NCBI RefSeq assembly: GCF_003667575.1 | Contig: NZ_RCUY01000002.1 | Span: 372,001 to 436,000, forward strand | DNA from: Mycetocola lacteus | Lineage (GTDB): Bacteria; Actinomycetota; Actinomycetes; Actinomycetales; Microbacteriaceae | Length of the DNA: 64,000 bases | Direction: 5' to 3' | Part shown: piece after piece, positions 1 through 64,000 of the stretch | Numbering within the stretch: the first letter of the stretch is position 1 | How the letters are laid out: each line of letters opens with the position of its first letter | Made by a program: the position numbers and the translations under genes | Notes under the pieces: model-generated | Told to the model about the DNA's origin: nothing | What the model saw: only the letters and a program-made list of their open reading frames with translations | The model's database searches: none

Positions 1-1413
1 GGTCACCGAGTACTTGTCCTCCAGCGGCAGCACCATCGTGTAACCGAGGGCGCGTCCACGCGGGAGAATGGTGACCTTGGTCACCGGGTCGGAGTTGCGC
101 ATCGAGGCGGCGGCAAGGGCGTGACCGCCCTCGTGGTAGGCGGTGATGAGCTTCTCACGGTCGTTCATCACGCGAGTGCGACGCTGCGGACCGGCGATCA
201 CGCGGTCGATGGCCTCGTCCAGCGCACGGTTGTCGATCAGCTGCGCGTTGGAGCGCGCGGTCAGCAGGGCGGCCTCGTTGAGGACGTTGGCCAGGTCGGC
301 ACCGGTGAACCCGGGGGTCTTGCGGGCGACAACCTCAAGGTCGACGTTCTTGGAGAGCGGCTTGCCCTTTCCGTGCACCTCGAGGATCTTGCGACGGCCG
401 GGCAGGTCGGGCGCATCCACGCCGATCTGACGGTCGAACCGGCCCGGACGCAGCAGCGCGGGGTCCAGGATGTCGGGACGGTTGGTGGCCGCGATCAGGA
501 TCACGTTGGTCTTGGGGTCAAAGCCGTCCATCTCCACCAGGAGCTGGTTCAGGGTCTGCTCACGCTCATCGTGACCACCACCCATTCCCGCGCCACGGTG
601 GCGACCGACGGCGTCGATCTCGTCCACAAAGATGATGGCCGGGGAGTTTTCCTTGGCCTGCTGGAACAGGTCACGCACGCGGCTGGCACCCACACCCACA
701 AACATCTCCACGAAGTCCGAACCGGAGATCGAGTAGAAGGGAACGCCGGCCTCACCGGCGACGGCGCGTGCGAGCAGGGTCTTACCGGTTCCGGGAGGAC
801 CGTACAGCAACACACCCTTGGGGATGCGCGCACCGACGGCCTGGAACTTGGCGGGCTCCTTCAGGAACTCCTTGATCTCGTTGAGCTCCTCAAGCGCCTC
901 GTCGCTTCCGGCCACATCCGCAAAGGTGACCTGCGGGGACTCCTTGGACACCAGCTTGGCCTTCGACTTACCGAAGGACATCAGCTTGTTGCCACCACCC
1001 TGCATGTTGGACAGCAGGAACCAGAAGACCACACCGATGATCAGGAACGGGATCAGGAACTGCAGCAGCGAGCCGATCCAGCTGGGCTGGGGCACCTTAT
1101 CGGTGTAGCCGTCGGAGGGCTTAGCCTCGTTGACCGCGCTGATGACATCACCGGCACGCGCGTCGAGGAAGTTGAACTGCACCCGCTTGCCGAAGTCCTT
1201 GAAGTCATCCTTCAGCACCAGATCGGCCCGGTTTTCACCGGCGGTCAGGGTGACCTCCTTGACCTTGCCGTCCTTGATCAGCGAGATGCCCTGGTCCGTG
1301 TTGATCTCACGGAATCCGTTCAGCCCCGCGATCAGGTTAAAACCAATCAGAAAGACAACAATTGCGACGATGATGTAGGGCAGCGGGCCCTTGAAAAGGC
1401 GATTGGGTTTCAT
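1..1413 (-). CDS. ftsH: ATP-dependent zinc metalloprotease FtsH (3' end outside window)
   Basis: Membrane-anchored AAA+ protease that degrades misassembled membrane proteins and short-lived regulators. The reading frame stays open to the first base, so 471 residues are visible and the C-terminal part of the protease domain is missing. Two transmembrane segments (about residues 12-30 and 113-134) flank an extracytoplasmic region. The AAA module has Walker A GPPGTGKT (205-212), Walker B with VDEID (about 263-267) and an arginine-finger region ending in RPGRFDR. The zinc motif HEGGH is at 427-431. The start [10 protein letters not shown] is the first Met before the first membrane segment. It lies downstream of tilS and hpt on the same strand, the usual order in actinobacteria. 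Identification is essentially certain; only the C terminus is unseen. Confidence 0.98.
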
Positions 1414-1581
1414 GTGCGTGCGAGCGGACGCTCGGACCTTTCTGCGGGTGAGGCAAGGACGGGTCGAGGAGGCCCGTACTGATTAGGGTAGCCGCTAGGG
1501 GCGAAAGTCCGCCCCATGTTCGCCGTGGGATGAACCCATGCGTGTTCACAGCTTGCGTTCGGGCGACTCGGAGGATATGCG

Positions 1582-1614
1582 GAAGACCCCGCGAGGAAAC
1601 CTCGCGGGGTCTTC
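1582..1614 (-). terminator. Hairpin terminator after hpt
   Basis: A perfect 15-bp stem (1582-1596 paired with 1600-1614) with a 3-nt loop lies just downstream of the hpt stop codon and before ftsH. No long T-run follows on the minus strand, so termination may be partial and some read-through into ftsH is possible. Confidence 0.7.
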
Positions 1615-1628
1615 GTCAACGTCGAGTT

Positions 1629-2180
1629 TTAGGCGTATACGTGAGGAGCCAGCACGGCCACGTCGCGCAGGTTGCGGTAGCGCTCGGCGAAGTCCAGGCC
1701 GTAGCCCACCACGAAGTCGTTGGGGATATCGAAGCCGACGTAGCGGCAGTCGATCTCCACCTTGGCTGCCTCGGGCTTGCGCAGCAGCGCGCAGACCTCG
1801 ATCGAGGCGGCACCGCGGGCGGCAAAGTTATCCAGCAGCCAGGAGAGGGTCAGACCCGAGTCGATGATGTCCTCGACGATCAGCACGTGACGACCGGCGA
1901 TGTCGGTGTCGAGGTCCTTGCGGATCTGCACGACGCCGCTCGACTTGGTCGAGGCACCGTAGGAGGACACGGCCATCCAGTCGATCTGCACGTGCTGGGT
2001 CAGCGCGCGGGAGAGGTCGGCCATGACCATGACGGCACCCTTCAGGACGCCCACCAGGAGCAGGTCCTTTCCGGCGTAATCCGCGTCGATCTGAGCGGCA
2101 AGCTGGCGCAGTTTGGTGTTGATTTGTTCCTCGGTGACGAGGATTTCGGTCAGATCATTGCGGATGTCGCTGGATTCCAT
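1629..2180 (-). CDS. hpt: Hypoxanthine(-guanine) phosphoribosyltransferase
   Basis: Cytoplasmic purine-salvage enzyme that transfers the phosphoribosyl group of PRPP to hypoxanthine or guanine, giving IMP or GMP. The 183-residue length is typical of the family. The PRPP-binding signature VLIVEDIIDSGLTL is at 99-112, the LKG loop at 46-48, and the C-terminal VGYGLDFAERYRNL segment matches the substrate-binding and hood regions. The gene sits between tilS and ftsH, on the same strand as both, a very common actinobacterial arrangement. The start ATG is 119 bp downstream of the tilS stop, so it may have its own promoter in that gap. Confidence 0.97.
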   Translation of the reverse strand: MESSDIRNDLTEILVTEEQINTKLRQLAAQIDADYAGKDLLLVGVLKGAVMVMADLSRALTQHVQIDWMAVSSYGASTKSSGVVQIRKDLDTDIAGRHVLIVEDIIDSGLTLSWLLDNFAARGAASIEVCALLRKPEAAKVEIDCRYVGFDIPNDFVVGYGLDFAERYRNLRDVAVLAPHVYA

Positions 2181-2254
2181 GAACCAAGTCTACGTTGTCC
2201 TGGTGGTGGGGGAAATCCACCAGCGCGCCGTGTTTTGTATAAACGGCATGTTTG

Positions 2255-2290
2255 GCGGGTGCAACGTGCGTTATCGTTCGGCACACCCGC
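2255..2290. other. Imperfect inverted repeat between tilS and hpt
   Basis: GCGGGTGCAACG at 2255-2266 pairs imperfectly, with bulges, with CGTTCGGCACACCCGC at 2275-2290. It lies just past the tilS stop and about 75 bp upstream of hpt. It could be a weak tilS terminator or a regulatory site for hpt; the sequence does not decide between these. Confidence 0.3.
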
Positions 2291-2299
2291 ACAATGCCG

Positions 2300-3334
2300 C
2301 TACCCGAGCGCTCCGGCGGCGGTGAAAACGATCAGGCCATTGTCGCGATGTACACGAATCCCCGGCACATCGATCGGGCCCTGGCCTCGCCAACGGGTCA
2401 CCAGTTCGGCAATTTCCAGCGTGTGGGAACGTTCGAGTGAGACGCCGAACTCCCCCTGGGCCACCAGGCGGATGATCCGGTTGCGCAGCGCCGCGGGGTT
2501 CGCGGCCAGGGCCTGGACCGAAACCGCGATGCCCGCCTCGGCGTGCTCCACGATCTCCTCGATGAACTCCTCGATCATGTCCTCAAACGCATCGGCGTCC
2601 TCGCGGGCCTGATCGGCGGTGCGAGCCAGCGCCTTGGCGATGCCCGGGCCGAGCTCGGCCTCGAGCATCGGCAGGATGGTCTCGCGCACACGCACGCGTG
2701 CATAGGAGGGGTCAAAGTTATGGGGGTCGATCCAGGGAGTCAGGCCGCGGGCGGCGCAGGAGCCCACGGTGTCAACCCGGTCGATCCCGAGCAGCGGACG
2801 CGCATAGAGCCCCGAACGCGGCGCCATGCCGGCGAGGCTGCGTGCACCGGCACCTCGGGCAAGACCCAGCAGCACGGTTTCGGCCTGGTCATCGCGGGTG
2901 TGCGCGAGCAGCACGGTGTCGGATCCGTGTTCGCGAGCCACCTCGGACAGCGCCGCATAGCGGGCCTCGCGGGCGGCAGCCTCGGGACCACCCTCGGTTC
3001 CCACGCTCACGCGGCGCACAATCACCGGCTCCAGGCCCAGCTCGCGGGCGGTAGCGGCGGTCCGCTCGGCCACGAGGTCCGAGCCCTCCTGCAGACCGTG
3101 ATCCACGATGATCGCGCCGGCGAAAATCCCGGCCGAGCGTGCCTCAAACGCCAGGGCATCGGCCAGCGCGAGGGAATCGGGCCCACCGGAGAGGGCCACA
3201 AACACGGGCGCGTCACCCTCGGCATCCGCCGAATTGGCGCGTTCGACGAGGGCCTGACGGACGGCGCTACGAATGCGGGCGCTAGACGTATCCAAACCTG
3301 GGCGACGGGGTGCTTGTGTGTTCTCGGGCATCAA
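2300..3334 (-). CDS. tilS: tRNA(Ile)-lysidine synthetase TilS
   Basis: Modifies the wobble cytidine of tRNA-Ile(CAU) to lysidine, changing both codon reading and amino-acid identity; essential in most bacteria. The ATP-pyrophosphatase P-loop SGGPDS is at residues 49-54, followed by a VDHGL motif. The 344-residue length fits the shorter actinobacterial form lacking the extended C-terminal domains of the E. coli enzyme. The frame begins with two consecutive Met codons, and either could be used. It is divergent from ppa across a 57-bp gap and is the first gene of the tilS-hpt-ftsH group. Confidence 0.96.
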   Translation of the reverse strand: MMPENTQAPRRPGLDTSSARIRSAVRQALVERANSADAEGDAPVFVALSGGPDSLALADALAFEARSAGIFAGAIIVDHGLQEGSDLVAERTAATARELGLEPVIVRRVSVGTEGGPEAAAREARYAALSEVAREHGSDTVLLAHTRDDQAETVLLGLARGAGARSLAGMAPRSGLYARPLLGIDRVDTVGSCAARGLTPWIDPHNFDPSYARVRVRETILPMLEAELGPGIAKALARTADQAREDADAFEDMIEEFIEEIVEHAEAGIAVSVQALAANPAALRNRIIRLVAQGEFGVSLERSHTLEIAELVTRWRGQGPIDVPGIRVHRDNGLIVFTAAGALG

Positions 3335-3391
3335 GTAACGTTATTACAGACTTTCCCGATTCTGATCCGTTCTAACTAAGGAGAACAAGTC

Positions 3392-3886
3392 ATGGCTACT
3401 TACGACGTCGTCGTAGAGATCCCCAAGGGCAGCCGCAACAAGTACGAGGTTGACCACGAGACCGGTCGCGTCTACCTGGACCGCGTGCTGTTCACCACCT
3501 TCGTGTACCCCACCGACTACGGCTACTTCGAGAACACCCTGGGCCTCGACGGCGACCCCGTTGACGCCCTGGTGCTGCTGGAGTACCCGGTCTTCCCGGG
3601 CGTCGGCGTGAAGGTTCGTCCGGTGGGCGTCCTGAACATGTCCGATGAGGCCGGCTCGGACGCCAAGGTTCTGGTTGTCCCCGCCAAGGACCCGCGCTGG
3701 GCTCACATCCAGGACATCTCGGATGTGGACGAGCAGACCAAGAACGAGATCGAGCACTTCTTCACCCGTTACAAGGACCTGGAGCCCGGCAAGTGGGTCA
3801 AGGTTGACGGTTGGGCCGACGCCGCCACCGCCGAGCAGATCGTCACCGACGGTTTCGCCGCGTTTGAGGCCGAGGGCAAGCACTAA
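3392..3886 (+). CDS. ppa: Inorganic pyrophosphatase (family I)
   Basis: Hydrolyses the pyrophosphate released by DNA, RNA and aminoacyl-tRNA synthesis, pulling those reactions forward. At 164 residues it has the usual soluble hexameric-type size. The metal-binding signature D53-x-D55-P-V-D58 is present, as are the conserved [12 protein letters not shown] strand (39-50) and the K/R/Y active-site residues near the N terminus ([11 protein letters not shown]). A clear ribosome-binding site (AAGGAGAACA) precedes the ATG. It is transcribed alone, divergent from tilS, and ends at a strong hairpin. Confidence 0.98.
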
Positions 3887-3897
3887 TTGCCCCCGCG

Positions 3898-3932
3898 AAA
3901 CGGCGGTCCGGGTTCTCCCGGGCCGCCGTTTT
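3898..3932 (+). terminator. Rho-independent terminator after ppa
   Basis: A 15-bp stem (3898-3912 with 3917-3931, one G-U wobble) has a TTCT loop and is followed by TTTT. It begins 12 bp past the ppa stop codon. Confidence 0.9.
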
Positions 3933-4208
3933 GCATATGAGAGACGGCATTCCCCCGGGTATTCTGCTCAGCAGCGAGGCAAAAAGCGCGGTTTTGCGGG
4001 CGTCCGCCACGCCGAAACCCGCAACCCCGCCACGCCGATTGACCGGGGATTTCGCTCAATCGGACGCGCCCGGGGCGACCTCGATTTTTCTGTGAGAGGA
4101 TTATGCCCATATACTGATTTCAGGCAAGAGAGCGGGAAACGAAATCCGAACGGAAATCATCCCTCACTCCGGTCTGTTACTTCGGTAGCCGAGGTCTTCG
4201 AACCTCAC
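3933..4208. other. Gap upstream of tRNA cluster, no gene seen
   Basis: I see no convincing coding frame here: the short frames lack ribosome-binding sites and recognisable protein sequence. A TATACT hexamer at 4110-4115 could be a -10 element for the tRNA genes, but no good -35 element is spaced correctly. Confidence 0.4.
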
Positions 4209-4284
4209 GGCCCCATCGTTTAGCGGCCTAGGACGCCGCCCTTTCACGGCGGTAGCACGGGTTCGAATCCCGTTGGGGTCACCA
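4209..4284 (+). tRNA. tRNA-Glu (anticodon TTC)
   Basis: Full cloverleaf: acceptor GGCCCCA/TGGGGTC with one G-U pair, anticodon stem CCGCC/GGCGG with loop CTTTCAC, T-arm with TTCGAAT loop, discriminator A at 4281, and CCA encoded at 4282-4284. It is the first gene of a Glu-Asp-Phe group. Confidence 0.97.
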
Positions 4285-4317
4285 CTACCAAGTAATGCAG
4301 TACAATTCAATATGTAA

Positions 4318-4394
4318 GGCCCTGTAGCGCAGTTGGTTAGCGTGCCGCCCTGTCACGGCGGAGGTCGCGGGTTCAAGTCCCGTCAGGGTCGCCA
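4318..4394 (+). tRNA. tRNA-Asp (anticodon GTC)
   Basis: Cloverleaf with acceptor GGCCCTG/CAGGGTC, anticodon stem CCGCC/GGCGG with loop CTGTCAC, T-loop TTCAAGT, discriminator G at 4391, and CCA encoded. It is 33 bp downstream of tRNA-Glu and probably cotranscribed, since a terminator follows only after this gene. Confidence 0.97.
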
Positions 4395-4402
4395 AGGTGA
4401 AG

Positions 4403-4429
4403 AACCCTTCCCATCGGGAAGGGTTTTTT
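4403..4429 (+). terminator. Terminator after tRNA-Glu/tRNA-Asp
   Basis: A 10-bp perfect stem (4403-4412 with 4416-4425) with a 3-nt loop, followed by a run of T to 4429; a classical intrinsic terminator. Confidence 0.93.
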
Positions 4430-4456
4430 ATCTCAGGCGGCAAGTATTTGCCACCT

Positions 4457-4532
4457 GGCTCTGTAGCTCAGTTGGTAGAGCGTTCGACTGAAAATCGAAA
4501 GGTCACCGGATCGATGCCGGTCGGAGCCACCA
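4457..4532 (+). tRNA. tRNA-Phe (anticodon GAA)
   Basis: Cloverleaf with acceptor GGCTCTG/CGGAGCC, D-arm AGCTCAGTTGGTAGAGC, anticodon stem TTCGA/TCGAA with loop CTGAAAA, discriminator A at 4529, and CCA encoded. The T-loop reads ATCGATG, with A rather than T at the first loop position; I believe this also occurs in related actinobacterial tRNAs. It lies between two terminators, so it is a separate transcription unit. Confidence 0.96.
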
Positions 4533-4567
4533 AAACCCCCACATCTCGCCGATCGTGGGGGTTTTTT
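4532..4567 (+). terminator. Terminator after tRNA-Phe
   Basis: An 11-bp stem (4532-4542 with 4555-4565) with a 12-nt loop and a T-run to 4567. It overlaps the last A of the tRNA-Phe CCA end. Because it covers the GTG at 4555, that codon is an implausible start for the next gene. Confidence 0.9.
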
Positions 4568-4599
4568 GTTGCCCCACAATGCCTCCTGTTCACACGCCC

Positions 4600-5220
4600 A
4601 TGACCCAGCCACCCGCCATCACCCGTCTCCGCGGCGTTCCCCGCACCGAGGCGTGGGTGGTGTGCCCGCGCTGCGGCAACGCGGCACTGATTCGGGACTC
4701 GATAGCGCGCTGCATCCACTGCACCTGGTCCGCCTCCGGTGCACGCGCCGGCCACTGGTGTCAGTGCTGCACCCGGTGGGAGGGTGACGTATCGGCCCCC
4801 GTGGGTGATCACTATCTCGCCCAGGTCATTCTGGAGTGCCCTCGGTGCGGACGCTCGGTCACGGGCGAGCAGCGCACCATCCGCACCGGACGAGCGTTAC
4901 CAGCCGAGCACTGCGCCTGCGGCGGCACCTTTACGATCACCGAGCAGCGACCACTCATCCACCAGATAGACGGTGTCGATCCGCTCTACGGACTGCCCTA
5001 CTTCCTCAGCGAGCCCTGCGCGGGACACCAACTCTGGATCGCCAACCGTGAGCATGCCGACTATCTCCGAGCGGTCCTCACCGGGGCCCATAAACCCACC
5101 GATAACGAGCTGGGAAACAGGCTTCCCGGTTGGATGCTGCGCCGCCATAATCGCCCCGCCGTGCTTCGCTCACTGGACCGACTCCTCACCCGCGATCCCG
5201 GAACGCCCCCTCCGAACTAG
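4600..5220 (+). CDS. Multi-zinc-ribbon protein of unknown function
   Basis: Probably a soluble zinc-binding protein. Cysteine groups are at C22/C25 (CPRCG), C38/C41 (CIHC), C54/C56/C57 (CQCC), C80/C83 (CPRCG) and C105/C107 (CACGG), enough for two or three zinc ribbons. After about residue 125 comes a segment (DPLYGLPYFLSEPCAGHQ, then LWIANREHADYLRAVL) that resembles the C-terminal part of uncharacterised proteins annotated as TFIIB-type zinc-ribbon proteins, where a similar LW-AYN-EHL pattern occurs. The start at 4600 gives MTQPPAIT; an in-frame ATG at 4579 is possible. An earlier GTG lies in the tRNA-Phe terminator and was rejected. The function is unknown. Confidence 0.75.
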   Translation: MTQPPAITRLRGVPRTEAWVVCPRCGNAALIRDSIARCIHCTWSASGARAGHWCQCCTRWEGDVSAPVGDHYLAQVILECPRCGRSVTGEQRTIRTGRALPAEHCACGGTFTITEQRPLIHQIDGVDPLYGLPYFLSEPCAGHQLWIANREHADYLRAVLTGAHKPTDNELGNRLPGWMLRRHNRPAVLRSLDRLLTRDPGTPPPN

Positions 5221-5280
5221 GGGCACAACACGGCAGCAGCCCTCGTGTTGTGACGCGGGCCTCACCCATACACTGTGGGC

Positions 5281-5556
5281 ATGACAGACGAGCCCACCAC
5301 TCCCCGACTCACCCGCGACGAAATCGAAGCGAAGTACGGAAGCGCTCCCAAAACCTCCAGGACAAACCCCTATTTGGTTGTGCTCCTGATGGCCTGGCTG
5401 CTCGCCGGAATCGTCGGTGTCACCCTGGCGGTGCAGGGCAGCGGCGGCGGCCTCGAGAGCGTGGGAAGCCTCGCCGCGGCATCCGGCTGGCTCGCCTTCG
5501 CCGCCCTCAGCTTCGTCGGCTGGCTCGTCGCCAGCGCCCTGCGCTGGAAGGGCTAG
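5281..5556 (+). CDS. Small two-pass membrane protein, unknown function
   Basis: A 91-residue protein. It has a charged cytoplasmic N terminus (MTDEPTTPRL, then TRDEIEAKYG) and two hydrophobic segments at about residues 32-52 and 64-86, joined by a glycine/serine-rich loop. It ends in RWKG. The ATG at 5281 was chosen over a GTG two codons earlier. It converges on hipA, overlapping the last 4 bp of that gene. I do not recognise a named family; small proteins like this are common in Microbacteriaceae. Confidence 0.75.
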   Translation: MTDEPTTPRLTRDEIEAKYGSAPKTSRTNPYLVVLLMAWLLAGIVGVTLAVQGSGGGLESVGSLAAASGWLAFAALSFVGWLVASALRWKG

Positions 5557-6845
5557 CCCCCAACGCCACCTTCGGATTCGATGTGGCGAGCAATGTATGC
5601 CTCGGCATGCTCACGCTGCCGCTCATCAAATGCGCTCGACATGTGCTCAACTTCGGCCGCGGAGATACCGCGACGGCTGGCGAATTCTCGCCAGCGCTTT
5701 ACGGCGTCCACAACACGAGCGAGCATCTGAGCCGCTTCCCGCTCCGTGAGCCCATAGATCTTGTGATCAGCGGTAAGTAGTCTGATATCTCGATCCAGCG
5801 GATTATCATCGTCGTTGATGGGCCGCGCCTGAACCTTCACACCGGCACGCGTGGGGTTGACATCAAATAGTGGGCTCAACCGCCAGCTGCTCCCCACGCG
5901 CACAAACCCGTGGTTTTTCCAGTGATCGTCAAGATTTCTCACGAGAAGAGTGAGAGCGATCCGCCCGAACAGCTCTCGCAAGTCAGCTCGAGACCCGGTG
6001 AGTGAATCAACCGTATCCGCAAAATCTGCGTAGGTCGCACGTCCCTGACTCCCAAGAGACATAGCCGACAGAGCAGAGACGTACCCCACTCGACGCGCAT
6101 CGACTCGATCAAAGCGTTTCACGAGGAGCGACGATCCCAGGCTTTCCAGGCGGATCAGCTCGAGCTGAGGAACATCTAGTCCGGCTTCGCCTGCAATATC
6201 GAGAGCTACGGCCTCCCACGCCTCGATTTCCACACGTCGATCCCTGTTTGAGGGGAGCTTGAGAATCCACAACGAGCCGTCCTCTCGTCGCACGTTCGCC
6301 TTCGGCCGGGCCCCACCCAGGCTCGAGCCCGCAACGCCGAGAAGCTCCAAATCCTCCGCAGTGGCCTCGTAGATCTCAAAACGAGCTGCGGCTTCGGCCA
6401 GGCGGCGAGCATCAACTACCCGAGGCTCAGAGTGCGCTGCATTCGTGAGCCATTCCCCGGCATGCTTAAGCCGAATCGCGCCCACGCGCGAAACATCGTT
6501 AAGCTGCACGAGGTGGTCGAATGCCCCAATTGCGCGTGGCTGTTCCGGGTCGCGCTCATCGGCATAGGCAGCATCAATCAGCGCCGCGCCCCAGTCGTCG
6601 GGCGAAACATCGGCAAACGCCCCGAACAATTCGGTATCCGCACCCGAATACTGCCGCCCGGGTACGAGCGGTAAGTCGGGCGAAAGCTCATAACTCCGCG
6701 AATCCTGAAGGTACGAAGGAGCATATTCAAACGACGAGGCCGACAGCCGCCTACCCGCCCCAAAGGACGCCCGAAGAATCCCCACCAGTTCTGGCTCGCC
6801 GAGGCCCTCATCGAGATAGACCTCCACCTCGTTCAGCAGTCTCAT
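5553..6845 (-). CDS. hipA: HipA-family serine/threonine kinase toxin
   Basis: Toxin half of a type II HipBA module. In E. coli HipA phosphorylates glutamyl-tRNA synthetase and induces growth arrest and persistence; the target here is unknown. The 430-residue length matches the family. Features seen: an N-terminal HipA_N-like domain (about 1-115), the nucleotide-binding loop GSSLGGARPKA (173-183), the kinase lysine in ILKLPS (K196), LLVKRFDR, the catalytic loop RNLDDHWKNHG (303-313) with its Asp-His-Asn pattern, and a DFG-like LSPLFDV (324-330). The ATG overlaps the hipB stop as ATGA, so translation is coupled. GC content looks lower than in the core genes nearby. Confidence 0.93.
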   Translation of the reverse strand: MRLLNEVEVYLDEGLGEPELVGILRASFGAGRRLSASSFEYAPSYLQDSRSYELSPDLPLVPGRQYSGADTELFGAFADVSPDDWGAALIDAAYADERDPEQPRAIGAFDHLVQLNDVSRVGAIRLKHAGEWLTNAAHSEPRVVDARRLAEAAARFEIYEATAEDLELLGVAGSSLGGARPKANVRREDGSLWILKLPSNRDRRVEIEAWEAVALDIAGEAGLDVPQLELIRLESLGSSLLVKRFDRVDARRVGYVSALSAMSLGSQGRATYADFADTVDSLTGSRADLRELFGRIALTLLVRNLDDHWKNHGFVRVGSSWRLSPLFDVNPTRAGVKVQARPINDDDNPLDRDIRLLTADHKIYGLTEREAAQMLARVVDAVKRWREFASRRGISAAEVEHMSSAFDERQREHAEAYIARHIESEGGVGG

Positions 6846-7135
6846 TTCGTGAGCGCAATCTTCTCATCCATGAGCGCTCGTCCCGCAGGCGAGGCCCACG
6901 GATCGGTACTCGAGATGACGGTGTTGGCGATACCAAGAACACTCAAAACCGCCAAAAGGGAGTCCATCCGGGCAGAACCTGCGCCGTTCTCAATGGAACG
7001 AAGCGTGTCACGCGTCACGAATGCGCGCTCAGCTAGCTGCGAAGCGCTCATGCCCTGGAGCTTCCGCCAGCGCGCGATGTTCTCTCCGAGATCCGCGAGC
7101 TGCCGCTCTCTCGCCGGCGACCGACGCATAACCAT
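6842..7135 (-). CDS. hipB: HipB-like antitoxin, XRE-family repressor
   Basis: Antitoxin and autorepressor of the adjacent HipA. The 97-residue protein has a helix-turn-helix of the XRE/Cro type at about residues 15-70 (LGENIARWRKLQG, then SASQLAERAFVTRDTLRSIE), followed by a 25-residue tail likely to contact HipA. The antitoxin gene precedes the toxin and overlaps it by 4 bp, the standard layout. A second Met (residue 3) is an alternative start. A perfect 16-bp palindrome about 37 bp upstream is a likely operator. Confidence 0.92.
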   Translation of the reverse strand: MVMRRSPARERQLADLGENIARWRKLQGMSASQLAERAFVTRDTLRSIENGAGSARMDSLLAVLSVLGIANTVISSTDPWASPAGRALMDEKIALTK

Positions 7136-7171
7136 AATTCACCCCATTCTGAAGTCTATAGCTGTCAATTC

Positions 7172-7187
7172 TAGTTCAATTGAACTA
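7172..7187. promoter_or_regulatory. Perfect 16-bp palindrome, candidate hipBA operator
   Basis: TAGTTCAATTGAACTA reads identically on both strands and lies 37-52 bp upstream of the hipB start codon, in an AT-rich patch with promoter-like hexamers such as TTGACA (minus strand, 7163-7168). HipB repressors bind inverted repeats in this position; binding here is an inference. Confidence 0.6.
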
Positions 7188-7291
7188 TTTATGTGCCATC
7201 CATCATCAACTGAGGTCGTTGAGATTCCTCATTCCACCAGGTCCTCTCCACCAGCTACCGGACTGCGGTCTTACCTCGCCTGCATGCACGA

Positions 7292-7723
7292 CTAGGCTCC
7301 GCTCGTGTCGCCCGCGCCGCGAACCATCACGCGGGTGGGGTCGGCGAAGTGAGTGAAGCCGTACTGCTCGTAGAGGCCCTGGGCAGTCACGGTGGTGAGG
7401 ATGAGGCGGCGCAGACTCAGCGGTTCGAGGTCCTCAATGACGGCGGCCATTAGCATCTTGCCCAGTCCCTCCCCACGCGTATCCGAGTCCACAAAGACGT
7501 CGCAGATCCAGCCAAACGTTGCCCCGTCGGTCACCACGCGAGCATAGGCAACCTGGCGACCGGTCTCCTCCTCGTAGATCCCATAGTTTCGAGACGCGTC
7601 CATCGCGGTTTCCTGCGCTTCACGCGATCGGTCCTGCGCCCAATACGATTCATCCCGCAGCCAGGCATGCACCCGGTCCCGGTCGACGCGGGCAGGGTCG
7701 GTGGAAAAAACATATGTCGTCAT
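7292..7723 (-). CDS. GNAT-family N-acetyltransferase
   Basis: Probably acetylates an amino group of a small molecule or protein using acetyl-CoA; the substrate cannot be told from sequence. From the chosen ATG (MTTYVFSTDPARVD) it is 143 residues, one GNAT domain. The acetyl-CoA motif is VFVDSDTRGEGLGKMLM (R/Q-x-x-G-x-G/A pattern), with the C-terminal LYEQYGF motif after it. An earlier in-frame start would add 39 residues that do not look like protein, so it was not used. It stands alone between hipB and the ATPase pseudogene, both also accessory-looking. Confidence 0.85.
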   Translation of the reverse strand: MTTYVFSTDPARVDRDRVHAWLRDESYWAQDRSREAQETAMDASRNYGIYEEETGRQVAYARVVTDGATFGWICDVFVDSDTRGEGLGKMLMAAVIEDLEPLSLRRLILTTVTAQGLYEQYGFTHFADPTRVMVRGAGDTSGA

Positions 7724-7918
7724 AGACGAAGCATAATCTCGGCCAAATAAGCCGGGAGTAAAGGGTGCTTCGCAGGGTGTCCCGCCCACACCCTGCATTT
7801 TTGCGGCTCTGCAAATTCTGAGCCCTCCCCAAACCGCCACACGATCGCTGCGGATTACTCTCTTTATGTAACTTTATTGACTGTAGATAAAGCTTCCTAA
7901 CGCTCGTAAGATGCCTCC

Positions 7919-9148
7919 ATGGACAGCGTTAATAATCCCTATACGCCGAATGCAGGCGCGCGGCCGGAAGTCGTTGTCGGACGTGAAGAGCAAACGGCCG
8001 CATTCAACATCCTCCTTCAGCGTTTAGCACGCGGACGGGACAGCCAATCCCTCATAGTCACGGGTCTGCGTGGAGTCGGGAAAACGGTCCTGCTCAATGA
8101 GCTGAGAGACATCGCGCTCTTCCACAAGTAGGTAGTGGTAGAAGTCGAGGCCAGCAAATACAGTGACGAGGCCTTTCGCCGAACACTCGCCTCGAAGATC
8201 AAGTCCACGCTATTTCAACTCTCACCACGTATTCGTTGGACCAAGCGGTTCCAACGCGCAGCGAGTGCATTGAGCGCGTTTGCTCTCTCCGTCAATGATT
8301 CCGGCACGTGGACTTTGGGATGGGACATACCCGCATCCGCAGGAATCGCTGATTATGGTGACCTTGCCCTCGACCTCACCGATGTCCTAGTGGAGCTGGG
8401 TGAGGCGGCTAAAGAAGCAAGCCGCGGGGTAGTTCTTTCAATCGACGAGGTTCAATTCTTGAAAAAGCCCCAGCTTGAAGCTCTCATACAGGCAATCCAT
8501 AAGACGGTACAGAGGCGCCTCCCGATCACACTGGTCGGCGCGGGGCTGCCTCAGATCGCCGAGCTGGCGGGCGACGCGAAATCATACGCAGAACGACTCT
8601 TTAAGTTTCCCTCTATCGGTTCCCTCAGCGAGCAGGATTCACGGGAAGCGATCTCAGGGCCCGCACGCGCCGAAGGCATCGGGTGGGAACCTGACGCACT
8701 TGAATTCGCGCTGTCCATCACAAAGGGCTATCCCTATTTCATTCAAGAATTTGCGCACCAGACATGGGAAATCGCGCCCGGTGATTCGATCACTCTCATG
8801 GACGCCCAAATGGCAGTTGACCCCTACGAAGCAAAACTCGACAGCTCCTTCTTTCGTGTCCGCCTTGACCGGGCTACACCATTGCAAACCGCATATATGC
8901 GAGCGATGGCACAGCTTGGTTCCCTGCCTCAAAAAGCCGCCGATGTTGCAGGACTCATGGGACGAGAATCGACGCAGGTGGCGCCAACTCGTGCGGAGTT
9001 GATCGACATGGGTCTGTTATATACGCCCGAGCATGGCTACGCCGCTTTCACCGTTCCCGATTTCGACAAGTACATCATGCGGGCGGTCCCTACGCTCGTA
9101 GTTCCCCAGATTCGGAGACGCACCAGGCATTCCGACTCCAGGCGCTAG
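7919..9148 (+). pseudogene. P-loop ATPase interrupted by in-frame amber codon
   Basis: A solitary AAA/archaeal-type ATPase of about 409 codons with a TAG at 8129-8131 (codon 71). Upstream, residues 1-70 carry the Walker A motif GLRGVGKTVLL. Downstream, in the same frame, are the Walker B strand VVLSIDEVQF and a C-terminal winged-helix-like region. Neither fragment alone could be an ATPase. The sequence around the stop reads HK-stop-VVVEVEASK; in related proteins I expect Trp at this point, so a single TGG to TAG change explains it. GTG at 8135 could restart translation, but without Walker A. GC content is clearly lower than in core genes. The function of the intact family is unknown; some members lie near defence genes. 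Confidence 0.8.
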
Positions 9149-9186
9149 GAAGTCCGGGCTTCCCCGCCCCGCGCTATGCTCTTCTA

Positions 9187-10137
9187 GTGCCTCCGCGTTC
9201 CCCCCTTCCCCAGCGTCTGGGCCTTGATGCCGCATGGCTGCGCACCAATGACGGGGACCGCTCGGCCCCTCCGGCCTGGGCCACCATGCGCGAGTGGTTG
9301 CACTATCGGCTGCCCGAGAACGTCGAGGTGGACACGTTCCTCGATACCGGACGCTTTGTCTATGCCAACGGCGAGGCTGTGCGCGGGGAAGACGGCTACC
9401 GGTCCAACACGTTTATCTGGTTCCACCGCGACCTTCCGGTCGAGACCCCGGTGCCGGGCAAGATCCGGGTGATCCACCGAGACGAGCGGATCGTGGTGAT
9501 CGACAAGCCGCCGTTCCTCTCCTCGATCCCGCGCGGCCGCCACGTCCGCGAGAGCGTCGTGGTGCGGATGCGCGAGGAGCTGGGTCTGCCCGAGCTCTCC
9601 CCCATGCACCGCCTCGATCGCGTCACCTCGGGGGTTTTGATGCTCGCGACCGAGCAGCGCTGGCGCGCGCCCTACCAAACCATGTTCATGCGCGGTGAGG
9701 TGCAGAAGGTGTACCGGGCACTCGCCGGGATCCGTGAGGATCTGGTGCTGCCCACCGTGGTGCGCAACCACCTCATCAAAGAGCGCGGCATCATGAACGC
9801 CGAGATTGTGCCCGGGGTCGAACCCAACTCCGAATCGCTGGTCGAGCTGGAATCCGAGATCACCCCCGGACCCGACGGTGCCCGTCGCGGCATCTACAAG
9901 CTGAGTCCCCGCACCGGCAAGACACACCAGTTGCGCATGCACCTGTGGAGCCTGGGAATCCCGATCGCCGGCGATCCCCTCTATCCGGTCGCCCAGGATG
10001 TTGCCGTGGATGATTTCAGCACCCCGCTCCAGCTCCTCGCCCACACGCTGAGCTTCAGCGATCCGATCGACGGAACCGAACGCCACTTCGAAAGCACCCG
10101 GCCATTCCCCCTCACGGCCGAGACCGACGCGCGCTAA
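9187..10137 (+). CDS. RluA-family RNA pseudouridine synthase
   Basis: Isomerises uridine to pseudouridine in rRNA or tRNA; the exact target is unknown. The catalytic motif HRLDRVTSG starts at H141, with the catalytic aspartate D144. Downstream are the conserved GKTHQLRMHLWSLG motif and GDPLYP. The 316-residue length and the lack of a clear S4 domain fit the actinobacterial RluA-like group, whose N-terminal region precedes IDKPPFLSS. The start is GTG at 9187, immediately after the gap to the ATPase pseudogene. It converges on the next acetyltransferase gene with a 4-bp overlap. Confidence 0.92.
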   Translation: MPPRSPLPQRLGLDAAWLRTNDGDRSAPPAWATMREWLHYRLPENVEVDTFLDTGRFVYANGEAVRGEDGYRSNTFIWFHRDLPVETPVPGKIRVIHRDERIVVIDKPPFLSSIPRGRHVRESVVVRMREELGLPELSPMHRLDRVTSGVLMLATEQRWRAPYQTMFMRGEVQKVYRALAGIREDLVLPTVVRNHLIKERGIMNAEIVPGVEPNSESLVELESEITPGPDGARRGIYKLSPRTGKTHQLRMHLWSLGIPIAGDPLYPVAQDVAVDDFSTPLQLLAHTLSFSDPIDGTERHFESTRPFPLTAETDAR

Positions 10138-10688
10138 TCCAGGATGCGCTGGAACAGGACGTGGTCCTGCCACTCGCCGGCAATACGGAGATAGCCCGGT
10201 GCCAGCCCGATTCGGGTAAAGCCGTTGCGCTCAAGGACCCGCTGCGAGGCGACATTGTGCACCAGCGTGCCCGCCTCCACGCGGTGCAGACCCAGATGCT
10301 CGCGCGCCAGTGTGAGCATGTGCGCAACCAGCGCGGTCGCCACACCGCGGCCGGTGAGGCGCTCGTCCACCCAGTATCCGAGCGCCGCATTCTGAAACAC
10401 TCCCCGGGTGATCCCGGTCAGCGCCGAACGACCCACAATCTCACTCCCCCGGGTCAGGACCACCGGATAGGTGGTTCCCGCCTCGCGGGTGGCAAGCTGA
10501 CGGCGAATGTCCGCGCGGTGCAGGGCCGCGGTGTAGAAGTCTTCGCTGCGAGTCGGATCCCACGGTTCCAGGTGCGCTCGATTGCGGACGTAGGCGGCGG
10601 CGAGCGCCTCCTCATCCCCCTCGCGCAGATCGCGCAGCAGGATTCCGGCGGGCAACGGGAGGGGAGCGATCACCGCTTCACCGTACAC
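10134..10688 (-). CDS. RimJ/RimL-like GNAT acetyltransferase
   Basis: Acetyl-CoA-dependent N-acetyltransferase resembling those that acetylate ribosomal-protein N termini (RimJ/RimL/RimI group). About 184 residues from the GTG at 10688, which has GGGGA five bases upstream; an alternative GTG lies five codons later. Diagnostic segments are LGYWVDERLTGRGVATALV (acetyl-CoA loop), LHRVEAGTLVHNVASQRVLE and NGFTRIG near the C terminus. It is divergent from the MFS transporter and convergent with the pseudouridine synthase, so it is its own transcription unit. Confidence 0.88.
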   Translation of the reverse strand: MYGEAVIAPLPLPAGILLRDLREGDEEALAAAYVRNRAHLEPWDPTRSEDFYTAALHRADIRRQLATREAGTTYPVVLTRGSEIVGRSALTGITRGVFQNAALGYWVDERLTGRGVATALVAHMLTLAREHLGLHRVEAGTLVHNVASQRVLERNGFTRIGLAPGYLRIAGEWQDHVLFQRILD

Positions 10689-10779
10689 GATTCCCCAAGC
10701 AACCCGGGCGTAGGATGTGCATCGGTGCCCTCGCACCCGCCAATCGTTAGCAATCCTAAACATCCCGCGCGAATCGACT

Positions 10780-12168
10780 ATGCCTCACGAAATCACCCCG
10801 CTGCGCCGCCTCCTGGCGATGATCGCGCTCCTGCTCTGCCAGCTCACCGCAACCATCGACGCCTCGATCGTCAACGTCGCCCTCCCCGCCCTCTCGCGCT
10901 CACTGCACGCGGGCCCCTCGGAGACCGTGTGGGTGACCACCGCGTTCCTGCTGGCCGTAGCCTGCATGGTGCCGATGACCAGTGCCCTCGGCGACCAGAT
11001 CGGCCAGCGCACCCTGTTCCTCGCCGGTGCGCCGCTGTTCACTCTCGCCTCGCTGGCCTGCGCGCTCTCCCCCTCGCTGGGATGGCTGATTTTCTTCCGG
11101 GTGGTTCAGGGCATCGGATCGGCGATGATTATCGCCGCGGTGATCCCGATGTTCCGCTACCTCTACCCGCCGCAGCGCATCGGCAGTGTGATGGGCATCA
11201 ACGCGATGGTGGTCGCGATCGGCACCGCCGCCGGCCCCACCCTCGGCGGGCTGATCCTCGCCGGTCTCGACTGGCCCTGGCTGTTCCTGATCAACGTGCC
11301 GATCGGCATCATCTCGATTGTGCTCGGCGCGCTCTTCCTGCCGAAGACCCGGGCACAGCGCGGGAACTTCGACGCCCGCGGATCCGTGCTGATCGCGCTG
11401 GCCATCGCCGCGTTCCTGCTGGGTGTGAACCAGCTGGTGGACCTCGGCACGATCTGGGTGCCGGGAATCCTGCTGGCCATCGGTGCCGCCTTCACCCTGT
11501 GGTTTATTCGGCATGAGCGGGTTGCCATCCGTCCAATCATTCCGCCGCGGATCTGGAACGGGGTCTTCTCGATTGCCGTGCTCACCGCCTGGACCTCCTT
11601 CTTTGCCCAGGGCATCGCCTTTGTGGCGCTCCCCTTCCTCTTCCAGAGCGAGTTTGGTGCGACCCCGCTGCAGTCGGCGCTGCTGTTCACGCCGTGGCCC
11701 GCTGTCATCATCCTGGTCGCCCCGATCTCCGGGCGCCTGGCCGACCGGATCCGGCCCGCCGTGCTCGCCCTGGTGGGCCTCGGGATCTATACCGTCGGGC
11801 TGCTGATGCTCGCGATTGCCGGACCCCACCCCTCGATCCTGCCGATCCTCATCGCCACCGCAATCTGCGGGCTCGGATTCGGCACCTTCCAGAGCCCCAA
11901 TAATCGCGACATGCTCTCCTCGGCACCGCTTGAGCTTTCCTCCTCGGCCTCGGCGGTGCTCAACACCAACCGAACCATCGGACAGTCGGCCGGTTCCGGC
12001 GCGGTCAGCATGGCCTTTGCCCTGTTCGGGGCCGAGGCGGCCTCGCTGGCAAAGCAGGCGGACGCCGCAGCGGGTGTGCTGTGGATCGCCGTGTTTGCCG
12101 CCCTCGCCTCGGTTATTCTCAGCGCTCTCAAGGTCCGCCGCCGCACACCGAGCGACTTAATTAGGTAG
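10780..12168 (+). CDS. MFS drug exporter (DHA2 family, 14-TM type)
   Basis: Proton-driven efflux permease. The 462-residue protein has many hydrophobic segments and the DHA signatures: the D-x-x-I-V-N-V-A-L-P motif in the first membrane helix (IDASIVNVALPAL), a GDQIGQR loop 2-3 motif, and the RVVQGIGSA motif. The ATG at 10780 gives MPHEITPLRRL directly before helix 1; upstream starts add a non-membrane tail. It is followed 28 bp later by a TetR gene on the same strand, suggesting local repression. A short inverted repeat TTAG-N5-CTAA at 10747-10759 upstream is a possible operator. The substrate is unknown. Confidence 0.9.
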   Translation: MPHEITPLRRLLAMIALLLCQLTATIDASIVNVALPALSRSLHAGPSETVWVTTAFLLAVACMVPMTSALGDQIGQRTLFLAGAPLFTLASLACALSPSLGWLIFFRVVQGIGSAMIIAAVIPMFRYLYPPQRIGSVMGINAMVVAIGTAAGPTLGGLILAGLDWPWLFLINVPIGIISIVLGALFLPKTRAQRGNFDARGSVLIALAIAAFLLGVNQLVDLGTIWVPGILLAIGAAFTLWFIRHERVAIRPIIPPRIWNGVFSIAVLTAWTSFFAQGIAFVALPFLFQSEFGATPLQSALLFTPWPAVIILVAPISGRLADRIRPAVLALVGLGIYTVGLLMLAIAGPHPSILPILIATAICGLGFGTFQSPNNRDMLSSAPLELSSSASAVLNTNRTIGQSAGSGAVSMAFALFGAEAASLAKQADAAAGVLWIAVFAALASVILSALKVRRRTPSDLIR

Positions 12169-12196
12169 TTATGTATATTTAAGCAACACTGGACAG

Positions 12197-12790
12197 ATGG
12201 AATCACAGGGTCGAAATACCGGTGCCCGCCGCGGGGCCGCACGCGAACGCCTCCTCGACGCCGCCGCCCGTCACTTTTATGTGGACGGAATCGCCGCCAC
12301 CGGGATCGACACGATCACCGCCTCCGCCGGGGTCGCAAAGATGAGTCTGTACAACAACTTCGCGTCCAAATCCGCCCTCATCGAAGCTTATATTGAGCGA
12401 CGGCACGAAGAGTGGCTTAACCTTTACAGCATCCGACTTCTCGGAACCCACACCCCGCAGGAGCGAATTCTCGCGGTCTTTGACGCCTATATCGACCATG
12501 CCGAGGACGCCCATGAGCACGCGTTCCGCGGCTGCGGCCTGCTGAATGCGGCGGCAGAGCTGCCCGCCGGGGACGCGGGGCGCAGCGCCGTACGCCGACA
12601 TAAGGAGGAGGTGGAGCTCATCCTTCATCGCGAACTCGCCCAACTCACCACGGACGAACACGCGCGGACCCTGGCAACCCACCTGTCCTTCCTCCTGGAG
12701 GGGTCGATGGCCCGGGCCGGCCTGGATGGCACCTCCACCCGGCTGCACACCGCGCGCACCCTGGCCGCGCAGCTCCTACCCCTCGCGTGA
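12197..12790 (+). CDS. TetR-family transcriptional regulator
   Basis: One-component repressor of 197 residues. The N-terminal helix-turn-helix (about 12-60) reads RERLLDAAARHFYVDGIAA, then ASAGVAKMSLYNNFASKSAL, a typical TetR DNA-binding domain. The remainder is a helical ligand-binding domain. It is placed between an MFS exporter and a DMT-type permease on the same strand, with a 4-bp GTGA overlap into the permease. It therefore probably controls one or both transporters. The 28-bp gap before it is strikingly AT-rich and may hold a promoter or operator. Confidence 0.93.
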   Translation: MESQGRNTGARRGAARERLLDAAARHFYVDGIAATGIDTITASAGVAKMSLYNNFASKSALIEAYIERRHEEWLNLYSIRLLGTHTPQERILAVFDAYIDHAEDAHEHAFRGCGLLNAAAELPAGDAGRSAVRRHKEEVELILHRELAQLTTDEHARTLATHLSFLLEGSMARAGLDGTSTRLHTARTLAAQLLPLA

Positions 12791-13668
12791 GCCGCCACAC
12801 CACCGGGATCATTGCGGTACTCGCGGCCGCGCTGCTCTGGGGCACCACCGGCACCGCGGCCAGCCTGGTTCCCGAGGTGGGCGCGCTGGCGATCGGATCC
12901 GCGGCGATGGGGATCGGCGGCCTCCTGCAGGCACTCATCGCACTGCCCAGCCTGCGCCGCTCGCGCCGCGCCCTGACCGCCCAGCGCGGCATGCTTATCC
13001 TCGGTGCCGTCTCGGTCGCCATCTATCCGCTGGCGTTCTACGGGTCGATGCGCCTGGGCGGTGTGGCCCTGGGAACGGTCATCTCGCTGGCCTCGGCCCC
13101 ACTGCTCGCGGCGGTGATGGAGGCGGTCCTGGATCACACCCGACTGCGTGCGCGCTGGTATGTGGCCGCGGCCCTGGGAATCATCGGCAGCATCCTGCTG
13201 TGTCTCCCACAGGGTTCCGACGCCTCGCCCGCGGGCTCACACATCCCCCTCGGGGTGATCCTCGGCCTGATTGCCGGGGCCACCTATGCGGCCTACTCGT
13301 ATGCCGTGCGCCGGATGATGCGGGATGGTATCGGGCGCTCGGCCTCGATGGGCGCGGTGTTTGGCGGCGGGGCGCTGCTCCTGATTCCTGTGCTGCTGGC
13401 CACCGGTGCCCCGATCCTCTCTGGCCCGGCTCCGCTCGCGGTGACCGCCTATATGGCCCTGATCCCGATGTTTCTGGGGTATGTGCTCTTCGGGTTTGGC
13501 CTGGCCCGAATCCCCGCGAGCACGGCGACCATGCTCACGCTCTCCGAACCGGCGATTGCCACGGTCCTCGCGGTCCTGATCGTCGGGGAACACATCAGCC
13601 CGGCGGGATGGCTCGGTCTGGCGATCATCGGCCTCAGCCTGCTGGCCGAGTTCGTTCCACGTCGATAG
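12787..13668 (+). CDS. EamA/DMT-superfamily permease
   Basis: Ten-helix drug/metabolite transporter formed by two EamA repeats. The 293-residue protein begins with the characteristic AALLWGTTGTAASLV segment and carries repeat-end motifs such as SLASAPLLAAVMEAV in the first half and TLSEPAIATVLAVLIVGE in the second. The GTG start overlaps the TetR stop, so the two are translationally coupled. The substrate is unknown; amino acids, nucleosides or drugs are all possible in this family. Confidence 0.9.
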   Translation: MSRHTTGIIAVLAAALLWGTTGTAASLVPEVGALAIGSAAMGIGGLLQALIALPSLRRSRRALTAQRGMLILGAVSVAIYPLAFYGSMRLGGVALGTVISLASAPLLAAVMEAVLDHTRLRARWYVAAALGIIGSILLCLPQGSDASPAGSHIPLGVILGLIAGATYAAYSYAVRRMMRDGIGRSASMGAVFGGGALLLIPVLLATGAPILSGPAPLAVTAYMALIPMFLGYVLFGFGLARIPASTATMLTLSEPAIATVLAVLIVGEHISPAGWLGLAIIGLSLLAEFVPRR

Positions 13669-13677
13669 GCTACCGGC

Positions 13678-14541
13678 ATGAGCACCACCGATCCGCTGCA
13701 TGCCGCCCACACACGTCTCGAAGGGTATCGTGGCAGCACCCGCGCCGCACTCCTCACCGTCCTGTGGGGAATCCTCGTGCTGGCGGCCGGTGCCATGCTC
13801 GCCTATGCCTTCAGCGGGTTATTCAACATGGTCCGGGCATCCGCGCTGAACAGCATCTTCTCGGATACCCCGGACGGGCCCCTCGGCGAGAACTATTTTT
13901 GGTTCTTCCCGATCGGATTCATCGGGTCCTTTCTCGCCTTTGCCCTGCACCGGATGTGGGGCACCCGGTTTACCGGCACCCCGTTCACCCCGGTACTGGG
14001 CACGCTGACCCTCGCGCTGATCGGCTGGAGCCTCGCCGCCTGGTATGCGGCGTCACGTTTTGTGCAGCCCGACCAGATCGGCATGGCGGTGGACCCGACC
14101 TTCGGCCGAGATGAAACCTGGGGAGTGTGGGCGTGGATCATGTTTGCCGGACGCTGGTGGTGGCCCGGAATCATCACCGCGCTGTGTGCAACCAGCCTGA
14201 TCATCGGGGTGGTCTCCCGAGCCCACCGCCGACGCCGGGACGATATTCTCGGTGACCTACTCACCGGTGGACGCCGCACCTCGGGTGTGATCACTTCGGC
14301 CCCGACCCCTTCCCCCGACGCGGCCCGGGTCCTCGGGCGTCTCACCATTCAGTTCACCGACGCGGCGGGAACTCAGCGCTGGATTCAACCCACCGTGCGC
14401 CTGGAACGCGCGCTGATCCCGGCGATCGGCTCGCCGGTGACCGTGCTCTTTGATCCGCTGAAGCCCGGGGATACCAGGCGTATTTTCTGGTCGTTTGGAC
14501 CGGGAACCACACGCGAGGAATTTACCCAGCACACGGTCTAA
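13678..14541 (+). CDS. Membrane protein of unknown function
   Basis: A 287-residue protein with about four transmembrane segments (around residues 24-48, 75-95, 106-127 and 161-182). It ends in a soluble cytoplasmic domain (residues 190-287) rich in beta-strand-like sequence. That domain (about 220-270) includes a V-x-V-L-F-D-P pattern (PVTVLFDPLKPGDTRRI) reminiscent of the C-terminal part of DUF3592-type membrane proteins. The match is by eye and weak. It follows the DMT permease by 9 bp and may be cotranscribed with it. Confidence 0.7.
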   Translation: MSTTDPLHAAHTRLEGYRGSTRAALLTVLWGILVLAAGAMLAYAFSGLFNMVRASALNSIFSDTPDGPLGENYFWFFPIGFIGSFLAFALHRMWGTRFTGTPFTPVLGTLTLALIGWSLAAWYAASRFVQPDQIGMAVDPTFGRDETWGVWAWIMFAGRWWWPGIITALCATSLIIGVVSRAHRRRRDDILGDLLTGGRRTSGVITSAPTPSPDAARVLGRLTIQFTDAAGTQRWIQPTVRLERALIPAIGSPVTVLFDPLKPGDTRRIFWSFGPGTTREEFTQHTV

Positions 14542-14618
14542 GCCGTTCCTCATCACCGCGAGGCCTCCCGGGCTTCGCGCTAGGCTCAGGGGAACACTCC
14601 GGCAAAAAGAGGACCCGC

Positions 14619-14894
14619 ATGAGCACCCCGAACGACCAGCCCACCATCGAACCACCGCGTCCCACCTGGTGGGGCACCCTGCTGTGGGTCCTGCTGCCGG
14701 TCCTGGTGATCGTCTATGTCATCCTGCTCGCGCCGCTCGCCCTGCCCGCCGCCCTGATTCTGGGTGCCCTGGGGATGTTCATCGGCCTGCGTCGTATTGC
14801 CAAGCAGGGCCCAACAGCCGGGCCGATCATCCTGGTTGTGGTGAATGCCCTGGTGGTGTCGATGAGTGTGCTCGCACTGATCAACCCGGCCTAA
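14619..14894 (+). CDS. Small membrane protein, unknown function
   Basis: A 91-residue protein with a short hydrophilic N terminus (MSTPNDQPTIEPPRPTWWG) and three hydrophobic segments at about 19-39, 40-58 and 69-89. The ATG follows an AAAGAGGA ribosome-binding site. No family is recognised. It is the last gene of the plus-strand run from 12.2 kb. Confidence 0.7.
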   Translation: MSTPNDQPTIEPPRPTWWGTLLWVLLPVLVIVYVILLAPLALPAALILGALGMFIGLRRIAKQGPTAGPIILVVVNALVVSMSVLALINPA

Positions 14895-14988
14895 CCGACG
14901 AAGCACTACCCGACGTCGCGGGTTTTCCCCGCCACTGCCGGGGATGCGCGCCCGGGCGCGTCACCCGAGCGAGGGACTTTCCCCAGGG

Positions 14989-15099
14989 TTCTCCACAGCT
15001 TCTCCCCGTTAACCACGGCGTTTTCCACCTCGGGTTGTGAGTTTCCCCCACATTACTCACAGAGTTATCCACAACCTGTGTGTAATTACATGTGTGTAA
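14989..15099. promoter_or_regulatory. DnaA-box-like cluster
   Basis: A perfect DnaA consensus box TTATCCACA lies at 15065-15073. Close relatives are TTCTCCACA at 14989-14997 and TTTTCCACC at 15021-15029, with two copies of TGTGTGTAA at 15077-15085 and 15091-15099. This is not oriC by context, since dnaA, dnaN and rpmH are not nearby. It could titrate DnaA or regulate the gene at 15367. The remainder of the gap 14895-15366 has no supported gene. Confidence 0.45.
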
Positions 15100-15142
15100 C
15101 TCCTGGGCCGCCGGGCGCGGCGATCCGACGTCACCACACGGT

Positions 15143-15196
15143 GCGGTTACCGGCCATCACCCCAAGCGGTTACCGGCCATCGCACCGCGCAGTTAC
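15143..15196 (+). repeat. Short direct-repeat array with 23-bp period
   Basis: GCGGTTACCGGCCATC occurs at 15143-15158 and 15166-15181, and a decayed copy starting GCAGTTAC occurs at 15189. All three are spaced exactly 23 bp apart, about two helical turns. The two intact copies contain the 9-bp palindrome CGGTTACCG. This looks like a multi-site operator for an unknown regulator about 170 bp upstream of the next gene. Confidence 0.5.
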
Positions 15197-15366
15197 GCGG
15201 CGGGAAGCCTCGCCCCGAGGCGGCCTCACCCCCGAGGGTGATCCGTATCCCTCTCAGGGATTGATCTCCCTTTTCACAGCGATTACCGAACAGCGGGCGT
15301 ACTAGTCTGGAGGCTGCATCTCAATCATGCTCCCGGGATCCACCCGGAGTACAGGAAAGGCACCAC

Positions 15367-15678
15367 GTGAAACAGTCGAGACTCGGGATCTTCTTTGGCA
15401 TCATCTCGATCCTCACCGGAATGGTGCTGCCCGTCTTCACGCTGGCGATGTTCTACTCCGACGGCCTGGAGGGCACCTTCTGGGTTCCGGTGCTCTTCAT
15501 CCTGCCGCCGGTGAACTTCATCCTGCTCGGCTGCCTGGTGATCAGCCTGGTCATGAGCATCCTGGCCATCGCTCGGCACCGAGTCGCGCGAGTCCTCGGC
15601 CTGATCGGACTCTACCTCTGCGTGCTGCAGGTCTTCTGGTACGGGTCGCTGATCATCACCCAGCAGCTCGTGCGCTAA
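15367..15678 (+). CDS. Small membrane protein, unknown function
   Basis: A 103-residue protein with three hydrophobic segments (about 7-30, 36-62 and 74-96). The start is GTG, with AGGAAAGGCACC upstream as the ribosome-binding site. It converges on the next minus-strand membrane protein with a 4-bp overlap of stop codons. It lies downstream of the unusual DnaA-box and 23-bp repeat region, which may control it. No family is recognised. Confidence 0.72.
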   Translation: MKQSRLGIFFGIISILTGMVLPVFTLAMFYSDGLEGTFWVPVLFILPPVNFILLGCLVISLVMSILAIARHRVARVLGLIGLYLCVLQVFWYGSLIITQQLVR

Positions 15679-16427
15679 CTCTTGGTGCGCGCAAGCCCCC
15701 GGGTTGCGCACCAGAGAATCGCGATTGAGGTCGCCACCAGCTCACACCAGGCCCCCAGTGCGGTGGCCACGTGAGCAAGCGCCAGCAGGCCGCCCACACC
15801 GGCGATCACCGCGACGCCGATAGCGGCACCCCAGGCGATCAGCCGGCTGCGGCGATCCGCCCCGGCGAAGGCCTGTGCGAGCATCGCGATCGCCACCAGG
15901 GCAAATCCGGCAATCGCCGCGGTGATGTGGATGGTATCGCGCATCGTGTGCAGCGGGTCGCCGGGAACCGGGCAGCGTGCCGTGCACGGATACACGGTGG
16001 AAACCAGGAAACCGATGCCCGCCAGGATCAGGCAGACTCCGCCCAGCAGCGCAGCACGCACGGCCCCGCGGCCCCCGCTCACCGGCACGCCAGGCAGACC
16101 TCCGCGCGCCTCACCCGCCAGCGCAGCACGCACGGCCCCGCGCGCCTCACCCGCCATCGGGGTGCGCAGCAGTTCCGCGACCCCCAGCAGCATGCCCGCG
16201 GCCGCGACCGTGCCCAGCGCCAGCGCAAACCACCCGGCGTCGGGGGCACCGTCCGCCCCCAGCTCGCTCACGTAGGCGGGGGCCGCATAGCGAATCCGAA
16301 TCACCCAGATTGCCAGCAGCGCCAGGACCGCGAGCAGCGCCCCGACCCGGCCCAGGGTGACACCCAGCCGCGCGGACACCGCCCGAACCGGCACGGCGCT
16401 CAGGCCGCGCGTCATCGCACCGCTCAC
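15675..16427 (-). CDS. DUF998-like integral membrane protein
   Basis: A 250-residue protein with about six transmembrane segments. The region around STVYPC and then HTMRDTIHITAAI resembles the DUF998 membrane family, in which a loop with proline and cysteine residues precedes a conserved His-containing segment. An unusual feature is an internal near-duplication of the loop sequence (GEARGAVRAALAGEARGG, then RGAVRAALLGG) at about residues 93-130. The GTG start overlaps the stop of the upstream esterase gene as GTGA, so they form an operon. The function is unknown. Confidence 0.75.
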   Translation of the reverse strand: MSGAMTRGLSAVPVRAVSARLGVTLGRVGALLAVLALLAIWVIRIRYAAPAYVSELGADGAPDAGWFALALGTVAAAGMLLGVAELLRTPMAGEARGAVRAALAGEARGGLPGVPVSGGRGAVRAALLGGVCLILAGIGFLVSTVYPCTARCPVPGDPLHTMRDTIHITAAIAGFALVAIAMLAQAFAGADRRSRLIAWGAAIGVAVIAGVGGLLALAHVATALGAWCELVATSIAILWCATRGLARTKS

Positions 16428-17458
16428 GAACGCGGACCGGTCTGGGCGTGGACAAATGCCACGATCCGCGCGAGGGCTTCCTCGCCGTCGGCGTTACTCA
16501 GATCAAACTGATACTCGTGCTGAAGCGCGGGCTCATGATCCTTCGGATAGAACAGCGTCTCCACCTCGACCCCCAGACCCGTCAATCGGTCGGCCATCGC
16601 CTCGGACTGCGGGGCTAGGGAATCCGCGTTGCCCGCGGTGAAAAAGCTCGGCGGGAAGTTCTTGTCCACGTAGTTCAGGACCGAGGCCGTGCGGGTGCGC
16701 GGATCCGACGCATAGTCGCGGGTACCCGTGTAGGACCACAGAACGGTTTTCAGGAAGTCGCCAAACGGGCCCTCCACGTTGGCCAGCGAGAGGTCATAGG
16801 CACCGCAGGCCAGCACCGTGCCGCGCAGCGAGGAGGCGGGAATCGACGCGTCGATCGCGACCTCTCGTGCGTACTCGGGATTGGTGATGATCGTCGCGAC
16901 CTGGGCGGCGATCTGCGAACCGGCTGAGTCTCCTGCCAACACAAAATTGGTGGGGTCGATCCCAAATTCCCGCGCATCATGCAGCAGGAAGCCCAGCGCC
17001 GACATCGTCTGCACCACCGGGGTGGGGTAGGTGGCGCCGGGCGCGATCGAGTAGTTGACCCCCACCACGGTGAACCCCTCGGCAGCGAGGATCTTCAGGT
17101 AGTTGGCGATCTGACCCTTGTCACCGGAGATCCAGCCGCCCCCGTGCACCCAGACGATGGTGGGCAGTGGCGTTGAACCGGCGTTTTGGGGCCGATAGAT
17201 ATCGAGCACCGTATCGCGCTCATCCCCGTAGTTCACATCCGAGGTCACCTGCACGGCTAGCGCATCCGCCCGCTGCTTCAGGGCCGCATTCATCTCCTCG
17301 CCGCCCCGGTCAAACATCGAACGGACCACGAGTGCCGAGGGCCAGGGGCTCACCCTAAAAGCCGTCCAGGTGAGCGTGGCCAACCCCACAATAATCGCCA
17401 GGATGATGGCGATCACGCGCAGGAAAGGATGGCGGCGTCCCCAGGACAGTTCGGTCAT
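16424..17458 (-). CDS. Alpha/beta-hydrolase esterase (HSL type), membrane-anchored
   Basis: Likely carboxylesterase or lipase anchored by a single N-terminal membrane helix (about residues 13-33), with the catalytic domain outside the cytoplasm. The oxyanion-hole motif HGGGW is at 105-109 and the nucleophile elbow GDSAG at 176-180 (S178). The acid is probably in the GNADSLAP segment and the His in KDHEP, giving a complete triad. At 344 residues it matches the hormone-sensitive-lipase-like group. Its stop overlaps the start of the DUF998-like gene. The natural substrate is unknown. Confidence 0.88.
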   Translation of the reverse strand: MTELSWGRRHPFLRVIAIILAIIVGLATLTWTAFRVSPWPSALVVRSMFDRGGEEMNAALKQRADALAVQVTSDVNYGDERDTVLDIYRPQNAGSTPLPTIVWVHGGGWISGDKGQIANYLKILAAEGFTVVGVNYSIAPGATYPTPVVQTMSALGFLLHDAREFGIDPTNFVLAGDSAGSQIAAQVATIITNPEYAREVAIDASIPASSLRGTVLACGAYDLSLANVEGPFGDFLKTVLWSYTGTRDYASDPRTRTASVLNYVDKNFPPSFFTAGNADSLAPQSEAMADRLTGLGVEVETLFYPKDHEPALQHEYQFDLSNADGEEALARIVAFVHAQTGPRS

Positions 17459-17505
17459 TCCCCCAGCATATTAGGCGGAGTGTTGAAATCCGCCGAAGGG
17501 TCAGG

Positions 17506-18396
17506 TTAGAGACGCTTGGTATCAAACGTGTTGCAGGCGGTGGCCCCGCCACGGTAGCCCTCGAGGAACCAGCGCTGCCGCTGATCGCTCGACCCGTGCG
17601 TCCACGCCTCGGGATGCACCGATCCGCCACCGAGCTCCTGAATCCGGTCGTCTCCCACCGCGGCCGCCGCATCGAGGGCATCACGGATCTGCGCGTCGGT
17701 CGGCGGTTCGATCAGGCGGTTGCCGCCGCGATCGCGCACGTTGGCGGCCGATCCCACCCAGGAGCCGGCGTAGCAGTCGGCCTGGAGCTCGATCCGCACG
17801 GTGCCCGAGGTCGGGCCGGTCTGGGTCCGGTCCACGGTGTCGAAAGTACCCTCAAGGTTTTGGATGTGGTGACCCCACTCATGAGCCACGATGTACAGCT
17901 CGGCCAGTGGGCCGCCGTGCGCACCGAACTGTGAACTCAGCTGATCGAAGAACGCGGTATCGATGTAGATGGTCTCATCCCCGGGGCAGTAGAAGGGCCC
18001 GGTGGCGCTGGTGGCCGCGCCACATCCGGTCGAGGTGGACCCGGAGAACAGCGTAAATTCGGGGGTGTGGTAGCTCGCGCGGGCACCCAGGGTGGTGAAT
18101 GCCCCGGTCCAATACGGATCCAGCGAGGCCGCGGCCCCGGCCATCCGACAGTCCACACTGTTGTTGGCATCCTGCCCGGTCTTGCACTCCTCGAGGCTCT
18201 GCCCCACGATCGCGCCGGGCTGCTGAACCTCGGTGCCCCCCAGGAATCCCGACAGGTCCACCCCGGTGAACTGGGCAATCAGGAAGATCGCGATCACACC
18301 CAAACCGCCGCCACCCAGCGCCAGGCCCGTGGTGCGGCCACGACCGGCGCGCTTGACGTTGGTGCCGCCGATATCCGAGTTGGGATTGAATGTCAC
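17506..18396 (-). CDS. Neutral zinc metallopeptidase (YpfJ family)
   Basis: Membrane-anchored putative protease. A short cytoplasmic N terminus (starting TFNPNSDIGGTNVKRAG after the GTG) is followed by one transmembrane helix (about 29-48) and a large external domain with the zinc motif in VAHEWGHHIQ. The conserved ELQADCYAG segment downstream supplies the third ligand region. The start is GTG at 18396, preceded by AAGGAG at good spacing; a longer frame adds 23 residues of unlikely sequence. The 296-residue length fits the family. The physiological substrate is unknown. Confidence 0.9.
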   Translation of the reverse strand: MTFNPNSDIGGTNVKRAGRGRTTGLALGGGGLGVIAIFLIAQFTGVDLSGFLGGTEVQQPGAIVGQSLEECKTGQDANNSVDCRMAGAAASLDPYWTGAFTTLGARASYHTPEFTLFSGSTSTGCGAATSATGPFYCPGDETIYIDTAFFDQLSSQFGAHGGPLAELYIVAHEWGHHIQNLEGTFDTVDRTQTGPTSGTVRIELQADCYAGSWVGSAANVRDRGGNRLIEPPTDAQIRDALDAAAAVGDDRIQELGGGSVHPEAWTHGSSDQRQRWFLEGYRGGATACNTFDTKRL

Positions 18397-18467
18397 GCGT
18401 GAACTCCTTGTCCTTGCACGCCACGATAGCGCACCCGGGCACCCGGCTTCATCCCCACACGACACAC

Positions 18468-18499
18468 AAAACCCCGGGACGACGAATCGTCCCGGGGTT
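18468..18499 (-). terminator. Terminator after ABC-2 exporter operon
   Basis: A 13-bp perfect stem (18470-18482 with 18487-18499) with a 4-nt loop is followed on the minus strand by TTTGTGTG. It lies 31 bp past the permease stop. Confidence 0.85.
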
Positions 18500-18529
18500 G
18501 TCTGCGCCGAAGTTTCGGCGACGTGTGGG

Positions 18530-19345
18530 TTAGGCGTCGCGCTTGAGCAGGGCGAATGCGCCGAGAATCAGCGACACCAGGGTCCAGCCGGCCATCAGCA
18601 GCGCGCTGGTCGCGAAGGTCCAGTCGTCTCCCATCATGCCACTGGACAGACGCGATCCGGCAGCATCCAGTAGGAACGGACGCAGGTTGTTGATCCACTC
18701 CACCGGCACCAGGGCGAGCACGAGCGGGAGCACCAGGATCGTTCCCAGGGCACCGGCAATCGCTCCGGCACCGCTGCGAATCAGGGTCCCGAGGCCCAGC
18801 GCAAACAGGGCCACGCAGGCCACGTAGAGGGCGCCACCCAGCACGTGCGGCAGTACGTCGCCATCAAAGAGCGGGGCGCTCTGACCGCGACCCATCAGGA
18901 TGAGCGCGACGGCGAGGTAGGACGCGGCGGCCGAGACCAGGGCGACGATCCCGGTGCTGATAAACAGCACCACGGCCTTGGCAATGAACGCGCCCAGACG
19001 CTTGGGGGCCGCGGTCAGCGTGGTGCGAATCATGCCGGTGGAGTACTCACCGGTAATGACCAGGGCACCGAGCACCGCGGCGATCAGCTGACCAAACATC
19101 ACGCTGCCCGAGGTGGCGGCCTGGACCACGTTGAGCGGACTCATCGCAAAATCACCGGTGCCGGCGGTGTCGATGGTGGAGGCCATGAGCAGGCCGAGGC
19201 CACCACTGAGCAGAATCATGATCGCAAACGACCACAGGGTCGAACGCAGGGTACGCAGCTTAATCCACTCGGAGTTCAGCAGTCCGCCGAAGCTCAGCCG
19301 GTAGCTCGCGCGGGGCGGGGCCTGGATGGTAGCGGTTGCGGTCAT
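18530..19345 (-). CDS. ABC-2 type transporter permease
   Basis: Membrane subunit of an ABC exporter. The 271-residue protein starts with a cytoplasmic stretch ending in LLNSEWIKLRTLRSTLWSF, the hallmark of this permease group. It then has about six hydrophobic segments, including the GEYSTGMIRTTLTAAP loop typical of ABC-2 permeases. The ATG overlaps the ATPase stop by 4 bp. The exported substrate is unknown; families like this handle peptides, antibiotics or lipids. Confidence 0.9.
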   Translation of the reverse strand: MTATATIQAPPRASYRLSFGGLLNSEWIKLRTLRSTLWSFAIMILLSGGLGLLMASTIDTAGTGDFAMSPLNVVQAATSGSVMFGQLIAAVLGALVITGEYSTGMIRTTLTAAPKRLGAFIAKAVVLFISTGIVALVSAAASYLAVALILMGRGQSAPLFDGDVLPHVLGGALYVACVALFALGLGTLIRSGAGAIAGALGTILVLPLVLALVPVEWINNLRPFLLDAAGSRLSSGMMGDDWTFATSALLMAGWTLVSLILGAFALLKRDA

Positions 19346-20283
19346 CGTTTCGTCTCCTCGAGGGTACCGCCGGTGCGGTATTCCACATCGTTTTCGGTGA
19401 GTTCCATATAGGCCTCTTCGAGCGAGGCACGGATGGGGGTCAGCTCGTGCAGCGGGATACCCAGCTCGGCGGCGGCATCGCCCACCCCGGCGGCGGTATA
19501 TCCCGAAATCTGCAGCTGGTTGACCCCAACCGGGTCGATCCGGGCGCGCGAGCCGGGACCGGCGGCGTTGAGCAGCGCCTGGGCCAGCTCGCTTGCACGC
19601 GGGCTACTGACCCGAACGGTTTCGTGTGAGGAACCGGCAATGAAGTCCTGCACCGGAGCATCGGCGATCAGGCGGCCCTTACCCAGCACGATGATGTGGT
19701 CGGCGGTCTGCGCCATCTCACTCATCAGGTGGCTGGAGAGCAGAACCGTGCGGCCCTGAGCGGCGAGCGAGCGGGTCAGCTGGCGCACCCAGCGCACACC
19801 CTCGGGGTCGAGGCCGTTCACCGGCTCATCCAGGATCAGGGTCTGTGGGTCGCCGAGCAGCGCGGCGGCGATGCCGAGGCGCTGGCCCATGCCGAGGGAG
19901 AATCCACCCACCCGCTTGTGGGCGACGGCCCCGAGACCGGTGAGTTCGATGACCTCGTGCACGCGGCGGACCGGAATTCCGTGGGTCGCGGCCAGGGCAC
20001 GCAGGTGGTTGAAGGCGCTGCGGCCGGTGTGCACGGCCTTGGCATCCAGCAGCACACCCACCTCCTGCAGCGGAGCCGACAGATCGCGGTAGCGCTTGCC
20101 GTTGACGGTAACGGTGCCCGCGGTGGGCTTGTCGAGGCCCACGATCATGCGCATCGTGGTGGACTTTCCGGCGCCGTTGGGACCGAGGAACCCGGTCACC
20201 ATTCCCGGCTTTACCGAAAAAGTCACCCCGTTGACGGCGGTCTTGGCCCCGTACTGTTTGGTGAGATTGATTGCGTTGATCAT
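19342..20283 (-). CDS. ABC exporter ATP-binding subunit
   Basis: ATPase partner of the adjacent ABC-2 permease. The 313-residue protein has Walker A GPNGAGKST near residue 35, the signature FSLGMGQRLGIA, Walker B LILDEPVNGLDPEG, and an H-loop in LLSSHLMSEM. Residues beyond about 215 form a C-terminal extension seen in antibiotic/bacteriocin-type exporters. The ribosome-binding site is GGGTGGGA just upstream of the ATG. The two-gene operon ends at a hairpin near 18470. Confidence 0.95.
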   Translation of the reverse strand: MINAINLTKQYGAKTAVNGVTFSVKPGMVTGFLGPNGAGKSTTMRMIVGLDKPTAGTVTVNGKRYRDLSAPLQEVGVLLDAKAVHTGRSAFNHLRALAATHGIPVRRVHEVIELTGLGAVAHKRVGGFSLGMGQRLGIAAALLGDPQTLILDEPVNGLDPEGVRWVRQLTRSLAAQGRTVLLSSHLMSEMAQTADHIIVLGKGRLIADAPVQDFIAGSSHETVRVSSPRASELAQALLNAAGPGSRARIDPVGVNQLQISGYTAAGVGDAAAELGIPLHELTPIRASLEEAYMELTENDVEYRTGGTLEETKR

Positions 20284-20340
20284 GTTCCCACCCTATTTTC
20301 AGCACACCCGTGCTGGCATCCACCCCACGGGCCAAAACAG

Positions 20341-20378
20341 GCGTGTGGGGATCATCCGATCGGATGACCCCCACACGC
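20341..20378 (-). terminator. Terminator after acyl-CoA oxidase gene
   Basis: A long palindromic hairpin (GCGTGTGGGG at the left end pairs with CCCCACACGC at the right, with an ATCATCCGATCGGATGAC centre) is followed on the minus strand by CTGTTTTGG. It lies 26 bp past the stop codon. Confidence 0.85.
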
Positions 20379-20403
20379 GGGACCGTCGGGAAAACCCCGA
20401 GTG

Positions 20404-22461
20404 CTAGGCCGAGGCGCGCGCAGCCTTCTTCTTCAGCTTCTTCTCCTCGATCGGTGCCTCACCGCTCGCCCGCTGGGTGCGGTAGTACTGCCGGGCCTCT
20501 TCCTGACGCTCCTCCTCGGCACCGCTGGCGATCTTTGCGCGCAGGTGCTCGGGACCGTAGCCGAAGGCCTCAACCAGCCCCTGAGCCTGCGGACGCAGCC
20601 GCTCGACCAGGCGGTCGATATACGCGCTTACGGCCTGGGCGCGGGCCGGCGAAAGGCGACCGTTGATCAGGTACCAGGCCGCATGCTTCTCGATCAGGCT
20701 GAGCCCGAAGAGGTCGCGCAGCCAGGTCAGCACGGTCTGAGTATCGCGGTCGGTGATCTTGTCGACGGCCCGGGTAAAAGCCTCCCACTGGAGCAGCTCG
20801 GCGTGGGCTCGGGCGGCCTCGATCAGCTCGTTCTGCTGCGAGTTGAACAGCGCGGCAGCCTCGGTCGCGCCAAGCTTACCGGCCGGACGCAAACGACCGG
20901 CGATCTCCCCGATCATGGTTTCCACGCGACCGGTCAGCAGGTCGCGCTGCTCGTCGGCGTCGCGCACGTGCCCCACCGAACGCGCCACCTGACCGAGGTC
21001 GGCAACGTTCTGGGTGAGCCGGCGCAGCCCCGATCCGTGGAAGGCCCGGTCGGTGGCCTGCCCCACGGCAAAGCGAGCGAGGTCTCCGCCGCTGGCACCC
21101 TTGAACCGGCGTGCGTAGTCGCCCAGCAGGCGCTTGCCCACGAGCTGCAGCAGCACGGTGTTATCGCCCTCGAAGGTCACATACACATCGAGGTCGGCAC
21201 GCAGCCCGACCAGGCGGTTCTCGGCAAGGAAGCCCGCGCCGCCACAGGCCTCGCGTGCCTCCTGGAGCACCTCCAGTGCGTTCCAGGTGGACAGCGACTT
21301 GAGCGCGGCGGCCAGGGTTTCCAGGTCCTGTCGGTCCTCGTCGGTGTCCTCGGCTCCGCTGAACACCGCATCAAACTTGGTGAGCAGCTCATCGTGGGCG
21401 AAGTTTTGGGCAAAGGTCTGGGCGAGCTTGGGAATCAGCCGACGCTGGTGGCGCTGATAGTCGAGCAGCACCTGCTCGTCATACTCGGAGGCCGCATTGA
21501 ACTGGCGGCGCTGGTTAGCGTAGGTGAGCGCGATCTGCAGGCCGATGGCGCTGGCCACGGTCGCCGCACCATCCAGCGAGACCCGCCCCTGCACCAGGGT
21601 CCCGAGCATCGTGAAGAAGCGACGCCCGGGGCTCTCGATCGGCGAGGTGTAGCTACCGTCGGCGGCCACATCGCCGTAGCGGTTGAGCAGATTGGTGCGC
21701 GGGATGCGCACGTCGGTGAAGTGCAGGCGACCGTTGTCGATGCCGTTGAGTCCGCCCTTCAGCCCGTCATCCTCGCCGCCGATACCGGGCAGGAAGTTCC
21801 CGTCCTTATCGCGCAGTTCGATGAAGAAGGCGTGCACGCCGTGGTTCACGCCGCCGGTGATCAGCTGGGCAAACAGCACCCCGGCGCGGCCGTGGATGGC
21901 CGCATTCCCGAGGTAGTCCTTCCAGGCCCCGCGGAACGGGGTGTTGACTACAAACTCGTCGGTATCGGCGTCAAAGGTCGCGGTGGTCCCGATCGAGGCC
22001 ACATCCGAGCCGTGTCCGGTCTCGGTCATCGCAAAGACGCCGGGGATCTCCAGACTCATGATGCCCGGCAGCCAGCGCTTATGATGCTCGGCGGTGCCCA
22101 GGTGCATCACCGCGGACCCAAACAGACCCCACTGCACGCCGGCCTTGATCTGCAGCGAGGGATCCGCCGTGACCAGCTCCTCAAACCCGGCAATGTTCCC
22201 ACCGTGGTCCTCGCGTCCCCCCACCGTCTTGGGGAATGCCGCGTGCACCTGCCCGTCATCAACCAGCAGTCCGAGCTGTTCGAGCACACGCTCGCGGTGC
22301 TCATCCATCCCGAGCAGCGGATCGCGCTGCATCTCGGGTTTGGCCGCGAGCTCACGCGAGTGCAGCCGGGCCTCGGGCCAGCGGCCCAGGAGTGCCCGAT
22401 GCAGGATCTCGTGGTTGAAGGTGGCGCCATTGCCGGAGGCGTTGGGTGAGGTGTTGGACAT
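20404..22461 (-). CDS. Acyl-CoA oxidase / acyl-CoA dehydrogenase family protein
   Basis: FAD enzyme catalysing the first step of fatty acyl-CoA beta-oxidation. The 685-residue length, with an acyl-CoA dehydrogenase core plus a C-terminal extension, matches acyl-CoA oxidases rather than the roughly 390-residue dehydrogenases. Visible motifs are FAMTETGHGSDV (flavin/substrate region), a QGRVSLDGAA helix, and REACGGAGFLAENR followed by VTFEGDNTVLLQ, where the Glu sits at the usual catalytic position. The start MSNTSPNASGNG was chosen because upstream codons give non-conserved sequence. It ends in a lysine-rich tail. It is a single-gene transcript. Confidence 0.9.
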   Translation of the reverse strand: MSNTSPNASGNGATFNHEILHRALLGRWPEARLHSRELAAKPEMQRDPLLGMDEHRERVLEQLGLLVDDGQVHAAFPKTVGGREDHGGNIAGFEELVTADPSLQIKAGVQWGLFGSAVMHLGTAEHHKRWLPGIMSLEIPGVFAMTETGHGSDVASIGTTATFDADTDEFVVNTPFRGAWKDYLGNAAIHGRAGVLFAQLITGGVNHGVHAFFIELRDKDGNFLPGIGGEDDGLKGGLNGIDNGRLHFTDVRIPRTNLLNRYGDVAADGSYTSPIESPGRRFFTMLGTLVQGRVSLDGAATVASAIGLQIALTYANQRRQFNAASEYDEQVLLDYQRHQRRLIPKLAQTFAQNFAHDELLTKFDAVFSGAEDTDEDRQDLETLAAALKSLSTWNALEVLQEAREACGGAGFLAENRLVGLRADLDVYVTFEGDNTVLLQLVGKRLLGDYARRFKGASGGDLARFAVGQATDRAFHGSGLRRLTQNVADLGQVARSVGHVRDADEQRDLLTGRVETMIGEIAGRLRPAGKLGATEAAALFNSQQNELIEAARAHAELLQWEAFTRAVDKITDRDTQTVLTWLRDLFGLSLIEKHAAWYLINGRLSPARAQAVSAYIDRLVERLRPQAQGLVEAFGYGPEHLRAKIASGAEEERQEEARQYYRTQRASGEAPIEEKKLKKKAARASA

Positions 22462-22626
22462 CGCTGGCCGTGCCTTTCCAAGTCGTGGATCGTCCCCCCA
22501 CGCTAGGAGGACAACCCACACAAGGGAAGCATCACGTGTGCGGAGCACAAATGCCAAGCCTGGCCACCGTCAAAACCTGTAGGACTTCCACTAACGCGGA
22601 CGCCTTTCCTGGTGGAATAGGTACGG

Positions 22627-24465
22627 CTAGCGCTCGAGATAGGTGCGCACCACGTCGACCAGGTCCGCGCCATAGCGCTCAAGCTTTTTCTGCCCGATCC
22701 CGGTGATGCCCGCGAGCCTGGACTCATCCAGCGGGCGGGCCTGAGCCACCTCGCGCAGGGTGGCATCCCCGAAGATGATGTACGCGGGCACGCCCTGCTC
22801 CTGCGCCTCGGAGGCACGCCAGGCGCGCAGCTCCTCGAACAGCTCGAGCTCGCGGGGGGCCAGATCCGCCAGCGCGCTGCGCTTGGCCGAGGAACTCCCG
22901 CGCGGAATCCGCGCCATCTCGGTGCGCAGCGGCACGGTTTGCGCCCCCTGCAGGACCGCGGCGCTGGTCTGCGAGAGCGCGAGCGTGCCGTACTCCCCCT
23001 GGGTGATCAGCAGACCACGGGCCAGCAGCTGCCGGATCACCCCGCGCCACTGCGGCTCGGACAGGTCGTTGCCGATGCCCCAGGTGGCCAGGGTCTCGTG
23101 GCTCCACTGCTGGGTGCGCGGGGTGGTTTTGCCCCGCAGAATATCGATCAGCTGGCCCGCACCGAACGACTGATTGCGCTCACGCTGCAACCGCACAATC
23201 GTGCTCAGCAGCTTCTGGGCGGGGACCGTACCGTCCCACACCTGCGGCGGATTCAGGCACACATCACAGTTGCCACAGGCGGTACCGCGCTCGCCAAAGT
23301 AGGCCAGCAGGTTGACCCGGCGGCACTCGACCGTCTCACACAGCGCGAGCATCGCGTCGAGGTGCTGGCCCAGGCGGCGACGGTGCGCCGCGTCTCCCGG
23401 GGACTCATCGATCATCCGGCGCTGCTGCACCACGTCCTGCAGACCGTAGGTGAGCCAGGCCACGCTCGGTTCGCCGTCGCGGCCCGCACGTCCGGTCTCC
23501 TGGTAGTAGCCCTCGATGCTCTTGGGGAGGTCGATGTGGGCGACAAAGCGGACATCGGGCTTGTCGATCCCCATTCCGAACGCGATGGTCGCCACGATCA
23601 CCATGCCGTCCTCGCGCAGGAAGCGCGCCTGCGTGTGTGCCCGCACCTCGGCGGGCAACCCCGCGTGATACGGCAGTGCGTTGATCCCGTTGGCCCGCAG
23701 GAACTCGGCGGTGGCCTCGACCGTCTTGCGACTGAGCGCGTAGACGATGCCCACCTGGCCGTCGCCCTCGGAACGGATGAACTCGAGCAGCTGCTTGCGC
23801 GGTTCGGCCTTATTCACGATCCGGTACTGGATGTTGGGACGGTCAAAGCTGGAGACGAAGTCGGCGGCGTCCTCGAGGTGCAGGCGCTGACGGATCTCGC
23901 GGTGAGTGGCCTCGGTCGCAGTCGCGGTCAGCGCGATTCGGGGGACGTCCGGCCACAGATCGGCAAGCTCACCCAGCGCCAGATAGTCGGGGCGGAAGTC
24001 GTGACCCCACTGCGACACACAGTGGGCCTCATCGATCGCAAACAGCGAGACGTTGCCGTTGGCCAAGAACCGCTTGGTCTGCGGGGAACTCAGTCGCTCG
24101 GGCGCGACATACAGCAGGTCGAGCTGGCCGGTGAGATAGGCGTTTTCGACCCGCTCGCGCTCCTCGAAATCCTGGGTGGAGTTGAGGAAGGCGGCACGCA
24201 CGCCCACCGAGAGCAGCGCATCCACCTGGTCCTGCATCAGCGCGATCAGCGGGGACACCACGATCGCGGTGCCCTCGCGCAGCAGCGCCGGCACCTGATA
24301 GCAGAGGCTCTTTCCACCACCGGTGGGCATCAGCACCACCGCGTTGCCACCCGCGCGCACGGTCTCGACAATCGCCGCCTGGTCGCCCCGGAAGGACTCA
24401 TACCCGAAGACCCGCTGCAGGATTTCCAGTGCGGTGGGGGGCTCGGGGGCTGTCTGCGTGCTCAT
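22627..24465 (-). CDS. recQ: ATP-dependent DNA helicase RecQ
   Basis: 3'-5' DNA helicase in recombinational repair and stalled-fork processing. The 612-residue protein has Walker A in MPTGGGKSLCYQ, the DEAH box in FAIDEAHCVSQWGHDFRP, motif VI QETGRAGRDG, a zinc-binding Cys cluster (CETVECRRVNLL, then CGNCDVC), an RQC winged helix and a C-terminal HRDC domain (from about residue 535). The start at 24465 (MSTQTAPEPP) has GGAAGG just upstream; the frame extends further upstream, but without conserved sequence. No operon partner. Confidence 0.97.
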   Translation of the reverse strand: MSTQTAPEPPTALEILQRVFGYESFRGDQAAIVETVRAGGNAVVLMPTGGGKSLCYQVPALLREGTAIVVSPLIALMQDQVDALLSVGVRAAFLNSTQDFEERERVENAYLTGQLDLLYVAPERLSSPQTKRFLANGNVSLFAIDEAHCVSQWGHDFRPDYLALGELADLWPDVPRIALTATATEATHREIRQRLHLEDAADFVSSFDRPNIQYRIVNKAEPRKQLLEFIRSEGDGQVGIVYALSRKTVEATAEFLRANGINALPYHAGLPAEVRAHTQARFLREDGMVIVATIAFGMGIDKPDVRFVAHIDLPKSIEGYYQETGRAGRDGEPSVAWLTYGLQDVVQQRRMIDESPGDAAHRRRLGQHLDAMLALCETVECRRVNLLAYFGERGTACGNCDVCLNPPQVWDGTVPAQKLLSTIVRLQRERNQSFGAGQLIDILRGKTTPRTQQWSHETLATWGIGNDLSEPQWRGVIRQLLARGLLITQGEYGTLALSQTSAAVLQGAQTVPLRTEMARIPRGSSSAKRSALADLAPRELELFEELRAWRASEAQEQGVPAYIIFGDATLREVAQARPLDESRLAGITGIGQKKLERYGADLVDVVRTYLER

Positions 24466-24632
24466 CCTTCCCAGGCTACCCGCTGCGCGGCGCACCCTGA
24501 CCCCCGGGTACGGCACGGCCCGGGAAAATCCGGGCGAGCCCCAGGAGGCCGGCCCGCCCGAGGGCACGGCGACCCACGCGAGCCCGTTCGCTCCGAGGGT
24601 CCGGCGAACCACATGAATCCGGCGAACCAGAA

Positions 24633-24664
24633 GAGCCCGGCCACGCGGATGCGTGACCGGGCTC
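24633..24664 (-). terminator. Hairpin after copC
   Basis: A 14-bp stem with one mismatch (24633-24646 with 24651-24664) and a GGAT loop lies 14 bp past the copC stop. No T-run follows, so termination efficiency is uncertain. Confidence 0.6.
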
Positions 24665-24677
24665 CTGATCGGAGAAC

Positions 24678-25409
24678 CTACGGGTTCTGGCGCTTGGCCT
24701 TCTCGGCCTCCTCGCGGGCCACGTCGCTGCGGCGGCGCTGCACGAGCAGCAGCACCAGCAGGACCAGACCACCGAAGAGAACCACGCCGATTGCCACCAC
24801 GATCCAGCCGATGTCATCCATCGCCGCGGTGTGCGGGCGCACGTTCGGGCCCACCTCCTCGCCGGGGGCGGCGGAGGCGGCGTCCGAGCCGGTCTGCGGG
24901 GTGGCATCGGTCCCCTGAGTGGTGACCGTGCCCTCCCCCGGTTCGGCACTCGAGCACACCGGACGCTCAGTCTGACCGGTGCCCAGCTTCTGCCCGGCAG
25001 CGGGCTGCCAGTCGAAGGTGAAGTCCCCCGAGATCGGGTGACCGTCGGTCGAGACAACCTGCCAGGTGACCGTGTAGGTTCCCGCCGGACCGAGTTCGGC
25101 CGGCATGGTCAGAGCGGGCCCGTTGACCACGCCACATCCGGAGGCATAGTGCTTACCGTCCGGGCCCACCACGATCGCCGTGTTGACACCGATCGGGGTC
25201 AGATTATCGTTGGTGGTCACCACGATCTGTCCGGGCTGCTCGGTCACCGTGGACTTGGCGGCCGGGTACTCAGACACCACCGTGTTGTGTGCCTGTGCGG
25301 CGGGCGTGCTCAGCATCAGTCCGGCCATCGCCAGGACGAGGCCCAGGATGACAATCAGTGCCGTGCGCGCGGGTGCCTGCGGCAGCGCGATCAGACGGGC
25401 CCGGCTCAC
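24678..25409 (-). CDS. copC: CopC-domain copper-binding surface protein
   Basis: Exported, C-terminally membrane-anchored CopC protein. A signal peptide (about 1-41) ends in PAAQAHNTV, leaving the mature N-terminal His that ligates copper in CopC proteins. The CopC fold follows to about residue 130, including the WQVVSTDGHPISGDFTF segment with the second histidine. A low-complexity linker follows, then a transmembrane helix (about 203-225) and a basic tail RRRSDVAREEAEK. The 243-residue GTG-started gene overlaps the ycnI-like gene by 4 bp, so it is the last gene of a three-gene copper operon. A role in copper uptake or homeostasis is inferred. Confidence 0.92.
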   Translation of the reverse strand: MSRARLIALPQAPARTALIVILGLVLAMAGLMLSTPAAQAHNTVVSEYPAAKSTVTEQPGQIVVTTNDNLTPIGVNTAIVVGPDGKHYASGCGVVNGPALTMPAELGPAGTYTVTWQVVSTDGHPISGDFTFDWQPAAGQKLGTGQTERPVCSSAEPGEGTVTTQGTDATPQTGSDAASAAPGEEVGPNVRPHTAAMDDIGWIVVAIGVVLFGGLVLLVLLLVQRRRSDVAREEAEKAKRQNP

Positions 25410-26125
25410 TTGCGGGCCGCCTTGGCGCGCAGGCCCAGGGTGCCGACGATAATGCCGACCACTCCGAGCGCCAGACCGGCGATGCCCAGGCCGCGGGCCA
25501 GCACGTCGGGCTCGGCCGCGGTTGCATGGGTTTCGGCCGAGGTCTCGGTCGCAGCCGCATCGTGTCCACCGTGTCCGGCATCCTTGGCCGCGGCGGTCAC
25601 CACGAGGCTCGGGGCCGGAGCCTTGAGATCCTCCTCGTCCTGACCCTTGGCGGGAACCTCGGACCAGTTGGTCGATCCGGTCTCGCAGGTCTGCAGGGTC
25701 GGGAAGGTCAGCGTCTTCCCGGCTTCAGCGGGCAGCTGCAGCTGGAGAACCAGGGCGTCGCGGTAGCCGTCTGCCAGCGGGGTCTTGGCGGTGTAGGTTA
25801 CCGAGCCAACTCGCTGGGCGAGGGAGTTTCCGTGGGCATCCTTGATCGGGGTGGCCAGATCAACCATGTCCTTGGTCACGTCCCAGTTGGGGTTGACCGT
25901 GGGGGTGACCCCGTTGATTTCCTCGGGGATGGTGATCTTGATCGAGGTGGTCGGGCTTCCCTCGCAGCCGTGCGGTACCGAGAAGGTCAGCAGGCTGTAG
26001 GAACCGGCGGAGGTGTCCGAGGGCTTGACGCTCACGTGAGCGCTGGCGGCCAGCGGCACCGCAATCGCGAGAGCCGCTCCTGCCAGCACGGCACCGGAGA
26101 TCGACAGGGTTTTTGTGTACTTCAT
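25406..26125 (-). CDS. YcnI-like DUF1775 copper-associated protein
   Basis: Secreted, membrane-anchored protein of the YcnI/DUF1775 family. YcnI binds copper with an N-terminal His exposed after signal cleavage. The signal peptide ends in PLAASAHVSVKP, so the mature protein begins at or near that histidine. The DUF1775 beta-sandwich spans about residues 28-175, followed by a His-rich linker (GHGGHD) and a C-terminal helix (about 210-232). The start MKYTKTLSISG was chosen because it begins the signal peptide. It overlaps copC at its 3' end; the gene at 26220 lies just upstream. Confidence 0.92.
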   Translation of the reverse strand: MKYTKTLSISGAVLAGAALAIAVPLAASAHVSVKPSDTSAGSYSLLTFSVPHGCEGSPTTSIKITIPEEINGVTPTVNPNWDVTKDMVDLATPIKDAHGNSLAQRVGSVTYTAKTPLADGYRDALVLQLQLPAEAGKTLTFPTLQTCETGSTNWSEVPAKGQDEEDLKAPAPSLVVTAAAKDAGHGGHDAAATETSAETHATAAEPDVLARGLGIAGLALGVVGIIVGTLGLRAKAARK

Positions 26126-26219
26126 GAAATTTGGGGGCTTTCTGGATCCGTGGGGATGCGCGAGGGACCTCGCGCACCGGCGTCTGGGCATCACGGCCAG
26201 CGCCCCCACTCGGAGGGAG

Positions 26220-26834
26220 CTAGGTGGATGCCCCGGCCAGAACCGGCGGCCCGCGAGTGCACCGGATCTCCAGATGGCGCTCGCGCAACGGCGTAATCGC
26301 CTCGGCGATGAGCACCCGGGCGCGACTGAGCGGACGCTCGGTGAGGATCCCCAACAGAATGCGCACGCGGGCCAGCAGGCGCAGTTCCCGCAGCAGCGAG
26401 TAGAGCGCGGCTTCTCCGTGCAGCAGGAACAGCCAGGTGACCAGCGCCGCCACCACGTGGGCAACCCACATGATCGGTCCCGCATGACCGGCATGGGTCA
26501 GCGGTTCGAGTGCGCTGATCACCACCGGCCCGCCGTGCACGTGAGCGGCACCCGCGGCCTGGGCCACGTGTGCCCCGCCCGCGGGCAGGAAGGCAAACAG
26601 CGCGTGGAAGAGCGACTGGGCGACCACCACCGAGAGGCCGATCCGCACCGGCGACAGCTTCTTCCCGGCAAGCGCGATGCAGATGAAGACCGAGAGAATC
26701 AGCGCCCAGACAATCGCCGGGGCCGAGGGCCCGGACATTCCGGCCATTCCGTGGGAGAGGGCCGCAAAAAACGTGGCGACCACGGCGGCGGATACACCAC
26801 GCAGCGCTAGCACGCGCCTGTTGGTTTCCACCAC
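26220..26834 (-). CDS. Multi-pass membrane protein in the copper operon
   Basis: A 204-residue protein with about four hydrophobic segments and several histidines near membrane ends (ALSHGMAGMSG, QSLFHALFAFL, AAHVHGGPVV, PLTHAGHAGP). The start is GTG with AGGGAGG six bases upstream, a strong ribosome-binding site. The C-terminal 50 residues are basic and cytoplasmic. It is the first gene of the cluster with YcnI and CopC on the same strand, 94 bp before ycnI. Copper transport or delivery is an inference from location and histidines; I do not recognise the family. Confidence 0.75.
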   Translation of the reverse strand: MVETNRRVLALRGVSAAVVATFFAALSHGMAGMSGPSAPAIVWALILSVFICIALAGKKLSPVRIGLSVVVAQSLFHALFAFLPAGGAHVAQAAGAAHVHGGPVVISALEPLTHAGHAGPIMWVAHVVAALVTWLFLLHGEAALYSLLRELRLLARVRILLGILTERPLSRARVLIAEAITPLRERHLEIRCTRGPPVLAGAST

Positions 26835-26988
26835 CGGAATCCTCCCTGAGTTCTCCCCCAGAATACTCGATACACAGGGCATTCGATGCTCGGGGAGGGG
26901 ACCGGGGGTGACGCTCGATTGTGGACTTCCCACGGGGTCGACTAAATTGGAAGGTAATCCTCACTTTTTTCGGCGGGAGCACACCCAC

Positions 26989-27564
26989 ATGCATCGGACA
27001 AACACGCGTCTTCTGCTTACGTGCGCCGCCATCGGAGTGGGCAGCGGCATCCCGCTGGGCATCACCGGCTATCTGCACGTGGTAGTCCTGGCCACGATCC
27101 CGATTCTCTACGGACTGCTGATCTCCGTCTACTTCCTCCCCGGCATTATCGCGCAGTGGTTGCTGCGCCGCCCGGGCGTCGCGGTCATCACCGGTTTTGT
27201 CGCCGGGCTCACCAGCTCGGCCATCGACCCCACTCAGTGGACCCGTCACATCGGCACCGGCCTGCTGATCGGCCTGATTCAGGAGCTGCCGTTCGTTTTT
27301 ACCCGGTTCCGCTACTGGCCCAGCTGGCTCTACTATGTGGGCGCTCTCTTTGGCGGCGGGGCCCTGGCCGCGATCCTGGCGCTCGCCTTCAATATCTCCA
27401 AGTTTGATGTGGTCTCCCAGGTCATCTTTGTGGTCCTGTTTGTGCTGGGCCCGGTTCTGTTCACCTGGCTCGCCCAGCTGCTCGCCGCTCGCATCTCGAA
27501 GACCGGGGTGATGCGCGGGCTGGAATATCCACGCGATCGCCGCGGAAGCAAAGCGACGGCCTAG
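26989..27564 (+). CDS. ECF transporter S component, YkoE-like
   Basis: Substrate-binding membrane subunit of an energy-coupling-factor transporter. The 191-residue protein has five or six hydrophobic segments and a pattern (YFLPGIIAQWLLRRPGVAVITG, then LIGLIQELPFVFTRFRYW) resembling YkoE, the S component of the thiamine/hydroxymethylpyrimidine transporter YkoEDC. The ATG has GGGAG upstream. Two downstream genes encode a double ATPase and a T component, completing a dedicated transporter. I looked for a TPP riboswitch in the leader and did not find one, so thiamine precursor is only the likely substrate. Confidence 0.78.
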   Translation: MHRTNTRLLLTCAAIGVGSGIPLGITGYLHVVVLATIPILYGLLISVYFLPGIIAQWLLRRPGVAVITGFVAGLTSSAIDPTQWTRHIGTGLLIGLIQELPFVFTRFRYWPSWLYYVGALFGGGALAAILALAFNISKFDVVSQVIFVVLFVLGPVLFTWLAQLLAARISKTGVMRGLEYPRDRRGSKATA

Positions 27565-27598
27565 TATCTCCGCACACCCACCCCTGACCCTGTCCGAG

Positions 27599-29278
27599 GT
27601 GAGCATCACCCACGAGGGCGGCGCTCGCCCCGGACCTGATGGTGTGAGCCTGGACCTGATCCCCGGCGAGGTTTTGCTGGTGCTTGGTCCCAGCGGCTCG
27701 GGGAAGTCCACACTGGCCCTCGCCCTCAACGGCCTGGTCCCGCATGCGATCCCGGCGACGCTGACCGGATCGGTCCGGGTCGCCGGAACCGAAACCGTCG
27801 GTGCGTCGGTTGCGACCCTCAGCGAAAGCGTCGCGATGGTCTTCCAGGATCCCGATTCCCAGATGATCACCGGTTCGGTGCTGGACGAGGTGTGCTTCGG
27901 ACCGGAAAACCTGGGGCTCCCGGTGGCCGAGGTCCTGGAGCGCGCCGAAACCGCGCTGCGCGAGGTTGACCTGTGGGAGCGCCGCACCGAAAACCCCGAC
28001 CGGCTCTCCGGCGGCGGACGACAGCGTCTGGCAATCGCCTGTGCACTGGCGATGCGCTCACCCGTGCTGGTGTTGGATGAGCCCACCGCAAACCTCGATC
28101 CCGCGGGTATCGAGGAGGTCTATCGGGTTCTGACCCGGGTGGTTGCCCGGAAGGATCGCTCGATTGTACTGATCGAGCACAACCTGGATCCGGCGATGGA
28201 CCTGGTCAACCGGGTTCTGGTGCTGGATGCGCTGGGGCGCACCGCGTTCCTCGGGGACGCCCACTCAATCCTGCGTACCCACGCCACCGAGCTGCTCGAG
28301 CTGGGGGTCTGGCTGCCGGTGTCGCTGATGGCGGCACTGCGGCTGAGTGAGGCCGGCATTATCCTCGACCCGCTGCCCCTGACCCCGGACGAGCTGACCG
28401 CCGCGCTGGATCGGCGTGAGCTCCCGGCCCTGGCAGATCCGCCGCCACCTGTCCCGGGCATCTGGGATACCCCGCAGCTGGAGGTAACCGGGCTGAGTCT
28501 CAAGCGCGGACGTCGTGAGGTGCTGCGCAATATCAACCTCACCCTGGACGCCGGCTCCTTCCTCGCGGTGATCGGGACCAACGGTGCCGGGAAAACCACG
28601 CTGGTGCAGGCCATCGCCGGGGTTATCCAGCCGCCGCGCGGGACCGTGAGCCTGGGCGGTCTGGATCCGGCCCGCCTCGACGTGCGCACCCTGACCACCC
28701 GAATCGGGTTTGTGTTCCAGAACCCCGAAAACCAGTTTGTGACCTACACCGTGGCCGATGAGCTCGCCCACGGTCTGCGCCTGCGCGGCATCGATCAGGA
28801 AATCATCGATGCCCGGGTGGACGATCTACTCGAACGGTTTGCGCTGACCGAGGCCCGCGATCAGCACCCGTTCCTGCTCTCCGGCGGGCAGAAACGACGC
28901 CTCTCGGTGGGCACCGCCCTGGTGGCCGGGGCCTCGATGCTGGCGCTGGATGAACCCACCTTCGGCCAGGACCGCGCCCGCGCCGGCGAACTGCTAGCGC
29001 TGCTGCATGAGCTCAATGCCACCGGTACCACGATCATCGTGGTGAGCCACGATCTGCAGCTGGTCTCCGACTTCGCCACCCACGTGGCGGTCATGAAGGA
29101 CGGCGAGCTCATGCGCATCGGCACCCGCGATGAGATTCTCGCCGATGAGGACCTGCTCCTCGAGGCGGGTCTGCGCATGCCACCGCTGATCCGCGCGATG
29201 CGGGGACTGACCGCGCACCCCGGCTGGCGAACGGTCACCCGGCTCGCCGAGCTCCCCGGCGGCGGAGGCATCCGATGA
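27599..29278 (+). CDS. ECF transporter fused double ATPase (YkoD/CbiO type)
   Basis: Energising subunit with two ABC ATPase domains in one chain (559 residues). Domain 1 has Walker A GPSGSGKST, signature LSGGGRQRLAIA and Walker B VLVLDEPTANLDP. Domain 2 has Walker A GTNGAGKTT, signature LSGGQKRRLSVG and Walker B MLALDEPTFGQD. The GTG start is only 34 bp after the S component and lacks a good ribosome-binding site. The frame is open further upstream with sequence that would complete the first strand (LTLSEVSITH), so the true start may be an unusual codon before it. It ends ELPGGGGIR, in a region duplicated at the next junction. Confidence 0.88.
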   Translation: MSITHEGGARPGPDGVSLDLIPGEVLLVLGPSGSGKSTLALALNGLVPHAIPATLTGSVRVAGTETVGASVATLSESVAMVFQDPDSQMITGSVLDEVCFGPENLGLPVAEVLERAETALREVDLWERRTENPDRLSGGGRQRLAIACALAMRSPVLVLDEPTANLDPAGIEEVYRVLTRVVARKDRSIVLIEHNLDPAMDLVNRVLVLDALGRTAFLGDAHSILRTHATELLELGVWLPVSLMAALRLSEAGIILDPLPLTPDELTAALDRRELPALADPPPPVPGIWDTPQLEVTGLSLKRGRREVLRNINLTLDAGSFLAVIGTNGAGKTTLVQAIAGVIQPPRGTVSLGGLDPARLDVRTLTTRIGFVFQNPENQFVTYTVADELAHGLRLRGIDQEIIDARVDDLLERFALTEARDQHPFLLSGGQKRRLSVGTALVAGASMLALDEPTFGQDRARAGELLALLHELNATGTTIIVVSHDLQLVSDFATHVAVMKDGELMRIGTRDEILADEDLLLEAGLRMPPLIRAMRGLTAHPGWRTVTRLAELPGGGGIR

Positions 29279-29352
29279 GCGTGGGACGCAGGGGCGCCCC
29301 GGCGGCGTCACGCACCGAACTTCCCGGCGGCCACGGAGGCATCCGATGAGCG
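29264..29352 (+). repeat. Duplicated stop/start junction between ATPase and T-component genes
   Basis: GGAGGCATCCGATGAGCG occurs at 29264-29281 and again at 29335-29352, 71 bp apart, with similar flanks (GAGCTCCCCGGCGGC and GAACTTCCCGGCGGC). The first copy ends the ATPase gene. Its ATGA opens a 24-codon frame (MSVGRRGAP...) whose tail ELPGGHGGIR copies the ATPase tail and whose stop overlaps the T-component ATG as a second ATGA. The mini-frame may serve only for translational coupling. Confidence 0.7.
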
Positions 29353-30176
29353 GCGGACGCGGCAGCGCGCTGGATGCGTATCGCGCCGATATTCAGGCGC
29401 CCCTGGCCTCCCCCCGCGAGTATCTGTACGGGCTCAACCCGCTCGCCAAGATTTTTGGTCCGATTCCGGCGATGGTGCTGGTGCTGCTCTCGGGCACGAT
29501 GTTCACCCCGCTGTGTTTTGTGGTTCTCTGCGCCGTCCTGATGCTCACCGGTTTGCGCTGGCAGCGCTCCTCGCTGATCACGATGGTCATCGCGCTGCCG
29601 GCGTTCATCGCGGTGTTCGGATTCAGCTTTGCGCTGTGGGCCGACCAGCGTCGCGTCGCCCACACTCCGGTGGTATTTGAGATCGGGTCGTTTCCGGTCA
29701 CCGCGGGGGCCCTGGAGATCGGGTTCACCACGGCCCTGCGCCTGGCCGCCCTGTTTGGTTTGGCGCTGACCGGTGGTCTCAGCAGCACCGGACCGGATCT
29801 GGTGCGCTCAAGCATTCAGCACCTGCGTCTGCCCTACCGGATCGGCTATACAGCCCTGGCCGCCACCCGCTTTGTGCCGCGCTTTGGCCATGAGCTGGAG
29901 ACGATCCGGCAGGCCCATCGGGTGCGCGGAATGTCGCCCGGTCGCGGTCCGATCGCCAGCACCCGGCGCAGCTTCGGCTACGTGGTTCCGCTGCTCACCG
30001 GCGCCATCCGGCATGCCGGACGGGTGTCGTTGGCGATGGATGCCCGAGCCTTCGGCGCTCACGATACCCGCACCGAGCGCCATCAGATTCCCGTGCGCAC
30101 CCGCGACTGGATGTTTATGATCGGGTTCTGGGTCTTCACCGCGGCGGTCTTCATCACGGCGCTCTGGGTCCGGTAA
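29346..30176 (+). CDS. ECF transporter T component (CbiQ/YkoC type)
   Basis: Transmembrane coupling subunit of the ECF module. The 276-residue protein has an N-terminal segment with LYGLNPLAKI, typical of EcfT proteins, then several membrane helices. The cytoplasmic coupling helices contain A-x-R motifs (ALAATRFVPRFGHELETIRQAHRVRG and AGRVSLAMDARAFG), which dock on the ATPase grooves. The start ATG sits in the second copy of the duplicated junction. It is the last gene of the plus-strand transporter operon, convergent with the restriction endonuclease gene 9 bp away. Confidence 0.88.
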   Translation: MSGGRGSALDAYRADIQAPLASPREYLYGLNPLAKIFGPIPAMVLVLLSGTMFTPLCFVVLCAVLMLTGLRWQRSSLITMVIALPAFIAVFGFSFALWADQRRVAHTPVVFEIGSFPVTAGALEIGFTTALRLAALFGLALTGGLSSTGPDLVRSSIQHLRLPYRIGYTALAATRFVPRFGHELETIRQAHRVRGMSPGRGPIASTRRSFGYVVPLLTGAIRHAGRVSLAMDARAFGAHDTRTERHQIPVRTRDWMFMIGFWVFTAAVFITALWVR

Positions 30177-30185
30177 CCCGGGCGA

Positions 30186-31127
30186 CTAGAACAGGCGGTA
30201 CTCGATCTGTTCGCGGGGAATCTCGTGTTCCTCATCGGAAGAATCCGCCCGCGCGGGATCGAGGTGCGCCCGGGATCCGGTCTCCTCGGACTCCTCGGCC
30301 AGGCGGCTCAACACCGCCGCCGGATCGTCCTCATCCGAAGCTTCGGGATGCTCGGCCCGCACCGATCCCACCAGTTTCTCCACCGAGATGGCCGAGGGAT
30401 CCGGGGCCGCGGTGCCGCCGGCAAAGGCGAAACGCTCGGCGGCCAGGAAGGCCAGTCGCACCGACTGCACCACGAGCACCCGGCGCAGTCCGTCGGACAC
30501 CTCACCCCGCTCATGCGCCACCGCCGCCAGCCGGGACACCGTCTCGGCGCGACGGGCGATACGGATGTCCGGGTGTCCACGCTCGGCACGCACCGCATCG
30601 GTCACCACCTGCCAGCGCAGCGAGGCCGGCAGGGTGACCCGTGGGGACACCGGCGGGATTTTTTCGTTCAGAATGGCCTTGAAACGCGACTTCTCGATCG
30701 CGTCGAGGTAGGCGGTGTACTCATAGGCATCCAGGATGCGCCGGGAAGCGCGGTCGCGGCCGGAGACCCCCTCGAGGTCCCAGAGCGGCCAGATCTCAAC
30801 CTCGGCCACCTCGAAGACGTCGAGGATGCGCATCGCCACCGCGTCGGTGCGCTGCCCGGTCAGGTGGCGGCGAATGCGGGTGCGCAGCTGCTCATTGGTT
30901 TGGCCCACATAGATGGGCTCGCCCTCGTAGTCATAAAACGCGTAGACGCCCCACTGAGCATCGGCCCAGGCGCGGCCCTGGTTGTCGCGTTCGGTCAGGA
31001 AGCGGGAGAGCTCATCCCGGAAGCGCCGCACCTCGGGGGCTGCCAGCTCACGCTTGGCGGGCTTGGCACCGTGAAGAAGCTCATCCTCACCCTCAAAGCC
31101 CGGAAGCAGGGTCTCGAGGTCAGACAC
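30186..31127 (-). CDS. GIY-YIG type II restriction endonuclease
   Basis: Predicted restriction enzyme of the GIY-YIG fold, as in Eco29kI-like endonucleases. The nuclease core at about residues 55-165 shows GVYAFYDYEG then YVGQT, a helix with LRTRIRRHL carrying candidate catalytic Arg and His, the YEYTAYLDAIEK glutamate and an ILNEKIP asparagine. About 130 residues of helical C-terminal sequence follow, longer than Eco29kI. The GTG start at 31127 overlaps the end of the methyltransferase gene by 8 bp, so the methylase is made first. Specificity cannot be read from sequence. GC content matches the host, suggesting long residence. Confidence 0.85.
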   Translation of the reverse strand: MSDLETLLPGFEGEDELLHGAKPAKRELAAPEVRRFRDELSRFLTERDNQGRAWADAQWGVYAFYDYEGEPIYVGQTNEQLRTRIRRHLTGQRTDAVAMRILDVFEVAEVEIWPLWDLEGVSGRDRASRRILDAYEYTAYLDAIEKSRFKAILNEKIPPVSPRVTLPASLRWQVVTDAVRAERGHPDIRIARRAETVSRLAAVAHERGEVSDGLRRVLVVQSVRLAFLAAERFAFAGGTAAPDPSAISVEKLVGSVRAEHPEASDEDDPAAVLSRLAEESEETGSRAHLDPARADSSDEEHEIPREQIEYRLF

Positions 31128-32286
31128 CGGCGGCTCGCACACTGGGGCGGGCGGCGCGCACCCCACGCACCACCGGCAGCAGGTAGTTCTCGGACAGCCA
31201 GCCCACCACCGGAGCAGCCACCGCGTCGCCGAAGGCAAAGAAGGCCTGGTTGTCGCGGGCACCGCTCAGGTCGAAGTCGCCGACCCCCATCAGCCGGGCG
31301 TACTCGCGCGGGGTCATCCAGCGCACCCGGAGCCGGCCGTTGCCCAGCTGCACCACCGCCTGCTTGGAGGAGCCCCCGCGCGCGGTGCGCAGGCAGCCGG
31401 AAATATCATCCGGACGGACCTCCCAGACCGCCTGCCCGTGTCGGGTTCGGCGGTACGCGGTACGGTGCTTCACGCCCGCGGCCCCACGCATCTCGGTGAT
31501 TCGGCTCAGCTGCACCGGGGAGAGCGAGTCGATAAATTTCTGTGTGCGCGCCTCATCCCACCAGCGGGCATCGTCGGCGGGCATGGTCTCGGCGAGCTTG
31601 CCAAACCCCTCCACCAGGATGGCCGGGGCATCGGGCAGCAGGGCCTGATGGGTGGTCAGCGTGGAGTCGCGGAAGAAGCCCTGCAGGTTTTCCGGACGCA
31701 GCTCGGGGTTGGCTCCGGGCACCGACTCGGGCGGGTTCTTGGCCCCCACCACAAACAGGCGCGGACGTGACTGCGGCACAAAGCGGCGGGCATCAATCAT
31801 CAGGATGTCGATCGAGTAGCCCAGCTGGTTGAACGCGCGGATGGCGGCGGTGAGGTCGTCCCCGCCGTTGGAGGTGGCCAGGCCGACCACGTTTTCCAGG
31901 ACCACGGTGTCCGGAGCATCGTCTTCGAGCTCCTCGAGCAGCCGAATAAAGTGCCAGAACGCGCTCGACTGAGTCCCGGCCAGACCGCGCCGGTTGCCGG
32001 CCAGGGAGAGGTCGGTGCAGGGCGACGACGCCCAGGCCAGCGCCGCACCTCGGGGGAGGTCCTCACCGGAGACGTTGCCCACGTCGCCGACCACGTAGGT
32101 GTGTGCACCGGTCTCGGCATCCTGCGGGAAGTTCCTGTTATACAGTGCCCACTTATCGGGCTCATAGTCGTTGGACCAGGCCACCCGAAAACCGGCGCGC
32201 TCAAGACCCACTCGGGCCAGTCCGATGCCGGCAAAAAACTCCAGCACGGAGGGCGAGTGTGACGTGATGGGATGCACATTGGACAC
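31120..32286 (-). CDS. C5-cytosine DNA methyltransferase (type II RM)
   Basis: Modification enzyme protecting host DNA from the linked endonuclease. The 388-residue protein has motif I FAGIGLARVGL (18-28), motif IV SSPCTDLSLAG with catalytic C90, motif VI ENV (131-133), motif VIII RPRLFVVG, motif IX TPREYARLMG and motif X FGDAVAAPVVG near the end. The target-recognition region lies at about 225-320. It is upstream of and overlaps the nuclease gene. No controller protein is seen; expression order alone may ensure methylation precedes cutting. Confidence 0.95.
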   Translation of the reverse strand: MSNVHPITSHSPSVLEFFAGIGLARVGLERAGFRVAWSNDYEPDKWALYNRNFPQDAETGAHTYVVGDVGNVSGEDLPRGAALAWASSPCTDLSLAGNRRGLAGTQSSAFWHFIRLLEELEDDAPDTVVLENVVGLATSNGGDDLTAAIRAFNQLGYSIDILMIDARRFVPQSRPRLFVVGAKNPPESVPGANPELRPENLQGFFRDSTLTTHQALLPDAPAILVEGFGKLAETMPADDARWWDEARTQKFIDSLSPVQLSRITEMRGAAGVKHRTAYRRTRHGQAVWEVRPDDISGCLRTARGGSSKQAVVQLGNGRLRVRWMTPREYARLMGVGDFDLSGARDNQAFFAFGDAVAAPVVGWLSENYLLPVVRGVRAARPSVRAAGV

Positions 32287-32544
32287 CCTCTCAGGGTATC
32301 CCGGCCCACCGTCATTTGCCTCGGGGCGCCCCGGGGCGCCGCACGATCCGGTAAACAGTAGGTTTCTTTCGCCGCGTCCGGTTCCCCCACACAGGGGTAG
32401 TTGGATAGGTTTGACCCACGGTTATTTCGGGGGGACAACAGCCGGTCATTCCCTTCCCCGGGGCGTGATGTTGGTCACCGCCACAGGCTGGTCCCGCACG
32501 CGCACCCGTGTGTGCGGCCCCTCGTCCTTCGCACCAGGAGAACA

Positions 32545-34773
32545 ATGTCGCTACTCCCGCGCCACCGGCGCACAATCACCCTCGCCGCGCTCGCCGGCGT
32601 CCTGATGGCACCGCTTGCAGCGCTGCCCGCTCAGGCCGCCCCGGATGCAGACACGGCCACCATCAACCTGATGAACATCAACGACTTCCACGGACGCATC
32701 AACACGTCCGACAATAAGGGCGTCCCCACCGGCACCGTCAACTTCGCCGGCACCGTCGAGTCGATCCGCGCCGGTTTCGCCCCGGACCAGAGCATCCTGC
32801 TCTCCGCCGGCGACAACATCGGTGCCAGCGAGTTCGCCTCGGCCACCCAGAAGGATCAGCCCACCATCGACGTGCTGAACACGCTGGGCCTGTCGGCCTC
32901 GGCGCTGGGCAACCACGAGTTTGACCTGGGACTTGACGACCTCAAGAACCGCGTGATCAACGGTGGAAACAACGCCGCCTGGGACTACCTGGGGGCCAAC
33001 GTCTACAAGAAGGGCACCACCGAGCCCGCCTTCGATGAGTTTAAGATCATCGAGGCCGACGGCATGCGTGTCGCCGTGATCGGTGCCGTGACCGAGGAGA
33101 CTCCGACCCTGGTCACCCCCGCGGGTATCAACACCCTGGAATTCGGCGACCCGGTGGATGCGGTCAACCGCGTGGTCACCAAGCTCAAGGCCGAAAACAA
33201 GGCCGACGTCTTCGTGGCCGAGTACCACGAGGGTGCCTCCGCCGGTACCCCGGATGGCGCGAGCCTGGATCAGGAGATTGCCGCCGGCGGTGTCTTCGCC
33301 AAGATTGTGACCCAGACCGATCCGGCCGTGGCCGCGATCTTCACCGGTCACACCCACAAGGAATACGCGTGGATGGCCCCGGTGCCCGGCAAGGCCGGCA
33401 GCCTGCGCCCGATCGTACAGACCGGCAGCTACGGCGAGCGCATCGGCCAGGTTGTGCTGAGCGTCAACCGTGCCACCGGTGCGGTTGAAAACGCCGACGC
33501 CAAGAACGTCGCCCGCGTCACCACCCCGACCGCCGAACTGATCGCCACCTACCCCCGCGTCGCGACCGTCAATCAGATCGTGACCGAGGCCGTGGCCAAG
33601 GCCAACGAGATCGGCAGCCAGGTGGTCGCCACCGCCGCGGCCCCGATCACCCGTGCGTTCAACGGTCCGGTGGGCGATGACCGCTCGGCCGAGTCCTCGC
33701 TGGGCTCACTGGTCGCCAACTCCCTGCTGGCATCGCTCTCGACCCCCGAGCGCGGTGCCGCCGAAATCGGCATCGTCAACCCCGGTGGTATGCGCACCGA
33801 TATCGCCGCCGGAAACGTGACCTACGCGCAGGCCAACGGCGTGCTCCCCTTCGTCAACAACCTCTACACCACGACCCTCACCGGTGCGCAGGTGAAGAAG
33901 GTTCTGGAGGAGCAGTGGCAGCGCGACGGCGCGGGCAACGTTCCCTCGCGTCCCTACCTGCAGCTGAGCCTGAGCGACAACGTGCACTACACGTTTGATG
34001 CCACCCGCCCCGAGGGCGACCGGATCACCACCATCAGCGTGGCCGGTGCCCCGATCGACCCCGCCCGCGGCTACCGCGTGGGAACCTTCGGCTTCCTGAT
34101 CACCGGTGGTGACAACTTCCGGGAGTTCAACAACGGCGTCGGTACCCGTGACTCGGGCCTGGTCGACCGCGATGCCTGGATCGACTACCTCCGCGCCCAG
34201 GGCACCCTGACCCCGAGCTTCGCCCGCACCGGCGTGCAGGCCCAGGGTCTGCCCACCGAGGCGATCGAGGCCGGTAAGTCCTTCACCGTGAAGCTGGGAT
34301 CCCTGGACCGCACCTCGACCGGGTCTCCGGTTTCCACCACCGTGGTGGCCTCGCTGGGGACCACCGCGCTAGGCACCTCGCCCGTCACCGGAACCGGTGG
34401 CGACGTGACCGTGGCCCTGCCCGCGGATACCGCCGAGGGCGTTCACACCGTGACCCTGACCTCGCTGGAGTCCAAGACCATGGTGCAGTTCCCGGTCACC
34501 GTGACCGCCGCCGCAGTTGTGGTCCCGAGCCCCGAGCCCACCGACCCGGGCACCACGCTTCCCTCGGTCACCCCGGTCGACCCGTCCGCGGTTCCGGTAG
34601 TCGCCGCTCCGGGAACGGGCCTGGCGAACACCGGTGCGCAGGTTTCGGCCGTGCTGCCGATCGCCGCGCTTGTGCTGCTGCTGGCCGGTGCCGGCGTGTT
34701 TGTGGCCTCGCGTCGTAAGCGTGCACTCGCCGCTGCCACCGCCGAGTCCACCGAATCCTCGGTGAACGACTAG
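32545..34773 (+). CDS. Cell-wall-anchored 5'-nucleotidase / metallophosphoesterase
   Basis: Exported enzyme of the UshA/5'-nucleotidase family that dephosphorylates nucleotides outside the cell. A signal peptide (about 1-32, ending PAQAAPDAD) precedes the metallophosphatase domain with NDFHGRI, SAGDNIGASEF, LGNHEFDLG and FTGHTHKE metal ligands. A 5'-nucleotidase C-terminal domain follows, and then an Ig-like region from about residue 575. The C terminus is a sorting signal LANTG (a LAxTG pentapeptide used by actinobacterial class E sortases), a hydrophobic helix and RRKR. The ATG at 32545 has AGGAG upstream. The protein is 742 residues. Confidence 0.93.
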   Translation: MSLLPRHRRTITLAALAGVLMAPLAALPAQAAPDADTATINLMNINDFHGRINTSDNKGVPTGTVNFAGTVESIRAGFAPDQSILLSAGDNIGASEFASATQKDQPTIDVLNTLGLSASALGNHEFDLGLDDLKNRVINGGNNAAWDYLGANVYKKGTTEPAFDEFKIIEADGMRVAVIGAVTEETPTLVTPAGINTLEFGDPVDAVNRVVTKLKAENKADVFVAEYHEGASAGTPDGASLDQEIAAGGVFAKIVTQTDPAVAAIFTGHTHKEYAWMAPVPGKAGSLRPIVQTGSYGERIGQVVLSVNRATGAVENADAKNVARVTTPTAELIATYPRVATVNQIVTEAVAKANEIGSQVVATAAAPITRAFNGPVGDDRSAESSLGSLVANSLLASLSTPERGAAEIGIVNPGGMRTDIAAGNVTYAQANGVLPFVNNLYTTTLTGAQVKKVLEEQWQRDGAGNVPSRPYLQLSLSDNVHYTFDATRPEGDRITTISVAGAPIDPARGYRVGTFGFLITGGDNFREFNNGVGTRDSGLVDRDAWIDYLRAQGTLTPSFARTGVQAQGLPTEAIEAGKSFTVKLGSLDRTSTGSPVSTTVVASLGTTALGTSPVTGTGGDVTVALPADTAEGVHTVTLTSLESKTMVQFPVTVTAAAVVVPSPEPTDPGTTLPSVTPVDPSAVPVVAAPGTGLANTGAQVSAVLPIAALVLLLAGAGVFVASRRKRALAAATAESTESSVND

Positions 34774-34785
34774 TCGGTTCCCCTC

Positions 34786-34821
34786 ACGCCGCCCGTCACC
34801 GCTCGGTGGCGGGCGGCGTTT
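34786..34821. terminator. Convergent terminator between nucleotidase and FtsW-like gene
   Basis: A 15-bp stem (34786-34800 with 34805-34819, one G-U wobble) with a GCTC loop and short T-run. It terminates the plus-strand nucleotidase and overlaps the last codon of the minus-strand FtsW-like gene. Confidence 0.8.
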
Positions 34822-36442
34822 CGTATTCGCTCGGGGTGGGGGCGGGGAGCCAGTCGACCAGCTTGGGCGCGGGCTCGGGCTGCGCGCGTTCGGCCAATGC
34901 GGTGGCGGACTTCCGCGCGGCCCGGGGCGTGCGTGCGCTCGCCGTAGCCGAGGCCGCGTCTGCGTGCCCCCGCGCGGGATTCTGCGCCGCCCCCGGGACG
35001 GGCATGCGCGGGGCAGGATCGACGCGGGCCTCCCCCGGGGCGAGCGAATGACGCTCCACCGAGAGCACCGCACCGATCGCCGCCCCCGCGGAGATCAGCG
35101 CCGATCCTCCCGTGGACATCAGCGGCAGCGGCACTCCCAACACCGGGAGCAGCCCGACCACCACCGAGATGTTGATGAAGGCCTGGGTGATCAGCCAGGT
35201 GAACACGCCCCCGGCCACCACCCGACCGAAGGTTCCGCGGGCGCGCGCCAGGATTGCCAGCAGGGCGACCGCGAGTACGCAGAACAGGAGCAGGACCAGC
35301 ACGGTGCCCACCAGGCCGAGTTCCTCCCCCACCACCGCGAACAGGTAGTCGTTATCGGCGGCAGGGAGCCAGCCCCACTTCTCGATCGAGTTGCCCAGGC
35401 CGATCCCGAACACCCCGCCATCGGCCAGCGCCCACGTTCCGTGCAATGGCTGCCAGCACAGGCCCAGATACTCCGACTTATCGGTGCGGCAATCCACCTG
35501 GAAAAAGTGCACCAGTCGCATCACGCGGTTGGCTTTGATCGCGGTCATCAGCAGGGCCGCGACGATGCCGGACAGCGCCACGATTCCGATCGTACGCAGG
35601 TTGACGTTGGCGAAGACCAGCACCCCGATCATCACGGTCGCCATGACCAGCACGGTGCCCAGGTCACCGCCAATCAGGTTGATTCCCATCGAGAGGGCCG
35701 CCACCGGAACCACGGGAATCACCGCGTGCTTCCACCCCTTGAGCAGCCGTTCCTTCGAACCGAGTACCGTGGCTGCCCAGATGATGAAGGCGAACTTCAT
35801 CACCTCCGAGGGCTGCATCGAGATAAACCCCAGGTGGATCCAGTTGCGGTTACCGCCGGACTCGTATCCGAGCGGTGTATAGACGGCGAGCTGAAGCAGC
35901 AGCGCCCCGGCCAGGCCGATCCAGGCGAACCGGTTCCAGAACCTCGGGGTTGCCCGGCTGGCCAGGAACATCGCGATCAGCGCGAGCGCCGCGACCCCGC
36001 CCTGACGCAGCGCCCCGGCAAAGGGGTCGCCGGCGTTTTCCGCATCCCCCGGCTGGGAGGCCGACTGCACCATCACCACGCCAAACCCGATGAGGAACAG
36101 CACCACCGAGGTCAGCAGCAGCGCGCGGTTGGAGACCCCGGCGATCCGAGTGCGCAGCGCCGTGTCGATGCTTAGCATCCGCGCCTGTAGGCGGGACGAC
36201 GTCTTCACCGCGACGTCGCTTCGCTGCACCCGGAACTGTCGCCTCCGAGTGCTCGTCTGTTGCGCTCGCGAACCCGCATGCGATGCCTCCCCTGTGGACC
36301 GGTATGTCACATTCCAGCGTAGGTTGGACGCTCCGGCGACATGCCCGCCCTCAAGAGACTCCCAGTGAGGGATAACCCTTGTGAGGCGTTCCAATCGGGT
36401 GGGAGGTGTGTTAGGTTCGGGGTTACCAGTACTAGTCGTCAT
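34796..36442 (-). CDS. FtsW/RodA/SpoVE-family protein (orphan paralogue)
   Basis: Peptidoglycan glycan-strand polymerase family member with ten membrane helices between about residues 105 and 475. Family signatures are GGNRNWIHLGFISMQPSEVMKFAF, GGDLGTVLVM, and PLPLMSTGGSALIS near the end. It lies outside a division gene cluster, so it is an extra FtsW-like protein. The cytoplasmic N terminus is long and basic. The ATG at 36442 is the longest option, with only a weak AGAGA upstream; starts nearer M89 (MLSIDTAL) are possible. The C-terminal 75 residues are Ala/Pro/Arg-rich and probably disordered. Confidence 0.85.
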   Translation of the reverse strand: MTTSTGNPEPNTPPTRLERLTRVIPHWESLEGGHVAGASNLRWNVTYRSTGEASHAGSRAQQTSTRRRQFRVQRSDVAVKTSSRLQARMLSIDTALRTRIAGVSNRALLLTSVVLFLIGFGVVMVQSASQPGDAENAGDPFAGALRQGGVAALALIAMFLASRATPRFWNRFAWIGLAGALLLQLAVYTPLGYESGGNRNWIHLGFISMQPSEVMKFAFIIWAATVLGSKERLLKGWKHAVIPVVPVAALSMGINLIGGDLGTVLVMATVMIGVLVFANVNLRTIGIVALSGIVAALLMTAIKANRVMRLVHFFQVDCRTDKSEYLGLCWQPLHGTWALADGGVFGIGLGNSIEKWGWLPAADNDYLFAVVGEELGLVGTVLVLLLFCVLAVALLAILARARGTFGRVVAGGVFTWLITQAFINISVVVGLLPVLGVPLPLMSTGGSALISAGAAIGAVLSVERHSLAPGEARVDPAPRMPVPGAAQNPARGHADAASATASARTPRAARKSATALAERAQPEPAPKLVDWLPAPTPSEYETPPATER

Positions 36443-36879
36443 TCTCTGTACACACGGAGAGGCGGCTAGTCTTCTTTTTCCCCCGACTCATCTCATCGGC
36501 ACAGAGCAGTCTGTATCATTTCATCGTCGATGGATTTTCAGCCCTAAGGACGCCTCGTTCAATACGTCTAGAAGTAAACGCGAACAGCTTTCATGAACGA
36601 TCACCTACCCTGCGTGAACCATGGTCCGCTGCCGCGCACTTCGTAATCTTGAACTTGCAAGGGACCACAGACCTCAGCCATAAGTCAGCACTTCTGAAAT
36701 CCAACTGAATTCTAACTATGTAGATGGGCACGTCACCTGCCATTTCAATTTGGCGGGTGACGTACCCGTGGGTCTCAAACAAACGTGTTGTAAAACCGCA
36801 GTATGTCCTCGAAAGGTGAACTCGGAGACCCAAATCCAATAGGTCGGAGCCCCGGTTTTTATTAGCTAGGATTAGTCTT
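36443..36879. other. AT-rich gap left of the NTPase gene, with hairpin
   Basis: No convincing gene. An 82-codon minus-strand frame at 36591-36839 has no recognisable sequence or ribosome-binding site. A 16-bp inverted repeat (36726-36741 with 36752-36767, one mismatch, one wobble) with a 10-nt loop may terminate the NTPase transcript. An 8-bp pair TGGGTCTC (36769-36776) and GAGACCCA (36825-36832) adds a second possible stem. Confidence 0.5.
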
Positions 36880-39138
36880 TCAGGCCGAACTGACCATATC
36901 CCAGATTGGGTCCTTGCTCGATCGTCGTAGTTCCACGATCGCCCCCATACGTCGTGTGTGTCGCCGCTGAGGTACGTAGACGTGTCCTTGATCTCCCTTA
37001 ATCCGCGAAACTATCTTTTCCGAGATCATGAAGGTAATTATTCGTTGAGCGATCCGCCTGTCCCAATAGGATTCGGCTCCTCTTAGCAACGCTTCTTCTT
37101 TGCGCCCTGCTCCATGCTGGAAAAAAAGCTTCTTGATAATCACAAGTAGTGTCTTTTGGGCATCGTTGAGATCAAGTTCACTGATCTTGGAAGTGTTTAG
37201 CGTGTGATTGAACACCTGCACACTGCAATCGTCTCGAAAATAATCCGGAAGTTTACGATTCTCGCTTACCCCGTAAAAATCTGTGATGAGACAATCATTT
37301 ATCCAAACATCGGAGACTTCACACTCTTCATGCGTAATTTTTTCTATAACAGTCGACTGAATTATCAGCTTCGTGATCGTCTTGCCAGCCATCCGAAGAT
37401 CAACGATATGAGAGTTGTTCACCATTAGGCCATCAAAATCACAAGTCTCTTCCTCGCCGAGAAGCCGAGCAGCAACGTAATCTGCGACAAATTGAGAGTT
37501 TCCAGAGCTTTCGCATTCCTTGGCATAGTTGAGAGCTTGCTGACCAGGCTCAAGATTTTCCGACCACACCCGTAATCCGAAAATGTCGAGCGGTTGCTTC
37601 CAATTAGATTTGGGAACGTGCGGATCTCTATTTAGCTGAGATTGGACGACAGCAAGGCCGCGTAATCCATTTTTCGCATAGTCGTCAATGAAGACTCGAT
37701 CAGTGCTTTCACTACTTAGACGTCCTAAATAGGGCAGTCTCTGAAGTAGTACAGACGAATCATCAACAGGGCTATATCCTGTCACTGAGAAAAATGCCTC
37801 GTTGAGTTGAGCCACACTGATCGACTCATTATTTCGGTGCTGGTACCGAGAATCTTGCGCAAGCTTCAAGAGAATTCTCTTGACAGTATCTGCATCCAAA
37901 GAGCTGTGAATTCTAATCTCGCGTTCGCAAACAGCGTCCACGATACTTTCAAAAAACTGAACTTCACCACTATTTTTTTCTTCCAGCTTCGCAAGTTGCT
38001 CATCGTCTAGTTGAGACAGGAGCTGGCAAATTAGTGGTTTCCGTGGCATCCAATCGGGGAGTATCGAAAGGCTCGAGTTCAGTTGCAGATAGTCTTTTGC
38101 CTCCTGCTCGGTAAATTCAGCGGGACACCTAAGTACGATGGCATCATCGCGAAGTCCAAGGCTATCTATCATCTCTTTATCAGAACCGAAATAGTGCTCT
38201 CTTCCGGTGATCAAAATACCTGCTCGAGAACTCGACTGCACAACATCCCTGACACCAACCAAGCTTTGCTTACGGATCTCACTCAGCCTTGCCGCTTCGC
38301 CAGACCAAGACTGTGAACCGATCTCATCAAACCCATCCAGCAAAATAGGGTGGTTACCATCTCCCGAGCTTCTGATCAATGAATCTGCAAATTTGCCCAA
38401 TCCGAGATCTTCGAGATGATTCCTGAAGATAATTGATTTGCTCTTCAGCCCCCAGTTATCTCGAAGGTTAATGGCAATAGGCGTGAATACCGAATCCTCC
38501 TTCGCGAGCATTTCGAAAATCTCTTTGATGCATCGTGATTTCCCCGAGCCGAACTCCCCCACAAGAACAACCTGCGACCGATTCTTCAACGCGTTCGAGA
38601 TGTCAGTGACTGAATATTTCTTCTCATCGCCGTCAAGGTATCGGATTTCTGCATATCTTCCTGTATCCGGATCACCGGATCTGGGTGACACTGCACTTCC
38701 AAATGCCTTCTTTTTTCTCAAGAATTGATATTCACTAGATCCAAGAAATTTTGCCCCAAATTCGTCTAACGAAAGAATCTTGATGGACGATGCTTCAGCT
38801 GTCGCTTTACTTGATGCGGGAGGCTGTCCGTCAGTCAAAAAATACGCTTCGACATATATTCCCTTGGCAAATAGTGCATTTCGAACTGAATTGATCTTGG
38901 CTATATCTGTGCGAGTCTTATCCAACGAATAGTTTTTCGAAACTTCGATCACGACATAGTGGTTTTCTCTCAGTTTGATGACTCCATCGACTCGCACTCC
39001 TGCGATTTGCTCAGGTACACAAGGAGATGCCCAAATTGCTTCTGCCATGCGTCGAGCTTTTTCTTCAAGCGTTTTCCAATGAGCCACCAATATATCTCCA
39101 TCCATGAATTTTCCAGGACGCACAGCTTGTAGTTTCAC
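36880..39138 (-). CDS. NACHT/STAND-like NTPase with N-terminal nuclease-like domain (putative antiphage protein)
   Basis: A 752-residue protein in a strongly AT-rich segment, with a layout typical of bacterial STAND defence ATPases. Residues 1-130 resemble a PD-(D/E)xK-type domain: VRVDGVIKL with D51, then YVVIEVSKN with E65 and K68, so the E-x-x-K spacing is slightly off canonical. Residues about 190-400 form a NACHT-like NTPase: Walker A GEFGSGKS (194-201) and Walker B LLDGFDEIG (266-274). Beyond lie a helical region, a beta-helix-like stretch (about 555-615) and a C-terminal winged-helix-like end. The start is GTG at 39138; ATG at 39105 is an alternative. The defence role is inferred from architecture and context. 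Confidence 0.75.
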   Translation of the reverse strand: MKLQAVRPGKFMDGDILVAHWKTLEEKARRMAEAIWASPCVPEQIAGVRVDGVIKLRENHYVVIEVSKNYSLDKTRTDIAKINSVRNALFAKGIYVEAYFLTDGQPPASSKATAEASSIKILSLDEFGAKFLGSSEYQFLRKKKAFGSAVSPRSGDPDTGRYAEIRYLDGDEKKYSVTDISNALKNRSQVVLVGEFGSGKSRCIKEIFEMLAKEDSVFTPIAINLRDNWGLKSKSIIFRNHLEDLGLGKFADSLIRSSGDGNHPILLDGFDEIGSQSWSGEAARLSEIRKQSLVGVRDVVQSSSRAGILITGREHYFGSDKEMIDSLGLRDDAIVLRCPAEFTEQEAKDYLQLNSSLSILPDWMPRKPLICQLLSQLDDEQLAKLEEKNSGEVQFFESIVDAVCEREIRIHSSLDADTVKRILLKLAQDSRYQHRNNESISVAQLNEAFFSVTGYSPVDDSSVLLQRLPYLGRLSSESTDRVFIDDYAKNGLRGLAVVQSQLNRDPHVPKSNWKQPLDIFGLRVWSENLEPGQQALNYAKECESSGNSQFVADYVAARLLGEEETCDFDGLMVNNSHIVDLRMAGKTITKLIIQSTVIEKITHEECEVSDVWINDCLITDFYGVSENRKLPDYFRDDCSVQVFNHTLNTSKISELDLNDAQKTLLVIIKKLFFQHGAGRKEEALLRGAESYWDRRIAQRIITFMISEKIVSRIKGDQGHVYVPQRRHTRRMGAIVELRRSSKDPIWDMVSSA

Positions 39139-39596
39139 ACGTCCGAATCATCTCCATACGGTAGCCATGATCGCTCGTATTCATAATGCCCAGATGAGGT
39201 GACAATATTGAGTTCAAGGGCTCTAACTGTCAGCCAACACGTCTCTAATCGCTGGTTAATGAAGAAAAGCTTTCAGACTACTCATCCAACCGGCAAGGAG
39301 TTCTAGAGTTTCCAAGGAGTAAGCCTCCCTCGAATTCAAGGTCTGTGCCGGAATAGGGAATTGTTAGGTGAGTCTTCCCGCGGGCACCGGCCGCAAGGGA
39401 TTTTAGTCTGCGCTGCCTGCAGAAGCCTCTGACCTGGCAAGACGAATTACGAATTCAGTAAGAATGGGAGAAACCTGTGACATCTGTTACCAGCGTTTGT
39501 TCTAACAGCCGTCTTATAGCTGTGGCATTTCGGTAATAATCGAAGGAAATAGTTTCAAATCGCCCTGTCACATACCTTTCCCATGCTGCTCTGCAC
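39139..39596. other. AT-rich gap upstream of the NTPase gene
   Basis: Upstream region of the NTPase gene. I see no supported gene, tRNA, integrase remnant or clear attachment repeat here. It presumably carries the promoter of the NTPase gene, but no hexamer pair is convincing. Base composition stays low until the helicase terminator, marking the right side of the acquired segment. Confidence 0.4.
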
Positions 39597-39632
39597 GCAA
39601 AACCGCCCGCCACCGTGAGGTGACGGGCGGTT
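39597..39632 (-). terminator. Terminator after DEAD-box helicase
   Basis: AACCGCCCGCCACC at 39601-39614 pairs with GGTGACGGGCGGTT at 39619-39632 (one mismatch) with a GTGA loop. On the minus strand it is followed by TTTTGCGTG. It lies beyond the duplicated 3' end of the helicase gene. Confidence 0.85.
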
Positions 39633-39645
39633 GAGGATCGCGGAC

Positions 39646-39720
39646 TACTCGGCGGTCTTGGCCTCGAGCTGGGCGGCTCGGCGGCGTCGATTACTCGGCG
39701 GTCTTGGCCTCGAGCTGGGC
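39646..39720. repeat. Duplicated 3' end of the helicase gene
   Basis: A 29-bp sequence beginning TACTCGGCGGTCTTGGCC occurs at 39646-39674 and 39692-39720. The right copy encodes the last residues of the helicase (AQLEAKTAE). The left copy, 46 bp further downstream in the transcript, repeats these codons out of frame, with TAG instead of TAA. Such a tail duplication suggests a past insertion or replication slippage at this site. Confidence 0.8.
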
Positions 39721-41904
39721 ACGAGTGGGGACCCGGCCGGCGATTTCATCGATGATGTCGTCGCCAGGGAAGGCGTCCACAAACTCGGCCGAGATCTCGG
39801 CGCGGGAGAGCAGTTCCTCCATGCGGCGGCGGCGCGAGCGCGGGATCAGGGTGACCACGGTGCCCTCACGACCGGCACGACCGGTACGGCCGGCACGGTG
39901 GGTGTAGGTCTTGTACTCGTCCGGGGCGTCGGCCTGGATCACCAGGTCGATGTCGTCCACGTGGATACCGCGGGCGGCGACGTCGGTCGCCACCAGGACA
40001 TCCACCCGGCCGCTGGTGAGCTGGTGCAGGTTGCGCGTGCGCTTGGCCTGGTTCAGGTCACCGTGCAGGGCGACGGCGAAGACACCGGCATCCTCCAGCT
40101 GCTCGGTCAGACGCTCGGCGTAGGCACGGGTCCGCGAGAAGATCACGGTCTTACCGTTGCGTCCGGCGAGCTGCTCCAGGATGCGGTCCTTGTCGCGGTG
40201 CTCAACCACCAGGACGCGGTGGTCGATGGTCGAGGACGCCTGGTCCTCACCGGCAACCTCGTGCACGGCCGGGTTCTCCAGGAACTCGTTCACGAGTGCC
40301 GCAACACCCTTGTCCAAGGTGGCCGAGAAGAGCAGCTTCTGGCTGTCATCGGCGGTGTTACGGATGATGCGCTGCACGGGCTCCAGGAAGCCCAGGTCGC
40401 ACATGTGGTCGGCCTCATCCAGCACCACCACGTTGACCTCAGACAGGTCCAGACGACCCTGCTCGATCAGGTCCTCGATGCGGCCCGGAGTACCCACCAC
40501 GATGTCGACGCCGCGCTGCAGCGCACCCACCTGACGGTGCTGGGGAACACCACCGTAAATCTGGGTGGTGAACAGTCCCACGGAGCGGGCGATCGGCTGC
40601 ACGGTGCGGTCGATCTGGAGGGCCAGCTCACGGGTCGGGGCGAGGATCAGTGCGCGGGGCAGACGGCCCGGACGACGGTTCTTTCCGCCACCGTTTTCCA
40701 TCAGACGCTCCACCAGCGGGGCACCAAAGGCGATGGTCTTACCGGAGCCGGTGCGGCCACGGCCCAGGACGTCGCGGCCCTCGAGGACCACGGGAATGGT
40801 TGCGGCCTGGATCGGGAACGGTGCGGCGGCACCGAGCTCGGCCAGGGCATTGACGATGTTGCCACCGAGACCCAGGTCACCGAAGGTCTTGCCCTCGACG
40901 TCCTCGGCCTGGATAGCCTCAGCCTCGAGACGCTCAAGTACTACGTCATCCTGCGGCTGGTAGCCGCCACGACGGGCACCACGGTCGCCGTGCGAGGGGC
41001 GCTCGGGACGGTCACCGCGGTCAAAACGTGCGGGGCGCTCGGAACGCTCCCCGAACGCGGGGCGTGCGGGACGCTCATCGCGGTTAAAGCGTGCGGGACG
41101 CTCATCGCGGTCGCCGCCACGGGCCGGGCGCTCGTCGCGGTTGAAACGCGGAGCGCGGTCATCACGGTCGAAACGTGCCGGACGGCCATCGCGGTCGCCA
41201 CGACCGGCGGCCGGACGCTCGTCACGATCAAAGCGACGCGGTGCGCGCTCGTCACGGTCGAAACGGGCGGGACGCTCGTCACGGTTGAAACGGGGGGCAC
41301 GCTCGTCGCGGTTGAAACGGGGAGCACGATCATCACGGTCAAAACGTGCGGGACGACCCTCGCGGTCGCCGCCACGGGCGGGGCGCTCGTCGCGGTTGAA
41401 ACGCGGAGCACGCTCGTCACGGTCGAAGCGACGCGGTGCGCGCTCGTCACGGTCAAAACGTGCGGGGCGCTCGTCACGGTTGAAACGGGGAGCGCGGTCA
41501 TCGCGGTCAAAACGTGCGGGACGACCCTCGCGGTCGCCGCCACGGGCCGGGCGCTCGTCACGGTTGAAACGGGGAGCACGCTCGTCACGGTCAAAACGTG
41601 CGGGACGACCCTCGCGGTCGCCACGACCGGCGGCCGGACGCTCGTCACGGTTGAAACGCGGAGCGCGGTCATCGCGGTCAAAGCGGCGCGGGGCGCGCTC
41701 GTCACGGGCACCCGAGCGGGCGGCGCGATCGTCGGCATCCCAGCGGTTCTTCTGGCGCGGGGCGTCCTCTACTTCGGGACGGAATCCGCGGTGTCCGGGG
41801 CTCCGGCTACCAGCCTTGGGGCCGCCCTTGGCAGGACGCTTGCCGTAGCTGGGATCGTAGTTCTTTGCGGGGCGCTTTCCGCCCACGTGGTTCTTTTTAG
41901 GCAT
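39691..41904 (-). CDS. DEAD-box RNA helicase with long Arg/Asp-repeat N terminus
   Basis: ATP-dependent RNA helicase for ribosome assembly, RNA turnover or cold adaptation. From the ATG at 41904 (MPKKNHVGGKRPAK) it has 737 residues. Residues about 55-300 are a highly repetitive charged tract of RDERPARFDRDERAPR-like units. The helicase core follows: Q-motif region with PFPIQAATIP, motif I GRGRTGSGKT, PTRELA, VVLDEADHM, SAT, and motif VI HRAGRTGRAG. The frame extends nine codons upstream, but without a better ribosome-binding site. Long Arg-rich tails in DEAD-box proteins are known to bind RNA and promote condensation; that role here is inferred. Confidence 0.93.
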   Translation of the reverse strand: MPKKNHVGGKRPAKNYDPSYGKRPAKGGPKAGSRSPGHRGFRPEVEDAPRQKNRWDADDRAARSGARDERAPRRFDRDDRAPRFNRDERPAAGRGDREGRPARFDRDERAPRFNRDERPARGGDREGRPARFDRDDRAPRFNRDERPARFDRDERAPRRFDRDERAPRFNRDERPARGGDREGRPARFDRDDRAPRFNRDERAPRFNRDERPARFDRDERAPRRFDRDERPAAGRGDRDGRPARFDRDDRAPRFNRDERPARGGDRDERPARFNRDERPARPAFGERSERPARFDRGDRPERPSHGDRGARRGGYQPQDDVVLERLEAEAIQAEDVEGKTFGDLGLGGNIVNALAELGAAAPFPIQAATIPVVLEGRDVLGRGRTGSGKTIAFGAPLVERLMENGGGKNRRPGRLPRALILAPTRELALQIDRTVQPIARSVGLFTTQIYGGVPQHRQVGALQRGVDIVVGTPGRIEDLIEQGRLDLSEVNVVVLDEADHMCDLGFLEPVQRIIRNTADDSQKLLFSATLDKGVAALVNEFLENPAVHEVAGEDQASSTIDHRVLVVEHRDKDRILEQLAGRNGKTVIFSRTRAYAERLTEQLEDAGVFAVALHGDLNQAKRTRNLHQLTSGRVDVLVATDVAARGIHVDDIDLVIQADAPDEYKTYTHRAGRTGRAGREGTVVTLIPRSRRRRMEELLSRAEISAEFVDAFPGDDIIDEIAGRVPTRAQLEAKTAE
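41000..41740. repeat. Coding tandem repeats (Arg/Asp-rich helicase N terminus)
   Basis: Imperfect 24-48 bp direct repeats built from variations of CGCTCGTCACGGTCAAAACG. They encode blocks such as ERPARFDRDERAPRR, ERAPRFNRDERPARGG and GDREGRPARFDRDD. Order and copy number of the blocks are irregular, as expected from repeat expansion and contraction, so the length may vary between strains. Confidence 0.85.
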
Positions 41905-42060
41905 AACAATATTTCCGGGTATTTCAGGCATGAAACAGCGAAGGGCCGCGCGCAGCGGCGCTCTCTCCCCCGGACATCAGTGGGCCGGGGCCGTTCACAA
42001 CGTGTGAATATGCACACGAGATCCGTGTGCAAAACCGGCCCACCAGACTGACAATTGCTT
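41905..42060 (-). promoter_or_regulatory. Structured leader region of the helicase gene
   Basis: The gap 41905-42261 holds no supported gene. Within the helicase leader, TGCACACG at 42011-42018 pairs with CGTGTGCA at 42024-42031, giving an 8-bp hairpin with a 5-nt loop about 107 bp before the start codon. Long structured leaders are common on cold-induced DEAD-box helicase mRNAs; control here is speculative. Confidence 0.35.
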
Positions 42061-42261
42061 CGCGGTACCCACCGCGACGTCTAGAGCCGACTTCCTCACA
42101 ATACGCTAGTTTTTCGGCTCTGTCACCCGTGGCTCGCCACGACGGCGGTTTCCACGGGGGATTCCCGGCCGGGGCTGGACCATTTAGATCACGAGCGTTA
42201 GCCTGTGTTCACGGTGTCGGGCCGCAAGGCTCCGACACATCGGAAAAACAGGAGGTACACC

Positions 42262-42525
42262 ATGGGTTTCTTCGCTTTTCTACTTTTGGGGCTGATCGCG
42301 GGAGCAATCGCCAAGGCAATCCTGCCCGGTAAGCAGGGCGGCGGCTGGATCGCCACCCTCATCCTGGGTGTCATCGGCGCGATGGTTGGTGGATGGATTG
42401 GTTCACTCCTCTTCAATGCCAAGATCGACGCATTCTGGGATCTGGGCAGCTGGGCCCTCGCGATTGTTGGATCGATCGTTGTCCTCCTCATTTACGGCGC
42501 CATCACCGGCCGAAAAAAGGCATAG
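42262..42525 (+). CDS. GlsB/YeaQ/YmgE-family stress membrane protein
   Basis: An 87-residue, three-helix membrane protein of the family often named transglycosylase-associated. Glycine-rich helices (LLLGLIAGAIAKAILPG, then IATLILGVIGAMVGGWIGSLLF) are diagnostic. An excellent ribosome-binding site, AGGAGGT, precedes the ATG. Family members are induced by general stress; no enzymatic role is established. It stands alone with its own terminator. Confidence 0.92.
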   Translation: MGFFAFLLLGLIAGAIAKAILPGKQGGGWIATLILGVIGAMVGGWIGSLLFNAKIDAFWDLGSWALAIVGSIVVLLIYGAITGRKKA

Positions 42526-42529
42526 TCAC

Positions 42530-42561
42530 CACGGCCCCGGGGTTTTCACCCCGGGGCTGTG
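42530..42561 (+). terminator. Terminator after GlsB-family gene
   Basis: A 14-bp stem (42530-42543 with 42548-42561, one G-U wobble) with a TTTC loop, followed by ATGTTTTGG. It overlaps possible upstream starts of the next gene, which argues against them. Confidence 0.85.
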
Positions 42562-42597
42562 ATGTTTTGGAAACAAACATGCCTCACACTGGGAGGT

Positions 42598-43173
42598 ATG
42601 GGACACAATGCCATTACGGTCTCCATCGAGCGCACGGTCGATCCCGCGCGACTCTCCGAGGCCACCGTCTGGATTCAGGCGGGAATTAATCTTGCAAACA
42701 AATATCCGGGTTTCCTCGGCTCCGGCTGGGTACGATCGGGCAGCAGCGAAACCAGCTGGCACATGCTCTATCGATTCGCCGACGCACAAACCCTCGACGC
42801 CTGGGAGAACTCCCCCGAGCGTCGCTGGTGGCTGGGCACCGGGAGCGAATTCGCTCAGGAGACCCGTACCGAGCGGCGCACCGGGATCGAGGGGTGGTTC
42901 GACACTCCGATCGATGCCACCGAGGCCATCCAGCCGGTCATCGTGCCTCCGCGCTGGAAGCAGGCGACCAGCATCTGGCTCGGGTTCTTCCCACTCAACC
43001 TCGCCTTCACCCTGATCGCTACGTACTTCATTCCCGGCTGGAATGAGTGGGATGTGTGGCTGCGCGTGCTGGTCAGCACCCTCGTCCTCACCCCGATCAT
43101 GGCCTACTGGGGCCTGCCCACGGTCACCCGCTGGCTGCGTCCCTGGCTTCAAAGGCCTCCGCGCGTTCGCTAA
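42598..43173 (+). CDS. Antibiotic-biosynthesis-monooxygenase-like membrane protein
   Basis: A 191-residue protein. It has an N-terminal ABM-like ferredoxin-fold domain (about 1-90; ITVSIERTVDP, then SSETSWHMLYRFAD) followed by two transmembrane helices (about 124-143 and 151-172). This combination occurs in uncharacterised bacterial proteins; the ABM domain suggests a heme- or small-molecule-binding fold rather than a proven oxygenase. The start is uncertain: the ATG at 42598 has GGGAGG almost touching it, but an earlier ATG at 42562 follows the previous terminator immediately. Confidence 0.75.
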   Translation: MGHNAITVSIERTVDPARLSEATVWIQAGINLANKYPGFLGSGWVRSGSSETSWHMLYRFADAQTLDAWENSPERRWWLGTGSEFAQETRTERRTGIEGWFDTPIDATEAIQPVIVPPRWKQATSIWLGFFPLNLAFTLIATYFIPGWNEWDVWLRVLVSTLVLTPIMAYWGLPTVTRWLRPWLQRPPRVR

Positions 43174-43319
43174 GTCCCCTGCCCTCACGGTCTCAGGGTC
43201 ATCTCATCCTGTGGGGTGACCCTGGATCATCCCGTCAGGGATGTTCTGATGTGGCATCAAAACGTATCGTGGAAGAGTCGAGTGCCCCCGCGCTCGTCTC
43301 CCCGAACGAATGAGATGTC

Positions 43320-44135
43320 ATGGAGTTTCTGACCGACGCGATCCTCACCATGGCGACGTCTCCGTGGATCTATCTGATCGTCCTAGCGATGGTCCTGATC
43401 GACGGGTTCTTCCCCCCGGTGCCTGGTGAAGCCGTGCTCGTGGGCGCCACCGCAATTGCGATCAGTGCGGGTTCCCCCAACGTGTGGGTGCTCCTGGTGG
43501 CCGGCGCGATCGGCGCGGCCATCGGTGACAACATCGCCTTCCGGATCGGCCGCGCGGTCGGGGTGGAACGCTACGCCTGGATGCGCAAGCCTCGGGTGGT
43601 GGCGGCGCTGGACTTCGCCCGCCGCGGACTGGAAAAACGCGGCACCCTGCTGGTGCTGGGGGGACGCTACATTCCCGTGGGGCGCATCGCGATCAACATG
43701 ACCGCGGGGGCCACCGGGTTCCCGCCCCGACGCTTTGCCGCGCTCAGCGTGGTGGCCGGTTTCCTCTGGTCGATCCACGCGATCCTAATCGGTGCCCTCG
43801 CCGGACACCTGACCCAGGGCAACCCGCTAATCGGGGCGGTGCTGGGCATCGGATTCGCGATCCTGCTGGGCATCATCATCGACACCGTGGGCCGGATTCG
43901 CCGGGCGATCATCAAGCGGCGGGCGGCTCGCCGCGGCACCACGGTGCCCGCACGTCCCATCACCGCGAGTGCCATTCGTGACCGCGAAATCGACGCGCTG
44001 ACCTACCGTGATCCGGCAACCGAGCCGATCGAACCGTCCACCGGCGAGGCCACCCAGACCGAAACCACTGCACGACCCGCGCGCCCTGCACGGCGTGACA
44101 CCGGGGATTTCACCCCGCTGCGCGGGACGGTTTAG
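43320..44135 (+). CDS. DedA-family membrane protein
   Basis: Member of the DedA/SNARE-associated family, implicated in undecaprenyl-phosphate or phospholipid flipping and membrane homeostasis. The 271-residue protein shows the DedA pattern: DGFFPPVPGEAVLVGA near the N terminus, GAAIGDNIAFRIGRAVG, and GGRYIPVGRIAINMTAGATG with the conserved Arg residues. About five hydrophobic segments end near residue 185. A basic, then Thr/Ala-rich cytoplasmic tail of 80 residues follows. The ATG at 43320 begins directly before helix 1. Monocistronic, ending at a bidirectional terminator. Confidence 0.93.
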   Translation: MEFLTDAILTMATSPWIYLIVLAMVLIDGFFPPVPGEAVLVGATAIAISAGSPNVWVLLVAGAIGAAIGDNIAFRIGRAVGVERYAWMRKPRVVAALDFARRGLEKRGTLLVLGGRYIPVGRIAINMTAGATGFPPRRFAALSVVAGFLWSIHAILIGALAGHLTQGNPLIGAVLGIGFAILLGIIIDTVGRIRRAIIKRRAARRGTTVPARPITASAIRDREIDALTYRDPATEPIEPSTGEATQTETTARPARPARRDTGDFTPLRGTV

Positions 44136-44165
44136 CTCGACATCGCTCCGATAGCCACAACGCAG

Positions 44166-44196
44166 AAACGGCGACCCCGACCGGGGTCGCCGTTTT
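44166..44196. terminator. Bidirectional terminator between dedA-like and surface-protein genes
   Basis: AAACGGCGACCCC at 44166-44178 pairs with GGGGTCGCCGTTT at 44183-44195. T-runs flank both sides, so it can end the convergent plus-strand DedA gene and the minus-strand surface-protein gene. Confidence 0.88.
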
Positions 44197-44218
44197 CGCG
44201 TGGGGGCTCGGTGCGGGA

Positions 44219-46552
44219 CTAGCCGCGAGCGTCGCGGCGGCGCAGAGCCGATCCGGCCAGGAGCAGCAGCCCCAGCAGCAGGGTTCCGCCGATCAGTGGC
44301 AGGGCCGGCCCGGTGCCCGCGCCGGTGCGGGACAGGGTGTGGTCAGGTGAGGACGGGTTGCTTGACGACGACGCCGGGATCACTTCACCCGAGCCCGGGA
44401 TTGAGCTCGGCTGTGCGGCGATCTCGGTGGGCGAGGAGGACGGCGACGCCGGGGGCGAGGTGGCCTCGGTCGGCTCCGGAGAGGGCGAGGAAGTACTGCC
44501 CTCCGTCGGCTCCGGCGAGGACGTGCTGCCCTCCGTCGGGTCGGGAGACGAGGTACTGCCCTCCGTCGGCTCCGGCGACGAGGTGTTGCCCTCCGTCGGT
44601 TCCGGCGACGAGGACGGCTCCGGCGACGAGGACGGCCCCTCCGACTCCCCCGGGGTCGGCGTTGGGCTGGGGGCAACCTCGTCGCACGGGCCCAGCTCAA
44701 AGTCGTGCACAAAGACCGCGCGGTTCCCCGACGGATCGACGGTCCAGCCCGAGGGCAGGGTCCCGATAAATCCGAATCCGGGGTTTGCGGTGGCAATCAG
44801 AGTGTGCCGCTGCTTTCCCTCCGGCTCGGTGACCGGGCCGAGGGTAATCACTGCCTGGAGATCCTCGAAGGCCCAGTACTCAAGCCAGCCCGTCGAGTAG
44901 GTCCCGTCGCTCTGACACACCGGAGCAAACGGGACCGGGCTCGGTAGGATCCCGGCGGAGATGAGGCAGCTGGGGTTGTCGAAGGTCGCGGTGAGGGTCG
45001 CGGTGCCCGCCTCGGAATCCAGAATCCAGCCCGAGGTTGTGTCGCTCGCGAACACATATCCAGGCTGCAGGGTCGCGGTGACCGTGACCGTCCCGCCGCT
45101 CACTGGCGAACCGGTCTGCTCAAACGTCATGCCGCGCAGGCCCTCGGTCGCCAGCTCGAAGCGCGGAACCGTGGGGGTCCCCAGCGCCGAACACTCGGCC
45201 TGGGTGATCGTGGGTGCGGGCAGCGCATCAGCCTCGGCGATGCAGGAAATCGCACCCTGGAAGGTGTGGGAGAACGACGCCTCGGTTGGGCTCAGCCGTA
45301 CCCATCCGGCCGGCAACTCCTCGGGGAAGGTGTAACCCTGCTGCAGGGTTGCACGCACCGCGGCGGTCGCGCCGGGCACAATTCGGGCGGGCACCGTATA
45401 GCGGATCCCCGTGCCGTTGGTGATCGGCTCAAACTGCGGGCCGGTGGATTCCCCGGCTCCGGTGCAGACGAACTCGGTGGCTACGGGGGTTTTCAGCGTC
45501 GCTTCCCCACCGGCTCCACCACTGAAGTTTTGGGTGTAGCTCTGGCTGGCTTCAAAACGGTTTTCCCCGTTGGGGAAGGGCTGCACGGCACTGGTATAGA
45601 TCGCGGTGTTCTCAAAGGTCAGGTCACCCTGCTCGCTGAGCGGCTGGGTCGAGGTGCCAAAGAAGATCAGGATCGGGACCCGGCCCGCGGGCACATCGGT
45701 AAAGGTTGCCGAGATGGTGCCATCCACACAGGTCACCGGGACGTTGGCATTCGCCTCGTTTTGAGCGTTCTGGTCCCGATACTGGGTGAACGTGGGCAGC
45801 TCACAGTTGATCCGCCACGGCGCACCCGCCTGGGCCTCGGCCGAGTGGTCGGAGTCGCTCAGGGTGATCGAAGCAAACGGTCCCGGGCCACCCACCAGGA
45901 GGTACTGCACCCGCGGAACACCGTCGATCTCCCCGGTCCAGGCCTGCTTGGACGGACCATCGATCCAGGTGGCATCGGGATTGTGCACCTGCTTCACCGT
46001 GACCGAGTGGGTGGCCCGAACGGACCCGTTGACCTTCGTCACGATATCCGCATAGGTCCCCGCGGGGGTCAGGATGTTGGCAAACTTCACGCCCCAGGAT
46101 GCCGAGCCCGAAATGTTGGACATGTCGTCCACCTCGTCGGTGAACGTGAAGCGGGCGATCGGCCCGGTACTGCCCGAAGCCGGGGTCACGCTGACATCCA
46201 GCATCACCCGATTGGTTTCCCGGTTGGGGACCACATAGGTGCTGCGCAGCGACATCAGGCGCGGGTCGAGCTCCACATCGAAGTAGTCCCCCGCCTGGGC
46301 GGTGGGGGCGCTGAAGCCCACCTGAAGTCGAAACTCCGAGTTACCGTCGGTGACCGAGGAGTCCATCGTGAGGGACTTCACCGCGCCGGGCAGCAGAACC
46401 GGTGCCGCCTGCGCACTCTGCGGGGTGCCGATAAAGACGCTCAGGGCACCGGCAACCAGAGCGGTGACGGCCACGGCGGCGAGGCGACGGGTCCACCCTC
46501 CCCGGGAAGAATCGGACGGGCGGGCGGCCGGCGCGCGGCCAGAAATAAACAT
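44219..46552 (-). CDS. Sortase-type cell-wall surface protein with DUF5979-like repeats
   Basis: A 777-residue secreted protein. A twin-basic signal region (GGWTRRLAAVAVTALVAG) with cleavage near SAQAAPV is followed by an adhesin-like beta-rich domain (about 45-330). Three or four homologous beta modules come next (for example GYTFPEELPAGWVRLSPTEA and GYVFASDTTSGWILDSEAGT), resembling DUF5979-type stalk repeats. A low-complexity wall-spanning tract of Ser/Pro/Thr/Glu repeats (EPTEGSTSSP units) precedes the sorting motif LSRTG, a hydrophobic helix and RRRDARG. The start ATG has GGGAG upstream. The ligand is unknown; an adhesin or structural role is inferred. Confidence 0.85.
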   Translation of the reverse strand: MFISGRAPAARPSDSSRGGWTRRLAAVAVTALVAGALSVFIGTPQSAQAAPVLLPGAVKSLTMDSSVTDGNSEFRLQVGFSAPTAQAGDYFDVELDPRLMSLRSTYVVPNRETNRVMLDVSVTPASGSTGPIARFTFTDEVDDMSNISGSASWGVKFANILTPAGTYADIVTKVNGSVRATHSVTVKQVHNPDATWIDGPSKQAWTGEIDGVPRVQYLLVGGPGPFASITLSDSDHSAEAQAGAPWRINCELPTFTQYRDQNAQNEANANVPVTCVDGTISATFTDVPAGRVPILIFFGTSTQPLSEQGDLTFENTAIYTSAVQPFPNGENRFEASQSYTQNFSGGAGGEATLKTPVATEFVCTGAGESTGPQFEPITNGTGIRYTVPARIVPGATAAVRATLQQGYTFPEELPAGWVRLSPTEASFSHTFQGAISCIAEADALPAPTITQAECSALGTPTVPRFELATEGLRGMTFEQTGSPVSGGTVTVTATLQPGYVFASDTTSGWILDSEAGTATLTATFDNPSCLISAGILPSPVPFAPVCQSDGTYSTGWLEYWAFEDLQAVITLGPVTEPEGKQRHTLIATANPGFGFIGTLPSGWTVDPSGNRAVFVHDFELGPCDEVAPSPTPTPGESEGPSSSPEPSSSPEPTEGNTSSPEPTEGSTSSPDPTEGSTSSPEPTEGSTSSPSPEPTEATSPPASPSSSPTEIAAQPSSIPGSGEVIPASSSSNPSSPDHTLSRTGAGTGPALPLIGGTLLLGLLLLAGSALRRRDARG

Positions 46553-46755
46553 CGAGGGAAACTCCCGGGCGTTGATCGCACGGGTCAGGATTTGCCCACG
46601 CTGCTGACGGTTGTGGCGACCCCGTGTGGGCACGAACCATCCACTAGTCTGACCCACCCACTGCCGAGTGTATGTCCCCCGAATGCGGGTTTTTACGCAC
46701 CCCGTTCGGGTGTCGCGAACGCACACGTTCGGCGGGCAGACACGGGCACCACACG

Positions 46756-46794
46756 CACTCGGGGCCCCGCACGGTGTGTGCGAGGCCCCGAGTG
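46756..46794 (-). terminator. Terminator after RND permease gene
   Basis: CACTCGGGGCC at 46756-46766 pairs with GGCCCCGAGTG at 46784-46794, with an inner partly paired loop. It lies 13 bp past the RND stop codon on the minus strand. Confidence 0.75.
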
Positions 46795-46806
46795 TAGCGA
46801 GCGTGT

Positions 46807-49800
46807 TTAGCCGTTCTGGCCGGTCTGGCCCGCGGCGGAACCGGTCTGTGCCTCCTCGGAGTCGATCTGGGCTGCGTTCGGGATTCCCGAATCGGCCGCC
46901 GCCTTGGCCGCGGCCTTTGCCGCGCGCTTCTCGGCACGACGGTCCTTAGCCCCCTCGACGAGGTTGTAGAGGCTCGGCAGCACGATCAGGGTCAGCACGG
47001 TCGAGGAGAGCAGACCACCAATCACCACGATCGCCAGCGGCTGCGAGATGAACCCGCCGTGCCCGGTGATGCCCAGCGCCATCGGGATCAGCGCGAAGAT
47101 CGTCGCCAGCGCGGTCATCAGGATCGGACGCAGACGTCTGGCGGCACCGTGCTTGACCGCCTCGGGGACGCTGAGTCCCCGATCGCGGTACTGGTTGACC
47201 AGGTCGATCATCACGATCGCGTTGGTCACCACGATACCCACCAGCATCAGCACACCGATCAGCGAGGGCACACCCAGCGGGACGCCGGTTGCCACCTGCA
47301 GACCGATGGCACCGGTGGCCGCGAACGGCACCGAAACCAGCAGCAGCAGCGGCTGACGCAGCGAGCGGAAGGTGGCCACCATGACGATGTACACGATCAG
47401 GATCGCGGCGAGCATCGCCAGACCCAGCTGGCCAAACGCGGTGCTCTGATCCGAGGCGACACCACCGATCGAGGCGGTCACCCCATCGGCCAGCTTGGTG
47501 TCGGTGAGGAGCTTGGTCACCTGCGAGCTCACCCCGCCGATATCCTCCCCCGCGGGGGTGATGTTGACCGAGGCCGAACGGTCGCCACGGATCGTGGTGA
47601 TCGTGGCCGGACCATCCACCACCGAGACGGTGGCCAGAGCGTCCAGACGCTGGGGGCCGCCCAGGGTCGGGATGGTCAAGCCCTGCACCTCGGCGAGGGT
47701 CTGCGGCGGGTTCTCGCTGGCGAGGTAGATCTTCACGGTGGTTTCATCCAGCGCGATCTGACCGATCTGACCCGGACGCATTGCCTGAGCCACGATGCTG
47801 CCCAGGGCAACCTCGGAGAGGCCCACCTTGGCAGCGGCGTCGCGATCCACCTTTACCTGGATGAAGGGGCGCGCCTCGGAGATGGTGTCATCCACCTCGG
47901 CGACGCCGTCGAGCTTGGCCGCCTTATCGTGCAGTACCTTGGTCGCCTCGGCCAGTGCCTTGGCGCTGGAGGCCTGGACGTCGATCTTGATCACGTTCGA
48001 GGCCCCGAAGCCCGAGCTGGCGGCCAGCTTGAGCGTGCCGACATCCTTGAGCTTGTCGAGTTCCTTGCGCACGGTGGCCTGCAGGGCGTCCTGGTCGGCG
48101 TTGGCGTCGGTGGTGATCGAGTAGCTGATGCTGCCCGATCCGCCGCCGGAGAAGGCGTCGGACAGGGCGCTGCCGCTGGAACCGATTGAGACCTGGACGG
48201 TCTCGATGCCCTTGATCTCGCGCAGCTTCTTCTCCACCGTGGAGGCCGCGGTGTCCTGCGCCGAAAGGCTGGCACCCTGTTCCAGGGTCTGCGAGATGTT
48301 CAGGGTGTTCTGACCCGAGGATCCCAGGAAGCTGAGCTTCATCAGCGGTGCCAGCGCACCGGTACCGACGAGTACCAGGAGGGCGAGCAGCAGGGTCGTG
48401 ACCGAGTGCTTGACCGTCCAGGAGATGATCGGCAGGTAGCCGCGCTGCAGCCAGCTGGGGTTGTCCAGCTCGTCGGGCTCGATGCCCTCCCCGGAGGCCG
48501 CGCGGCGAGCCCGGCGGGTTCGCGGAGCTCCCGGAACCACGGGAATCGACCCGGTTTCCGGCTCGGCATCCCGTTCGAGGGTCGCGGTAGTGGTGAGCGA
48601 GGGTTCCAGCACAACCCCGTCGGCCCCGGCGTGAGCCGCGTGGGCGGCGTGCGGGACATGTGGGGTGTGTGCGGTCTGGGCCGCGACCGGGACCTCGGTC
48701 TCGAGGGGCGCGTTTTCGGTAGAAACGGTCTCGACCGAAACATCCTCGGATACGTCCGCCGCGACAGCCGAGGTTTCCCCCTCGGCGGCGGTGTGAACGA
48801 TCGCGATCTCGGTGGTCGAGGGCTCAGCACCCGGGTCCGCCTGAACCACTGGCTCCACACCCGAGTCAGCCTGCACCACGGGCTCGGGCTCTTCGACAAT
48901 GTCGGCGGCGGGAACCACACTCACGGGTGGGGCCGCGGGACTAGCCTCGATCGCCAGCGGGGGCGCGGCCGGGGCAGGAACGAGCTTGGCCTTCTTATCG
49001 GCCTTGGCCGGCTTCTCCTTCTTGACCCGGAGGAACCAGAACGCGAGCACCGGCACGATGGTCAGCGCAACCAGCAGCGAGGCCGCCAGTGCGATGGTCA
49101 CCGTGAGCGCAAACGGTCGGAACAGCTCACCGGTCATATCACCCACGAAGGCCAGCGGCAGGAACACCGCCACGGTGGTGATGGTCGAGGCGGTGATCGC
49201 CCCGGCCACCTCACGCACGGCCACGCCGATCGCTCCCAGGCGCGCGGCCGGGGTTTGATCGGGGCTCAGCTGGAGGTGACGCTTAATGTTTTCGATGACC
49301 ACAATCGAGTCATCCACCACGCGCCCAATCGCGATGGTGAGTGCACCCAGGGTCAGGATGTTCAGGGTGTAGCCGGTGGCCTGCAGCCCGATAAAGGTGA
49401 TCAGCACCGAGGTGGGGATCGAGATCGCGGTTACCAGGGTGGCGCGCACATCGAGCAGGAACAGGAGGATCACCAGGACGGCAAACACCAGACCCAGCAG
49501 ACCCTCGGTCGCCAGGGATTCGATTGACTGCTCAATGTAGGGGGCCTGATCGAAGACCACCGAGAGCTTCACATCGGTGCCCAGCTTCTTTTCCACATCG
49601 GGGATCAGGTTGCGGACGGCCTGGGAAACCGCAACCGTGTTGGCATCCGGGGTCTTGGTGATCGCGATGGTGACGGCGGGCTCGCCATCCACCCGGGAAA
49701 TCGAGGTCTGCGGGTCCTGGCCGAGCTCGACCTTGGCGACCGAACCGATCGTGTGCACCACACCCTCGGGACTCGGGGTCGCGCCCACCAGCGGGAGCGC

Positions 49801-50520
49801 GGCGATGTCGTCGACGCTGCCCAGCTGGGTTCCCGCCTGCACCGAATAGGTCTTATTGGCCTCGGTGATTTCACCGGCCGGGAGCAGCACACCGTTCTGC
49901 TTCAGGGTGTCCGAAATGGCGCTGGTGGATACTCCGGCGGCGGCGAGCTGCGCCACATCCGGGGTGATGGTGATGCGCTGGGTCGGGGCACCCACGAGGG
50001 AGGCGTCGCGCACACCCTCAACGTTGGTGAAGTCCGGCACGGCCTCACGGCGCAGCGCGTCGGCGAGCTCGTTGATGTTGGACTTGCCGGTGGCCGCAAT
50101 CTGGATGACCGGGAGGTCGTCGATGCTCGCCGAGATGACCTGCGGGTCGGTGTTATCCGGCAGGGTCGACTTGATCCGGTTGATTGCCTGGCCGATTTTC
50201 TGCTCGGCGGTGGCCAGATCGGTGCCGTATTTGAACGTTGCCGTGACCAGGGAGGAGTTGGTACTCGATGTGGTGGCCGTGGATTCGAGTCCCGGCACCC
50301 CCTGAATCGCCGTTTCGATCGGCGTGGAGAGGTCATTATTGACCACCTCCGGTGCCGCACCGGGGTACGCGGTGAACACCACAAGCTGCGGGAACTGCAC
50401 GCTGGGTGCGAGCTCCTGCTTGAGGCTGGTCATCGCGAGGCCACCGAAAAGCGCAACCACCACGGTGATCAGCGCGATCAGCGCCCGGTTTTTCAGACTG
50501 AGGACGGCGAGCTTATGCAC
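46807..50520 (-). CDS. RND-superfamily efflux permease (HAE1/AcrB-like) with large cytoplasmic insertion
   Basis: Proton-driven export permease of 1237 residues with the twofold AcrB layout: an N-terminal membrane helix (LKNRALIALITVVVALFGG), a large external domain, helices 2-6 with the motif GRVVDDSIVVIENIKRH carrying proton-relay aspartates, then the second half. Between helices 6 and 7 sits an extra stretch of about 190 residues, rich in Pro, Glu, Ala and His. The start is GTG with AGGGAG upstream. No membrane-fusion or outer-membrane partner lies nearby, as expected for a monoderm. The substrate is unknown. Confidence 0.92.
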   Translation of the reverse strand: MHKLAVLSLKNRALIALITVVVALFGGLAMTSLKQELAPSVQFPQLVVFTAYPGAAPEVVNNDLSTPIETAIQGVPGLESTATTSSTNSSLVTATFKYGTDLATAEQKIGQAINRIKSTLPDNTDPQVISASIDDLPVIQIAATGKSNINELADALRREAVPDFTNVEGVRDASLVGAPTQRITITPDVAQLAAAGVSTSAISDTLKQNGVLLPAGEITEANKTYSVQAGTQLGSVDDIAALPLVGATPSPEGVVHTIGSVAKVELGQDPQTSISRVDGEPAVTIAITKTPDANTVAVSQAVRNLIPDVEKKLGTDVKLSVVFDQAPYIEQSIESLATEGLLGLVFAVLVILLFLLDVRATLVTAISIPTSVLITFIGLQATGYTLNILTLGALTIAIGRVVDDSIVVIENIKRHLQLSPDQTPAARLGAIGVAVREVAGAITASTITTVAVFLPLAFVGDMTGELFRPFALTVTIALAASLLVALTIVPVLAFWFLRVKKEKPAKADKKAKLVPAPAAPPLAIEASPAAPPVSVVPAADIVEEPEPVVQADSGVEPVVQADPGAEPSTTEIAIVHTAAEGETSAVAADVSEDVSVETVSTENAPLETEVPVAAQTAHTPHVPHAAHAAHAGADGVVLEPSLTTTATLERDAEPETGSIPVVPGAPRTRRARRAASGEGIEPDELDNPSWLQRGYLPIISWTVKHSVTTLLLALLVLVGTGALAPLMKLSFLGSSGQNTLNISQTLEQGASLSAQDTAASTVEKKLREIKGIETVQVSIGSSGSALSDAFSGGGSGSISYSITTDANADQDALQATVRKELDKLKDVGTLKLAASSGFGASNVIKIDVQASSAKALAEATKVLHDKAAKLDGVAEVDDTISEARPFIQVKVDRDAAAKVGLSEVALGSIVAQAMRPGQIGQIALDETTVKIYLASENPPQTLAEVQGLTIPTLGGPQRLDALATVSVVDGPATITTIRGDRSASVNITPAGEDIGGVSSQVTKLLTDTKLADGVTASIGGVASDQSTAFGQLGLAMLAAILIVYIVMVATFRSLRQPLLLLVSVPFAATGAIGLQVATGVPLGVPSLIGVLMLVGIVVTNAIVMIDLVNQYRDRGLSVPEAVKHGAARRLRPILMTALATIFALIPMALGITGHGGFISQPLAIVVIGGLLSSTVLTLIVLPSLYNLVEGAKDRRAEKRAAKAAAKAAADSGIPNAAQIDSEEAQTGSAAGQTGQNG

Positions 50521-50683
50521 GTTACTCCCTGGGTGTCGGTGTGGGGCGCCCGATACCGGCCTGGTGTCGGTACGCCTCGCCGCCTATTCTCGCATGATCG
50601 CGGGCGTTTTCCGTGAACCCCGTCGTTGTCTGCAACACCATCCGCGCCCGAGATCTGGCATCGGGGAGAAAAATTGGTGGTGC

Positions 50684-52108
50684 CTAGTAGCGTCCGGGCG
50701 GCGGCAGTTCCAGATCCGGCGCGGCACGCAGTTCCTCCCAGCTGTCCACCAGGGCGGCCAGCGCGGTCTCGGTGACCTCGCTGGGGCCCGTGATCGGGAT
50801 GCGCAGGAAGCGTTCAAACGCCCCATCCGCCCCGAACCGCGGACCTGCCGAGAGCAGCAATCCGTGCTGGCGGGCGGTGAGGGTTAGCCGGGAGCTCACC
50901 GGGGTGCCCAGGTTGACCCAGAGTGCCAGCCCCCCGTGCACGTGCGGGATCTGCCACTCGGGCACCCGGGACGAGAGATAGGAAACGGTGACATCCCGCG
51001 TGGCCCGAAGCTGGCGTTGGCGCAGCTCAAGGATCTGCGGCATCGCCTTGAACGCCTCGAGTACCGTGAGCTGTTCGAGGATCGAGGTTCCCAGGTCGCT
51101 GCGGGTGCGCGAGGCCACCAGGCGGGTGATCGTGGCGGCTTCGGCGCGGATCCAGCCGAGCCGGATGCCCGCCCACAGGGTTTTGCCCACGGTACCGACG
51201 GTGATGATCTCGGCCCCCGAACGGTTATCCACGGCGAACGGGCGCATCGGACCGGGACGGTCGATGTCCAGGTCCGCGGTGGTCTCATCGATCAGCAGCA
51301 CGGTGCCCTGCTTGGCCGCCACTCGGCACAGCCGTTCGCGCAGGTCGCGGGGCATGCTGGCACCGGTGGGGTTGTGGAAATCGGGCATCAGGTAGGCCAG
51401 CGCCGGGCTCGTGCGCTCGACGGTGTCGATCAGCTCGTCGGCGTCCCACCCGGTTTCGGCGGTCACCGGAACGGCGACCACCCGGGCACCCAGTGCCCGC
51501 ATCGTGTCGTGGGCATAGGGATAGCTGGGGTGCTCGATCAGGGCGCGATCCCCGCGGGCGAGGAACAGCCGGGTGACCAGGCCGATCGCGTGCTGTGCTC
51601 CGAGGGTCACCATGATCTGATCGGGTCGGGTGGGCAGCCCCTGGGCACTGTAGCGGGCGGCGATGGCCGCGCGCAGCTCGGGCAGACCCACCGGATCGGA
51701 GTCGGCATCCAGGTAGCGCGGCAGCGCCTCGGCGGCGGCCAGCGCGGCCTCGGGGAGCTGCGGGGCCGCGGGCAGCGAGGCGCGGGCGAGGTCGAGCAGG
51801 ACCGGACGTCCCCCGGGTTCCCGGGCCAGGGATGCGGGATTGATCCGTGCCACACTCCCCGATCCACGCACCGAGTGCAGGACCGCGCGCTCGCGCAGAT
51901 CCCGGTAGGCCGAGCTGATCGTTGCCCGGCTGAGCCCAAGCCGCTCGGCCAGCTCGCGTTCGGCGGGCAGCCGGGTGCCCGAGGGGATGCGGCCATCCAG
52001 GATCAACAGCCGAATGCGGTCGGCCAGGTTCCGATAGGTGGTGCCGGACCCGCGCCAATCCCCCAGCAGGACCACGAGGGTGCGGGCGGCCAGCGCAGGT
52101 TCGTTCAT
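50684..52108 (-). CDS. MocR/PdxR-type GntR-aminotransferase regulator
   Basis: Transcription factor fusing a GntR winged helix (about 20-90; NLADRIRLLILDGRIPSGTR, then ERELAERLGLSRATISSAY) to a fold-type I aminotransferase domain. The PLP lysine is in TVGTVGKTLWAGIRLGW, and the DFHNPTG motif holds the cofactor-ring Asn region. At 474 residues it matches MocR proteins, which sense PLP or aminated ligands. No aminotransferase, pdxST or obvious transporter target is adjacent, so the regulon is unknown. The gap 52109-52367 upstream holds no gene I can support. Confidence 0.92.
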   Translation of the reverse strand: MNEPALAARTLVVLLGDWRGSGTTYRNLADRIRLLILDGRIPSGTRLPAERELAERLGLSRATISSAYRDLRERAVLHSVRGSGSVARINPASLAREPGGRPVLLDLARASLPAAPQLPEAALAAAEALPRYLDADSDPVGLPELRAAIAARYSAQGLPTRPDQIMVTLGAQHAIGLVTRLFLARGDRALIEHPSYPYAHDTMRALGARVVAVPVTAETGWDADELIDTVERTSPALAYLMPDFHNPTGASMPRDLRERLCRVAAKQGTVLLIDETTADLDIDRPGPMRPFAVDNRSGAEIITVGTVGKTLWAGIRLGWIRAEAATITRLVASRTRSDLGTSILEQLTVLEAFKAMPQILELRQRQLRATRDVTVSYLSSRVPEWQIPHVHGGLALWVNLGTPVSSRLTLTARQHGLLLSAGPRFGADGAFERFLRIPITGPSEVTETALAALVDSWEELRAAPDLELPPPGRY

Positions 52109-52367
52109 GCCCCCATCTTAGGCAGCCGGTCTCTCCCAACCGATATGTACGGCGTCGACGGGATTCCTGATCAGCCCGCACTCACACTCGCTTCGTCGTG
52201 CCGACAGTGAGAAGCCAGCGCCGCTCTAGACGCAGTAGTGCGGCTCTCCAATCACAGGAGAACAGCGTTCCCCGGCACGGGGTGTGTTCACACTAGTTGG
52301 CGAACAGTCCACCCCACTGCGCTTTACGGAGGCGTTTAGGGAGGTGAAGGTTCGTACCCACCAGTGG

Positions 52368-52988
52368 CTATTTCACTCCTAACAGGTTTCGCGTTGTCTG
52401 ATCGATTTCAAGTGATCCATCGAGGCTTCGATCGACTTCTCCCTCACTCACCCTGAATGCACCCTGCCCCGCGGTGGACGTCAACTGCCACTCACTTCCG
52501 AACGCCACCAGGGCGAGCACATAGTCAGATCCCACATCGAGTCCGACCGTTTCTGCCGTGGGTTCCGCATCTGTTTGCGTCCGGGGGATGTAAACATCAA
52601 GCGTGCCAGTTCGTGCATCACTGGCGTGTGAGATTAACACCCGATAAACCGTCAGGAGGTTTTCGTCTACACGCGTGGCGGATGCGCTCACCACGGTTCC
52701 TGAAACCAATAGGGAACTTGCCTTGTCGAGTTGCTGAAAGTTTTCATAATGAGCCGAGTCCGAAAGCGGACCCTCTCGGCCAATCATGCTTGGCAATGCC
52801 ATCACCGCCGCGACAGCCACCAAGGCAGCGGCTCCCACTATGAGCAATAACATGCCTCGTGTTCTCGGACGCGTCCGAGTTGGGCTCATAAGCGGAGCTC
52901 CAATAATCGTTTCCACGGGAGGGCGAATCATCCTCTCGGGCGTCCTACTAATTGGCGCAGCGCTACGCAACCGATCTAAGAGTTTCAT
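52368..52988 (-). CDS. Single-pass membrane protein paired with ECF sigma factor
   Basis: A 206-residue protein with about 45 cytoplasmic residues, one transmembrane helix (about 46-68) and an external domain of about 135 residues. That domain is beta-rich (SSLLVSGTVVSASATRV, then LLTVYRVLISHASD). Its ATG overlaps the sigma-factor stop as ATGA, so the two are coupled. The position is that of an anti-sigma factor, but I see no zinc-binding HxxxCxxC motif or other known anti-sigma signature in the short cytoplasmic part. It may be an unusual anti-sigma factor or a sensor/target protein. Confidence 0.78.
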   Translation of the reverse strand: MKLLDRLRSAAPISRTPERMIRPPVETIIGAPLMSPTRTRPRTRGMLLLIVGAAALVAVAAVMALPSMIGREGPLSDSAHYENFQQLDKASSLLVSGTVVSASATRVDENLLTVYRVLISHASDARTGTLDVYIPRTQTDAEPTAETVGLDVGSDYVLALVAFGSEWQLTSTAGQGAFRVSEGEVDRSLDGSLEIDQTTRNLLGVK

Positions 52989-53485
52989 GATGCAGTCCCT
53001 TCGAGCTCACGAGCGAGGTGCGCACTAAATCGTTTTCGCGCGCGATGAAGACGCACCCAGAGCGCCCCAGAACTGGGTCCGAGGATGCCAGCAATTTCAT
53101 CAACCGTCAGATCGTCCCAATATCGAAGCTTCAACAGCTCTCGGTCCTCCGCGGAGAGCGCTTCTAGCGCCGCATACACTTCACTAAACTCATTCGGTGA
53201 TCCGGTCAACGAGGAATGAAAAGAGACAATCTCGAACAGACCCTGTTGACGTTCTCGAGATCGGTAAAGATCACCGACGGTGTTTCGTGCGGTCACAAAA
53301 AGCCAGGCAGGTGTGACAAGTTTCGCAACGCTCAGGCTGCGTTCCCATGCACGACGGAACGTCTCCGCTGTGAGATCCGCAGCATCCGCGTCATTGTCCA
53401 CTCGCCTCAGCACAAAACGGTAGACGCGAACATACTGCTGTTCATAGAGTTGAGTGAAGCCCCTCCTCAAATGGTGAGACACCAT
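52985..53485 (-). CDS. ECF-type RNA polymerase sigma factor
   Basis: A 166-residue sigma-70 family factor with region 2 at about 12-75 (YEQQYVRVYRFVLRRV, then ADLTAETFRRAWE) and region 4 at about 107-158 (LSAEDRELLKLRYWDDLTVDE, then LWVRLHRARKRF). The size and lack of regions 1 and 3 place it among ECF sigma factors that redirect RNA polymerase to stress or envelope genes. It is cotranscribed and overlapping with a membrane protein likely to control it. GC content is somewhat lower than nearby core genes. The signal is unknown. Confidence 0.93.
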   Translation of the reverse strand: MVSHHLRRGFTQLYEQQYVRVYRFVLRRVDNDADAADLTAETFRRAWERSLSVAKLVTPAWLFVTARNTVGDLYRSRERQQGLFEIVSFHSSLTGSPNEFSEVYAALEALSAEDRELLKLRYWDDLTVDEIAGILGPSSGALWVRLHRARKRFSAHLARELEGTAS

Positions 53486-53569
53486 TGTTCCCCCTTCCCT
53501 TCACCTACTTCGTTGTACGGGAAGGGTCAATCCTTACATGTCTTCTGAGAATTCCTCCGGTCATCCAAA

Positions 53570-53950
53570 CTAACCCGCGAGGGTGCCGAGAAAATAGCCC
53601 AGCGCTGCCAGCGCCACGCCGAGGGCGAGACTGCCCAGCGCATTGATCAGCGCACGTCCCGGATGCCCCGCGCGGATGAGCTTGACGGTGTCCACGCTGG
53701 CAGTACTCAGGGTTGTATACCCGCCCAGGAATCCGACGCCCAGGATGAGCCGGACACTGTCGTCCAGGCCCCAGGCACCGAGCAGTCCGGTGAGGAGCCC
53801 GAGGGCGAAGGCACCGGAGGCATTCACCACCAGGATCCCCCAGGGGAATGCCGTGCCCACCCGCGCACGGATCCGATCATCCAGCCAGTAGCGCAGCATG
53901 CCGCCGAGCCCACCGGCGAGGATCACCAGCGCGAAGACCCCGGCGCTCAC
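53570..53950 (-). CDS. crcB: Fluoride channel CrcB/Fluc, second subunit
   Basis: Four-helix fluoride exporter of 126 residues. The family pattern is seen in GGLGGMLRYWLDDRI, FPWGILVVNASGAFALGLLTG and GFLGGYTTLSTASVDTVKL, the last being the pore segment with its conserved Thr/Ser. The GTG start overlaps the stop of the other crcB copy by 4 bp. Paired crcB genes usually encode heterodimeric Fluc channels in Gram-positive bacteria. Confidence 0.95.
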   Translation of the reverse strand: MSAGVFALVILAGGLGGMLRYWLDDRIRARVGTAFPWGILVVNASGAFALGLLTGLLGAWGLDDSVRLILGVGFLGGYTTLSTASVDTVKLIRAGHPGRALINALGSLALGVALAALGYFLGTLAG

Positions 53951-54372
53951 CGCACGCTCCGGCCGAAGACGCGCGCGCCGAGGATCATGCCCAGCCATGC
54001 GGTGACCACGCCGCCCAGCATCGAAATCAGGGCGTAGATCAGGGCATCCGTGACCCGCCCCAGGTGGAGCAGGGTGACGGTGTCCATCGCGATGGCCGAG
54101 AACGTGGTGAATCCGCCGATGACCCCGGTACCCAGCAGCAGGCGCACATCGCGGATTCGGGAGGTCTCGGGGCCGCGGGCGGCCAGGCGCTCGGTCAACA
54201 GGCCGAGCAGCAGCGCGCCCACCAGGTTGATCCCCACCGTCGTATAGGCGATATGGTTCTGTGGCGGCCACACCTCGCCCAGCAGCGCACGCGCGGCCAC
54301 ACCCACCATCGCGCCGATGCCCACCAGAATAAACGTATGCAGCGGCGGGTATGTGTGTGCACGTTCGCTCAC
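53947..54372 (-). CDS. crcB: Fluoride channel CrcB/Fluc, first subunit
   Basis: First of two overlapping fluoride-channel genes. From the GTG at 54372 (mature order SERAHTYPPLHTF) it has 141 residues and four hydrophobic segments. Family motifs are GAMVGVAARALLGE, YTTVGINLVGALLLGLLTE and GVIGGFTTFSAIAMDT. GGGAAGGGCGG upstream supports this start; a longer frame adds 42 residues of unlikely sequence. I searched the leader by eye for a fluoride riboswitch and did not recognise one. Confidence 0.94.
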   Translation of the reverse strand: MSERAHTYPPLHTFILVGIGAMVGVAARALLGEVWPPQNHIAYTTVGINLVGALLLGLLTERLAARGPETSRIRDVRLLLGTGVIGGFTTFSAIAMDTVTLLHLGRVTDALIYALISMLGGVVTAWLGMILGARVFGRSVR

Positions 54373-54597
54373 CGAAACCGCCCTTCCCGTATCGTGTCTT
54401 GGAAGCATATGCCGCACCCGTGCGCCCCGCGTAACGAATTCGCGATTTTCGGCGTGGCGCCCCTGCACGAGTGTCCCGATGGACGCTCTTTGCCGCACGG
54501 CATGCTACGATCAAGGTTAGTCTTTATCGTTCCCTGGTTGGTGAAACCATCGGGCGGGTAACCCCGTTCGACAAACTGATTCGTGAGGGGGTCTCGC

Positions 54598-54789
54598 ATG
54601 GGGCGCGGCCGTCAAAAGGCAAAGCACACCAAGATCGCTCGTGAGCTGAAATCATTCAGTCCCGAGGTCAATTACGATGCGCTCGAGCGCGAGCTCACCG
54701 GGCATGCCCCCGGTGATCACTACGACGCCGAGATCGCAAAGTGGGCAGAGTATGCCGACGACTATGAGGGTGAGAGCAAACACGCCTAG
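54598..54789 (+). CDS. DUF3073 family protein
   Basis: A 63-residue protein conserved across Actinobacteria. It starts MGRGRQKAKHTKIAREL, the family hallmark, and ends with an acidic segment (KWAEYADDYEGESKHA). It is often located near purM/purF, as here. The basic N terminus suggests nucleic-acid or ribosome association, but the function is unknown. The start was set at the ATG beginning this conserved sequence. It is followed by a strong terminator. Confidence 0.93.
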   Translation: MGRGRQKAKHTKIARELKSFSPEVNYDALERELTGHAPGDHYDAEIAKWAEYADDYEGESKHA

Positions 54790-54807
54790 CGTGTTCCTCC
54801 ACCCTGT

Positions 54808-54847
54808 CAGTGAGGGCCCCAGCCGCGTGCGGCAGGGGCCCTCACTG
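54808..54847 (+). terminator. Terminator after DUF3073 gene
   Basis: A 13-bp outer stem (54808-54820 with 54835-54847) with an inner GCCGC/GCGGC stem. It starts 18 bp past the stop codon; no long T-run follows. Confidence 0.8.
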
Positions 54848-54881
54848 CGTTAACCCACGCCCGCTGCTAGGCTCGGGCGCA

Positions 54882-55409
54882 ATGACACAGTCGATCTCGC
54901 TCAGTACCTTTTCCACCGCTCGGCTCGATGCGGAGCCGCTCACCCCGGGCCACGCTGATGAGGCGTTCGCCGTCTTGAACAGCACCGAACTGCATCGCTA
55001 TATCGGCGGTGAGCCCCTGGCCCACGACGCCCTCACCACACGCTATGAGCGCCTCGCTGCGGGTTCGCCGGCCGAGGTTTCGGATGTGTGGGCCAACTGG
55101 CTCCTTCGCGTGCGCGAGGGCGGCCACCTGGTCGGTACGGTACAGGCCACGATCTCCGTGGATGAGGGAACCGCGGCGATCGCGTGGGTGGTGGGCGTGG
55201 ATTTCCAGCGCCGCGGCTTTGCGAGCGAGGCCGCCCGCGGGCTCGTGGGATGGTTGCACGCGCACGGCGTCACCCGTATTGAGGCGTTCATCCACCCGGA
55301 GAACCTCGGGTCCAACGGCGTGGCACGGGCGCTGGGTCTTGAGCGCACCGGAGTCTTCGAGGACGGCGAAGAGATCTGGCGCTCCCCGGGGTTCACCGCC
55401 GCCGCGTAG
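54882..55409 (+). CDS. GNAT-family N-acetyltransferase (RimJ/RimL-like)
   Basis: A 175-residue acetyl-CoA-dependent acetyltransferase of unknown substrate. The GNAT core includes AIAWVVGVDFQRRGFASEAARGLVGW, with the Q/R-x-x-G-x-A acetyl-CoA loop, followed by IEAFIHPENLGSNGVARALGL, typical of RimJ/RimL-like enzymes. The ATG at 54882 was chosen because upstream codons overlap the DUF3073 terminator. It is convergent with purF. Confidence 0.88.
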   Translation: MTQSISLSTFSTARLDAEPLTPGHADEAFAVLNSTELHRYIGGEPLAHDALTTRYERLAAGSPAEVSDVWANWLLRVREGGHLVGTVQATISVDEGTAAIAWVVGVDFQRRGFASEAARGLVGWLHAHGVTRIEAFIHPENLGSNGVARALGLERTGVFEDGEEIWRSPGFTAAA

Positions 55410-55427
55410 TCCCGAATGCCTCGCCCA

Positions 55428-55474
55428 ACAACAGCGGTGCGCCACCCGAGAATCGGGCAGCGCACCGCTGTTGT
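55428..55474. terminator. Bidirectional terminator between GNAT gene and purF
   Basis: CAACAGCGGTGCGC at 55429-55442 pairs with GCGCACCGCTGTTG at 55460-55473, with an inner CCCGAGAATCGGG hairpin. It separates the convergent genes and probably serves both. Confidence 0.85.
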
Positions 55475-55484
55475 ATGACCGGGC

Positions 55485-56939
55485 CTAGGAGAGCTGGTTC
55501 TTCTCGACCCAGGCGAGGTATTCCTCGCTCACGCTGCCGGTCACGTACTCACCGGTGAAGCAGCTCATCTCGAGTTCGGTCACATCCGAGCCCTCGATGA
55601 TCGCGCTCTGCATGTCCGCCACTTCCTGGTAGATCATGTGGTCGGCCCCCAGCGCCTTGGCGATCTCGGGGATCTTGCGACCGTGAGCCACCAGCTCGGC
55701 GCGCGAAGGCATGTTGATGCCGTACACGTGCGGGAAGCGCACGGGCGGGGCCGCCGAGGTGAAGGTCACCTTATTGGCACCGGCCTCACGGGCCATCTGC
55801 ACGATCTGCTGCGAGGTGGTGCCGCGCACCACCGAGTCGTCCACGATCAGGATGTTCTTGCCGCGGAACTCGCTGCCCATCGCGTTGAGCTTCTGGCGCA
55901 CGCTCTTGGAGCGCTGCTCCTGCCCGGGCATGATGAATGTGCGGCCGATGTAGCGGTTCTTGTAGAAGCCCTCGCGGTATTCGATCCCGAGCTTCTGCGA
56001 GACCTGCATGGCGGCGGGACGCGAGCTGTCGGGGATGGGCATGACCACGTCGATATCGCCCAGCGGCATGTGCTCGGCGATGGTGTCGGCGAGGCGGTTA
56101 CCCAGGCGCAGACGGGCATCGTAAACCGAGATACCGTTCATCACCGAGTCGGGACGGGCCAGGTAGACATACTCGAATGAGCAGGGCACCAGGCGCGGCT
56201 TCAGGGCGCACTGACGGATGTGCAGCTCACCGCTCGGGGTGATGAACACGGCCTCACCGGGGGCGACATCGCGCACCAGCTGGTAGCCGGCGCTCTCCAG
56301 CACCAGCGATTCCGAGGCGACAATCCATTCGTCCTGGCCCTTGCCCGGACGGCGACCCAGCACCAGCGGGCGAATGCCGAACGGGTCGCGGAAGGCGAGC
56401 AGTCCGTGACCGGCGATCATCGCGATCGCCGCATATGAGCCCTCAACCCGCTCGTGGACCTGCGACACCGCGTTGAACACGGTGTCGGGGTCGAGATCCA
56501 GACCGCTCAGCGAGGACTGGAGCTCGTTAGCCAGCACGTTGAGCAGCAGCTCGGTGTCGCTGGTCGAGTTCACATGACGACGGTCCACATGGAACAGGTC
56601 GCGGGAGAGCTCGCGGGTGTTGGTGAGGTTTCCGTTGTGCACCAGGATGATGCCGTAGGGCGCGTTCACATAGAACGGCTGAGCCTCCTGCTCATTGGCC
56701 GCGCTGCCGGTGGTGGCGTAGCGCACGTGGCCGAGGCCCACGGTGCCGGTGAGTGAGCGCATGTTCCGGGTGCGGTACGCCTCACGCACCTGCCCCTTCG
56801 ACTTGTGCATGTGGAAGGTGGATCCGTCCGAGGTGGCGATTCCGGTGGAATCCTGACCGCGGTGCTGCAGGAGCAGCAGTGCGTCATAGACCTGCTGGTT
56901 GACGGGACTTGATGAGACGATGCCGACGATACCGCACAT
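55485..56939 (-). CDS. purF: Amidophosphoribosyltransferase PurF
   Basis: First committed enzyme of purine synthesis: PRPP plus glutamine gives phosphoribosylamine. The glutaminase nucleophile is Cys2 (MCGIVGIVSS), with no propeptide, followed by LLQHRGQDSTGI and GHVRYATTG. The phosphoribosyltransferase half has the PRPP loop ILIVDDSVVRGTTS at about residues 363-378. The 484-residue length and C-terminal extension are normal for actinobacteria. It lies 35 bp downstream of purM on the same strand, forming part of a purine operon. Confidence 0.97.
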   Translation of the reverse strand: MCGIVGIVSSSPVNQQVYDALLLLQHRGQDSTGIATSDGSTFHMHKSKGQVREAYRTRNMRSLTGTVGLGHVRYATTGSAANEQEAQPFYVNAPYGIILVHNGNLTNTRELSRDLFHVDRRHVNSTSDTELLLNVLANELQSSLSGLDLDPDTVFNAVSQVHERVEGSYAAIAMIAGHGLLAFRDPFGIRPLVLGRRPGKGQDEWIVASESLVLESAGYQLVRDVAPGEAVFITPSGELHIRQCALKPRLVPCSFEYVYLARPDSVMNGISVYDARLRLGNRLADTIAEHMPLGDIDVVMPIPDSSRPAAMQVSQKLGIEYREGFYKNRYIGRTFIMPGQEQRSKSVRQKLNAMGSEFRGKNILIVDDSVVRGTTSQQIVQMAREAGANKVTFTSAAPPVRFPHVYGINMPSRAELVAHGRKIPEIAKALGADHMIYQEVADMQSAIIEGSDVTELEMSCFTGEYVTGSVSEEYLAWVEKNQLS

Positions 56940-56974
56940 GGGTTTTAAAGGCTCTCTTCGGGGTGTGAGGGGTT

Positions 56975-58084
56975 CTAGTTTGCGTAGTGACCGATGAGTC
57001 GCACGGCGCCGCCGTCCACACCCTTGGCACCCTGCTCGAAGCCGGTGAAGTCGCGCGCAGAGGTGTGCACGGTTCCCACGGCCCAGGTCGGAATTCCACC
57101 GGCGGTGAGTTCCGCGGTGACCGCATCGGCCACCTCCGCGGAGACCACGGCGAAGAAGCCGATACCGAGGTTCCAGGTGCCCTCGGCGCTTTCCAGGCTG
57201 GTGCCGGCGATGTCCGAGAGGACCCGGAAGACCGGGGCGGGCGACCAGGTGGAACGCTCCACCTCGACCCAGGAACCCAGCGGCAGCACGCGGGCCAGGT
57301 TGGCGGCAATGCCACCGCCGGTGACGTGCGAGAGGGAGTGGATGGCACCGTCGAAACGCTCATCGCCGAGCAGGTTCAACAGCGGGGTGGTGTAGAGCCG
57401 GGTGGGCTCAAGCAGTGCCTCACCGAAGCTGGCACCGAGTTCGGCGCTGTGATCGGTGTAGCGAATATCCGCGCCGGCGAGGATGTGCCGGACCAGGGAA
57501 AAACCGTTGGAGTGGATCCCGGAGGATTCCAGTGCCAGGACCACGTCGCCGTCCTGCACGCGCTCGGCTCCGAGCACGCGGTCGGCCTCGACCACACCGC
57601 TGGCGGCACCGGCGACGTCGTAGTCGTCCACACCCAGCAGGCCCGGGTGTTCGGCGGTCTCGCCGCCCACCAGGGCGGTGCCGGTGGCCGAGCAGGCGCG
57701 GGCGATGCCGGCAACGATGTCGGCGATACGGGCGGGAACCACCTTGCCGCAGGCAATGTAGTCGGTCATGAACAGGGGCTTGGCCCCCACCACAACGATG
57801 TCATCCACAACCATGCCGACCAGGTCCTGGCCGATGGTGTCGTGCTTGTCCAGCGCCTGGGCGATGGCCACCTTGGTGCCCACACCGTCGGTCGAGCTGG
57901 CCAGCAGCGGGCGACGGTAGCCCAGCAGGGCGGACGCGTCAAACAGACCGGCGAAGCCGCCGAAACCTCCCAGCACCTCCGGTCCGTGTGTGGCGGAAAC
58001 CGCCTGTTTCATCAGCGAAACCGCGAGGTCTCCGGCGGCGGTATCCACGCCGGCGTCACGGTAGGAGGCGGAGGCAGAGGTCAT
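56975..58084 (-). CDS. purM: Phosphoribosylformylglycinamidine cyclo-ligase PurM
   Basis: Fifth step of purine synthesis, making AIR from FGAM with ATP. The 369-residue protein begins YRDAGVDTAAGD, the typical PurM start, and carries STDGVGTK, QDLVGMVVDDI, LVGGETAEHPG and HVTGGGIAANLARVLP. Its ATG overlaps the stop of the small membrane protein upstream by 4 bp, and purF follows after 35 bp. The three genes are probably one operon. Order purM then purF, both minus strand, differs from the common purF-purM order. Confidence 0.97.
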   Translation of the reverse strand: MTSASASYRDAGVDTAAGDLAVSLMKQAVSATHGPEVLGGFGGFAGLFDASALLGYRRPLLASSTDGVGTKVAIAQALDKHDTIGQDLVGMVVDDIVVVGAKPLFMTDYIACGKVVPARIADIVAGIARACSATGTALVGGETAEHPGLLGVDDYDVAGAASGVVEADRVLGAERVQDGDVVLALESSGIHSNGFSLVRHILAGADIRYTDHSAELGASFGEALLEPTRLYTTPLLNLLGDERFDGAIHSLSHVTGGGIAANLARVLPLGSWVEVERSTWSPAPVFRVLSDIAGTSLESAEGTWNLGIGFFAVVSAEVADAVTAELTAGGIPTWAVGTVHTSARDFTGFEQGAKGVDGGAVRLIGHYAN

Positions 58085-58464
58085 TTTTGGTCGGTACCCT
58101 CGGTCGTAGTCGGAGCCACCGGCTCGTGGAGATCTTGGGGCTCTTCCACGGGGTGCACGTATAGCTTATCCGCATCGATGACGTGTTCTTTGCGCCCAAC
58201 CAGTCGATCCAAAAGGATGGCCAAACTCCCAAAAATCGCGATCCCCACAACCACGCAGACCAGCGCCAGGAATCCGAAGATTTGCCCCTGGCTAAAGTCT
58301 TCATTTTTGGGGAACGAGAAGGTGAGGATCATCGCGGTGAGGATGCCCAGGGCCCCGCCAATCACAATGAATGTGAAGTACTTCGGGGAGCGGCGCACAC
58401 GGACCGTGGTGCGGGTACGTTCCTCCTGCAGCGGGTCGGACTGGGGCTCCGGAGACTCGGTCAT
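58081..58464 (-). CDS. Small membrane protein upstream of purM
   Basis: A 127-residue protein with a polar N terminus (MTESPEPQSDPLQEER), two transmembrane helices (about 30-50 and 65-88) and a cytoplasmic tail ending in TTTEGTDQK. The sequence RVRRSPKYFTFIVIGGALGILTA is typical of an actinobacterial conserved hypothetical found next to purine genes. It overlaps purM by 4 bp. The ATG at 58464 was preferred to an upstream frame start, which lacks conservation. The function is unknown. Confidence 0.82.
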   Translation of the reverse strand: MTESPEPQSDPLQEERTRTTVRVRRSPKYFTFIVIGGALGILTAMILTFSFPKNEDFSQGQIFGFLALVCVVVGIAIFGSLAILLDRLVGRKEHVIDADKLYVHPVEEPQDLHEPVAPTTTEGTDQK

Positions 58465-58515
58465 ATACCCATTGTCCCCTATTGATCGGTGGCTGACGAA
58501 TCGGGAGAATCCGCA

Positions 58516-58559
58516 CAAAAAACCGCGGCCCGGATCCTCTGAGGAGATCCGGGCCGCGG
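58516..58559 (-). terminator. Terminator after htaA-like gene
   Basis: CCGCGGCCCGGATC at 58523-58536 pairs with GATCCGGGCCGCGG at 58546-58559. On the minus strand it is followed by GGTTTTTTGTG, a strong intrinsic terminator. Confidence 0.93.
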
Positions 58560-58572
58560 GGTATGGTTCTGG

Positions 58573-61500
58573 CTACTCGCCGGCCTCGGCCAGGCGGCGA
58601 CGACGGACCACAACGATGGTGCTCGCGGTGGCGATCACGATCAGGGCGAGCAGGCCGCCCGCGGTCCAGAAGATCCAGGAGTTGTCGGCCGGAGCCTCGG
58701 CGGTCGTGACGGCCGGCTTGGCAGCCACCGGCTTTGCCGCCTCGGGCTTGGCCTCGGCCTTGACTCCACACTCGGCCCCCAGCGGGATGCTGAAGGTGAC
58801 GGCGTCCAGCGCCTCACCGGCCGGGTAGGTTCCAAACGCCGCGGCACCCTCGGCGGTCAGGGTCGCGGGGACCTTGTCGCCGTTCAGAGCGTTGTCGCCG
58901 CGGGTCAGCGGGGTCGTGGTCAGATCCAGCTGCGCGAATCGCACCTGCTTCTGATCGATGGCCTGACCATCCTGGGTGGTGCCGTGAACATCCAGCAGCA
59001 CATAGGCGGTCTTGTCATCCACCAGCTCGATCTGCGGGTTGGCCAGGGTGGTGTCCAGGACGCCCTGGTGACCGGTGAAGTGCATCGAGCCGGCGAATGT
59101 CACCAGTCCGCGCTGCTTCTCGCCGTCCACCGATCCGGTGCCCGCGGTGAAGGCGAACTCCGGGTAGGTGAAGGTGGCACCATCGGCGGCGGTGTACTCA
59201 CCGCGGGCGATGCCCTCGATGTAGTTCAGGAACGACGCCTTGAAGCCCCAGTTGAGGGTGGCACCCTCGACCGCGCAACCCTCGGCGAGGGCACGCTCGG
59301 CCAGCGTAAACACGAATCCGTGGTTGACCGAACCCTGGAAGGTCAGCGTGTGCTCGCCGGCCTCGAGGGTCGTGGGCAGCGCGCCGGTCCAGCTGGCATT
59401 TCCGTTGGCGTCGGCGGTAATGGTGCCGAGCAGGATCGGGGTCGAGTAGACCACCACGCGAATGTCCTTCTCGCCCGGCTGGAAGCCCGACGCGGTCACG
59501 GTCGCGCTCTCACCGGTGCTGAGCTTCGCAAGCTCGGTCTCGGTGACGTTCAGCCCGGTGGTGGCCGGCGGGGTGGCCGGGATCGGCAGAGTGGTGTTCT
59601 TGTCCTTGGCCGAGACCGACAGCACGGTGCCGGAGACACCCAGCGGGGCGGCGGCCGGCGAACCGATCGTGAAGGTCAGCGGATCGGCGCTCGCGTAGCG
59701 ACCCTGGAAGAGCTCGCCGCCGGCGGCGCTCACCTGGACGGGCACGCCGCTCCAGGTGGTGGCCGCACCGTTCTCGGTGCGGGTGGCCGCGCCGAGGTTC
59801 AGGGTGCCAAAGACGATCCGGTTGCCGTTGAGGCTCGCGGTCAGGGTCGCGCTGGTGGGCGAGAGGACCTGAATGGTCGGGTTGGACAGGGTGTAGTCCA
59901 GCACGCCGCCGTGGCCGTAGAAGCGCACTCCACCGGAGTAGCTCACGCTTCCGGTACCGGTAGCCCGGTTGAAGTCGCTCACCGCGGACTGACCGAACTG
60001 GAACGCGCCGTTTGCCCGGGTGGCACCACCCACGGTGCTCACCGAGCCCTTGGCGATCGGTCCCTGAACGTAGTCGGAGAACTGGTTCTTGACCGACCAG
60101 CGCAGCGATCCACCGGTGATGGAAGCAACCGGGTTGGTGACGGCGGGCTGATCCACCGGGGGCTTGGTCGGCTCGACCGTGCCACCCTCACCGGTGCCCG
60201 AACGCATGGCGATGGTCGCAAAGGCGTCCAGGCTGCGGTCGGTGGCCGACAGACCGTGGGCTGCGGAACTTGCAACCTCATAGGTCTTGGCCGAGTTCAG
60301 GGTGCCCGCGGGAACCCGGATCGAAACGGTGAACTTTCCACCGACGATCTGGCTGGGCTGGACCCACTCCTGGGCGAGCCATCCGTCGCCGGGCAGGGCC
60401 GAGTTTCCGGTCCAGTAGCCCTTCTCACCCAGCAGGACGTAGGCACCGAACTGCGCGCCGGAGCCGGTGAATCCCGATCCGGTCACGGTGAAGACGTTGT
60501 CCACGCTCGCGTTGACATCGGCGCTCGGGGTCACCACCAGCGAGGGCTTATTCGGGTCGATGATGACCGACGACTTGAGCGAGATCGCCGCGGAGGCATC
60601 CAGCGAACGGTCGGTCACCGAGAGGCCGTGTGCCGCCGAGGAGAAGACGGCGTACTCGCCACCGGACACAAACTGACCGCTGGGGATCACGAGCGTGGTG
60701 GTGAAGGCACCGTCCTTGATCTGGGCGGGGGTCACAAAGTCCTGGGCAAGCCAGCCGGTCTCGGGCAGCGGAGTACCCGTGGCCCAGTTGGACTTCGAAC
60801 CGATCAGAACGTAGGCACCGTTGACGGCACCCGGGCCGACATAGCCGGTGCCCGAGACGGTGAAGGTGTTGTTCTTCGCCGGGTCCACGTCCTTATTCGG
60901 GGTGATGGTCAGGGTCAGCAGGTTGGACTTCAGCGTGATCGGTGCCGAGGCATCCAGCGAGCGGTCGGTAATCGAGAGACCGTGGGCGGCCGAGGAATAC
61001 ACGGCGTATTCGGTTCCCGCGACGAAGGTTCCGGCGGGAACGTTCAGGATCGTGGTGAACGTGCCGTCCTTCACCTGTGCGGCGGGAACGAAGCCCTGGG
61101 TCAGCCACCCGGTTGCGGGCAGCGGGGTACCGGCGGTCCAGTTGCCCTTCGGGCCGATCAGAACGTAGGCGCCGTTGGCCGCTCCGGGACCGACATAACC
61201 GGTGCCCGAGACGGTGAACGCGGTGGCCTTGGCCGGGTCGACGTCGGAGTTCGGGGTGATGCTCAGCTTGGGGCTGGCGGCAACCGGAGCGAAGCTCAGC
61301 GGGGTTGCGGTCTCGAACAGCGCTTCCTTGGCACCGCCACCGGCGTAGGTGTAGATCCCAAAGTTGCCGTCCTGCGGCTCCTTGTCATAGCCAGGCTTGA
61401 CCACCAGGGTGGTCTCGAAGGTGCCGTCGGGCTTGATCTCGATGGCACCGGCGTTCGCACCACCGATGGTCGCCATCGACTCGGCGGCTACGCCCCAGCG

Positions 61501-63219
61501 CTGGGTCGAAACCGAACGAGCCGAGCTCGGTGCGTTCTCCGAGGGCTTCCAGGTGTCGGCAAACTTGCCAAACACCACGTAGGCACCGGTGAACTTGCCG
61601 GCCAGCGGCGGACGAGTTCCCACGGTGTTTGCGGTCGGCAGGAATCCGGTTCCCTTGATGGTCACCAGGTCTCCGGCGGGGTTCAGACCCGCAACCTTGT
61701 CCACGGTCACCCTGGCCTGCGCCGGGGCAAAGCTCAGCGGGGTGGCCGTCTCGAACAGGGCCTCCTTGGCCCCGCCACCGGGATACGTGTAGATCCCGAA
61801 GTTGCCGGTCTGCGGCTCCTTGTCGTACCCCTTCTTGACGGTCAGGGTGGTCTCGAAGGTGCCGTCGGGCTTGATCTCGATGGCACCGGCGCTCGCGCCA
61901 CCAATGGTCGCCATCGAGTCGGCCGCTACGGCCCACTTCTGGTCAGAAACCGAGCGTGCGGTGCCCGGAGCGCCCGCGGAGGGCTGCCAGGTGTCGGCGA
62001 ACTTACCAAACACGACGTAGGCACCGGTGAACTTGCCGGCCAGCGGCGGACGCGCACCGATCGTGTTTGCGGTCGGGAAGAAGCCGGTTCCCTTGACGGT
62101 GACGGTGTCGCCGTCGGGGTTCAGACCGGTGGTCTTGGAGACGGTCACCTTGCCCTGCTGCGGGGCAAAGGTCAGCGGGGTTGCGGTCTCGAAGCTCGCC
62201 TCGACCGGACCACCAGCAGCGTAGGTGTAGATGCCGTAGTTTCCGGTTGCGGGTTCCTTATCAAATCCGCGCTTGACCTGAATCTCGGTGCTGAACGAAC
62301 CGTCGGCCTTGAGCTCGATAGCACCGGCGTTTGCCCCACCAATCACCTGCATCGACTCGGCCGGAACGGCCCACTTGGTGGCACCGGTGACCCGGGTGCT
62401 CGCGGGGGCACCCGCGGAGGGCTTCCAGGTGTCGGCGAACTTACCAAACACCACGTAGGCACCGGTGAACTTACCGGCCAGCGGCGGACGCGTTCCCACG
62501 GTCTTATCGGTCGGGAGGAATCCGGTACCGGTCACCGTAACGGTGTCACCCTCACCGTTCAGGCCGGTGGTCTTGGAAACCACAACCTTGGGGGCGGCGG
62601 GAGCCTCGGTGGGCTCCGGGGTCGGGGTCGGCTCCGGAGTAACCGTGGGCTCCGGAGTCGGAGTCGGCTCGGGGGTCACCGTGGGCTCGGGGGTCGGGGT
62701 CGGCTCGGGAGTAACCGTGGGCTCCGGGGTCGGAGTCGGCTCGGGCGTCGGTGCACCCTTGACGGTGACCGGGGCAAAGGTGTCCATGCTGCGGTCGGTG
62801 ATCGACAGCCCGTGTGCGGCCGAGGTTGCAACCTGATATGTCTTGGCCGGGTCCAGTGCTCCGGCGGGAACCACCAGGGTGGTGGTGAACGCACCGTTCA
62901 CCACCATGGGCTTGGGGACAAAAGCCTGCACCAGCCATCCAGCCGAAGGCAGAGCCGTGCCACCGCTCCACACCGAGGTCTCACCAAACAGCACGTAGGC
63001 ACCATTGGCGGCACCCGGGCCCTCAAATCCCGTGCCCTTCACCTCGAGGGTGTTGGCCTGCGCGGGGTCAAGCGGCCCATTGGGCGTGACCGAAATCGAG
63101 GGGGCGGGGGCGGCCTGGGCGGGGGCACTGCCAACGATCAGACCACCGGCGACAAGCGCCAGGGCCAGGATCGGGGCAAGCCAGACCCGCAGCCGCGAGG
63201 ACAGGGCTGAGAGATACAC
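58573..63219 (-). CDS. htaA: Giant HtaA-type heme-binding surface protein
   Basis: A 1548-residue secreted, C-terminally membrane-anchored heme-acquisition protein. Order: signal peptide (1 to about 37), an Ig-like module A1, a Pro/Thr/Glu linker (about 155-205), three 146-residue B modules with near-identical cores, three more A modules of about 118 residues, HtaA domain 1 (about 1035-1145), an Ig-like stretch, HtaA domain 2 (about 1322-1440), and a membrane helix near 1512-1535 followed by RRRR. Candidate heme ligands are Y1050/H1103 and Y1333/H1384. The GTG start has GGAG upstream. DtxR-like boxes upstream imply iron repression. No LPxTG motif. Confidence 0.88.
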   Translation of the reverse strand: MYLSALSSRLRVWLAPILALALVAGGLIVGSAPAQAAPAPSISVTPNGPLDPAQANTLEVKGTGFEGPGAANGAYVLFGETSVWSGGTALPSAGWLVQAFVPKPMVVNGAFTTTLVVPAGALDPAKTYQVATSAAHGLSITDRSMDTFAPVTVKGAPTPEPTPTPEPTVTPEPTPTPEPTVTPEPTPTPEPTVTPEPTPTPEPTEAPAAPKVVVSKTTGLNGEGDTVTVTGTGFLPTDKTVGTRPPLAGKFTGAYVVFGKFADTWKPSAGAPASTRVTGATKWAVPAESMQVIGGANAGAIELKADGSFSTEIQVKRGFDKEPATGNYGIYTYAAGGPVEASFETATPLTFAPQQGKVTVSKTTGLNPDGDTVTVKGTGFFPTANTIGARPPLAGKFTGAYVVFGKFADTWQPSAGAPGTARSVSDQKWAVAADSMATIGGASAGAIEIKPDGTFETTLTVKKGYDKEPQTGNFGIYTYPGGGAKEALFETATPLSFAPAQARVTVDKVAGLNPAGDLVTIKGTGFLPTANTVGTRPPLAGKFTGAYVVFGKFADTWKPSENAPSSARSVSTQRWGVAAESMATIGGANAGAIEIKPDGTFETTLVVKPGYDKEPQDGNFGIYTYAGGGAKEALFETATPLSFAPVAASPKLSITPNSDVDPAKATAFTVSGTGYVGPGAANGAYVLIGPKGNWTAGTPLPATGWLTQGFVPAAQVKDGTFTTILNVPAGTFVAGTEYAVYSSAAHGLSITDRSLDASAPITLKSNLLTLTITPNKDVDPAKNNTFTVSGTGYVGPGAVNGAYVLIGSKSNWATGTPLPETGWLAQDFVTPAQIKDGAFTTTLVIPSGQFVSGGEYAVFSSAAHGLSVTDRSLDASAAISLKSSVIIDPNKPSLVVTPSADVNASVDNVFTVTGSGFTGSGAQFGAYVLLGEKGYWTGNSALPGDGWLAQEWVQPSQIVGGKFTVSIRVPAGTLNSAKTYEVASSAAHGLSATDRSLDAFATIAMRSGTGEGGTVEPTKPPVDQPAVTNPVASITGGSLRWSVKNQFSDYVQGPIAKGSVSTVGGATRANGAFQFGQSAVSDFNRATGTGSVSYSGGVRFYGHGGVLDYTLSNPTIQVLSPTSATLTASLNGNRIVFGTLNLGAATRTENGAATTWSGVPVQVSAAGGELFQGRYASADPLTFTIGSPAAAPLGVSGTVLSVSAKDKNTTLPIPATPPATTGLNVTETELAKLSTGESATVTASGFQPGEKDIRVVVYSTPILLGTITADANGNASWTGALPTTLEAGEHTLTFQGSVNHGFVFTLAERALAEGCAVEGATLNWGFKASFLNYIEGIARGEYTAADGATFTYPEFAFTAGTGSVDGEKQRGLVTFAGSMHFTGHQGVLDTTLANPQIELVDDKTAYVLLDVHGTTQDGQAIDQKQVRFAQLDLTTTPLTRGDNALNGDKVPATLTAEGAAAFGTYPAGEALDAVTFSIPLGAECGVKAEAKPEAAKPVAAKPAVTTAEAPADNSWIFWTAGGLLALIVIATASTIVVVRRRRLAEAGE

Positions 63220-63290
63220 GGAAACTCCAGAGGTGGGGTGTGGGGTTTCTATCCGCAGCAAGCTCAGGTGAAGTACCACTTGAGGCGCAG

Positions 63291-63309
63291 ATAGGTTAGC
63301 CTAAGTAAG
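63291..63309. promoter_or_regulatory. DtxR/IdeR-like iron box (htaA side)
   Basis: ATAGGTTAGCCTAAGTAAG matches the 19-bp consensus TTAGGTTAGGCTAACCTAA at 13 positions, with the TAGGTTAG half intact. It lies 72 bp upstream of the htaA start, in the divergent region. Confidence 0.65.
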
Positions 63310-63356
63310 GCAAGGCTATGATCGAGTAAATCTGGTCGGGACGGCACTTGTCAAGC

Positions 63357-63375
63357 TGAGGCTAGCCTTACCTCG
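63357..63375. promoter_or_regulatory. DtxR/IdeR-like iron box (hmuT side)
   Basis: TGAGGCTAGCCTTACCTCG matches the iron-box consensus at 13 of 19 positions and is itself nearly palindromic (GAGGCTAGCCTTACCTC). It lies 30 bp upstream of the hmuT start, so binding could block the promoter. Confidence 0.6.
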
Positions 63376-63405
63376 TTAAATTCCCCACGTAGAGCGAGAA
63401 ACCAG

Positions 63406-64000
63406 ATGTCACCCCGCGGAAAAAGCGTGCGCACCGCCGCACTTCTCACCCTGACCGCGCTGCTGCTCACCGCATGTAGCGCGACGGCAACGACGCCCGA
63501 GAACGACGGGTGCGCCCAGACCCCGCTGAGTGAGCTGAAGCTGGATACCCCGGCCAACCAGATCACCGGCGTCTCCGACGCCTGCCTGGCCAACCCGGCG
63601 ATCGACCCGATCGAGAAGGACCCGACCCCGAAGCTTCCGGTCACCGTGACCGATGACGCCGGCGCGCAGGTCACCGTGACGGACGCCTCGCGCATCCTCG
63701 CCCTCGACATCTCCGGCACCCTCGCCGCCACCGTCTGGGGCCTGGGCCTCGGCAAGAACCTGATCGGACGCGACGCCGCGACCTCGTTCCCCGGAACCGA
63801 GAAGCTGCCGCTGGCCACCGGCTCGAGCCACACCCTGAACGCCGAGGCGATCCTGGCGATGGCCCCCACCGTGATCCTCACCGATGGCAGCCTCGGCCCC
63901 AAGGCCGTGCGGGAGCAGCTCGCCCAGGCGGGCATCCCGGTGGTCAAGATCACCCAGGACCGCACCATTTCCAACACCGGCGACATCGTGCGCGAGGTGT
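63406..64000 (+). CDS. hmuT: Hemin ABC transporter substrate-binding lipoprotein HmuT (3' end outside window)
   Basis: Periplasmic-binding-type lipoprotein that receives heme from surface HtaA proteins and delivers it to HmuUV. The frame is open to the last base (198 codons seen). The N terminus SPRGKSVRTAALLTLTALLL leads into the lipobox LTAC, with the lipidated Cys, then SATATTPEND. The binding domain starts with DASRILALDISGTLAATVWGLG, the pattern of class III heme/siderophore-binding proteins, followed by a conserved HTLNAEAILAMAPTVILTDG segment. It is divergent from the HtaA-like gene, and permease and ATPase genes are expected beyond the edge. Confidence 0.9.
   Translation, partial: MSPRGKSVRTAALLTLTALLLTACSATATTPENDGCAQTPLSELKLDTPANQITGVSDACLANPAIDPIEKDPTPKLPVTVTDDAGAQVTVTDASRILALDISGTLAATVWGLGLGKNLIGRDAATSFPGTEKLPLATGSSHTLNAEAILAMAPTVILTDGSLGPKAVREQLAQAGIPVVKITQDRTISNTGDIVREV

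Follow-up and report, generated by a model that had tools for sequence, protein, structure and literature searches.

What is the large open reading frame that stands alone in AT-rich DNA near the middle of the window, the 64,000-nucleotide stretch of Mycetocola lacteus DNA analysed here? A sequence-only reading had taken it for a NACHT/STAND-like NTPase with an N-terminal nuclease-like domain and a presumed role against phages. Bacterial NACHT proteins are the counterparts of animal inflammasome receptors and, to our knowledge, the targets that individual members sense and destroy are mostly unknown. The reading favoured here, with a probability of about 0.74, is that the gene encodes a single-gene NLR-like antiphage sensor whose predicted PD-(D/E)XK-fold nuclease cuts nucleic acid, killing or arresting the infected cell.

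The minus-strand frame at 36880-39138 runs uninterrupted for 752 codons from a GTG (ORF list and translation), and its translation holds every residue first singled out in it: D51, E65, K68, GEFGSGKS at 194-201 and LLDGFDEIG at 266-274. The N-termini of the family align to codons 18-21 of this frame, and GGAG lies eight bases upstream of GTG codon 18 (39087). Because the family begins near W21, the start is put at this GTG, which on sequence grounds is probably the true one and gives 735 aa; the database copy of the protein (P0002) has 741 aa and starts at M12. The features are as follows.

36880..39138, minus strand: longest ORF of the NACHT gene, start at 39138
36880..39087, minus strand: coding sequence, probable true start (GTG codon 18, inferred) to stop
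38704..39087, minus strand: nuclease-fold domain, residues 18-145, predicted fold
38986..38988, minus strand: D51, invariant acidic residue (45/45 and 112/112 sequences)
38944..38946, minus strand: E65, invariant acidic residue (45/45), with S/T67 two residues on
38896..38919, minus strand: K74-x3-D78-x2-K81 triad in the next helix, conserved, proposed source of the catalytic lysine
37459..38703, minus strand: linker and NACHT module (NBD, HD1, WHD, HD2-like), residues 146-560
38536..38559, minus strand: Walker A GEFGSGKS, residues 194-201, conserved
38317..38343, minus strand: Walker B LLDGFDEIG, residues 266-274, conserved
37204..37458, minus strand: short beta-helix-like (pentapeptide-like) stretch, residues 561-645, from strands in the model
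36883..37203, minus strand: winged-helix-like domain, residues 646-752, from secondary structure of the model
36388..39592, no strand: stretch with the NACHT gene, absent from two congeners, edges from the empty site in G001

When 5.8 billion proteins were searched and 7996 candidates scored, 418 homologues were returned; leaving aside the window protein's own entry, the 119 listed share 40-54% identity with it, and most are about 730 aa long and match over more than 97% of the length. The frame is therefore not a chance reading frame. Names given by sources for listed homologues include Pseudarthrobacter, Cryobacterium, Rhizobium, Azospirillum, Paracoccus, Castellaniella and Achromobacter, and another single search returned 1038 homologues of the family. 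Conservation was read from alignment A2, which comprises the window protein and 111 of the 120 listed homologues (P0002, which is the window protein, and eight shorter ones were left out); counts over 112 sequences refer to close homologues, and counts over 45 to sequences of both clades. In model searches, no Pfam, NCBIfam or PADLOC model spans the whole protein, which agrees with the earlier suggestion of an undescribed subtype; that suggestion is weakened, however, in that the family may fall in one of the clades of Kibby et al. 2023, reportedly the main bNACHT classification paper. Among the literature listings and passages covered, no published account of this domain architecture appeared.

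The gene occupies a stretch of 3205 bp between the helicase terminator and an FtsW/RodA gene (alignment to G001). In G001, a member of the same genus whose helicase is 100% identical over the 431 residues used, the helicase and FtsW/RodA-type genes are about 100 bp apart, and in the second congener, G003, about 70 bp. By blastn, the flanks are 95% and 92% identical to G001:C2 and 90% and 77% identical to G003:C9, with the inside unmatched in both, and at the G001 junction the edges overlap by only 2 bp. The GC content of 36388-39592 is 46.8% vs about 66% around it, and third-position GC is 45% in the NACHT gene vs 75-88% in four neighbouring genes; the first impression of a large gene alone in AT-rich DNA was accurate. 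The stretch was probably acquired horizontally and is probably a recent arrival; loss in the two congeners is the less likely course, as the base composition favours gain. The family is sporadic, with the window's own genome included in the counts: 1 of 59 relatives, 1 of 396 genomes over the phylum and 4 of 396 in the order. Besides the NACHT gene and the called FtsW start, two ORFs of at least 60 aa lie within the insert or across its edge, at 36381-36596 (+) and 36591-36839 (-), the latter with no Pfam match. A search for terminal repeats or a target-site duplication gave nothing convincing, Rfam yielded no element in the insert at E<=0.5, and a promoter scan did not rise above chance (6 vs 4.0 expected, sd 1.7).

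The surrounding DNA has features of its own. At 30186-32286 (-), 4.6 kb from the NACHT gene, a GIY-YIG nuclease gene overlaps a C5-cytosine methyltransferase gene (MTase_II in PADLOC, E 8.2e-160), the two being probably a type II restriction-modification pair. As a defence-island partner the pair was rejected: it is syntenic in G001 and G003 and is therefore regarded as resident, apart from the insert. In its N-terminal part, the DEAD-box-type helicase at 39691-41931 (-) has a long series of RDERPARFDRDDRAPRFN-like repeats, and the end of its gene is duplicated at 39640-39730 as a direct repeat of about 25-30 bp around the stop codon, which does not derive from the insertion because it is also present in G001, without the insert. 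The called start of the 548-aa FtsW/RodA protein (34796-36442, -) falls inside the insert; the match to G001 sets in at residue 20, which makes a true start further downstream probable. In G000, the coordinates of the helicase match are the same on contigs C6 and C16; this hints at contig duplication, which could be relevant to the contamination estimate of 8.95%.

NACHT domains are marked by a Walker A motif together with a Walker B of the form D-[small]-hydrophobic-D-E. Both are present in the window protein (GEFGSGKS and LLDGFDEI); G197, G199, K200 and S201 of Walker A and D268, G269, D271 and E272 of Walker B occur in 45/45 sequences, and G194 in 44/45. The predicted structure has an NBD-HD1-WHD fold like that of solved NACHT proteins, and with these invariant motifs it upholds the initial assignment to the NACHT/STAND-like NTPases. 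The Pfam NACHT model (PF05729) gives the window protein 12.6 bits vs a cut-off of 26.7; among nine homologues rescanned, four lie above the cut-off (P0122 39.2, P0131 35.4, L015 33.1, P0196 31.8), four below it (P0072 25.0, L003 24.8, P0204 23.2, P0039 12), and L021 has no match. Within A2, the N-domain averages 0.46 in pairwise identity, the two NTPase/WHD parts 0.55 and 0.54, and HD2 0.345.

For the N-terminus, the lack of a restriction-like fold had been named in advance as grounds for abandoning the antiphage reading; a restriction-endonuclease-like fold is predicted for the residues covered, 18-145. The model has the alpha-beta-beta-beta-alpha-beta core order and matches solved nucleases, with modest Foldseek values (best E 8.5e-5; of 1187 matches, two have E values no higher than 0.001). 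The profile of this domain found 0 matches among PDB sequences at E<=10, and PADLOC CARF_PDDEXK matched it weakly (7e-5) in 1 of 22 members. In the model, D51 on strand 48-57 and E65 on strand 60-67 form paired acids on neighbouring strands, and E25 is nearly invariant across the two clades. The D...E-x-x-K pattern proposed at the outset held for its acids but not for its lysine: K68 is lysine in 94/112 close homologues but in only 13/45 sequences over both clades, whereas K74 is lysine in 112/112 and 45/45. The canonical lysine two residues after the second acid is absent, position 67 being T in 36 and S in 9 of the 45 sequences. K74 lies on a model helix (72-91) with D78 (44/45) and K81 (43 K and 2 R of 45). 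Because S/T67 replaces the ExK lysine and K74 is invariant instead, the domain is filed, from its sequence, as a displaced-lysine variant of the PD-(D/E)XK fold rather than a canonical PD-(D/E)XK enzyme, and we propose that the K74/D78/K81 triad may supply the catalytic lysine.

What such a domain would cut admits a tentative extension: the effector might be an endonuclease acting on RNA through a cap-snatching-style site (E, D, E and the helix K-x3-D-x2-K, with no ExK lysine) within a large unnamed NLR-like receptor family, a possibility we entertain without favouring it. If this were true, the receptor oligomer triggered by infection would destroy RNA, not DNA. With the canonical ExK lysine missing, the domain could also be catalytically dead, a nuclease fold retained as a nucleic-acid reader or scaffold in a protein that serves defence or regulation by another route. 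The S/T in 45/45 sequences at the usual lysine site speaks for this, as does the Pfam family NACHT-associated inactive Restriction Endonuclease 1 (NA-iREase1, PF22722), which does not match the window protein at E<=1 and matches two sister-clade proteins weakly (P0196, 16.8 bits, E 0.0068; P0131, 12.9 bits, E 0.11; cut-off 27). A dead fold should, however, need less than is kept here: across the two clades D51, E65 and K74 never vary, and E25, D78 and K81 hardly do. Moreover, the arenavirus endonuclease, which by its published motif has no lysine at the ExK site, works with a K-D-K triad in a helix and is active (PMC2940758). We therefore consider a dead domain unlikely.

At the C-terminus, the beta-helix-like stretch and winged-helix-like end described from the letters alone both survive as features of the model, and they differ in conservation. 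No part of the protein varies more than the beta-helix stretch (mean pairwise identity 0.297 in A2), and the last 107 residues reach 0.522, with no change at Q674, G678, R679 and G687 across the 45 sequences from the two clades. The best match of the whole profile to PDB sequences was weak, to the pentapeptide-repeat protein 6fls (E 0.0026), and no close solved relative was found there with the whole profile or the N-domain profile. Because this fast-changing stretch sits between conserved parts, it is read as a candidate sensor.

Neighbourhoods were compared at 17 loci, the window and 16 others, using ORFs of at least 70 aa within 7 kb (less at contig ends). As for a conserved partner gene, only the NACHT gene cluster is present in all 17 loci; the next, DNA methyltransferase, is in 5. 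Since 11 of the 16 other loci come from viral or phage collections (ten from IMG/VR, L007 from a phage collection), phage settings among them give no estimate of frequency; named records seldom carry the family (one phage in 50,697 and one plasmid in 72,556). The informative neighbourhood point is a position inside the P2 gpA-gpQ hotspot. Two near-identical loci (L003, L004) are P2-like prophages; the order in L003 is portal gpQ, NACHT gene, PDC-S19/DUF3644 gene and gpA, and L004 has the portal, NACHT and PDC-S19 genes as in L003, with a diverged gpA. The gpA-gpQ interval is described as an antiphage hotspot, home of old and tin in P2 (Rousset et al., PMC9122126). The L003 gene has no DNA match in E. 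coli genomes. Adjoining the NACHT gene in both prophages is a DUF3644 protein that matches PADLOC PDC-S19 (L003:12401-13648, -).

Several other settings are also mobile. In the complete Pseudomonas phage Haddon (L007) the gene lies 0.6 kb from an integrase gene; an integrase gene lies 0.4 kb upstream in L013, and terminase and DUF4055 genes lie upstream in L014. A tail-collar protein is nearby in L015, endolysin and tail genes in L005, and an endolysin-like gene within about 5 kb in L010-L012. On the viral contig L011, a 464-aa PIN_8 domain protein (L011:6161-7555, -), possibly a second defence gene, lies 1.3 kb from the NACHT gene. The Xenophilus locus (L001) runs TnsB, TnsC, two TniQ, NACHT gene, UvrD-type helicase, type III methylase and ResIII protein, and we read its carrier as a Tn7/Tn5053-like element. 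On an Erwinia plasmid (L006) an integrase gene is 0.7 kb away from it, and beyond comes a toxin-antitoxin pair. Within the same bacterial family (L020), N6/N4 and D12 methyltransferase genes flank it on one side, and the other side has a tilS-like gene at a distance of 3 kb; 2 of 5 neighbours scanned there had no PADLOC match. A distant actinobacterial relative (L022, G501:C58) is divided between two ORFs that overlap; about 3 kb from it lies a gene with matches to PADLOC mad3 and mad8, and 2 of 3 neighbours scanned had no PADLOC match. At L021, both neighbours scanned had no PADLOC match and nothing was recognised. Homologues occur in mobile or defence-linked contexts (prophage hotspots, phage, plasmid, transposon with restriction genes, methyltransferases) rather than consistently in the metabolic ones first named as a counter-sign, although some neighbours are housekeeping or unrecognised and 11 of the 16 other loci come from viral or phage collections.

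The same settings could suit defence against plasmids or other incoming DNA instead of phages, as a nuclease fold and NTPase are found in mobile elements, and plasmid, prophage and transposon carriers compete mutually. The P2 phage-exclusion locus and the placement in phage Haddon nevertheless point at phages, making this quite improbable. Least credible is a STAND transcription regulator of the MalT type, its winged helix binding DNA and its NTPase acting as a switch: the winged-helix-like end is strongly conserved and a source labels 2 of 120 listed Haddon-type proteins AraC-like DNA-binding protein, but the N-terminal nuclease motif is left unexplained, no conserved neighbour to regulate exists across the 17 loci and several settings are mobile and defence-linked.

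A single-gene antiphage sensor with a nuclease effector is therefore preferred, and the predicted fold, motifs and homologue settings support the antiphage role first supposed for the gene. Weighing against this reading are the Pfam NACHT score below its cut-off, the missing ExK lysine, the modest Foldseek values, the weak CARF_PDDEXK link, the isolation of the gene in the window, the neighbours with no PADLOC match, the housekeeping tilS-like gene near the L020 copy and the rarity in named phage and plasmid records. The protein appears to have the domains that define bNACHT antiphage proteins and, by analogy, would work like one. At rest, the NACHT module would hold ADP, and the C-terminal part (variable HD2, beta-helix, conserved winged helix) would keep the protein closed. 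A phage product or phage-altered host factor would release this state, ATP binding would lead to oligomerisation, and the nuclease domains, brought together, would become active as the paired nuclease domains in Cdn1 do, so that infection would end along with the cell. The family appears to act as one gene, carried by phages and other mobile elements, and its moved effector lysine recurs in every one of the 45 sequences counted over the two clades. K74 and K68 are now separable as catalytic-lysine candidates, and the variable beta-helix between conserved parts offers a natural sensor set for trigger finding.

Known systems resemble this protein in different parts. Animal NLRs, which the protein resembles in predicted shape, carry CARD/PYD domains and leucine-rich repeats; NLRC4, NOD2 and NLRP3 are 12-16% identical to the window protein, in which the nuclease replaces CARD/PYD and leucine-rich repeats are absent. 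Models and searches indicate the order putative effector, NACHT, putative C-terminal sensor in one protein. Avs/AVAST proteins are STAND sensors, some types having an N-terminal nuclease. AVAST5 (9nc9) is among the Foldseek matches of the window protein, whereas the Avs4 model, of 1579 positions, gives this protein of about 735 aa 12.7 bits (cut-off 1500), and PADLOC's Avs models matched neither the window protein at E<=1 nor any of 22 members at E<=1e-3. K325 of Cdn1 aligns at S/T67 of the family, and the E-D spacing is 36 in Cdn1 vs 26-29 here; Cdn1 and Can2/Card1 are switched by cyclic oligoadenylate via CARF, in contrast to the NACHT module here. The family motif, E-X25-28-D-X12/13-E-X8-K-X3-D-X2-K, shares its helix K-D-K triad with the arenavirus L-protein endonuclease, E-X38-P-D-X(11,13)-E-X12-K-X3-D-X2-K (PMC2940758). 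The C-terminus of bNACHT25 and bNACHT32 (clade 6), compared by description only, is a helical NCH1, whereas that of the window protein has no such Pfam match and is modelled as beta-helix and winged helix (PMC12169576). Those proteins and the window protein are alike in joining an N-terminal PD-(D/E)XK effector, predicted in the latter, to NACHT; the N-terminal Asp of the former, D48, is essential according to that source, and D51 is invariant in the window family.
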